From assembly GCA_902806325.1 (NCBI GenBank), contig CADCWE010000083.1, positions 1-32,906 of the forward strand: a stretch of DNA of 32,906 nt. The letters run 5' to 3'. The translations under genes and the position numbers were made by a program. This document shows positions 1 to 32,906 of the stretch, in pieces. How positions within the stretch are numbered: the first letter of the stretch is position 1; the number at the start of each line of letters is the position of its first letter. Under the pieces are notes generated by a model. That model searched no databases. It saw nothing but the letters and a program-made list of their open reading frames with translations, and was not told the DNA's origin. Origin of the DNA: an uncultured Thermomicrobiales bacterium (GTDB lineage Bacteria; Chloroflexota; Chloroflexia; Thermomicrobiales; UBA6265).

Positions 1-2
1 CG

Positions 3-2075
3 GTCGGCGACTTCGGCGCCGAGGAGTTGTTCGGCCGCATCGACCGCGCCTTCGGCGGCATCCCGGCCGGCGATCCCGTGCCGCCGGTGCGGGCGACGGA
101 GCCGCCCCAACTGGGCGAGCGGCGGATCACCCTTCGCCGCCCCACGCCGACGGCCTACCTCCGGGTCGCCTACCGGGCGCCGGCGGGCAAGCACACGGAC
201 ACCGCCGCGCTGCTCGTCGCCGACGCCGTCCTCTCCGGCGGCAAAGGGATGGGCCTGGGCGGGGGCGGGCCAATGGGTCGCTCGGCCCGCCTCTACCGGG
301 CGTTGGTCGCCTCCGGGCTCGCCCGCTCGGCCAGTTCGGATTTCGATCTTTATGTCGATCCGTTTCTGTTCTCGATCGGGGCGACGGCGCTGCCGGGGAC
401 CGCGCCGGAGCGGATCGAGGCGGCGGTCGACGCCGAAGTCGCCCGCCTGGCGACGGAGCCCGTTCCGGACCACGAGCTGGCGCGGGCGATGAAGCAGGTC
501 CGGGCGCAGTACGTCTACTCCGGCGAAGGGGTCACCAACCAGGCGTTTTGGCTCGGCCAGATGGAGATCGTCGACTCGTACCGGCGGGCGGAAACGTTCG
601 TCGCGGAGCTGGCGGCGGTGACCCCGGAGGACATTCGGAGGGTGGCAAGAACCTACCTCACCCCCGCCGCGCGGACCATCGGCTGGCTGATCCCCGCCGG
701 GGACGGCGGCGGGTCCGCGACCGACGTCCTCGCCGCCGCGATGCCGTTCCGCCGGTGGAGCATCGGCGGCGCCCCGGCGCCGGGGCCAACGGAGTCGGCG
801 GCCCGCACCGGACGGGCGCCATTCGAGCGCACGGAGTTGGACAACGGGATCGTCATCCTCGGGCAAGCGCGACCGGACGCGCCGACCGTCGTCGTTCGGA
901 TGCGGTTCGAGGCCGGGTCGGCGAACGATCCCGAGGGCCGGGAAGGTTTAGCGGCGTTCACGGCCCGGATGCTGGCTCGCGGCCAGGAGGGACGGACCTT
1001 CGAACAGTTCAACGAGGCGACCGACGACCTCGGGGCATCGCTGGGGGTAGAAGCCAACCGCACGTTCGTCGAACTCGGCCTGCGCTGCCTGCGCGAAGAC
1101 CTGCCGGCGATGCTCGACCTGGCGGCGGACGTGCTGCGGCGACCGTCCTTTCCGGAGGACGAGATCGCCAAGGTCCGCAACGAGCTGATGACGGGGATCC
1201 GCGAAGCGGAGAACGACACCCGGTCGGCGGCGGATTTGGCGATGCGGCGATTGCTCTACCCGGTCGGGCACCCCTCGGCGCGGCGCACGATCGGCACGGC
1301 GGAATCCGTGGCGGCGATCGGCCGGGACGACCTGGTCGCGTTCCACCGCGACCGGTTCGGGCCGAAGGTGCTGACGGTGGCGATCGTCGGCGGGGTTGCC
1401 GACCTGGCCGAAGCGGCCGGGTTGATTGGCGCCCGATTCGGCGACTGGACGGCCCACGCCGAGCCGCCGACCCCGCCGCCGCCCGCGGTGCGCCCGGTCG
1501 AACCGGCGCAAGTACGGGTGTTGATCCCGGCCAAGAGCCAGGCCGACCTGGCGATCGGGTTCCCGGTGCCGGAGCGGTCGCACCCGGATCACTACGCCCT
1601 CGACACCGCGAACCTGATCCTCGGCAGGTTGGGATTGATGGGCCGCTTGGGTGCCAACGTGCGCGACTCCCAGGGGCTGGCGTACTACGCCTACAGTCAG
1701 GTCGAGTCCGGCCGCGAAGGCGGCGTCTGGGTCGGCAAGGCCGGGGTCGACCCGAAGGACATCGAACGCGCCTTGGCCGGGATCGAGGCGGAGGTACAGC
1801 GGCTGCGCGACGAGCCGGTGGCCGAGGACGAACTGGCCGACGCCAAGAGCTACTCGACCGGGGTCTTGCCCTTGGCCTTGGAAAGCAACGACGGGGTCGC
1901 GGCGACCCTGCTGGCGCTCGAGCGGTTCGACCTGGGTCTGGACTACCTGGACCGGTACCCCGCCATCATCAACGCCCTGACCCGCGAGGACCTGCGAGCG
2001 GCGGCCGTCGCGCACCTGGACCCGGAACGGTTGGTGGTCGGGGTGGCGATGCCACCGGAGGAGTCCGAGGGATGA
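3..2075 (+). CDS. M16 family zinc peptidase (insulinase-like), 5' end outside the window
   Basis: The frame is open from the window edge (VGDFGAEELFGRIDRAFGGIP at the first codons), so the start and the catalytic HxxEH domain lie upstream. What is visible is the C-terminal half of the first M16 unit, then from about 265 residues in a second M16 unit beginning FERTELDNGIVILGQ. In the second unit, the place where active copies have HxxEH reads EGLAAFTARML, so this half is a non-catalytic partner, as in many two-unit M16 proteins. M16 enzymes degrade peptides inside a closed clamshell made from an active and an inactive half. The stop overlaps the start of the next gene by 4 bp (ATGA), so the two are probably translationally coupled. 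Family is sure; substrate is unknown. Confidence 0.9.
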   Translation, partial: VGDFGAEELFGRIDRAFGGIPAGDPVPPVRATEPPQLGERRITLRRPTPTAYLRVAYRAPAGKHTDTAALLVADAVLSGGKGMGLGGGGPMGRSARLYRALVASGLARSASSDFDLYVDPFLFSIGATALPGTAPERIEAAVDAEVARLATEPVPDHELARAMKQVRAQYVYSGEGVTNQAFWLGQMEIVDSYRRAETFVAELAAVTPEDIRRVARTYLTPAARTIGWLIPAGDGGGSATDVLAAAMPFRRWSIGGAPAPGPTESAARTGRAPFERTELDNGIVILGQARPDAPTVVVRMRFEAGSANDPEGREGLAAFTARMLARGQEGRTFEQFNEATDDLGASLGVEANRTFVELGLRCLREDLPAMLDLAADVLRRPSFPEDEIAKVRNELMTGIREAENDTRSAADLAMRRLLYPVGHPSARRTIGTAESVAAIGRDDLVAFHRDRFGPKVLTVAIVGGVADLAEAAGLIGARFGDWTAHAEPPTPPPPAVRPVEPAQVRVLIPAKSQADLAIGFPVPERSHPDHYALDTANLILGRLGLMGRLGANVRDSQGLAYYAYSQVESGREGGVWVGKAGVDPKDIERALAGIEAEVQRLRDEPVAEDELADAKSYSTGVLPLALESNDGVAATLLALERFDLGLDYLDRYPAIINALTREDLRAAAVAHLDPERLVVGVAMPPEESEG

Positions 2076-2725
2076 GTCTGGCAACGGAACGGCGGACCAT
2101 CGGCCTGATCTCGGTCAACGTCGGCCGACCGGCGCCGTTGGGCACGCGGCGCGGCAAGACGGTGTTGAGCGGGATCGTCAAGCGCCCCGTCGCCGGCGCG
2201 CTCTCCCTCACCATCCTGAACCTAGAAGGCGACGGCCAGGCCGATCTCCGGGTCCACGGCGGGCCGGAAAAGGCCGTCTACGCCTACCCGGCCGAGCACC
2301 TGCCGCGGTGGAACGCGGAGCTGGGCGTGGAGTTCGGGCCGGGCACCTTCGGCGAGAACCTGACGGTCGCCGGGATCCTGGAGGACGAGGCCCGGATCGG
2401 CGACGTCTGGGCGTGGGGCGAGGCCCGGTTGCAGATCTGCCAACCCCGCTCCCCCTGCTACAAGCTCGCGCTGCGGACGAATCGGCCGGATCTGCTGAAA
2501 CGCTTCATCGCCTCCGGGCGGACCGGTTGGTATTTTCGGGTGTTGGAACCGGGCACCGTCGACACCGGCGCGCCGATCCGGTTGGTCGAGCGGGACGCGG
2601 CCGGTCTCTCGGTGCTGGACGCCCACCGGGCGATGCACGAGGTCGGATTCCACGAAGAAACGGTTGGCGCGTTGATCGCCCACCCGGCGCTAGCGGCGAC
2701 GTGGCGAAACGCGTTGCTGGGCTGA
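2072..2725 (+). CDS. MOSC domain-containing protein (YiiM-like)
   Basis: This 217-residue protein is a stand-alone MOSC domain. Recognisable parts are the N-terminal strand with GLISVNVG, the DLRVHGGPEKAVYAYP segment, GPGTFGENLT, and the cysteine in QPRSPCYKLALR near residue 130, which is the conserved MOSC cysteine. MOSC proteins of the YiiM type reduce N-hydroxylated compounds with a molybdenum cofactor; the family role here is inferred. The ATG overlaps the stop of the M16 peptidase by 4 bp, which fixes the start and suggests coupling. Its 3' end runs 36 bp into the convergent EamA transporter gene. The C-terminal tail after residue 170 (HRAMHEVGFHEETV) is typical of YiiM-like proteins. 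Confidence 0.88.
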   Translation: MSLATERRTIGLISVNVGRPAPLGTRRGKTVLSGIVKRPVAGALSLTILNLEGDGQADLRVHGGPEKAVYAYPAEHLPRWNAELGVEFGPGTFGENLTVAGILEDEARIGDVWAWGEARLQICQPRSPCYKLALRTNRPDLLKRFIASGRTGWYFRVLEPGTVDTGAPIRLVERDAAGLSVLDAHRAMHEVGFHEETVGALIAHPALAATWRNALLG

Positions 2726-3628
2726 GCCAGGTGGCGCGGGCGTTTGCGGCCAGTTGGTCAGCACGACCCCCGCCACCACGATCGCGAACCCGAGTGCGAA
2801 CGACGCCGACAGCGATTCGTCGAGCAGGGTCGCGCCGAGCGCGGCGGCGACGAGCGGATTGAGGTTGATGTAGACCGTGGACTGGGTCGGGGAAAGCCGG
2901 GCCAACCCGTAGCTGATCAAGAAATAACCGCCGGCGCCGGCCAGCACGCCCAGGTAGAGCACGAGGAGTAGGGTCCGCCCGTCCAGGTCCCGCGCCTCCC
3001 CCACGAACCCGGCGGCGACCGCGAAGGGGAGCAGCATCGCGGCGCCGAGGGTCATCGTGTAGGCGGTCAGGAGGGCGGCCGGGTAGCGCCGGAGCAGCGG
3101 TTTGGCGAACACGGCGTAGAGCGCGCCGGCGGCGGCGGCCAGCAGCATCAACGCGTTGCCGCCGGCATCGGACCACGAGCCACCCCCCCCGCCCCGCGCG
3201 AACACCACGGCGACGCCGGCGCACGAAAGCACGACACCCAAACCCTGGCGGCGGGTCAGTGCCTCGCGGCCGAAAAACCGCCCAAAGACCACGCTCCAGA
3301 GGGGCATCGTCGCCAGCATCACCGCCCCCCGTGACGCCGTCGTCAGGCGGAGCGCGCCGTTGAACAGCAGCGGAAAGACGGCAAACAGGATCCCGGCCAG
3401 GAACACGACGAGCGGCAGATCGCGCCGTTCCAGCCTGAGCTTTGTGGCATCGAACAGGGCAAGCACCCCAAACAAGATCAGCCCGCCTTGGCCGAACCGG
3501 AGCACCGCCAGCACGAGCGGGGAAACGTCCTCCCCGGCCGACCTGGTGGCGACCACCGCGCCGCCGAACAAGACCGAGCCGGCCATCGCGGCGAGGTTTC
3601 CCGCCAGCCGCCCGCCCGACACCGGCAC
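2690..3628 (-). CDS. EamA/DMT-family membrane transporter
   Basis: About 312 residues forming roughly ten hydrophobic segments in two EamA repeats, the usual size for the drug/metabolite transporter superfamily. Family-like stretches are SRGAVMLATMPLWSVVFGRFFGREAL in the first repeat and STVYINLNPLVAAALGATLLDESLS in the second. Substrate cannot be read from sequence. The GTG at 3628 is chosen because it follows a GGAAGGGA ribosome binding site; another GTG lies two codons on. An upstream in-frame ATG would overlap the glycosyltransferase by more than 200 bp with shadow-type sequence. It starts 16 bp after the upstream glycosyltransferase stop, so the two are likely one operon. Its 3' end overlaps the convergent MOSC gene by 36 bp. 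Confidence 0.87.
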   Translation of the reverse strand: MPVSGGRLAGNLAAMAGSVLFGGAVVATRSAGEDVSPLVLAVLRFGQGGLILFGVLALFDATKLRLERRDLPLVVFLAGILFAVFPLLFNGALRLTTASRGAVMLATMPLWSVVFGRFFGREALTRRQGLGVVLSCAGVAVVFARGGGGGSWSDAGGNALMLLAAAAGALYAVFAKPLLRRYPAALLTAYTMTLGAAMLLPFAVAAGFVGEARDLDGRTLLLVLYLGVLAGAGGYFLISYGLARLSPTQSTVYINLNPLVAAALGATLLDESLSASFALGFAIVVAGVVLTNWPQTPAPPGSAQQRVSPRRR

Positions 3629-3644
3629 ACCCGTTCCCTTCCGG

Positions 3645-5810
3645 TTATCCGCGTCTGGGCTCGGCGGCGGGGGTCGGGTCGACGACGAGGCCCGGGTCGA
3701 GCACCACCGGGGCGGGTCCGCGGACGGTGGCGGGATCGGGCACGTAGGCGACGAACGATGGCCGGCCGTCCATGTCGTCGCCCAGGATCGTCTGGCCGCC
3801 CGGGTAGAGGCGCTCCACCTCCGGTAGGGATTCTTGGTACGGGCCGAGGAAGACGAAGACGGGGTCACCCTTTGACGGGTCGGCGGCTAGGGAGAAGTCA
3901 CCGAACTCGTCGGAGCGATCCTCGGCCGAGACATCCGGGGCCAAGAATTGGCGAGTCTCGTAGTTGACCGACCACCGCGCGGCGTAGAAGTAAACGTGCT
4001 CGGCCGGCGAGCGGTCGGCCATAAACCGGGACGCCTCGGCGATCTCACGGGCGAAGACCCAATCCGCCCCGGGCGAATCGGCGAGCGCGGTGCGGAAATC
4101 GTCCAGGTTCTGATCGACTCCCAACCAAACCATGACAACCAGCACCGCCGCCACCGGCAGCGTCGCCCACCGCCGCCACGACGCGGCCACACGCAACGCC
4201 TCGATGATCGCCAACCCGGCGAACGCGGCGATAAAGGGGACCATGACGAAGGTGCGCCGGCCGTCGCCGTCGACCGTCATCACCGCCGCGATCGGCATGG
4301 CCAGCAGCACCAGCACCCCGAGCCAGACCAGCGGCCCTCGTCGCAGCCAGCACCCGAGAACGACCCCGATGATCGCCAACCAGATGATGGACGGCGGCAC
4401 GTACCGGGTGCCGCCGCTCGCGTCGACGCCGTCCATACGCCCGCCGGACCACAGCCGCGTCCAGTAGGCGCGGTAGCGGTCGATTAGGAAGTCGAGCTTT
4501 GCGGCGCCCGAATCGAGGTCGTTCCAGGCCGGGGACTCGCGGATCGACACGCTGCGGGCGTGGTTCAGGTACCCGTTGGCCTCGTCGAAGGCGTAGAGCG
4601 CCATCGGCAGGCCGACGACGACGAGCGCGGCCCCGAAGGCGGACGCCCGCAGCAGCACCGATCGCTCGACAAGTCGCCGGTCCAGCAGCAGCCAAACGAT
4701 GGACGCGGCCAGCAGGAGCACGGTCAGCGCGTTCGGCGCGAGCGCCACCAGCCCAAGCGCCGCCCCCACGCCGAGCACCGTCCAACGGAACAAGGCGTAG
4801 GCGGCAACGACGCCGAGGATCGGCAGGAACACCAGGTGCGCGTTGTAACTGTAGATACCCAAGCCGGCGAGCGCGCCGGCCGCGGCCCACCACCGCCAAT
4901 CGCCGTTTCGGATCGCTTCCAGCAGCGCGCCCGTGGCGAGCACGGTGATCAAGGGCCACGTCGCCAAGGGAAATCCGATGTGGGCGTAGTGCAGGTGCCA
5001 ACTCATTACCGCCAGGATCGCGGTCCCGGCGAGCGCGGTGCGCGCCCCCGCGTGCCGCCGCAGCATCCAATAGAGCGCGATCAACGTCAGCGTGGCGGCG
5101 ACCGCCGACACGACCCGGACGGCGAACACCGTTTTGCCGAACACGGCCACGGACGCCGCCGTCAGGTAGAGCGGGCCCGAGGGCTGGCCCCGGGCGTCCA
5201 CCGAATACGGCCCGATCCAGCCCTGATCGAGGATCCGCTGGCCCTCCATCCCCGCGATCGCTTCGTCGCCGTGCAGCCCGCGGGGAACCGTGACCAGGTC
5301 GTCGAACCGGAGCACGGCTCCGACGACCAGGATCGCCAACGCCAGCGCCACTTCCCATCGCAGTGGGAGCGATTCCGCCGCGGCCATCGGCCGGCGCGCC
5401 GCGACCGCCCAGCGCGCTCGTTCCACCGCGGCCCAGTGTCCGGCCAACCCCTCGCGCGGTCCGGCTCCCTGGACGGCGGGCCAATCTGCCAGCGCGCGCA
5501 ACCGGGCGCCGCGGCCGAGGCTTGAGGGCGCTTCCGCAATCGCCGCAACGGCGGGAACCGTGGCCTCCACGGCTCCCGATTGATTACCGGAACGGACGAC
5601 CCGGCGAAGCTGCGCCACGTCGGCCCGTAGCCCGACCAACTCCTCGCGCATCGCGGCGAACTCGGCGACCGACGGGACTTCTTGCCCGGAGCCGACCCCA
5701 CCAGTGCCGTTGGCCGCGGCAGGAACGTCGATCGGGCGCCGTAGCACCGGATCCGCGCGGGTAGCCGGCGGCGCGGGCTTCGGTTTGGGTCGTCTCGGTG
5801 TCCCGATCAT
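3645..5810 (-). CDS. GT39-like (PMT/ArnT superfamily) membrane glycosyltransferase with N-terminal coiled coil
   Basis: A 721-residue GT-C membrane glycosyltransferase. After about 150 soluble residues comes a hydrophobic helix (ALALAILVVGAVLRFDDL) followed by PRGLHGDEAIAGMEGQ, whose Asp-Glu pair in the first extracytoplasmic loop is the catalytic-type motif of this superfamily. About ten more membrane helices follow, then a C-terminal soluble part from about residue 560 (SPGADWVFAREIAEASRFMADRS). Such enzymes move sugars from polyprenyl-phosphate donors onto proteins or lipids on the outer face of the membrane. The N-terminal region is Pro/Ala-rich, with a short coiled coil (MREELVGLRADVAQLRRVV), which is not standard for the family. 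The ATG start is followed downstream, 16 bp after the stop, by the EamA transporter. Confidence 0.85.
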   Translation of the reverse strand: MIGTPRRPKPKPAPPATRADPVLRRPIDVPAAANGTGGVGSGQEVPSVAEFAAMREELVGLRADVAQLRRVVRSGNQSGAVEATVPAVAAIAEAPSSLGRGARLRALADWPAVQGAGPREGLAGHWAAVERARWAVAARRPMAAAESLPLRWEVALALAILVVGAVLRFDDLVTVPRGLHGDEAIAGMEGQRILDQGWIGPYSVDARGQPSGPLYLTAASVAVFGKTVFAVRVVSAVAATLTLIALYWMLRRHAGARTALAGTAILAVMSWHLHYAHIGFPLATWPLITVLATGALLEAIRNGDWRWWAAAGALAGLGIYSYNAHLVFLPILGVVAAYALFRWTVLGVGAALGLVALAPNALTVLLLAASIVWLLLDRRLVERSVLLRASAFGAALVVVGLPMALYAFDEANGYLNHARSVSIRESPAWNDLDSGAAKLDFLIDRYRAYWTRLWSGGRMDGVDASGGTRYVPPSIIWLAIIGVVLGCWLRRGPLVWLGVLVLLAMPIAAVMTVDGDGRRTFVMVPFIAAFAGLAIIEALRVAASWRRWATLPVAAVLVVMVWLGVDQNLDDFRTALADSPGADWVFAREIAEASRFMADRSPAEHVYFYAARWSVNYETRQFLAPDVSAEDRSDEFGDFSLAADPSKGDPVFVFLGPYQESLPEVERLYPGGQTILGDDMDGRPSFVAYVPDPATVRGPAPVVLDPGLVVDPTPAAEPRRG

Positions 5811-5906
5811 GCCGGAAATCCTAGCACGCCGGTCTGCGTCCGGTGGAATGGGCGGATGGTCCGGAAGTCCCAGGCGCCACTCCAGGCCGAGGCGGTCGGC
5901 GGTGGC

Positions 5907-7559
5907 CTACCCGGAGACGTCCGTCGCCGCGGCGAGTGCGGCGAAACGCACCCCGGCCGCGTTCTCCTCGGCGAAGCGCAGGTCCCAGGCGGTGGTAAAC
6001 AGGATCACCGGGCGCCCGTCGCGGTCCTCGGCCCGGAGCCGGCCGCGCCCGTCGCCGGCGGCGGCCACCGCCAGCGGATCCCCGGTGACCCAGCGCGCGG
6101 CGGAATACGCCAGCGGTTCGAGGTGCGTGGCAACGTTGTACTCGGCCTCCAGGCGGTAGCGGACGACGTCGAACTGCAAGGCGCCGACCGCCGCCAGGAT
6201 CGGTTCCCGGCGACCGCTGGAGACGGGGTAGAAGAGCTGGATCGCGCCTTCTTCCTCGATCTGGGTCAGGCCCTTGAGGAACTGCTTGTAGCGGTCGGCC
6301 TGCGTGTGGCGCAGCAGGGCGAAATGCTCGGGTTGGAAGCGCGGCAGGGGCGGGAACTCGCCGATCTCGGCTTCGCTGACGGTGTCGCCGATCGCGAACA
6401 GGCCGGGGTTGATCAGCCCGACCACGTCGCCGGCGTAGTCTTCCTCGACCACCTCGCGGTCTTGGCCGAAGAGGCGGAGGGGGCGGGCCAGGCGGACGCG
6501 CTTCTTGGACCGCGGGTGCCAGACCTCCATGTCGCGCTCGAACCGCCCGGAGACGACGCGGAGAAAGGCGACCCGGTCCCGATGGCGCGGGTCCATGTTC
6601 GCCTGGATCTTGAACACGAACCCGGAAAACGCGGGATCGGCCGGTTCGACAACCGTCTCCGAGGTCGCCTGCGCGCCCGGCGTCGGGGCCAGCGCGACGA
6701 AGCGGTCCAGGAAGAGCTGAACCCCGAAATTGGTCAGGGCGCTGCCGAAGCAGACCGGGGTCAGCTCCCCGGCCAACACGGCCTCCTGGTCGAACGGCGT
6801 CCCGGCGGCGTCGAGCAATTCCAGGTCCTCGCGCAGGGTGGCGGCGGGTTGGGCACCGATCAGGGCGTCGAGGGCGGGATCGTCCAGGCTGGCGACGCGG
6901 ACCGGGGCGCGTTTGGCGCCGTGTTCCGTGCGCTCGAAGAGGTGGACGCTGCCGGTCTCGCGGTCGTAGACGCCGCGAAAATCCGGTCCGTCGCCGATCG
7001 GCCAGTTGAGCGGGTAGGTCCGCAGCCCGAGCACCCGCTCGATCTCGTCGAGCAGGTCGAGCGGGTGGCGCCCCGGCCGGTCCAGTTTGTTGACGAAGGT
7101 GAAGATCGGGGTCCGCCGCTGGCGGCAGACCCCAAACAGTTTTAAGGTCTGCGGCTCGATGCCGCGGGCGGCGTCGAGGACCATCACGGCGCTGTCGACG
7201 GCGGTCAGGGTCCGGTAGGTGTCCTCCGAAAAATCCTGGTGACCGGGGGTGTCGAGGAGGTTGATCTGGCAACCGGCATACGGAAAGGCGAGCGTGGTCG
7301 AGGAGATCGAGATCCCGCGCTCGCGCTCCATCGCCATCCAGTCCGAGGCGGCGTGGCGTTGGGTCTTGCGGGCGGTGACGCTGCCGGCCAGGGCCACCGC
7401 GCCGCCGTAGAGGAGCAGCTTCTCGGTCAAGGTCGTCTTGCCGGCGTCGGGGTGGGAGATGATGGCGAAGGTGCGCCGCCGCGCCGCCTCGGCGGCGATG
7501 CCGGCGGCGAGGGGATCGGTGGCCACGGCGGGGCGGTCGAGGGTGGACGTGGCAATCAT
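5907..7559 (-). CDS. prfC: Peptide chain release factor 3 (RF3)
   Basis: A 550-residue translational GTPase that recycles RF1/RF2 from the ribosome after termination. The GTP-binding motifs are clear: HPDAGKTTLTEK (G1), the switch region RGISISSTTLAF, DTPGHQDFSEDTYRTL (G3) and NKLDRPG (G4). The RF3-specific stretch AARGIEPQTLKLFGVCRQRRTPIFTF separates it from EF-G. The C-terminal part has RF3-like PVSSGRREPILAAVGALQFDVV. The ATG at 7559 is preceded by GGAG at 8 nt; the longer frame would add 12 unsupported residues. Length is close to the usual 525-530 with a slightly long N-terminus. It lies between a GNAT gene (90 bp upstream) and the glycosyltransferase (96 bp downstream), all on the same strand. 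Confidence 0.96.
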   Translation of the reverse strand: MIATSTLDRPAVATDPLAAGIAAEAARRRTFAIISHPDAGKTTLTEKLLLYGGAVALAGSVTARKTQRHAASDWMAMERERGISISSTTLAFPYAGCQINLLDTPGHQDFSEDTYRTLTAVDSAVMVLDAARGIEPQTLKLFGVCRQRRTPIFTFVNKLDRPGRHPLDLLDEIERVLGLRTYPLNWPIGDGPDFRGVYDRETGSVHLFERTEHGAKRAPVRVASLDDPALDALIGAQPAATLREDLELLDAAGTPFDQEAVLAGELTPVCFGSALTNFGVQLFLDRFVALAPTPGAQATSETVVEPADPAFSGFVFKIQANMDPRHRDRVAFLRVVSGRFERDMEVWHPRSKKRVRLARPLRLFGQDREVVEEDYAGDVVGLINPGLFAIGDTVSEAEIGEFPPLPRFQPEHFALLRHTQADRYKQFLKGLTQIEEEGAIQLFYPVSSGRREPILAAVGALQFDVVRYRLEAEYNVATHLEPLAYSAARWVTGDPLAVAAAGDGRGRLRAEDRDGRPVILFTTAWDLRFAEENAAGVRFAALAAATDVSG

Positions 7560-7649
7560 CGGGAGGCTCCGGGGGCGAAGGGGAAACGCAAGCACGACGA
7601 CCGGCGACCGTTCGCGGTCGCCGGTGGCGGAATAATAGGCGATGGCGCG

Positions 7650-8492
7650 CTACGGCGGGGCGCCGGGTCCGGGCGGAGGACGTTCGCGAACCCAATAGGC
7701 CAAGCGCAACAACGGCAAATACCCCAACCGCTCGTAGACCGGACGCCCATCGTCGCTGGCGATGAGCATCGCCGGCAAGGTCGGGTCGGCACGCGTCGCC
7801 CACCAGGTCAGCGCCGCCCCGAACCCGCGCCGACGAGCATCCGGCAGCGTCGCCACGCAATCGACGCCGACGACGCCGTGGTCGACGAACGCCGAGGCGA
7901 CGGCGACCGGACGCTCGCCGTCCCAACCGACCCATTTCCGCGACCGAGGTTCGTCGAGGATCGCCGGATCGAGCAGCGCCCCCGGCGCGGACGGCTGCAA
8001 CTCCGGCAACGGAAACCCGGCGATGGCGACGGCCTCGAAGGCGCGCAACGCCTCGACCGTGCGCACCTCCTCGATCCGCAGTCCCGGCGGCGGGGGCGGA
8101 GGGGTCCCGCCCGGTGGGCGAAGCAGCAGCGGCGGGTGCCCGCCGAGCGTCCACCCCCAGCGCCTCGGCTCGTCGGTCGGCCAGGCGACCCAGAGGTGCA
8201 TCTCGCCGGTTCCGGTCGGCGACGCGAAGGCGAACCCGTCGATCGCCGCGAGCACTCCGCCGGGATCACCGGGTGGCAACGGGGCAAGGAGCGTGGCCGA
8301 GTTAAAGAACCCGGCGGGGCGACCGGCATCCGCGGCGGCCATCCCGTCCCGGCGCAGAGCGCGCCCGCCGAGCGCCACCCCGTGCGTTTCAACGTCGGCC
8401 GCCCAGTTGAAGAGGAACCGGCGGAGGTAGGAGTCCCCGATTGGGGCCTTGGGTTCCCAGCCGTTTGTCAACTGCTCGGCGTTCTCGGCCAC
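7650..8492 (-). CDS. GNAT-family N-acetyltransferase
   Basis: A 280-residue protein whose C-terminal half is a GNAT fold. The acetyl-CoA pyrophosphate-binding motif A is seen as DCVATLPDARRRGFGAALTWW (R-x-x-G-x-G/A type), and the terminal strand and helix are represented by GRPVYERLGYLPLLRLAYW. The N-terminal half (ENAEQLTNGWEPKAPIGDSYLRRFL) looks like the degenerate or regulatory half seen in many two-part GNATs; a proline run (GGTPPPPPPGL) separates the halves. Substrate is unknown. GTG at 8492 is preferred over an in-frame ATG 75 bp upstream because it follows GGGGAGG at about 9 nt. Upstream sits a 13-bp inverted repeat at 8588-8626. Confidence 0.85.
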   Translation of the reverse strand: MAENAEQLTNGWEPKAPIGDSYLRRFLFNWAADVETHGVALGGRALRRDGMAAADAGRPAGFFNSATLLAPLPPGDPGGVLAAIDGFAFASPTGTGEMHLWVAWPTDEPRRWGWTLGGHPPLLLRPPGGTPPPPPPGLRIEEVRTVEALRAFEAVAIAGFPLPELQPSAPGALLDPAILDEPRSRKWVGWDGERPVAVASAFVDHGVVGVDCVATLPDARRRGFGAALTWWATRADPTLPAMLIASDDGRPVYERLGYLPLLRLAYWVRERPPPGPGAPP

Positions 8493-8587
8493 CGGTCCCG
8501 TCCTCCCCAGTGGTCGACTCCTGCCGCGTTTTGGCCCCCTGAGACCGCCGACCAGCCCCCCACTCACGAAGTCGTTCCGGGCTTGTC

Positions 8588-8626
8588 GAGGAATCTCGTC
8601 GTCGATTACGGAGGACGAGATTCCTC
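8588..8626. repeat. Intergenic perfect 13-bp inverted repeat (REP/MITE-like hairpin)
   Basis: GAGGAATCTCGTC at 8588-8600 is repeated in inverted orientation at 8614-8626, with a 13-nt loop. Wider imperfect pairing (CCGGGC near 8577, GCCCGG near 8642) continues outside. It lies between the zinc-ribbon gene and the GNAT gene, outside both coding regions. It has no U-tract, so it is not a clear terminator; it looks like a short repetitive palindromic element. Confidence 0.55.
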
Positions 8627-8698
8627 GCCGCGTTCGGGATGGCCCGGGCGGTGGGGGGAGACGCGAAGCGATGATGCCTTCGAGAATTCGGCCGTCGG

Positions 8699-9046
8699 TT
8701 AAGTGGCGACGGCCGCCTCCGCGGCGGGCATCGGCTTCAGGTAGACCAGGTACTCGTTGAGACCGACCTTGAGGATCCGGCTAACCAGGTAGCGGGTTTG
8801 ATGCGCGGAGTCGCGGTAGACGCCCCCCGCCCGGAACCGGCCCAGGCGCATCTCGCGGGAGGTCTTGGCGATCAGCTCGTAGGTCACCTTACCGCAGCGG
8901 TCGCAGGTGAAATACTGGTCCACTTCGTCGGTCGGTCCCGTGTAGCCGCGTTGGATAAGCCGGGTGTCCCCGCTCCCGCACCACGGGCAGACCCGATCCG
9001 ACAGCGCGTTCTGGGTCGGCAGATGGGGCATCGGCATCGCTGCCAT
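8699..9046 (-). CDS. Small zinc-ribbon protein, function unknown
   Basis: A 115-residue protein with one four-cysteine zinc ribbon: CPWC at residues 20-23 and CDRC at 48-51, the second set in YFTCDRCGK, which is similar in layout to TFIIS/RPB9-type ribbons. The C-terminal 60 residues (REMRLGRFRAGGVYRD and RYLVSRILKVGLNEYLVYLK) are mixed basic and hydrophobic and match nothing I can name. The ATG at 9046 has GGGGAG at about 9 nt; the longer open frame upstream is Arg/Gly/Pro-rich non-coding sequence. It is divergent from the trehalose-6-phosphate-synthase-type gene. A nucleic-acid or protein-binding role is only a guess from the fold. Confidence 0.75.
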   Translation of the reverse strand: MAAMPMPHLPTQNALSDRVCPWCGSGDTRLIQRGYTGPTDEVDQYFTCDRCGKVTYELIAKTSREMRLGRFRAGGVYRDSAHQTRYLVSRILKVGLNEYLVYLKPMPAAEAAVAT

Positions 9047-9148
9047 GGCGTTCGACTCCCCTTCCCCTGGGCGGGTCGTGGCAAGGGCACGGGCGAGAAC
9101 TGGGACGACAACGGCGCGCCGCCGCCCAGCCAGAACGGCGACGGCCGC

Positions 9149-9154
9149 ATTGTA
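9149..9154 (-). promoter_or_regulatory. Candidate -10 box (TACAAT) for the zinc-ribbon gene
   Basis: On the minus strand TACAAT stands out in the GC-rich divergent intergenic region, about 100 nt before the zinc-ribbon start. The -35 hexamer 17 nt upstream (GCCCGC) is poor, so the call rests on the -10 alone. Confidence 0.35.
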
Positions 9155-9247
9155 CCAGGGTCGACCTGGGCGCGGGCGACGACCGGTGCCGCCCAGACAC
9201 CGGCCGGCACCGCCCGCGCGGTCGCTGCCGGGTCGGACGGGACCGGG

Positions 9248-9253
9248 CATAAT
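9248..9253 (+). promoter_or_regulatory. Candidate -10 box (CATAAT) for the trehalose-6-phosphate-synthase-type gene
   Basis: CATAAT lies about 60 nt before the ATG at 9316. The hexamer 17 nt upstream is CTGCCG, a weak -35. It is the only AT-rich hexamer of this quality on the plus strand in the gap. Confidence 0.35.
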
Positions 9254-9315
9254 GGGCGCCGGAGATCGGCGACCGGCGGCGCAACGCAGCGCGGCGGGCG
9301 GAAGGAGACCAAACG

Positions 9316-10941
9316 ATGGTGACGACGGTGGCCGAGTCCGAAACCGCGCCGACGGGGGTCGACCAGTCCGAGATCGACCGCGTGCTCGAAGGGAGGACGC
9401 TGATCATCGCCTCGAACCGGGGGCCGGTCACGTTCTCGTTCGAGGACGACGGCACGTTCTCGGCCCGCAAGGGCAGCGGCGGCCTGGTCACCGCGGTCAG
9501 CGCGATCGCCCGCGACCGGCGTCCGATCTGGATCGCGGCGGCGATGACCGAGGGCGACCGGGCGCGGACCGAACTCGCCCAGCGCACCGGCGAGGGGCTG
9601 ATCAGCCCGCCGGGCGGCGGCAGCGAGTTCCGCCTCCGGTTCGTGGTCCCGACCGCCAACGCCTACCGTGGCTACTACAACGAAATCAGCAACCCGCTCC
9701 TCTGGTTCCTCCAACACTACCTGTGGGACACGCCGCGCTCCCCGGACATCACCGCCGAGACCTGGAGGGCCTGGCACGAGGGCTACGTCGCGGTCAACCG
9801 CCTCTTCGCCGAGGAGATCGTCGCCGCCTGCGAACACTGCACCGAGCCGCCGGTGATCATGCTCCAGGACTACCACCTGTACCTCTGCGGCGGCTTCGTG
9901 CGGGAGACCATGCCGGACGCGGTCCTCCAGCACTTCGTCCACATCCCGTGGCCGGACCCCGACTACTGGCGCCTGCTGCCGTTGGCGATGCGCCAGGCGA
10001 TCTGCGAGGGGATGCTCGGCAACGACGTGGTCGGCTTCCAAACCCCCGCCCACGCCCGCTCGTTTATGTACACCTGCGAATCCTACGTGCCCGGCGCGAG
10101 CATCGACTACGCGGGCCGCAGCGTGGTCTGGAACGGGCACCGGACCGAGGTTCGCGCCTATCCGATCTCGATCGACACGGCGGCGGTCCGCCGCGCCGCC
10201 TACTCCAAAGAGGCCCGCGCCCACGACCGCTACCTGCCCAACCATTGGAACGAGTTCACGGTGCTGCGGGTCGACCGGGCCGAGCCGAGCAAGAACATCG
10301 TCCGCGGCTTTCTCGCCTTCGACCGTTTTCTGGAAGCGCACGAAGAGTTCCAGGGCCGGGTCAACTTCGTCACGATCATGGTCCCGTCGCGGATGGACGT
10401 CGAGGAGTACAAGACCTACCTCGACGACGTCAGCGCGACCGTCGGCCGGATCAACGCCCGCTACGCCAACGTCGAGACCGGCTGGCAACCGATCCACATG
10501 ATCATGGGCGAGAACTACCCGCGCGCCCTGGCGGCGATGAAGTGGTACGACGTGCTGCTCGTCAACTCGATCATCGACGGCATGAACCTGGTCGCCAAGG
10601 AAGGCGCGCTGCTCAACGAGCGCAACGGCGTGCTGATCCTCTCCGAGGGGGCCGGGGCGGCGATCCAACTCGGCGACGACGCCCTGATGATCGCCCCGGC
10701 CGACATCGAGGGCACCGCCGAGGCGATCTACCAGGCGCTAATCATGCCGCTCCACGAGCGCCGCCGGCGCGCCGAGCGCCTGCGCCGGATCGTCGAGAAC
10801 GACGACGTCGGGATGTGGTTCCGCGAGCAACTCGGCGACATCGTCCGCTACGCGATCCGGCCGGACGCCGAGAACCGAGAACGCGGACTGGACGCCGTGG
10901 CGGCAGATCCGGCCCCAGTTCCGGCGACCCGCCCCAACTGA
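9316..10941 (+). CDS. otsA: Trehalose-6-phosphate synthase-type GT20 glycosyltransferase
   Basis: A 541-residue GT20 enzyme. Expected activity is transfer of glucose from a nucleotide sugar to glucose-6-phosphate, the first step of trehalose synthesis. Motifs in order: SNRGPV (about residue 33), RKGSGGLVTA (52), LQDYHLYL (about 184), HIPWPDPDYWRLLP (about 212), VDRAEPSKNI (about 315) with the Arg and Lys that bind the donor phosphates, and DGMNLVAKEGALLNERNG (about 420). The spelling VDRAEPSKN instead of E. coli-like VDRLDYSKG, and QDYH instead of HDYH, put it in a divergent branch that may also contain pseudo-glycosyltransferases, so the acceptor is not certain. Start fixed by AAGGAG 9 nt before ATG. 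No phosphatase gene (otsB) follows in the window. Confidence 0.85.
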   Translation: MVTTVAESETAPTGVDQSEIDRVLEGRTLIIASNRGPVTFSFEDDGTFSARKGSGGLVTAVSAIARDRRPIWIAAAMTEGDRARTELAQRTGEGLISPPGGGSEFRLRFVVPTANAYRGYYNEISNPLLWFLQHYLWDTPRSPDITAETWRAWHEGYVAVNRLFAEEIVAACEHCTEPPVIMLQDYHLYLCGGFVRETMPDAVLQHFVHIPWPDPDYWRLLPLAMRQAICEGMLGNDVVGFQTPAHARSFMYTCESYVPGASIDYAGRSVVWNGHRTEVRAYPISIDTAAVRRAAYSKEARAHDRYLPNHWNEFTVLRVDRAEPSKNIVRGFLAFDRFLEAHEEFQGRVNFVTIMVPSRMDVEEYKTYLDDVSATVGRINARYANVETGWQPIHMIMGENYPRALAAMKWYDVLLVNSIIDGMNLVAKEGALLNERNGVLILSEGAGAAIQLGDDALMIAPADIEGTAEAIYQALIMPLHERRRRAERLRRIVENDDVGMWFREQLGDIVRYAIRPDAENRERGLDAVAADPAPVPATRPN

Positions 10942-11068
10942 TACCCTTGCGGCATCGTGGCCTCAGAACGCCGGTGCGGTCGGACATCGTTCGTCTCGTG
11001 GCCGTCGCCTTGCGCGGTCACTCCCATCGGCCTAGGGCCATCGCACGCGACACCCCGGAGAACCCGCC

Positions 11069-11293
11069 ATGAGCGACAACGAACGCCGCGGATTGGGCAA
11101 GGTCGTCTACGGCGACGGCACCGACCGAGGCGAGGACGAGACCGCCCGGGCCAACGACGAGAACGGCCCGCTCGACGAGATCGGGCAAGCTTCCGAAGAA
11201 TCGTTCCCCGGCAGCGATCCTCCCGGGTACACCAAAGGCGGCACCTCTCAAGTGTCGATCGAGCCGGGGTCCCAGGCGGACGAAGAGGCGTGA
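11069..11293 (+). CDS. Small acidic protein with ESFP-SDPP motif, function unknown
   Basis: A 74-residue, very hydrophilic protein rich in Asp, Glu and Gly, with no hydrophobic core. It carries QASEESFPGSDPPGY near residue 41; I recall the pattern (A)SEESFPASDPP in many small unannotated bacterial proteins, but know no function for it. The composition suggests intrinsic disorder. The ATG has GGAG 8 nt upstream (CCCGGAGAACCCGCC). It lies 128 bp after the GT20 gene on the same strand, and could share its transcript or be separate. Possibly stress-related by analogy with other small hydrophilic proteins; this is speculation. Confidence 0.7.
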   Translation: MSDNERRGLGKVVYGDGTDRGEDETARANDENGPLDEIGQASEESFPGSDPPGYTKGGTSQVSIEPGSQADEEA

Positions 11294-11452
11294 AACAAGC
11301 CCAAGAAAAGACGCGGCAGTCTCCAATCCGCTCTGGAATCGGCCACATCCTCTGCGAGCTTCGCTTGGCTGCGAATCGAAATCGTGACGTCGCGGCGGGG
11401 TCTCTCATCCAATCCGCCGCGCCGAACTCCACCCCGCTCAGGGATTGACGAC

Positions 11453-13345
11453 CTATCGCGGTTCCCGCCACAACTTCCTCGTGTCCCACGTCTGCCAGAG
11501 CTTGTTCGGCTGGAACCCGTAGACGTCCGGCCGAACCAGCACCAGATCCTGCGGAAACCCGAACCACAGCCCGAACAGGTCCTCGTTCGTCGCGCGTTGG
11601 AGGCGGGAGAGGGCGTCCTTCAGCGCAGCGGGGTCGGTGGCGACCAGGGCGTCGGCGACGGCTTGATCCACGTCGAGATTGGCGTAGCCGCCGGGGTTCC
11701 AGCCCTGGGCGTTGACGCGGATGTCCCAAGACGAGCCGTAGAGGTCGAAGTCGGTGAAGCCGGCGTAGAGGTTGTAGGCGTAGGCGATCAGGTCGAAGTC
11801 GTGGCCGGTCTGCCAGCGGCGGCGGAACTCGTCGGCGGGTAAGGACTGGAGATCGAGCGTGACCCCGATCTCGGGCAGGTCTGCGGCGACCGAACGGAGG
11901 ATCTGGCGCAGTTCCGGCCGGGCGTCGTCGCGGGCGATCACGACCAGGGCCAGCGGTTCGCCGGCCGAGTTTTCGCGCACCCCATCGTCGTCGGTGTCGA
12001 GAAACCCGGCGGCGTCAAGAAGCGCGTTGGCGGCGGCGACGTCGCGCTCGGGGTTGGTGACGGTCTCGTCGTAGGCCCAGGGTTGGGCGATGGTGCCGGC
12101 GTGGTTGGCGTGGACGAAGCCGGCGAAGACGCGGTCCGCGTAGCGCGTCCGGTCCACGGCCAGGGTCAGCGCTTGGCGCAGAGACCGGTCGGCCAGCATG
12201 TCCGGGATCGCGCGGGCCGGGTTGGCGAAGTTGAAGGCGGCGAAGAGGACCGAGGCGGCGTCGGCGGCGTAGAGGCGCCCGACCTCGTGGCGCACCTCCG
12301 GCAACCGCGCGGCCCGCAGCGGCCAGACGATGTCGAGGTCGCCGGCCTTCCACGCGTCGAGCTGGTCTTCGCCGTCCGCGTCCGGAACCAGCAGCAGGCG
12401 GTCGAAGCGGGGCGCCCCGCCCCAGTAGGCGTCGTTGCGAGCCAACTCCACGCCGCCCTCGCCGGATCGCTCGAATCGCCAGGGTCCGGTGCCGATCGGA
12501 GGGGTTCGGGTCCAATCGTACCCGCCGAGCGTGCGGTCCCCTTCCGGCCGCGAGCGCCAGACCTCCGCATACTGGCTGCGCTGGAAGACGAACTGGTTGG
12601 ACGCGTTGAACAGCCACCCGCCGTCCGGTTCGGTGAGGCGGACCCGGACGGTGTGGTCGTCGAGGGACTCGATGTCGTCCATCAGCGCGAAGAGGTTGCG
12701 CACCCCGCTGTCGGTGTCGTCGCGGGCGACCAGGAACGAGAACCGGACATCGCGAGCGGTGAACGGGGAGCCGTCGTGCCAGACGGCGTCGCGACGCAGC
12801 CGGTAGGTGATCTCGGTCCCGGCCTCGTTCCAGTCCCAGCGCTCGGCCAACCCGGGGCGTGGCTCCAGCGTCACCTCGTCCATCCGGACCAGGGGATCGA
12901 GGACGCTGGCGAGCAATTGGAAACTCTGTCGGTAAGCGACCGGGCTGAGGTTGACCGGGTCGGAGGGGCCGAGCGGAAGGGTCAGGGTGCCGCCCCGTTT
13001 CGGCTCGGCGGACTCACGCGGCCGTTGGTCCCGGATCACCGTCAGCCGGTCGGCGGCGATGGGGGGCGGGACCGGGGAGGCCACCGGGGACGCGGCCGGA
13101 GTGCCGAGCCAGGCCGCGGCGCCGCGCCGAAGTTCGAGCCGGGATGACCCGGCGGCCGGAACGCTACTGCCGGTGCTCGAGGCGGCGTCGTCACCGCAGG
13201 CGGCCAAGCCGGGCAACGCGACCGCGGCAAGCCCGCCGATCAGGCGCCGCCGGTTGACGGCGTCGGCCCAGAACGGGAGACACCGGCCGCGTTCTGGCCC
13301 GGCGGCGGCGGCGGTCGGTGCGTCGTTTCGCGATGCGGCATCCAC
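11453..13345 (-). CDS. ABC transporter substrate-binding lipoprotein, family 5 (peptide/opine/nickel type)
   Basis: A 630-residue extracytoplasmic solute-binding protein. Near residue 30 is a twin-arginine-type signal, NRRRLIGGLAAVALPGLAAC, ending in an LAAC lipobox, so it is probably a Tat-exported lipoprotein. The mature part has SBP_bac_5 hallmarks: KRGGTLTLPL, LEPRPGLAERWDWNEAGTEITYRLR, WHDGSPFTARDV, PIGTGPWRF and the DLDIVWPL segment. Family members bind oligopeptides, sugars or metal chelates. The start is taken as GTG at 13345, with GAGGGA 9 nt upstream; an ATG 90 bp upstream would overlap the promoter palindrome. No permease or ATPase is adjacent, so it is an orphan or works with distant components. 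Confidence 0.87.
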   Translation of the reverse strand: MDAASRNDAPTAAAAGPERGRCLPFWADAVNRRRLIGGLAAVALPGLAACGDDAASSTGSSVPAAGSSRLELRRGAAAWLGTPAASPVASPVPPPIAADRLTVIRDQRPRESAEPKRGGTLTLPLGPSDPVNLSPVAYRQSFQLLASVLDPLVRMDEVTLEPRPGLAERWDWNEAGTEITYRLRRDAVWHDGSPFTARDVRFSFLVARDDTDSGVRNLFALMDDIESLDDHTVRVRLTEPDGGWLFNASNQFVFQRSQYAEVWRSRPEGDRTLGGYDWTRTPPIGTGPWRFERSGEGGVELARNDAYWGGAPRFDRLLLVPDADGEDQLDAWKAGDLDIVWPLRAARLPEVRHEVGRLYAADAASVLFAAFNFANPARAIPDMLADRSLRQALTLAVDRTRYADRVFAGFVHANHAGTIAQPWAYDETVTNPERDVAAANALLDAAGFLDTDDDGVRENSAGEPLALVVIARDDARPELRQILRSVAADLPEIGVTLDLQSLPADEFRRRWQTGHDFDLIAYAYNLYAGFTDFDLYGSSWDIRVNAQGWNPGGYANLDVDQAVADALVATDPAALKDALSRLQRATNEDLFGLWFGFPQDLVLVRPDVYGFQPNKLWQTWDTRKLWREPR

Positions 13346-13420
13346 CGTGGCGATTCCCTCGACGGCGTTCGGCCAGATACCGGGATCACGCGGGGGCAAC
13401 GGCGGGCGTGGCGGCGCCAG

Positions 13421-13447
13421 TGTATAGTGTACGTACACATTCCGCAA
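13421..13447 (-). promoter_or_regulatory. Promoter/operator region of the substrate-binding lipoprotein gene with 12-bp palindrome
   Basis: GTGTACGTACAC at 13427-13438 is a perfect palindrome. On the minus strand it sits between a TTGCGG (13442-13447) and a TATACA (13421-13426), 15 nt apart, which resembles a promoter whose spacer holds an operator. Transcription would start about 75 nt before the chosen GTG. The short spacer resembles MerR-type promoters, but no regulator gene is adjacent. Confidence 0.45.
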
Positions 13448-13561
13448 GTGGCCGTCGTGGGTCGCGTCCTGCTTCGAGACGCGGCGCGGTCGTCGGTATG
13501 TATGATAGTCCGACGTGGCGGGAACGGGTGCCCGGCGTCGACCGGCGGTGGGGACACGCGG

Positions 13562-16213
13562 ATGTCCGTTGGCGATGACGCGATCATCGGACCACAGCGC
13601 GGCGCGCCGCGGGCGCTTCTGATCGCCGCGCGATCGTCGGGGTACGAGCCGGTGGCCAGGATCCTGGCGGCGCGCGGCTACGATGTCCGGATCAGCGACG
13701 ACCCGGACGCGGTCGAGGTTGACGACCGGATGTCCGTTCCCGTGGTCGTCGTCGAGCACGCCCCCCCTGACCGCGATGCAACGACGATCTGCGCGGTTTG
13801 GCGCACCCGGCCCGGCGGGGCGGCGGCGGCGATCCTCGCCATCGTCCCCGCAGGCTCGGTCGCGGACCCGCGCGAACTCGTCGCGGCGGGCGCCACCGAC
13901 GTCCTGGTCGCGCCCCACGACGTCGCAATGCTGGAGACCCGCCTGTCGCTGATCGAGCGTCAGGCAACCCTCCGCCGCGCCCTTGTGGACGCGACCGCGC
14001 GCGCGGACCGCGAGGCCCAAAACGCGCGGCTGCTGGCGAGCGCGGCGGCCCGCCAGGTCCAAGAGCGCGATCTCCTCGATCGGGTACGGACGGCGCTGGC
14101 GCGCGAGTTGGACCTGCCGGCGCTCTACGTGACCGTGGTCGAGGCGATCGCCGCCGCGTTCGGCTACAGCCAGGTCAGCCTCTACCGCCTGCGGCGTGGC
14201 ACCTTGGTGCTCCAACACCAGGTCGGCTACCCCCAGGTGCTGGACAAGATCCCCGTCGAGCGAGGGGTGATGGGTCGCGTGGCGCGGACCGGAGAAGCGG
14301 CCCTGATCCCGGACGTCAGCACGGAGGCGTCGTTTCTCGGCGCGTTCGAGGGCATCACCTCCGAGGTCTGCGTCCCCTTCCACGACCGCGGCCGGGTCGC
14401 CGGGGTGATCAACGTCGAGACCATCGAGGGCGTCCGCTTAGGGGATCCCGATCTGCGCCTGATGACCGCGCTGAGCGAGCACGTCAGCATCGGGATGGAC
14501 CGCGCCCGGCTCCACGACCGCGTCCGCTCCAGCGAGCAGCGGCTGCATCTGGCGTTGGACGCCGCTGGCATCGGCACCTGGGACTGGCACATCCCGAGCG
14601 GCCAGGTGGCCTGGTCGCTCCAGGTCGGGCCGCTCTACGGGCTGCCGCTGGGCACGCCGGGGCTGGCGACCGAGGACTGGTTCAACCTGATCCACCCCGA
14701 GGACCGGGAGCGCGTGCGCGCGGCGGATCGCGTGCATCTCGAGCACGGCACCGATTACGAGGTCGAGTTTCGGGTGATCCGGCCGGACGGCGAACTGTGC
14801 TGGTTGGTCGGTTGGGGGCGGGCGGTCGAGCGGTCCGAGACCGGCGGGGCGATCCGCTCGGTCGGCCTGACGATGGACATTTCGGCGCGCAAACGGAGCG
14901 AAGAAGCGCGCGTGGCCTTGGAGCGGGAGCACGCGATGCGCGGCGTGGCCGAGGCGGCGCAGCGGCGGTCGGCGTTCTTGGCCGAAGCGGGGACCACGCT
15001 GTCGGGGTCGTTGGACCCGGTCGCCACGCTGGAGGCGATCGCCCGGTTGGTGGTGCCGCGGTTGGCGGACTGGTGCCTGGTCGACCTGATCCCGGACGCG
15101 GAGAGTGGGGACGAGCCGGAAGTGGTGGTCGCCCACGCCGATCCCCAGATCGAAGCCTGGCTTCGCCAAGCACGGCGGGAGCACCCGATCGATGCCGCGG
15201 CGAACGACGGCCCGGGGCACGTCCTGCGGACCGGGGTCGGCCGATTGTACCCGTCGCCGGCGGGATCGCTGTCGACGGTGATCGGCGGAGAAGAGGACGG
15301 CGAGTTCGCCTCCGGTCCGGCCGTCGGGTCGTTGCTGGCCGTGCCGCTGACCGCGCGCGGCGCGACGCTCGGCGTCCTGACGTTGGGCACGAACCGGCAA
15401 GACGGCTACGGGGCGAGCGATCTCCAACTGGCCGAAGAACTGGCCCGGCGGGCGGCCTTGGCGGCGGACAACGCCCGGCTCTACCGGTCGGCGCAGAACG
15501 CAATCCGGGATCGTGACCAGTTCCTGTCGGTGGCCGCCCACGAGTTGCGGACGCCGGTGACGACCATCGGCGGCTTCGCCGAATTGCTCGAACGGGAGAA
15601 CCGCGGCGGTCGCCTGGGCGAACGCGCGACCCGGTTCTTATCCCGGATCGGCGAGGCCAGCGAACGCCTGACCGGGCTGATCGAAGATCTGCTGGACGTG
15701 TCGCGGATCCGGCTCGGGGTGATGCCGTTGCGGCTCCAATCGGTCGATCTCGGCGTGCTGGTAGAGGCGGTGACCGAGCGATACCGGGACGAGATCGGAC
15801 CGCGCTACCGGCTGGAGGTCCTGATCGCCGGGGATTGTGCGGTCGCCGCGGACGCGGACCGGATCGAGCAGGTCCTGACCAACCTGCTGACCAACGCCGT
15901 CAAGTACAGCCCGGAGGGCGGTCCGATCGCTGTCTCGGTCGGGCCGGACGAGGCGGGGGTCCGGGTCTCGGTCGCCGACCGAGGGATCGGATTGGCGGCG
16001 GAGAACCTGGAATCGATCTTCGTCGCGTTCGGCCGGGCGCCGAACGCGGAGCGAAGCGCGGTCCAAGGACTGGGGCTAGGGCTCTCGATCTGCCGCTCGG
16101 TGGTCGAACGCCACGGCGGGCGGATATGGGCCGAAAGCGCGGGCGAACTGTTGGGGACGACCCTCCACGTCTGGCTGCCGTCCGAGCGGAATCCGGCGCC
16201 GCCTCCCCATTGA
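13562..16213 (+). CDS. Multi-domain sensor histidine kinase (pseudo-receiver, GAF, PAS, GAF, HisKA, HATPase)
   Basis: An 883-residue soluble sensor kinase with no membrane segment. Order: a receiver-like fold at about 15-140 (ALLIAARSSGYEPVARILAARGYDV) that lacks the acidic pocket and phospho-Asp (VVVVEHAPPDRD), a coiled coil, a GAF domain (about 175-320), a PAS_3-type domain (about 330-455; GTWDWHIPSGQVAWS, IHPEDRERVRAADR), a second GAF (about 475-645), HisKA with the phosphorylated His in AAHELRTPVTT (about 660), then the ATPase with NLLTNAVKYS (775), DRGIGL (805) and GLGLGLS (836). It senses cytosolic signals, probably small ligands. The ATG at 13562 is preceded by a weak GGTGGGG. No response regulator is next to it. 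A stable hairpin lies 8 nt after the stop. Confidence 0.88.
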   Translation: MSVGDDAIIGPQRGAPRALLIAARSSGYEPVARILAARGYDVRISDDPDAVEVDDRMSVPVVVVEHAPPDRDATTICAVWRTRPGGAAAAILAIVPAGSVADPRELVAAGATDVLVAPHDVAMLETRLSLIERQATLRRALVDATARADREAQNARLLASAAARQVQERDLLDRVRTALARELDLPALYVTVVEAIAAAFGYSQVSLYRLRRGTLVLQHQVGYPQVLDKIPVERGVMGRVARTGEAALIPDVSTEASFLGAFEGITSEVCVPFHDRGRVAGVINVETIEGVRLGDPDLRLMTALSEHVSIGMDRARLHDRVRSSEQRLHLALDAAGIGTWDWHIPSGQVAWSLQVGPLYGLPLGTPGLATEDWFNLIHPEDRERVRAADRVHLEHGTDYEVEFRVIRPDGELCWLVGWGRAVERSETGGAIRSVGLTMDISARKRSEEARVALEREHAMRGVAEAAQRRSAFLAEAGTTLSGSLDPVATLEAIARLVVPRLADWCLVDLIPDAESGDEPEVVVAHADPQIEAWLRQARREHPIDAAANDGPGHVLRTGVGRLYPSPAGSLSTVIGGEEDGEFASGPAVGSLLAVPLTARGATLGVLTLGTNRQDGYGASDLQLAEELARRAALAADNARLYRSAQNAIRDRDQFLSVAAHELRTPVTTIGGFAELLERENRGGRLGERATRFLSRIGEASERLTGLIEDLLDVSRIRLGVMPLRLQSVDLGVLVEAVTERYRDEIGPRYRLEVLIAGDCAVAADADRIEQVLTNLLTNAVKYSPEGGPIAVSVGPDEAGVRVSVADRGIGLAAENLESIFVAFGRAPNAERSAVQGLGLGLSICRSVVERHGGRIWAESAGELLGTTLHVWLPSERNPAPPPH

Positions 16214-16220
16214 CCGGTCA

Positions 16221-16248
16221 GTCCGCGGCGACCCGACCCGCCGCGGAC
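16221..16248 (+). terminator. Strong GC hairpin after the sensor kinase gene
   Basis: GTCCGCGGCG (16221-16230) pairs perfectly with CGCCGCGGAC (16239-16248) over an 8-nt loop, 8 nt after the kinase stop. No T-run follows, so it is either a U-less terminator or an mRNA-stabilising hairpin. Confidence 0.5.
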
Positions 16249-16589
16249 CCATCCGGAACGCCAAGGAGACCATCCACCGCCCGCAGCAGCGCGGCGGCGA
16301 CCTCGCCGCGGCAGATCCAGGGATCGGCCGCGTCCGGCCCGATCGGCCCCGCACCGTGGCGGAGAATCCACAGATCGGGCGACCCAACCGCGCCCGGCCG
16401 CATGTCCCGTCGTGGTTCCGGGGCGGTCCCGATCGCTCCGGTCCGTTGGTCACGACCACGCAGGGTTGTCCCCGGAGCGCGCGAACGACCGGCCGATCGC
16501 CCGGTGGCGGACGACGGTGATCCTCGCCCGCCGCGGGTGGCATGCATCACGCGAACAACGCGAGGGGATAGGGCAGAACGCGAACAGCG
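16249..16589. other. Intergenic stretch without a convincing gene
   Basis: I see no clear gene here. On the minus strand a short frame (16218-16403, 61 codons, ATG start, sequence such as DPWICRGEVAAALLRAVDGL) is somewhat protein-like but has a poor ribosome binding site and overlaps the hairpin. No repeat or tRNA is visible. The last 60 bases hold the leader of the next gene. Confidence 0.4.
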
Positions 16590-18290
16590 GTGGGACAAAC
16601 GGGCGTGGACAACGAGACTACCGACAGAACACGGCGGCGTCCCCGACCGTCGTTGGCCGGGGCGGCGCTGCCCGTGGTGGCCGCGCTGGCGACCGCCTGT
16701 TGGCTCGCGCTCCATCGCTGGTACGGGTTGCCGGAGCACGCCGATCACACCCACTTCGCCTTCGAAAAGGTTCCGGGCGGATTTCGCTCCTCGATCCTCC
16801 AAAACACCCTCTGGCTGTTCGCCGCGGTCTCCGCGCTCTACGCGGTCGGCTTCGCGGTTCTGGCCCGGGCGGGCAGATTGAGCCGGTGGGCAAAACTCGG
16901 CGCGCTCGGCGCGATGGTGGGACCGGGTCTGGTCAACCTTTGGCTCTACCCGGTCGGGGCGCTCGACGTGTTCAACTACATGATCGAACTCAAGCTGGCG
17001 TTCCACTTCGACGAGAACCCGTACCTGACCACCTTCGCGGCCTACCGGGCGGACCCGTTCGCGCTGCCGGCATTTTTGGTTGATGTCAAACTGTTCTACG
17101 GGCCGGCCTGGCTGCTGGCGACCGGGATCCCGGCCCTGGTGGCCGGTTTCGACGATGTCCTGCGCCTGTTGCTGGCGATCAAGGCGTTCAATCTGCTCCT
17201 GTTGGGCGCCATCGCGGCCCTGATCTTCCGCGCCCAGCGCGACCAACGGCGCGGCTGGCTGGCCGCCTACGCCCTGGTCGCGAACCCGCTGGTGCTGTTC
17301 GAGGGAGTCGCCAACGCCCACAACGACGTGCTGATGACGCTCTTCCTCGTCGCGGCGGTGATCGCGGCCCGCGACGGCCGGTGGCTGACCGGACCGGCGC
17401 TGGCGGCCGGGGCGCTGGTCAAGTTCTTCGTCCTGCCATTGGCCCCGCTGTTGGCGGTGGCCCACCTGCGGACCCGGGGCGGCCGGCGCGCGCTGCTGCC
17501 GGCGACGCTTGGCGGAGCGATCGTCGTCGTCGGGTTGGTGGCGCCGTTTTGGGCCGGCGGCGCGATGTGGGACGGGTTGAAGGAAGGCACGACCGAGTCC
17601 CAGGCGATGAACCACGTCTCGCCGTTCTCGCTCACCCAGCAACTCTGGCGCCAGGAACGGGCGCAGGCGGTGCCAGAAGGGTCCGCGTTCCGCCAGATGG
17701 AACAGCGATGGGAATGGGAGCGGCCGTTCCCGGAAGACGACCTGGCGCTGCTACGGCAGCGATTCGGGATCGCCTTCGCCGCGGTGGTCGCCCTGCTGGC
17801 GTTGGCGGTCTGGCGGGGGTTTGCCTTGGAACGGGCACTGGTGGTGGCCTACCTGGCGTTCGCGCTGCTGCTGACGAACCTCTACGCCTGGTACCTGATC
17901 CCGGCCTTCGCGCTTCTGGCGCTGCGGCTAGACCGACTCGGTGCCGCCTTCATGTGGATCCAGACCGGACTCGGGTTGGCCTACTACCCGGTCTACGTCT
18001 GGGCACGGTACCAATCGGGCTACGACGAGTTGGAGATCCACCTGTTCTTGGCGCGATTCCTGACGGTGCCGATCGTGGTCTATCTGGCGATCGAGACGAC
18101 GCGGCCCACCCTAGGGCGGATCGCCCGGTTCGCGTTGGGACGCTGGCGCCGGAGATGGCCGGACACGTCAGACGCGCCACCGTTGACGCGGGGGTTGGAC
18201 GAGCGCGGTCGCGGAGGCGAGGGCTGGGCTTCCGGGGGCGAGCCGCCGCATCGCGGCGGCGGCGCTCGGACCGTCGAATTGCCGCGCTGA
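16590..18290 (+). CDS. GT-C fold polyprenol-phosphate-dependent membrane glycosyltransferase (mannosyltransferase-like)
   Basis: A 566-residue integral membrane protein with about 11-12 hydrophobic helices. The first large loop holds YPVGALDVFNYMIELKLAFHFDENPYLT, where the Asp before FNY is in the position of the catalytic Asp of GT87/MptA-B-like enzymes; NPLVLFEGVANAHNDVLMTLF is another typical segment of this group. Such enzymes add mannose or other hexoses from lipid-linked donors on the outer face of the membrane. The tail after about 510 is basic and Gly/Arg-rich and likely cytosolic. The start is either GTG at 16590 or GTG at 16605, the latter with GGTGGG upstream. It has no same-strand partner gene close by. 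Confidence 0.78.
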   Translation: MGQTGVDNETTDRTRRRPRPSLAGAALPVVAALATACWLALHRWYGLPEHADHTHFAFEKVPGGFRSSILQNTLWLFAAVSALYAVGFAVLARAGRLSRWAKLGALGAMVGPGLVNLWLYPVGALDVFNYMIELKLAFHFDENPYLTTFAAYRADPFALPAFLVDVKLFYGPAWLLATGIPALVAGFDDVLRLLLAIKAFNLLLLGAIAALIFRAQRDQRRGWLAAYALVANPLVLFEGVANAHNDVLMTLFLVAAVIAARDGRWLTGPALAAGALVKFFVLPLAPLLAVAHLRTRGGRRALLPATLGGAIVVVGLVAPFWAGGAMWDGLKEGTTESQAMNHVSPFSLTQQLWRQERAQAVPEGSAFRQMEQRWEWERPFPEDDLALLRQRFGIAFAAVVALLALAVWRGFALERALVVAYLAFALLLTNLYAWYLIPAFALLALRLDRLGAAFMWIQTGLGLAYYPVYVWARYQSGYDELEIHLFLARFLTVPIVVYLAIETTRPTLGRIARFALGRWRRRWPDTSDAPPLTRGLDERGRGGEGWASGGEPPHRGGGARTVELPR

Positions 18291-18359
18291 GTTCGATCCA
18301 TCCCTTCGAGAACGCCACAGCCTCGGGCGCTCGTTGGTCGCCGACATGCGCCATCGTTC

Positions 18360-18365
18360 TATACT
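18360..18365 (+). promoter_or_regulatory. Candidate -10 box (TATACT) ahead of the PrsW-like gene
   Basis: TATACT is close to the consensus and stands alone in GC-rich sequence 145 bp before the chosen start at 18510. A TTGGTC lies 20 nt upstream, too far for a standard spacer. If used, transcription would begin near 18372, leaving almost no leader for a start at 18384 and so favouring 18510. Confidence 0.35.
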
Positions 18366-18509
18366 GGCCCCCGTTGCGGGAGCGTGGCTCACGAACGAAA
18401 CGACCGGCCGTGGTCGGCTCCGACGCGGCGTGCGCGGCGCCGACCGGCCGGCTCGACGTCGACCACGCGGTTCGCCGCCATCGGCGCCTCGCGCGGGAAA
18501 GGGGGTCGC

Positions 18510-19796
18510 GTGGACGATGCGCCGCCGGCGATAGCGCCACACCCGCGGATCGCCTGCCCCCACTGCGGAGACGATGTCGAGCGACGATCCTATTGCGGCA
18601 ATTGCGGGCGACCGACGACCGCGCGCGGCGGGGAGGGGATCGCCTCCCGGCTCCGGGGAACCCGATTGGGGCACGCGCTGCCGCCGCTGTTTCCGGCGGT
18701 GGGTACGCATCGGGCCTCGCTCTACCGCCGGTTGGCGGCGCTCGGCGCGGCGCTGACGCTGATCGCCCTGCTGGCGAATGCGACCGGCCTCGCGATCGCG
18801 ATCGCGGCCTGCGTGGTGCCGCTGCTGGTCACGCTCTACTGGACCGACACCGATGTCTACGAACGCGAGCCGATGCGGATGCTGGCGGCGGTCAGCGGGG
18901 CCGGGTTCGCGGTCGGCATCGTGGCCGCCATCGTCTCGACGCTGATCTACGACAACCTCTGGTTCGACGCCGCGTCGCTGCACCCCGGCGCGGCGGGATT
19001 CCCCGGCCGGTTCGCCGACGGGCAGGGCGCCCCACCGGGTCTGCTGGTGATCCTGGTCGGGTTGGTGGTTCCCGTCGCGGCGCTGGCAGGGGCGCTGGCG
19101 GCACCGATCGGGCTGCGACGGTGGCCGGAGTACCGCAACGAGGTGATGGACGGGGTCGCCCTGGGCGCGGCGGCAGGGGGCGGCGTCGCGGTTGCTTCGG
19201 CGCTGGTCTATGTCTGGCCGGTAATCCGGGGCGCCGACCCGAAGGTCGACACGGCGGACTGGACCGCGACCTTGATCGGATTGCTCCTGATCCGGCCGTT
19301 GATCCTGTCGAGCACGACCGCGCTGGTCGCGGCCGGGATCTGGCACTTTGCCTTGACTCAACGCTCGCGAGACCTGGCGATCCCGGTCGGCGCGGGTCTG
19401 GCCGGCACCACGATCTTCGCGATCGGCGATCTGATCAGCCAGGGTGCGGGCACACTGCCGGAGCTGATTTGGGGGCTGGCGGCGCTGGCGCTGGGGACGC
19501 TCCCAATGCGCCATGTCCTCGGACGGGCGCGGATCCAGGATCAGAAGGCGCTGGGCGGCCCCGGACAACGGGTGGTCTGTCCCACGTGCCACCGGATTAC
19601 GCCGGTTGGCGCGTTCTGCGCCAGATGCGGCGCGGCGCTGCCTGGCCAGAATCTGGCGCCGTCGTCACCCGAACCGGCGGAATTCCAACCCGCGACGCCG
19701 CCATTGGCGGTCCCCGATCTGGAGCCGGTGGCAACACCGGACCCGGATCCAACCACCGATCCGACGCCCGCTGCCGAGGGAACCGAACGACCTTAA
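18510..19796 (+). CDS. PrsW-like membrane protein, catalytic residues missing, with zinc ribbons at both ends
   Basis: A 428-residue protein. An N-terminal ribbon (Cys16, 19, 29, 32) and a C-terminal ribbon (Cys357, 360, 370, 373) bracket about nine membrane helices. The membrane part resembles PrsW intramembrane proteases: DVYEREPMRML matches the PrsW D-x-x-E-x-EP element, and MDGVALGAAAGGGVA matches DGxxYGxxxGxGFA. Where active PrsW has EExxK the sequence reads VPVAALAG, and the usual ENxxY is replaced by ASALVYV, so it is probably not a protease. The tail after the second ribbon is Pro/Asp-rich. GTG at 18510 follows GGGGG; an in-frame GTG at 18384 would add 42 low-quality residues. Its stop overlaps that of the convergent pseudokinase frame (TTAA). 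The PrsW relation is from memory of motifs. Confidence 0.65.
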   Translation: MDDAPPAIAPHPRIACPHCGDDVERRSYCGNCGRPTTARGGEGIASRLRGTRLGHALPPLFPAVGTHRASLYRRLAALGAALTLIALLANATGLAIAIAACVVPLLVTLYWTDTDVYEREPMRMLAAVSGAGFAVGIVAAIVSTLIYDNLWFDAASLHPGAAGFPGRFADGQGAPPGLLVILVGLVVPVAALAGALAAPIGLRRWPEYRNEVMDGVALGAAAGGGVAVASALVYVWPVIRGADPKVDTADWTATLIGLLLIRPLILSSTTALVAAGIWHFALTQRSRDLAIPVGAGLAGTTIFAIGDLISQGAGTLPELIWGLAALALGTLPMRHVLGRARIQDQKALGGPGQRVVCPTCHRITPVGAFCARCGAALPGQNLAPSSPEPAEFQPATPPLAVPDLEPVATPDPDPTTDPTPAAEGTERP

Positions 19797-20653
19797 GCGG
19801 TCCCGTTCGCGAACGCAACGGCCACCAGCAGACCGAGCGCCACCATCCCCATCGCGATCGCCGGCGGCATCCAGGTGCTGGGGGGCGGTTTTGCGCTCGC
19901 CGGGGGACACGGGTAGGTGTTGATGTCGAGCAGGGCCTCGGCATCCGCCGCGTCAGAATCGAGCGACGAGGGTGTTGCGGCCGGTCCGAGGGCCGTGATC
20001 CGGGGACCGAGTCCGAGCAGGGTGAGATCCTGGGGACGGAGGCCGAGGCCGACCGCGCGCAGCGCCCGGGCCGTGGTGTCGTCGCGCGCCGAGACCGCCC
20101 CCGTGACACCTTGGCCGATCACGACCACGGTCGACGCGACCGCCGCCGCGTAGGCGGCGACGAACGCGGCGATATCGGGGTACCGGGCGACCGGATCGGG
20201 AGCGGACGCCCGGCCGATGACCGCCCGCAGGCGCTCCGGCACGCGATCGTCGGGGATATCGGCGGGCGCCTACCCGGCGCGGGCCCGGCGACCGGTCAGG
20301 GCCACCGCCAGCGCAACGGCGAGACCGTATTAATCGTCGGCCGCGGTGGCGTCGGGAGCGCCGGCGGCATTTGAGACGAGACGACCGCGATCCTGCCCGT
20401 CGAGCCAGATCGTCTCCGGCCCGACGTCGCCGTGGACGCCACCCGCGCGATGGAGTTCAACGAGCGCGGACCCGATGTCGCGCAGGAGCCGTTCGGCGGT
20501 GGCGGGTTCGAGCGCGCCGACCACCGCCACCCGTTCGGTCAGGCTTCGATCAGGGAGCGTCCCGGCGACCGAGTCCGAGAGCGTTGGCGGCGGAATGGCG
20601 AGCGTGGTGATCGCGGTTCCTCGGTAGGGCGGATCAACCAGCGGGGTCGGCAT
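19793..20653 (-). pseudogene. Serine/threonine pseudokinase frame interrupted by two in-frame stop codons
   Basis: One continuous minus-strand frame encodes a protein-kinase C-lobe remnant: LLRDIGSALVELHRAGGVHGDVGPETIWLDG corresponds to the helix before, and the HRDxKPEN loop itself, but reads HGDVGPE. The DFG motif is absent. It is followed by DD-stop-YGLAVALAVALTGRR (kinase DxYxLG...LTG), a second stop, then APADIPDDRVPERLRAVIGRASAPDPVARYPD and a C-terminal membrane helix near 19800-19870. Stops are TAA (20330-20332) and TAG (20270-20272); the frame itself is unbroken, and each could arise from one base change. The N-lobe is missing. The ATG at 20653 lies inside the end of the zinc-ribbon gene (20-bp overlap). 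Probably a pseudogene; two separate short proteins, read-through or sequence errors are alternatives. Confidence 0.65.
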
Positions 20654-21728
20654 CGTCGGTCGCGTCCGGATCGCCGAGCAGGGTCGCAAGGGCGCGGTCG
20701 ATCGCGGCCGTGGCGCGGTCGTGGGCCCGGACCAGGGCCTGGATCGTCTCCAGCCGGTCGACCAGCGCGACGGCGGTGCCGAGATCGCGCGGGCGGTCCT
20801 GGGCAGCGGAGAGTACCTGGCGGAGATCGGCGAAGCGGTCGGCGGACTCGGCCCCGGCCGCACGGGCAGAGGCTAGTTCGACCGCGACGGCGCCGAGATC
20901 GACCCCGGCCGCGGAACCGGCGCCGACCAGCCCGGCGACGAGATCCCGGATCTCGACCAGGAGTGCCATCACCGGGGCGGCCGGAACCGCGTCCACGGTT
21001 TCGGGGGCACTTAGCGCGGCGTCCACCGCCGGGGCCGAGGGGCCGTCGGGCCCGGTCCCCGCGTCCGGCTCGGCCGGCTCGATCGCGCCTCCCGCGCTCG
21101 ACGGCGCCGCGGCGGGGATGTCCTCGTGCGGCGGCATGTCCTCGGCCGGCAGCACGTCCCACAGGCTCTCGGCGGACGGTTCGGCCGCGGTCAACGTGGC
21201 GTCGACCGCCGTCCCCTCGTCGCCGGCGACGAGGGCGGAATTCGTGTTCGAATCGTCGTCGGAGGCGGGTGCGTCCCGACGCGGTTCGACATCGGGCACC
21301 GGCCAATCGCCGGTTGCGGGAACCGGTGTGGCGGTCTCCGGCGTGTTCGCCTCCGGGCGCCCCTCCACGCCGGGCCAGGCGCCGGACCAGGACGAGCCGG
21401 AAGGGGAGGTCGACCAAAGGGGACGGTCGTCGTCGGCCACCGGTTCTTCGCGACCGGCACGCGGCTCGATCGCGTCGGCCTCAGCGGCGACCGACGGTTC
21501 CTCGCTACCATGGCGCACGGTTGGTTCCGGCTCCTCGCGGGAAGGAGTTGGGCCGGAGACGGTTGACGGTGGATCCCACGCCGGCGCAAACGAGGACGGG
21601 GCAGACGGGGCGGCGGCACCGGTAATTTCGGCCGAGGCGGTATCGGTCGGGGTCAACCGCCGGCCGCATTTGGTGCAGAAACGGGCGCCAGGTCGGGTGG
21701 CGGCGCCGCAATTCGGGCAGTTCTCCAT
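20634..21728 (-). CDS. Zinc-ribbon protein with long acidic linker and C-terminal helices
   Basis: A 364-residue protein that starts with a zinc ribbon (MENCPNCGAATRPGARFCTKCG; Cys4, 7, 18, 21). Residues 30-235 are low-complexity, rich in Pro, Ala, Glu, Asp and Ser, probably disordered. From about 240 come amphipathic helices (ALLVEIRDLVAGLVGAG; RFADLRQVLSAAQ; VDRLETIQALVRAHDRATAAIDRALATLL) that may form a helical bundle or oligomerise. No enzyme motif is seen. ATG at 21728 with GGGAGC at 9 nt. The last 20 bp overlap the start of the pseudokinase frame, so the two were probably one operon. The ribbon resembles those of the convergent PrsW-like gene, suggesting a related function for this cluster; unproven. 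Confidence 0.75.
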   Translation of the reverse strand: MENCPNCGAATRPGARFCTKCGRRLTPTDTASAEITGAAAPSAPSSFAPAWDPPSTVSGPTPSREEPEPTVRHGSEEPSVAAEADAIEPRAGREEPVADDDRPLWSTSPSGSSWSGAWPGVEGRPEANTPETATPVPATGDWPVPDVEPRRDAPASDDDSNTNSALVAGDEGTAVDATLTAAEPSAESLWDVLPAEDMPPHEDIPAAAPSSAGGAIEPAEPDAGTGPDGPSAPAVDAALSAPETVDAVPAAPVMALLVEIRDLVAGLVGAGSAAGVDLGAVAVELASARAAGAESADRFADLRQVLSAAQDRPRDLGTAVALVDRLETIQALVRAHDRATAAIDRALATLLGDPDATDDADPAG

Positions 21729-21891
21729 CGGGCTTCAGCTCCCATCGCCGCTTCGCATCGCCGGGGATCGGGTCCGGTCGCCGAGACGCCGCGACGGATC
21801 CGGCCCGGCGGCGACGTGCGAGCGACCCCAACCTTCGTCTGGGCGGCAGTATGGCACACGCCCGGAGCCGGCAGCCCTCAGCCGTCAGCGA

Positions 21892-22143
21892 CAGGATGCC
21901 CCGCATCGCCGCCTGGGTGTCCTCGACGGTGACGACCGTAACCTCGTCGCCGCCGGTGGCCCCGAAGAAGTCGAGCAGTTCTTGCCGCTGCTCGGGGTAG
22001 TTGGTTTCGCCGATGCTGATCGTGCGGCCGTTCTCGGCGGCGAACCCGCCGCGGACCACCGCGCCGCAGGCGAGGACGAGCAGCGCGATCGCGACCAAGG
22101 CCCGGACCGAAGCGCCCGGGGAGCGAGGATCCCGGACGACCAC
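21892..22143 (-). pseudogene. Truncated DUF1002-like secreted protein gene
   Basis: The frame begins with a signal peptide (VRALVAIALLVLACGAVVRGGFA), followed by RTISIGETNYPEQRQELLDFFG and DEVTVVTVEDTQAAMRGI. This matches my memory of the start of DUF1002 proteins, which are normally about 250-300 residues and continue with the conserved AISSAY or YSSTALT region. Here homology ends abruptly at MRGI; the next bases (CTGTCGCTGACGGCTGAGGG) look like degenerate simple repeats, and the frame runs on as Arg-rich text into the zinc-ribbon gene at 21728. The GTG at 22143 has no good ribosome binding site. Most likely a 3'-deleted remnant. Confidence 0.5.
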
Positions 22144-22363
22144 GGGCGCGGCGGAAGAGGACAGGGGGCGAAGTCGCCGAGCAGGGAACCGAAGCCAGCG
22201 CGGCGCGATCCCGCCCCCGGTTCCCCGGCGCGTGGGCCGTGAACGGGGCGCGGACTCCGGCGCGGAACCGTACGCCGCCTATGGTACCGACGGCGAGTCC
22301 CGGATGGTCTGACCGAATGTTCCCGAACCGGGCGCGTCGTTCGGCTGAAGGGTGGCGCCAAGG

Positions 22364-23524
22364 TCAAACGGCGGCACCGGCGAGGAGACCGGCGCCGCCG
22401 CCGATCGCGACCAACCAGGCGGAGTTGATCCGGGACCGGAGCAGCAGGACCAGCGCCGCAACGGCCAGCAGCCCGCTCCCGACGGTATCCAGCGCCGCCC
22501 GGCCGAGGGTCCAAACCACGGCGGCCATCAGGCCGACGGCGGCCAGGTTGATCCCGTCCAGCGCCGCCGACAGCCACCAGGATCGCCGCAGCCGCGGCAG
22601 CAACGGGGCGGCGACGGCGACGAACAGGAAGGCGGGCAGAAAGATCCCGACGGTGGCGAGCACGGCGCCGAAAACCCCGCCGACCAGGTAGCCGGCGAAG
22701 GTGGCGGTGGTGAAGACCGGGCCGGGGGTCACCTGGCCGACGGCGACCGCATCGAGGAGCTGCGCTTCGGTCAACCATCCGGTCCGGGCGACCAGGTCGT
22801 TGCGGAGAAACGCGATCAGCACGTACCCCGACCCGTACAGGGTCGCCCCGATCTTGAGGAAGAGCCAGAACAGCCGCGACAGATCGCGCGGATCGCCACC
22901 GGTGGGGGCCACGGCGACGAGCGGCAGCGGCAACCAGTCCGGCGGCACGAGCGCCAGCGTCGGGAGACCGGTCCACCGACCGGCCACCACCACGGCGCGA
23001 CCCAACGCCACGACGCCCGCGCCGAACAGCAAGACCAGCTCGTTGCCGCCCGCCAGCGAGAGTGCGAACACGCCAGCGGCGAGGACCGCGCCGAAGGCGC
23101 TTCGGACGGCGGCCCGGCCGAGCCCCCAAATCGCCTGGGCGACAACGGCGACGATCACCGGCTGGATCCCACGCAGGAGGTCGCCGGCGGCGGGGGTGGT
23201 CCCGTAGCGTTGATAGAGCCAAGCGAAGCCGAGGGTGAGGAAAAACGCGGGCGCGATGAAGCACGCCCCGCCGAGACACAGACCGCGCCACCCGGCGCGC
23301 TCGCGGCCGACAAGCATCACCAGTTCGGTCGAGTTCGGTCCGGGGATGAGGTTGGTCAGGCCCATCAGGTCGAGGAAACGGGCGTCCTCGACCCAGCCCC
23401 GGCGGCCGACCACTTCCCGGCGCAACAACGCGGTGTGGGCGGCCGGGCCACCGAAAGCGGTGGCGCCGATTTGGAGCGCGAGACGCGCCACCTCGGCTAC
23501 GTCGGAATCGCGATGCGCTGTCAC
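22364..23524 (-). CDS. chrA: Chromate transporter, full-length two-domain ChrA
   Basis: A 386-residue membrane protein made of two homologous CHR domains. Domain 1 has RLALQIGATAFGGPAAHTALLRREVV and GLTNLIPGPNSTELVMLVG; domain 2 repeats the pattern as FLKIGATLYGSGYVLIAFLRNDLV and AVAVGQVTPGPVFTTATFAGYLVGG. The two T/IPGP motifs and FGG/YGSG motifs are diagnostic. ChrA exports chromate and probably other oxyanions, giving chromate resistance. GTG at 23524 follows GGGGGAGGGG at 5 nt, an excellent site; upstream sequence of the same frame is not coding. Divergent from the DUF1989 gene across 130 bp. Membrane location; the true physiological substrate is not shown by sequence. Confidence 0.92.
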   Translation of the reverse strand: MTAHRDSDVAEVARLALQIGATAFGGPAAHTALLRREVVGRRGWVEDARFLDLMGLTNLIPGPNSTELVMLVGRERAGWRGLCLGGACFIAPAFFLTLGFAWLYQRYGTTPAAGDLLRGIQPVIVAVVAQAIWGLGRAAVRSAFGAVLAAGVFALSLAGGNELVLLFGAGVVALGRAVVVAGRWTGLPTLALVPPDWLPLPLVAVAPTGGDPRDLSRLFWLFLKIGATLYGSGYVLIAFLRNDLVARTGWLTEAQLLDAVAVGQVTPGPVFTTATFAGYLVGGVFGAVLATVGIFLPAFLFVAVAAPLLPRLRRSWWLSAALDGINLAAVGLMAAVVWTLGRAALDTVGSGLLAVAALVLLLRSRINSAWLVAIGGGAGLLAGAAV

Positions 23525-23654
23525 GCTGTCCCCTCCCCCGCCAGTATCGCGGACGGTGAAGTGGTCTGTTCGCGGGCGATCGGAACCGAACGCGCCGGCC
23601 GCCGTGCGACAATGGACCCGTTTGGCGGGCGACGACAGACCGGAGGCGGGATCG

Positions 23655-24269
23655 GTGAGCGAGATCTTGTTCGGGCGCACGGCGATCAAGGCGCGGCAGA
23701 TCCGGCCCGGTCAGGGGTACGCGACGGAGGTCAAGTCGGGGCAATCGGTCCAAATCACCGACATGCAGGGCAAGCAGGTCGCCGACTTCGTCGCCTTCGC
23801 CAAAGAGGATCGAGGGCAGACGCTCTCGACAAGCCACACCAGGGCGGCGAACGGCTCGATCATGCTCCAAGTGGGGATGAAACTGTACACGAATCGCCGG
23901 GAGCCGATGTTCGAGCTGGTTGAGGACACGGTCGGGCGGCACGACCTGCTCTTCGCCGCCTGCGACCCGGCGCGATACCGGGAGCTGGGTCTGGACGACC
24001 ACGCCAACTGCCGCGGGGCGCTGGCCAAGGCGTTGGCCGCCCACGACATCGCCGACGACCGAATCCCGGACCCGGTCAACTGGTTCATGAACGTCGCAAT
24101 CCGACAACGAGGCGAACTCGAGGTGCGGGAACCGCTCTCGGAGAAGAACGACCAGGTCGTGCTGACGGCGCTGATGGACACCATCATCGCCGTCTCCGCC
24201 TGCCCGCAAGACCAAAACGCCACCAACGGGTTCGCCCCGTCCGACATCCTGGTGCGGGTCTACCGGTAG
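23655..24269 (+). CDS. DUF1989 / urea carboxylase-associated family protein
   Basis: A 204-residue soluble protein. Family-like segments are ARQIRPGQGYATEVKSGQSVQITDMQGKQVADFVAFA near the start, LYTNRREPMFELVEDTVGRHDLLFAACDP in the middle with candidate metal-binding residues, and NWFMNVAI near residue 143. DUF1989 proteins often sit beside urea carboxylase and amino-acid transport genes, and some are proposed to act on guanidine-linked compounds; here no such partners are visible, so the role is open. GTG at 23655 with GGAGG 8 nt upstream is well supported. Divergent from chrA. The 3' end is 33 bp from the end of the convergent small-peptide array. Confidence 0.83.
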   Translation: MSEILFGRTAIKARQIRPGQGYATEVKSGQSVQITDMQGKQVADFVAFAKEDRGQTLSTSHTRAANGSIMLQVGMKLYTNRREPMFELVEDTVGRHDLLFAACDPARYRELGLDDHANCRGALAKALAAHDIADDRIPDPVNWFMNVAIRQRGELEVREPLSEKNDQVVLTALMDTIIAVSACPQDQNATNGFAPSDILVRVYR

Positions 24270-24302
24270 CCGGCCCGTCCCCGCGTCTGCACCCGAACCG
24301 AT

Positions 24303-24368
24303 CTAGAAGATCAGGATCAAGAGCAAGATGATCAGGATCAGCGCGACCGCGCCACCACCGATGTACAT
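24303..24368 (-). CDS. Tandem hydrophobic micropeptide 1 (21 residues)
   Basis: A 21-codon frame beginning MYIGGG, followed by 15 residues almost all Ala, Val, Leu or Ile and a final Phe before TAG: one membrane helix with no soluble part. AAGGAGG lies 8 nt before ATG, one of the best ribosome binding sites in the window. It is a paralogue of two peptides immediately upstream, with the same length, start motif and LxLIF/LLF end. Too short for gene callers. Similar architecture is known for type I toxins (Ibs-like) and for small subunits of membrane complexes, but I cannot assign it to a family. Confidence 0.7.
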   Translation of the reverse strand: MYIGGGAVALILIILLLILIF

Positions 24369-24455
24369 GTCGTCTTCCTCCTTGGTTGGGCTACCGCCCG
24401 CGTCGGAATTCGCGCGCTGACGGACCACGGGCCCGCCGTGCCCCGGCACTCGGTG

Positions 24456-24521
24456 CTAGAAGATGAGGACCAGGAGCAGGATGAGGAGCAGCAAGGTGAC
24501 CAGTCCGCCACCGATGTACAT
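24456..24521 (-). CDS. Tandem hydrophobic micropeptide 2 (21 residues)
   Basis: Same plan as its neighbours: MYIGGG, then Leu-rich helix (LVTLLLLILLLVLI) and a terminal Phe before TAG. GGGAGG stands 7 nt before ATG. The first nine codons differ from peptide 1 mostly at third positions or by conservative changes, indicating selection on the protein. It lies 87 bp upstream of peptide 1 and 82 bp downstream of peptide 3, all on the minus strand. Confidence 0.7.
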   Translation of the reverse strand: MYIGGGLVTLLLLILLLVLIF

Positions 24522-24603
24522 TCCGGTTCCTCCCGTCGCGCTGGTCGCCGCTCGCGGCGCCGTGCAATCCGGCAGCCGGCCGGTGCGGTGATGAGCCGTC
24601 GGG

Positions 24604-24669
24604 CTAGAACAGGAGGACCAACAACACGATCAGCAGAACGAGCGTCACCGCTCCAACGCCGATGTACAC
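24604..24669 (-). CDS. Tandem hydrophobic micropeptide 3 (21 residues, GTG start)
   Basis: The first in transcription order and the most diverged: (V/M)YIGVG replaces MYIGGG, then a Val/Leu helix (AVTLVLLIVLLVLL), Phe, TAG. The start is GTG with a G-run (GGGGGG) about 5-7 nt upstream. Same 22-codon length as the other two. A sigma-54-like element lies 134 bp upstream. Confidence 0.62.
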   Translation of the reverse strand: MYIGVGAVTLVLLIVLLVLLF

Positions 24670-24802
24670 GAAGGCCCCCCATCTCCCACCGGGCGCCCAA
24701 GGAGCGCACAACAAGAACGGCGCTGTTGGCCAATCCCTTGCCCTCGACGCATTTCCGGTCCCCGACTGAAGCCGGGCACCACGCGAGCCTTTGTTTTACA
24801 GC

Positions 24803-24817
24803 GCAAACGTCGTGCCA
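24803..24817 (-). promoter_or_regulatory. Sigma-54-like promoter element upstream of the micropeptide array
   Basis: On the minus strand TGGCACGACGTTTGC fits the RpoN consensus TGGCACG-N4-TTGC exactly, with GG and GC dinucleotides 10 bp apart; only the following base is G instead of A/T. Predicted start is near 24791, about 120 nt before micropeptide 3. No enhancer-binding activator gene is in the window. Confidence 0.45.
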
Positions 24818-25024
24818 CCTCTCGGTTTCCCGGCTACGGAGAGCGGGAGGAGACCGAACCCGAGGCCCCGATCGTCCGTGAGCGAGTCCGGCGCGAGGAG
24901 CACAAGCGACGGCAACGACGCCGTCCCAAGGCCGGGATCGGCGATTCGGGAGTTCGGGCCGGCGCGCCCATGTCGGCGAACAGGACTCCCGGGAACGAAT
25001 CCGGCACCGCCCCGGCGTTAAACG

Positions 25025-25066
25025 ACAAAACGCCGACAACCGCTTGCGCAGCCGTCGGCGTTTTGC
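25025..25066. terminator. Bidirectional intrinsic terminator
   Basis: CAAAACGCCGAC and GTCGGCGTTTTG form a 12-bp perfect stem over a 16-18-nt loop, with A-rich and T-rich arms (AAAA, TTTT), so it can stop RNA polymerase in both directions. It is the clearest intrinsic terminator in the window. No annotated protein gene ends near it, which implies a non-coding transcript. Confidence 0.8.
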
Positions 25067-25413
25067 GTCCGAAGCTCCGATCGAGCCGGTGGCGCCGCCG
25101 AAGCGGAGCCGCTGGACTCAGGACGCCGGTCGCCCAACTCGGGGCCTGACGGCCACCGGGCGGGTTCACCGAAAGGGACCGACGGCGCAGCGAGCAGCAT
25201 TGCCGTTGGTCCACCGGATCGATCGCGGCCGCGGGCTTGCGCCGTTGGTCGGCCGGTCCGGCGACCGCCCATCGCGCCCGAGGGCGCTCCGAGCGAATCC
25301 CGCCTGAGCGAGGATGGATTGACCCGAGGGCCGCTCCCTCCTCCCCGTCGCCCGCGTCGGATTGCTCCGTCTTGGGCGTTCCCCGCGTTCCGGCGGGGGT
25401 CGGGTGCTTCAGT
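25025..25413 (-). ncRNA. Candidate ~390-nt non-coding RNA, unknown class
   Basis: A TTGACA-17-TAGTCT promoter on the minus strand points into this region, and a strong intrinsic terminator closes it about 390 nt later. Between them I see no protein with a ribosome binding site but several local stems, for example CCCCGCCGGAACGCGGGG near the 5' end and GGAGCGCCCTCGGGCGC near 25275-25292. The size would fit RNase P RNA or tmRNA, but their conserved elements (GAGGAAAGTCC, a tRNA-like 3' end with GGTTCGA) are absent. It could be a new RNA, or a leader whose terminator controls the downstream micropeptide genes. Confidence 0.45.
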
Positions 25414-25419
25414 ACGTAC

Positions 25420-25448
25420 AGACTAGCGGCAATGTGCCCGGCTGTCAA
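25420..25448 (-). promoter_or_regulatory. Sigma-70 promoter for the candidate ncRNA, with inverted repeat at the -35 box
   Basis: TTGACA (25443-25448) is a perfect -35 hexamer; TAGTCT (25420-25425) is 17 nt away. TGCCCGGC (25435-25442) and GCCGGGCA (25457-25464) are inverted copies flanking the -35 box, a likely operator. GTACGTAC (25412-25419) lies at the predicted start point. Confidence 0.6.
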
Positions 25449-25569
25449 TACCCTCGGCCGGGCATTGTTGTCGGATTGTAGTGACCGCTGCACGTACGGG
25501 TGACAATGGGGCAAACAGGCGCGCCGTCGATGATCCTGCCTCCACTCGACGATAGATTTCGCCACCCCC

Positions 25570-26403
25570 CTACGCTCCGTCGTCCACCACCCAGAACCGC
25601 TCGGCGATGGTCCCCGCGCCGACGCGGGTCGCGTACGCCCGCATCAGCGCGGCGATCTGGCCGGGGGCACTGCCGCTGCCGACCATTCCGAACACGCTCT
25701 CCAGTTGCGACCGGTAGGCGTTGATCGCGGCCAGTTTGGCGCTCCAGGTGGCGGCAACGGCGACGCGGGCGATGGGACGGAGTGGCGTCCCGATCGCCGC
25801 CAGTCGCGTCTCGAGGGAACCAGCGACGATGGCGTAGGGCAGGTCCTCGTAGAACCAGACGGACCACCCGGACCGGGCGAGGGCCAACCCGGCGGCGGCG
25901 GCGTGCCGGTGATCGACGTGGTGGCCGACGCCGAGCGGGGCGTAGACGCGTACCCGCGGGTCCGGCGGGGTGTCGAGGCCCATGGCGACGACGACCCCAG
26001 CGGGCAGCGTCGCCTCGGCGGCAGCGGGATGGCCGAAGAGGGACGACGCATCGGTGTAGAAGCGGTCGCGGTAGATCGCGTCGGCGAACGGGAGAAAGGT
26101 CAGGCTGGTGCCAAGAAGCCCGGCGGCGGCGGTCTCCTCCTGGCGCCGGGCGGCGATCACCTCCCCGGCCGAGAGTCCCCACCCGGCGTGCATCCCTTGA
26201 GCGAACGCGGACAACGGGGACGCCGGGTCCGGTTCCGCGCCGAACACGATCGCCACTTCGGGCGCCGGCCCGGCCTCGGCGAGCAGCGCGGCCGTGCCGC
26301 CGCAGGAGAGGGCGATGTCGTCGTAGTGCGGGGAAAGGAAGCGGTGTGACGTTGGGCCGCGCAACCCTTCGGGCAGGACCGGGACGAATAGGTGGTCGGT
26401 CAC
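25570..26403 (-). CDS. PIG-L family (LmbE-like) deacetylase
   Basis: A 277-residue protein of the PIG-L/LmbE fold. The zinc-binding motif is SPHYDDIALSCGG near residue 25 (P-H-x-D-D), with the second ligand site GVGHHVDHRHAAAAG near residue 160. Members remove N-acetyl groups from sugars such as GlcNAc derivatives, including in mycothiol, bacillithiol and glycolipid pathways; the exact substrate here is unknown. GTG at 26403 overlaps the selB stop by 4 bp (GTGA), so it is translationally coupled to selB, an unusual pairing without an obvious functional link. The C-terminal region (YRSQLESVFGMVG, RVGAGTIAERFWV) is typical of a subfamily with a longer tail. Confidence 0.85.
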   Translation of the reverse strand: MTDHLFVPVLPEGLRGPTSHRFLSPHYDDIALSCGGTAALLAEAGPAPEVAIVFGAEPDPASPLSAFAQGMHAGWGLSAGEVIAARRQEETAAAGLLGTSLTFLPFADAIYRDRFYTDASSLFGHPAAAEATLPAGVVVAMGLDTPPDPRVRVYAPLGVGHHVDHRHAAAAGLALARSGWSVWFYEDLPYAIVAGSLETRLAAIGTPLRPIARVAVAATWSAKLAAINAYRSQLESVFGMVGSGSAPGQIAALMRAYATRVGAGTIAERFWVVDDGA

Positions 26404-28358
26404 GAACGGTCCTTGGGTGCGCCCGGGACCCCGGCGCCGACGCCGGCGAAGCGGACCCGGCTGTCGCCGACACGGCGGGTGATCCGGCGCTGGTCGAGGT
26501 ACTCCAGGGTCGCCTGGGCGTACTTGCGGCTGGTGGCGAAGTGGTCGCGGTACCCGGCCAAGGTCAGCTCGCCGTCCCGTTCGAGCAGGCGGAGGACCTC
26601 GCCCTCGATGGAGCGGTAGGCGGCGGCGGCGTAGACGACGCCGTCGCCGACCCGGATCACCTCGCCCAGATCTTCGAGCGCGCCGAGCGTGTCGGCGTCC
26701 AGCCCGAACTCGGCCGGGGCGGGCGGGGCGTGCGGGGCGGCTTCCAGCGCGGCCACGAACCGGTCGGCGACCGCACGCCGCGCCGGGTCGAGGGCGATCC
26801 GAAAACCCGGCAAGCGGACGGTTTGGCCGTCGTCGACAAGGACGCCGTCGACCACCGCGGCGGCCAGCGCCTCGTCGAACAGGCGGGGCGGGGGCGGCAG
26901 CTTGGACCGCCGCTTCAGTTCCTCCTTCGGCAGACCGGGGCGCAGCGGCTGGGCGGCGTGGTGGGCGGCGACGGTCTCGACCAGCCGCTCCCGGAGGCGT
27001 TCCCAGCCGGGCATGGCGTAGGCGAAATCGCCCGGCCGTGGCGCCGCGGACCCGCCGCGGCCGAGCAGGCGCGCATCGCCTTCGGCGACCAGTTGGGCCA
27101 GGGCCTCGTCGACTTGGTTGTCGGACAGCCCGGCGAAGGCGCCGCCGCGGAGGGACCGCACCTCCCGCGGACCGGCCTCCAGGGCCTGGAGCAGGATCTC
27201 GTCGGGGCTGCCGGCGGCCAGCGTTTCTAGCGCTCCCAGGACTTCGGGACGGAAGCGGCGGTGCCGGACAGGGTTCGGATCCACCACCTCGCCGCCGCCG
27301 ATGGTCACGCTCGGCGATGGGCGGCGAACGATGAAGCGGTCCCCTTTCAGCAGCGCGATCGGTTCCCGGAACCGGACCTGGACCCACCCGCTTTCGCCCG
27401 GCGGCACCGTCGCGCGGTCGAGCAACGTCAGCCGGGCCGGCAGCTCCGCCGCGCCGGAGAAGAAATCGACCGCCGCGTTCTGCTCCAAAGTCAACGGGGA
27501 ATCCTCCAGCAGGCGCAACCGGACGTCGATCCGCTGCGACGGCGCCAGCAGGCCGGGCGGGGCGAGGACGTCGCCACGCCGGAGGTCCTCGACCGCGACG
27601 CCGGAGAGGTTTACCGCGACCCGGCTGCCGGGCAGGGCGTTGTCCAGTTTGGCGAGGTGGGACTGCAACCCCCGGACGCGGGTCGTCAGGCCGCGCGGGA
27701 ACACCCGCAACTCCTGACCCAGCGCCAGCTCCCCCCCGAGCAAGGTGCCGGTGACGACGGTGCCGAAGCCGGGGACCGTAAAGACGCGGTCCACCGGCAG
27801 CCGGGGCCGGGCGCCGCTGGCGCGCGGCGGCACCGCCGCCAGCGCGGCGTCGAGCGCCGCCTTCAGCTCCGGCAACCCGCGGCCGGTGACGGCGGACACG
27901 GGCACGATCGGGGCGGCGGCGAGGACGGTGCCGGCGACGCGCTCCCGCGTCTCTTCGGACACCAGGTCCAGCCAGTCGGCGTCGACGGCGTCGGTCTTGG
28001 TCAACACGATCAGGCCGCGCTCGATCTGGAGCAAATCCAGGATCGCCAGGTGCTCGGCGGTTTGGGGCATCGGGCCTTCGTCGGCGGCGACGATCAAGAG
28101 CGCGGCGTCGATCCCCCCGACCCCGGCCAGCATGTTTTTGATGAACCGCTCGTGGCCGGGTACGTCGACCACGCTGACGGCGCGCCCGGACGGCAGCGAC
28201 AGCCAGGCGAAGCCGAGGTCGATCGTCATCGCCCGCGCCTTCTCCTCGGCCAGCCGATCGGGATCGATCCCGGTCAGGGCTTTGACCAGGGTCGACTTGC
28301 CGTGGTCGACGTGCCCGGCGGTGCCGACGACGAACGGTTGGGGCGGGGATGGGGTCAC
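26400..28358 (-). CDS. selB: Selenocysteine-specific translation elongation factor SelB
   Basis: A 652-residue GTPase that delivers Sec-tRNA to UGA codons in selenoprotein mRNA. G1 is GTAGHVDHGKSTLVKALTG (about residues 12-30), followed by RAMTIDLGFAW, DVPGHERFIKNML (G3) and LTKTD (G4), the SelB variant of NKxD. Domains II and III follow (RVFTVPGFGTVVTGTLLGGEL), then four winged-helix units that bind the SECIS element; the last one contains DGELTLAGYRDHFATSRKYAQATLEYLDQ, with the SelB signature SRKYAxxLLEYLD. GTG at 28358 is chosen because the GTPase domain begins directly after. No selA, selD or tRNA-Sec is seen in the window. It sits 68 bp behind the ThuA-like gene and overlaps the PIG-L gene by 4 bp. 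Confidence 0.95.
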   Translation of the reverse strand: MTPSPPQPFVVGTAGHVDHGKSTLVKALTGIDPDRLAEEKARAMTIDLGFAWLSLPSGRAVSVVDVPGHERFIKNMLAGVGGIDAALLIVAADEGPMPQTAEHLAILDLLQIERGLIVLTKTDAVDADWLDLVSEETRERVAGTVLAAAPIVPVSAVTGRGLPELKAALDAALAAVPPRASGARPRLPVDRVFTVPGFGTVVTGTLLGGELALGQELRVFPRGLTTRVRGLQSHLAKLDNALPGSRVAVNLSGVAVEDLRRGDVLAPPGLLAPSQRIDVRLRLLEDSPLTLEQNAAVDFFSGAAELPARLTLLDRATVPPGESGWVQVRFREPIALLKGDRFIVRRPSPSVTIGGGEVVDPNPVRHRRFRPEVLGALETLAAGSPDEILLQALEAGPREVRSLRGGAFAGLSDNQVDEALAQLVAEGDARLLGRGGSAAPRPGDFAYAMPGWERLRERLVETVAAHHAAQPLRPGLPKEELKRRSKLPPPPRLFDEALAAAVVDGVLVDDGQTVRLPGFRIALDPARRAVADRFVAALEAAPHAPPAPAEFGLDADTLGALEDLGEVIRVGDGVVYAAAAYRSIEGEVLRLLERDGELTLAGYRDHFATSRKYAQATLEYLDQRRITRRVGDSRVRFAGVGAGVPGAPKDRS

Positions 28359-28426
28359 GCGGGTTGCCTTGGCTCCGAGTCGGTCGGCGGCGTCGCGGGG
28401 CCATTATTGGCCAAATGCGCCGCCCG

Positions 28427-29095
28427 CTACCATTCACCGGCTGCCCAGCGCAGCCCGCGCCGGACCAACTCCCGCGCCCCGGGCACCTCGAAGTCGGCGT
28501 TGTCGTGCCCCAGCGAGCAGTAAAAGACCCGGCCGGCGCCCCAACGGCGTTTCCAGGCGGCGGGCATCACCGTGCCTTCGATCCACGGCGCGTGTTCGCC
28601 GGAGAAGGTCGTCGTCGCCAGCACCTCGTTGCCCGGATCGACGTGGAGGTAATACTGCTCGGAGTGCATCGCGAAGTCGGCGATGCCGTCCGTGATCGGG
28701 TCGTCGGGCTTGGCGATTTGGACCGTGTAGTCGATCTTGTTGCCCGGATGGGCGACGAACTGCCCGCCGACCATGAACTGATAGGTCGGATTGAGGCGGA
28801 ACGCGTCCCCCATCCCGCCGTGCCACCCCCCGACCCCGACCCCGCCCTCGACCGCGCCGAGCAGCCCCGCCTCCTGCTCCGCCGTGATCGTGCTCATCGT
28901 GAACAGCGGCACGATCAGATCGAGCGCCCGCAGCTTCTCCGCGTCCAGGTAGACGTCGAGGGTGTTGGCGAGTTCGACCCGGTAGCCGTCGCCTTCGAGG
29001 ATCCCCTTGAACCGGTTGGCGCACCGCTCCGGCTCGTGCCCTTCCCAGCCACCCCAGACGATGAGCGCGGATCGTTGTCGAGCGACGGTTTCCAC
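28427..29095 (-). CDS. ThuA-domain protein (trehalose-utilisation-like, glutamine amidotransferase fold)
   Basis: A 222-residue ThuA-like protein. It begins [24 protein letters not shown], the usual strand-turn-helix of the fold, followed by [38 protein letters not shown] and [15 protein letters not shown], and ends with [20 protein letters not shown], all characteristic. ThuA domains are linked to sugar metabolism in some bacteria, but most members are uncharacterised, so the link to the trehalose gene elsewhere in the window is weak. GTG at 29095 has GGGAGG 9 nt upstream. It follows the M20 peptidase by 47 bp and precedes selB by 68 bp in one minus-strand operon. Confidence 0.88.
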
Positions 29096-29142
29096 GATGT
29101 CGAACCTCCCGATCGTCCGTACGGGCACGGCAGGCCGCGCCC

Positions 29143-30507
29143 CTACCGTTCCCCGCAGAACCGCGTCACAAGCTCGTACACGAACCGGGTGCCAAAGAGA
29201 AGGTCCTCGACGGCGTACCGTTCGTCGTGGCCGTGCATCAGGCCGGTGTAAAGCGCGTTGCGGGCGGGGGAGGCCGGCGGGAAGAAGCCGTAGACCTTGA
29301 TCCCGGGCAGGTGGGCGGCGTCGGTGCCGCCGGAGACGAGGTAGGGGGCGACGGCGGCGCCGGGGTCGAGGTCGGCGATGGTCGCGGCGATGGCGTCGAA
29401 GAACGGGGAGGCCGGATCGGCGGCGAGACCGGGTCCGCCGGAGACCAGGGTCACCTCGACGTCGTCGCCGAGCGCGGCCTGGACCTCGGCGCGCCAATCG
29501 TCCGGGTCCTGGCCGGGCAGGATCCGGCCGTCCAGTTCCAGCGTCACCTCGGAGGGGATCACGTTCAGGCGGTGGCCGCCGTGGACGATCGTCGGCACCG
29601 CGGTGTTGTGGACCGAGGCCCGCAACCCGGCTCGGACATCGGCGTCGAACGGCAGCGCGGCCAGGGCGTCCCAGGTCGGATTCGCCAGGATGGCGGCCAC
29701 GGTCGCCTCGCCTTCCGGGCCGAAGGCGGGGGCAAGCGTTGCCAGCAGCGCCCGCATCGGCGGCGTGACGACGGCCGGCGGTTGCCACTCGTGGAGGCGG
29801 ACCAGCGCCCGGCCGAGGCGCAGCATCGCCGTGTCGTCGAGCGGGATCGAGGCGTGGCCGGGGGCGGCGCGGGCGGTGACGCGGAGGTGGGCGTTGCCCT
29901 TTTCGCCGGCCTGGCAGAGGTAAAACCGCCGCCCGTTGACCTCGATCGGCTCGCCCCCGCCCTCGTTGATCGCGTACTCGGCGTCGAGCAGGTCCCGCCG
30001 GTGTGCCCACATCCAGGCCGCGCCGTGGTCCCCGCCCCCGGTCTCCTCGTCGGCGAAGGCAACCAGCGTGATGTCGCGCTCGAAGTCTTGGCCGCTGCGC
30101 TTCAGCAGCAACAGCGCGGTCAGCTCGGCCGCGACCTGGCTTTTCATGTCGACGGCGCCGCGGCCCCAGACGAACCCCTCGACGAGATCGCCGCCGAAGG
30201 GGTCGCGGGTCCACTTGTCGCGTTCGACCGAGACGACGTCGGTGTGCCCCATCAGCAGGATCGGCGGCGCGGTCGGGTTGGCCGATTGCAGGCGGGCGAC
30301 GGCGTTGCCCCGTCCCGGCGCGCTCTCGACCACCTCGGCGGTGATCCCCTCCGCCCGCAGGGTTTCGACGATGTAGGCGGCGGCCGGGGTCTCGTTGCCC
30401 GGCGGGTTGGTGGTGTCGAACCGGATCAGGGCCTGGAGGTGGCGGGTCGCCTCGTCGCGGACGGCACTCCAGTCGGGCAAGACGACGGCGGTGGCGGGAT
30501 GGCCCAT
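29143..30507 (-). CDS. M20 family metallopeptidase (ArgE/DapE/CPG2-like)
   Basis: A 454-residue zinc hydrolase of the M20 family. Metal and catalytic motifs are [16 protein letters not shown] (His, Asp), [14 protein letters not shown] (bridging Asp), [12 protein letters not shown] (catalytic Glu and metal Glu) and [11 protein letters not shown] near the C-terminus (last His ligand). The dimerisation domain lies between about 195 and 320. Substrates of the family range from acetyl-amino acids to dipeptides; none can be chosen here. The ATG at 30507 has GAGG 11 nt upstream; the longer frame would overlap the promoter at 30549-30577. First gene of the minus-strand operon leading to ThuA, SelB and PIG-L. 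Confidence 0.92.
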
Positions 30508-30548
30508 GCGGGTCTGGTCCTCGGCGAGGCGGCGGACGATCGGGCGGC

Positions 30549-30577
30549 ATCGTAGCCGGTCGGGGCGCGCCGGGCAA
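30549..30577 (-). promoter_or_regulatory. Promoter of the M20-ThuA-selB-PIG-L operon
   Basis: TTGCCC (30572-30577) and TACGAT (30549-30554) are separated by exactly 17 nt on the minus strand. Predicted start near 30542 gives a 35-nt leader before the M20 ATG. Back-to-back with the tRNA promoter. Confidence 0.55.
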
Positions 30578-30608
30578 TCAGCCGAGCGGACCAAGCGCCG
30601 CGTCGCCG

Positions 30609-30637
30609 TTGCCGGGGTACCGGGCCGCCGCTACACT
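30609..30637 (+). promoter_or_regulatory. Promoter of tRNA-Leu
   Basis: TTGCCG (30609-30614), a 17-nt spacer, then TACACT (30632-30637). The tRNA starts 21 nt after the -10 box, as expected for a short precursor leader. Confidence 0.6.
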
Positions 30638-30657
30638 TGACCCGGCGATCCCAACCG

Positions 30658-30740
30658 GCCGGGTTGGTGAAATGGCAGACACGCCAGCCTTAGGAGCTGG
30701 TGGCCGCAAGGCCGTGGGGGTTCGAGTCCCCTGCCCGGCA
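30658..30740 (+). tRNA. tRNA-Leu (anticodon TAG)
   Basis: An 83-nt class II tRNA. The acceptor stem pairs GCCGGGT with GCCCGGC, with discriminator A at 30740. The D-arm contains GGTGAAATGGCAGAC, a leucine-type signature, the anticodon stem-loop is CCAGCCTTAGGAGCTGG with anticodon TAG (reads CUN codons, mainly CUA), the long variable arm is GGCCGCAAGGCC, and the T-arm has GTTCGAGTC. CCA is not encoded (ACCGG follows). It has its own promoter, and a HicA-like remnant lies directly downstream. Confidence 0.95.
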
Positions 30741-31413
30741 CCGGACCGCAACGTTGTCGGAGCGCATCAACGGCCACCCGGCCAGGGCGTGGCGGACCGA
30801 ATGCCACGAGGCGCCGTCGGCACGTCCGGCATCCGGACGGCGGGGGCCTCGTCACGGTTCCGTCCCACGCCCGGGAACCCATCTCCCCGCTGGAGCGCAA
30901 CAGCGTCCTTCGCGAAGTCGGCCAGACCACCGAAGCGCGCCAGGCGTTGCTTCGTCTCGTCAACGCCCCACCCTGTTGCTGGAGAGGGACCCCAGCGGAA
31001 CCTGGTCCGCCGTCGGCGCTTCCGCGTTGGCGGGTCGCTTCTCCCAAGACGCGACCGTGCCGGAGGCGTCCGACGGTGGTGGTGGCGCGTCCGACTGCCC
31101 GGCTGCCGCGCGTAGGCGTGGCAGCACCTCCGGTGGGTGGACCGTGGTTGGGCTCCCAGAGGCGGGGCGTCGGAGCGAGACCGTGCGGCTGTTCCTGGTC
31201 GTCGATAAGGCGGGACGGGTGTAGGCCCGAGCAGCGGTCTATCCCCCTCCCTCCCGGTCGGCGGTGAAACTCCCTCAATTGGGGGATGAACCGGCGGGGC
31301 GAGGGCGGTATGCTCCCGGGCACCACGTCCCGCGCCCGGGGACGCCGCGGGGCGTCCCCTGGCGATCCGGCGCGGGCGGGAGCGGGCGGAAGCGGGGTCG
31401 CGTCGGGGGGGAG
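30741..31413. other. Intergenic stretch with gene remnants
   Basis: About 670 bases between the tRNA and the sensor kinase. It contains the HicA-like fragment (30812-30970), then an unassigned short open run with protein-like text (LLLERDPSGTWSAVGASALAGRF, near 30975-31045; frame ends at 31224), and the G-rich leader of the kinase. No complete gene, repeat or terminator is recognised. Confidence 0.5.
30812..30970 (+). pseudogene. HicA-like toxin (YcfA fold) fragment without a start codon
   Basis: One frame reads RHVRHPDGGGLVTVPSHAREP and then ERNSVLREVGQTTEARQALLRLV. This matches the second half of HicA mRNA-interferase toxins, which have GSHxxxRHPDG-RxVTVPxH followed by LRSILRQAGLTxEEF. No ATG, GTG or TTG precedes it in frame and the catalytic N-terminal part is missing. 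No HicB antitoxin is adjacent. It begins 72 bp after the tRNA-Leu gene, so it may be a relic of an element inserted there. The identification rests on motif memory over about 50 residues. Confidence 0.45.
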
Positions 31414-32625
31414 ATGGTGGGCGCATCGGCGGTCGCCGGTACCGCGCACGGCGCGGCGAACATCTCGGCGGCGTCGGACGTGCGACCCGAGGACCTGGGG
31501 TTCGGTCTGCTCTTCTGGGCGATGCGGGACGCCGCCGTCGTCGGCGACGCAACGACCGGCGCGATCGTGCTCTGGAACCCCGCCGCCGAGCATCTCTTCG
31601 GCTGGACCGCCGCCGAGGCGGTCGGTCGCCCCCTTGACCTCCTGGTCCCCGTGCCCCTGCGCGACGCGCACCGGGCCGGCCTGACCCGCTTTGCCGCCAC
31701 CGGCCATGGCCCGCTGGTTGACCGCCAGGCCCCCGTCGAGGTCCCGGCCCGGCGGAAGGACGGCCCCGAGATCTACGTCGAGTTGAGCCTGACCCCGCTC
31801 GCCGCCCGGCTGACCGGAGCCGGGACCCCTCGCCACGTCCTCGCCCTGGTCCGGGACGCCACGGAGCGGCGGCGGCTGGCGGCGGAGCGGGAGGCGGTCC
31901 TCGCCGCCGCCCAGGCCGCCGCGTCCCGCCTCGAGGAGCTGGCCGGTCTCAAGGCCGCCTTCACGGCGATGGTCGCCCACGAGCTTGGGGCGCCGGTGGC
32001 GGCGATTCGGGGTCTGGCCGACCTGCTCGCCCGGGGCGCCGTGCCGGTCGCCGACCAGGCGGCGCTCCTGGCGGCGATCCGGGCCGAGGCCGCCCTCGTC
32101 CAGCGCTTGGTGGCCGATGTCGAGGTCGCCGCCGCCGTCGAGCGGGACGACTTTGTGGTCCGGCCGCTGCCCGTCCCCGCGGCGGTGCTGCTGGCCGACG
32201 CGGCCGCCTTCGCCCGGACGCTGCCCGGTGACCATCCGATCGGCGAGGCGATCGCCGCGGCGGCGATGACGACCCGCGTGCTGGCCGACCCGGAGCGGGT
32301 CGGCCAGGTGCTGCGCAATCTGCTCGGCAACGCGGCCAAGCACACCCCTCCCGGCACGCCGATCGAGCTTCGGGCGATCCGCGAAGGGGATCGCCTGCGG
32401 CTCGCGGTCGCCGACGCCGGACCCGGGATCCCGGCCGGTGACCAGGAGCGCGTCTTCGCCAAGTTCGGACGGGGCCGGGACGCCGAGGGGCGCAAAACCC
32501 CGGGCGTCGGCCTCGGCCTTTACCTGTCGCGGCGGATCGTCCGAGCGCACGGGTCGGAGTTAACCGTCGACGCGCCGGCGGGCGGGGGGACGGTCTTCGG
32601 GTTCGACCTGGGGGTGGCGCCGTGA
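31414..32625 (+). CDS. PAS-domain sensor histidine kinase
   Basis: A 403-residue cytosolic kinase. A PAS domain (about 20-145; VVGDATTGAIVLWNPAAEHLFGWTAAEAVGRPL) is followed by a short coiled coil, HisKA with the phosphorylated His189 in AMVAHELGAPVAAIRGL, and the ATPase: NLLGNAAKHT (about 302), DAGPGIP (334), FAKFGRG and GVGLGLYLSRRIV (365). The H-box reads HELGAP instead of HELRTP. ATG at 31414 directly follows a GGGGGGGAG run; the GTG next to it is an alternative. The frame upstream of 31414 is Arg/Gly/Pro-rich and looks non-coding. The stop overlaps the response regulator start by 4 bp (GTGA), so the two form a two-component pair. Confidence 0.88.
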   Translation: MVGASAVAGTAHGAANISAASDVRPEDLGFGLLFWAMRDAAVVGDATTGAIVLWNPAAEHLFGWTAAEAVGRPLDLLVPVPLRDAHRAGLTRFAATGHGPLVDRQAPVEVPARRKDGPEIYVELSLTPLAARLTGAGTPRHVLALVRDATERRRLAAEREAVLAAAQAAASRLEELAGLKAAFTAMVAHELGAPVAAIRGLADLLARGAVPVADQAALLAAIRAEAALVQRLVADVEVAAAVERDDFVVRPLPVPAAVLLADAAAFARTLPGDHPIGEAIAAAAMTTRVLADPERVGQVLRNLLGNAAKHTPPGTPIELRAIREGDRLRLAVADAGPGIPAGDQERVFAKFGRGRDAEGRKTPGVGLGLYLSRRIVRAHGSELTVDAPAGGGTVFGFDLGVAP

Positions 32626-32906
32626 GCGGGGCGGGCGACGACGGGGCGGGGGATCGGCCGGTCCGGGTGCTCCTGGTGGAGGACCACGCCGCCTTCCGCC
32701 AGGCCCTGGCCCTGGCGTTCGGCCTCGAACCGGACCTGCGCGTCGTCGCCCAGGCCGAGGACCTCGCCCGGGCCCGGGCCGCGATCGCCGCCCACCGGGA
32801 CATCGCCGTCGCCGTCCTCGACCTCGACCTGCCGGACGGGCACGGGGCCGACCTGATCCGGGACCTGCGCGCGGCCAACCCGGGGGCGCAGGCGCTGGTG
32901 CTGACC
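32622..32906 (+). CDS. Response regulator receiver domain, 3' end outside the window
   Basis: The first 95 codons of a response regulator. A receiver domain is visible: VRVLLVEDHAAFRQALALAF with acidic Glu20/Asp21, and the phosphoacceptor Asp67 in AVAVLDLDLPDGHGADLI. The EDHAxFRxAL pattern is typical of NarL/FixJ-type regulators, so a LuxR-type DNA-binding domain is expected beyond the edge; that is inference. GTG overlaps the kinase stop by 4 bp, so both proteins are co-translated and are probably partners. Confidence 0.88.
   Translation, partial: MSGAGDDGAGDRPVRVLLVEDHAAFRQALALAFGLEPDLRVVAQAEDLARARAAIAAHRDIAVAVLDLDLPDGHGADLIRDLRAANPGAQALVLT

What the first reader, a model, noticed from the sequence alone, without database searches (positions are those of the whole stretch)
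24303..24669. Three tandem paralogous 21-residue membrane micropeptides
Three short frames of identical length (22 codons with stop) follow each other on the minus strand, each with its own ribosome binding site and a MYIGGG or VYIGVG start, a single Leu/Ile/Val helix and a terminal Phe-TAG. Codons vary while the amino-acid pattern is kept, which points to real proteins. Tandem copies of about 20-residue hydrophobic peptides recall Ibs-type toxins, yet no antisense RNA is evident; they could also be small regulators or subunits of membrane complexes. They are below usual gene-calling limits, so the family may be undescribed.
Basis: partly seen in the sequence, partly recalled or inferred. Interest (0 to 1): 0.85.

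Follow-up and report, generated by a model that had tools for sequence, protein, structure and literature searches.

The report
Stress-regulated 21-residue membrane micropeptide family
Three real, tiny (21 amino acids) membrane-protein genes sit in one operon behind a sigma-54 promoter; they belong to a widespread, apparently undescribed family of bacterial micropeptides that keeps company with general-stress genes, so they are probably stress-induced membrane peptides rather than antisense-controlled toxins.

Summary
In detail: three 21-codon frames (24303-24368, 24456-24521, 24604-24669, minus strand), and they are genes. Relatives occur in 15 of 61 genomes of the order (Thermomicrobiales, Chloroflexota, by named hits). 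A DNA pattern fixing only the MYIGGG start and hydrophobic second codon positions found 118 instances in 96 bacterial and 21 viral stretches; every one stops at 19-26 aa. No family database names them.

The decisive new point is regulation. The array starts behind a canonical sigma-54 promoter (TGGCACGACGTTTGC, 24803-24817). Across four array loci this -24/-12 block is the main conserved stretch of an otherwise diverged upstream region; 13 of 15 transcription units in rpoN-bearing genomes have one, downstream copies do not. The genome has one rpoN and one convincing activator. Such sites in 11 genomes precede a general-stress gene set (GlsB-like, DUF2171/PRC, Mn-catalase, ChaB, bacilliredoxin, SDR). 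In other phyla the micropeptide lies beside CsbD, DUF6458, PRC or DUF3309 genes.

Best reading: a general-stress-induced single-span membrane micropeptide. The Ibs-type reading lacks support: no antisense RNA seen, and conservation stops at the frames. Action at the membrane is inferred, not shown.

The parts
24803..24817 (-). sigma-54 (-24/-12) promoter TGGCACGACGTTTGC, 134-148 bp before the first frame
   Evidence: best score of 121 upstream regions, tied with three relatives; exact genome-wide pattern hit; conserved block in four array loci
24604..24669 (-). first micropeptide of the operon, V-type, VYIGVGAVTLVLLIVLLVLLF, GTG start
   Evidence: V-type first copies also in G010, G015, G058
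24456..24521 (-). second micropeptide, M-type, MYIGGGLVTLLLLILLLVLIF, with GGGAGGA ribosome binding site at 24528-24534
24303..24368 (-). third micropeptide, M-type, MYIGGGAVALILIILLLILIF, with AAGGAGGA ribosome binding site at 24376-24383
23655..24269 (+). DUF1989 gene, tail to tail with the array; syntenic neighbour, not part of the operon; shows that nothing is read downstream of the array on its strand
   Evidence: Pfam PF09347 E 4.7e-52; same arrangement in five relatives

Best explanation
The three frames are one operon of a new, widespread family of 19-26-residue single-span membrane micropeptides (MYIGGG start, then a run of about 13-18 hydrophobic residues). In this lineage the operon is switched on by sigma-54 RNA polymerase, presumably through the genome's single convincing NtrC-like activator, as part of a general-stress regulon. 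Under stress the cell then makes several paralogous copies that insert into the cytoplasmic membrane, where they change membrane state or the behaviour of a membrane partner. Shown by comparison: gene family, promoter, operon layout, regulon company. Inferred: induction by stress, membrane insertion, protective or modulatory action.
For: Family reality: 118 instances, all stopping at 19-26 aa although the pattern fixed no stop. Promoter: 12 best of 121 upstream scores are all from this order and all before the first gene of a unit, plus a thirteenth before a PRC gene cotranscribed in G005; footprint in four array loci; rpoN and a single convincing activator in the genome. Regulon: 66 exact sites in 11 genomes, 61 outside called genes and 43 with a same-strand start within 200 bp, against 6 and 2 of 30 for the reversed pattern; downstream genes are DUF2171 x5, Transgly_assoc x5, receivers x4, PRC x3, Mn-catalase, ChaB, SDR, CBS and rpoN itself. 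Independent support in other phyla: CsbD adjacent and on the same strand in about 21 of 96 loci across Acidimicrobiia, Planctomycetaceae, Dehalococcoidia and other Actinomycetota; DUF6458, PRC and DUF3309 neighbours.
Against: No expression data. Neither the peptide's location nor its effect is shown. Two of 15 units in rpoN-bearing genomes lack a good site (L008 in G012, L017 in G010). No stress-sigma consensus was found upstream in other phyla. CsbD adjacency is dominated by Acidimicrobiaceae, which are not independent. Only 15 of 61 genomes of the order have the family, so it is dispensable.
Confidence: 0.62

Rival explanations
1. Stress-induced membrane-depolarising peptides that bring stasis (working like TisB or IbsC), held in check by the tight sigma-54 promoter or by an antisense RNA not recognised here.
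For: Size, single hydrophobic span and tandem copies match; IbsC needs only about 15 residues with 10 hydrophobic ones to be toxic (PMC8309996), so these peptides might be toxic if overproduced.
Against: No Rfam antisense family; no sigma-70-like promoter on either strand; repeat and orthologue conservation limited to the frames; single copies in most genomes of other phyla; operon partners are stress-protection genes.
Confidence: 0.17
2. Dedicated small subunits or regulators of one membrane enzyme or transporter (as CydX, KdpF or AcrZ are), stress-induced because that partner is.
For: Strictly conserved YIGGG head suggests a specific contact; many proven bacterial micropeptides act this way (general knowledge).
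Against: No single membrane enzyme or transporter recurs as neighbour: the recurrent neighbours are CsbD, DUF1989, DUF6458 and PRC.
Confidence: 0.13
3. A phage lysis helper (small holin-like peptide) that bacteria have kept.
For: 21 viral stretches carry the gene; in several it lies by an endolysin: five neighbour genes match Amidase_2.
Against: Other viral copies lie by terminase, DNA polymerase or thymidylate synthase genes; bacterial copies sit in stable chromosomal synteny and stress context.
Confidence: 0.05
4. Leader peptides (attenuators) or chance open frames.
For: Very short frames before no annotated gene.
Against: No same-strand gene follows the array before the convergent DUF1989 gene; length, motif and stop are kept across phyla.
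Confidence: 0.03

Closest known systems
Ibs and ShoB type I toxins of E. coli (19 and 26 aa)
   Same: About 20 residues, one hydrophobic helix, sometimes several copies (PMC8309996).
   Different: No shared motif; no antisense RNA seen; conserved YIGGG head; sigma-54 promoter and stress-gene company; mostly single copy outside this order.
DUF3309 (PF11752), about 50 aa
   Same: Small hydrophobic protein; stands directly before a micropeptide in G029; one Chloroflexi variant of the micropeptide passes the Pfam cut-off by 0.5 bit over the C-terminal half.
   Different: Lacks the WPYSRxWG motif and the first helix; profile comparison is weak (probability 39%); window copies do not match.
GG_III-CTERM (NF041738)
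   Same: Gly-Gly, hydrophobic span, basic end in RR-ending variants; scores up to 20 of the required 22 bits.
   Different: That model describes a tail domain; here there is no protein in front, and the score is below cut-off (12.9 bits for the window copy).
CsbD, GlsB/YeaQ (Transgly_assoc), DUF6458, PRC/DUF2171 stress proteins
   Same: Shared operon (CsbD, DUF6458-like, PRC) or shared sigma-54 promoter type (GlsB, PRC, DUF2171).
   Different: No sequence relation; all are larger.

Membership tests
Type I toxin-antitoxin (Ibs-like) | small hydrophobic single-span peptide | tested here: met
   21 aa, uncharged hydrophobic run; span inferred from sequence
Type I toxin-antitoxin (Ibs-like) | antisense RNA antitoxin at the locus or in trans | tested here: inconclusive
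   no Rfam match, no sigma-70-like promoter, no conservation outside the frames except the sigma-54 site; needs RNA-seq to exclude
Type I toxin-antitoxin (Ibs-like) | growth arrest on overexpression, relieved by the RNA | not testable with these tools
   experiment needed
DUF3309 (PF11752) | score over the Pfam cut-off | tested here: not met
   window copy has no match even at E 10; one relative variant 22.8 against 22.3 bits
DUF3309 (PF11752) | two helices joined by a WPYSRxWG loop | tested here: not met
   motif invariant in DUF3309 proteins of the order, absent from the micropeptides
GG_III-CTERM (NF041738) | score over the NCBIfam cut-off of 22 bits | tested here: not met
   12.9 bits for the window copy, at most 20.0 in variants
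Sigma-54-dependent operon | -24/-12 promoter before the first gene | tested here: met
   TGGCACGACGTTTGC; 18.4 bits against shuffle median 3.4, 0 of 50 shuffles reach it; footprint
Sigma-54-dependent operon | rpoN and an enhancer-binding activator in the genome | tested here: met
   Sigma54_DBD E 2.0e-36; Sigma54_activat E 9.3e-72, one convincing copy with receiver and HTH parts
Sigma-54-dependent operon | transcription lost in an rpoN mutant | not testable with these tools
   experiment needed
General-stress regulon | shares promoter type or operon with known stress genes | tested here: met
General-stress regulon | induced by several unrelated stresses | not testable with these tools
   expression data needed

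The most novel reading that the evidence does not exclude
Thermomicrobiales run a general stress response on sigma-54 with a single NtrC-like activator (in place of sigma-B or EcfG), and MYIGGG micropeptides are a conserved membrane component of general stress responses across Chloroflexota, Actinomycetota, Planctomycetes and Proteobacteria, captured by phages as well.
Probability: 0.5. Interest if true: 0.85.

Novelty: new variant of a known kind. Interest (0 to 1): 0.74.

Why it matters
A protein family of about 20 residues that spans at least four bacterial phyla and has escaped the family databases is cheap to test directly. Its promoter context points to a sigma-54-run general stress response in a group where I found none described in the open papers searched; that would cross the usual division between sigma-54 (specialised functions) and sigma-70-type stress factors.

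Tried and rejected
Searches used a pattern with a frame error (0 hits); corrected. L012 is a false positive (start of a larger protein). DUF3309 membership was considered from a borderline Pfam hit and rejected. Sigma-B, EcfG and sigma-70 consensus upstream of members in other phyla: no clear signal. Annotated phage and plasmid collections: no tblastn match, though low-complexity filtering may hide some. Literature for 'MYIGGG': none. Sigma-54 with general stress response and Chloroflexi: two papers hold the terms; the one read (PMC3162934) says sigma-54 is found only in some Chloroflexi and that Actinobacteria lack it, which fits the promoter scan. Structure prediction was not possible below 30 residues. 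Family-wide pN/pS (0.29-0.41) is biased downwards because hits were selected on amino-acid similarity, so the case rests on stop position, footprint and promoter instead. The whole genome was not available as a file, so regulon gene calls come from a simple codon-position caller.

Full report
Observation. The three frames exist exactly as described. Between copies only the 66-nt frame is repeated. They are the only three in the 4.17-Mb genome.

Are they genes? A single 21-mer finds relatives in the same family and order. A 17-row profile finds them in 15 believable genomes of 61 in the order, in none of the rest of the class and in two further genomes among 400 sampled from the phylum. A DNA pattern that fixes ATG-Tyr-Ile-Gly-Gly-Gly and T at the second base of following hydrophobic codons, but no stop, matched 96 stretches in GTDB genomes and 21 in viral contigs. 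All 118 instances stop at 19-26 residues: 21 aa (43), 23 (34), 24 (20), 19 (14), others (7). Most have a recognisable Shine-Dalgarno sequence. There are lineage variants: 21 aa without charged residues in Chloroflexota, Thermoleophilia and some Frankiales; 22-24 aa ending in Arg-Arg or similar in Acidimicrobiia, other actinobacteria and phages; 19-20 aa in Rhodoferax and Hydrogenophaga; 24 aa ending LRIL or LRVL in Acetobacteraceae. That is a protein family, not chance. Pfam, NCBIfam and PHROGs have no model that takes it in, apart from one borderline DUF3309 score discussed below.

Tandem array. In G010, G015 and G058 (two genera besides the window's) a V-type copy (Y-[IL]-G-V-G) comes first and an M-type copy second; the window has one V and two M. 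G012 seems to have a degenerate first copy. In other phyla most genomes have one copy (23 of 30). The array lies tail to tail with a DUF1989 gene in five relatives, so it is not the leader of another gene.

Promoter. Reading the upstream regions showed TGGCAC-N5-TTGC, the sigma-54 consensus. A weight-matrix scan of 121 upstream regions put the 12 highest scores (10.5-18.4 bits; shuffle medians near 3) all in this order and only before the first gene of an array; downstream copies and other phyla score near background. In G005 the site (17.2 bits) stands before a PRC-like gene that precedes the micropeptide by 74 bp. So 13 of 15 units in rpoN-bearing genomes have a site. In four array loci the upstream 160 bp are 27-41% identical between genera, yet the block GGTGGCAY-N5-[TG]TGCG is kept; the frames are 65-82% identical between genera and the spacers 29-43%. 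The genome has rpoN and one convincing activator, a 462-aa receiver-AAA-HTH protein. rpoN is detected in 14 of 15 micropeptide genomes (one of them, G011, only as a weak partial match) and in 23 of the 46 others (Fisher p 0.002, not corrected for kinship or completeness). The exception, G029, has no good site and instead has the micropeptide behind a DUF3309 gene.

Regulon. Exact TGGCACG-N4-TTGC sites in 11 genomes: 66, of which 61 are outside called genes and 43 have a same-strand start 10-200 bp downstream; the reversed pattern gives 6 and 2 of 30 examined. Pfam tally of the 43 downstream genes: DUF2171 5, Transgly_assoc 5, receiver domains 4, PRC 3, and single Mn-catalase, ChaB, DUF2382, DUF4383, DUF4397, CBS, SDR and rpoN itself. 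In the own genome the sites precede a GlsB-like protein, a Gsp39-like SDR, a small protein followed by a bacilliredoxin, a DUF4397 protein and this array. I read this as a general-stress gene set; that rests on the known roles of these families.

Other phyla. CsbD stands directly beside the micropeptide on the same strand in about 21 of 96 bacterial loci: downstream in Acidimicrobiaceae, Planctomycetaceae and other Actinomycetota, upstream in Dehalococcoidia (18 by Pfam). DUF6458-like genes precede it in Acidimicrobiaceae and DUF6458 genes neighbour it in Thermoleophilia; PRC genes neighbour it in Rhodoferax. CsbD is a directly controlled general-stress gene in Sphingopyxis (PMC7083833) and a stress factor in group B Streptococcus (PMC10294668, abstract). 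Two largely independent lines, promoter in Chloroflexota and operon partners elsewhere, give the same answer.

Phages. In viral contigs the gene lies near endolysin/Amidase_2 genes in several cases and near other genes in the rest. I treat a lysis role as a lead only.

DUF3309. One Chloroflexi variant passes the DUF3309 cut-off by half a bit over the second helix, and a DUF3309 gene directly precedes a micropeptide in G029. The defining WPYSRxWG loop is missing, the window copies do not match, and profile comparison is weak. I do not file it there; a distant relation of the second helix stays open.

Mechanism. The peptide is one hydrophobic helix with a conserved Tyr-Ile-Gly-Gly-Gly head. I infer sigma-54-triggered synthesis, membrane insertion and an effect on the membrane or a membrane partner during stress. 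Toxin-like depolarisation remains possible, since IbsC needs little more than a 15-residue hydrophobic helix (PMC8309996), but no antisense hallmark is seen.

Verdict. Observation confirmed; toxin interpretation not supported; new micropeptide family with unexpectedly clear regulation. Interest 0.74.

Noticed in passing
25033-25058 (-): A hairpin-forming stretch CCGACGGCTGCGCAAGCGGTTGTCGG followed by a T-rich tail, kept in G010 and G012 upstream of their micropeptides. It may be the terminator of the preceding gene, but even the loop is conserved.
   Followed up: partly
L163, L179, L192, L207, L219 and the other loci: Sigma-54 sites before GlsB-like, DUF2171, PRC, Mn-catalase, ChaB and rpoN genes suggest a sigma-54-run general stress response in Thermomicrobiales.
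   Followed up: partly
L128, L131, L133, L142, L147 (viral contigs) and L089: Viral and prophage-like copies of the micropeptide near endolysin or amidase genes.
   Followed up: partly
L015 1214-1567: DUF3309 gene followed directly by a 23-aa micropeptide (MSIYIGGGFLTLILIILLILILL) in a genome in which no rpoN was found.
   Followed up: partly
L033 and L129: DUF6766-like small membrane proteins near the micropeptide in a Chloroflexi MAG and in a viral contig; the L033 case is by eye.
   Followed up: no
L058, L067, L074: Rhodoferax copies share an upstream stretch around GGGCACAGACGGCG and TACACCCTCA, perhaps a different regulatory element.
   Followed up: no
26400-28358 (-): A selB gene (selenocysteine elongation factor) lies in conserved synteny upstream of the array; no tRNA-Sec was called in the window.
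   Followed up: no
14938-15030 (+): ARAGORN calls a tRNA-Arg inside a long open frame without Rfam support; probably false.
   Followed up: no
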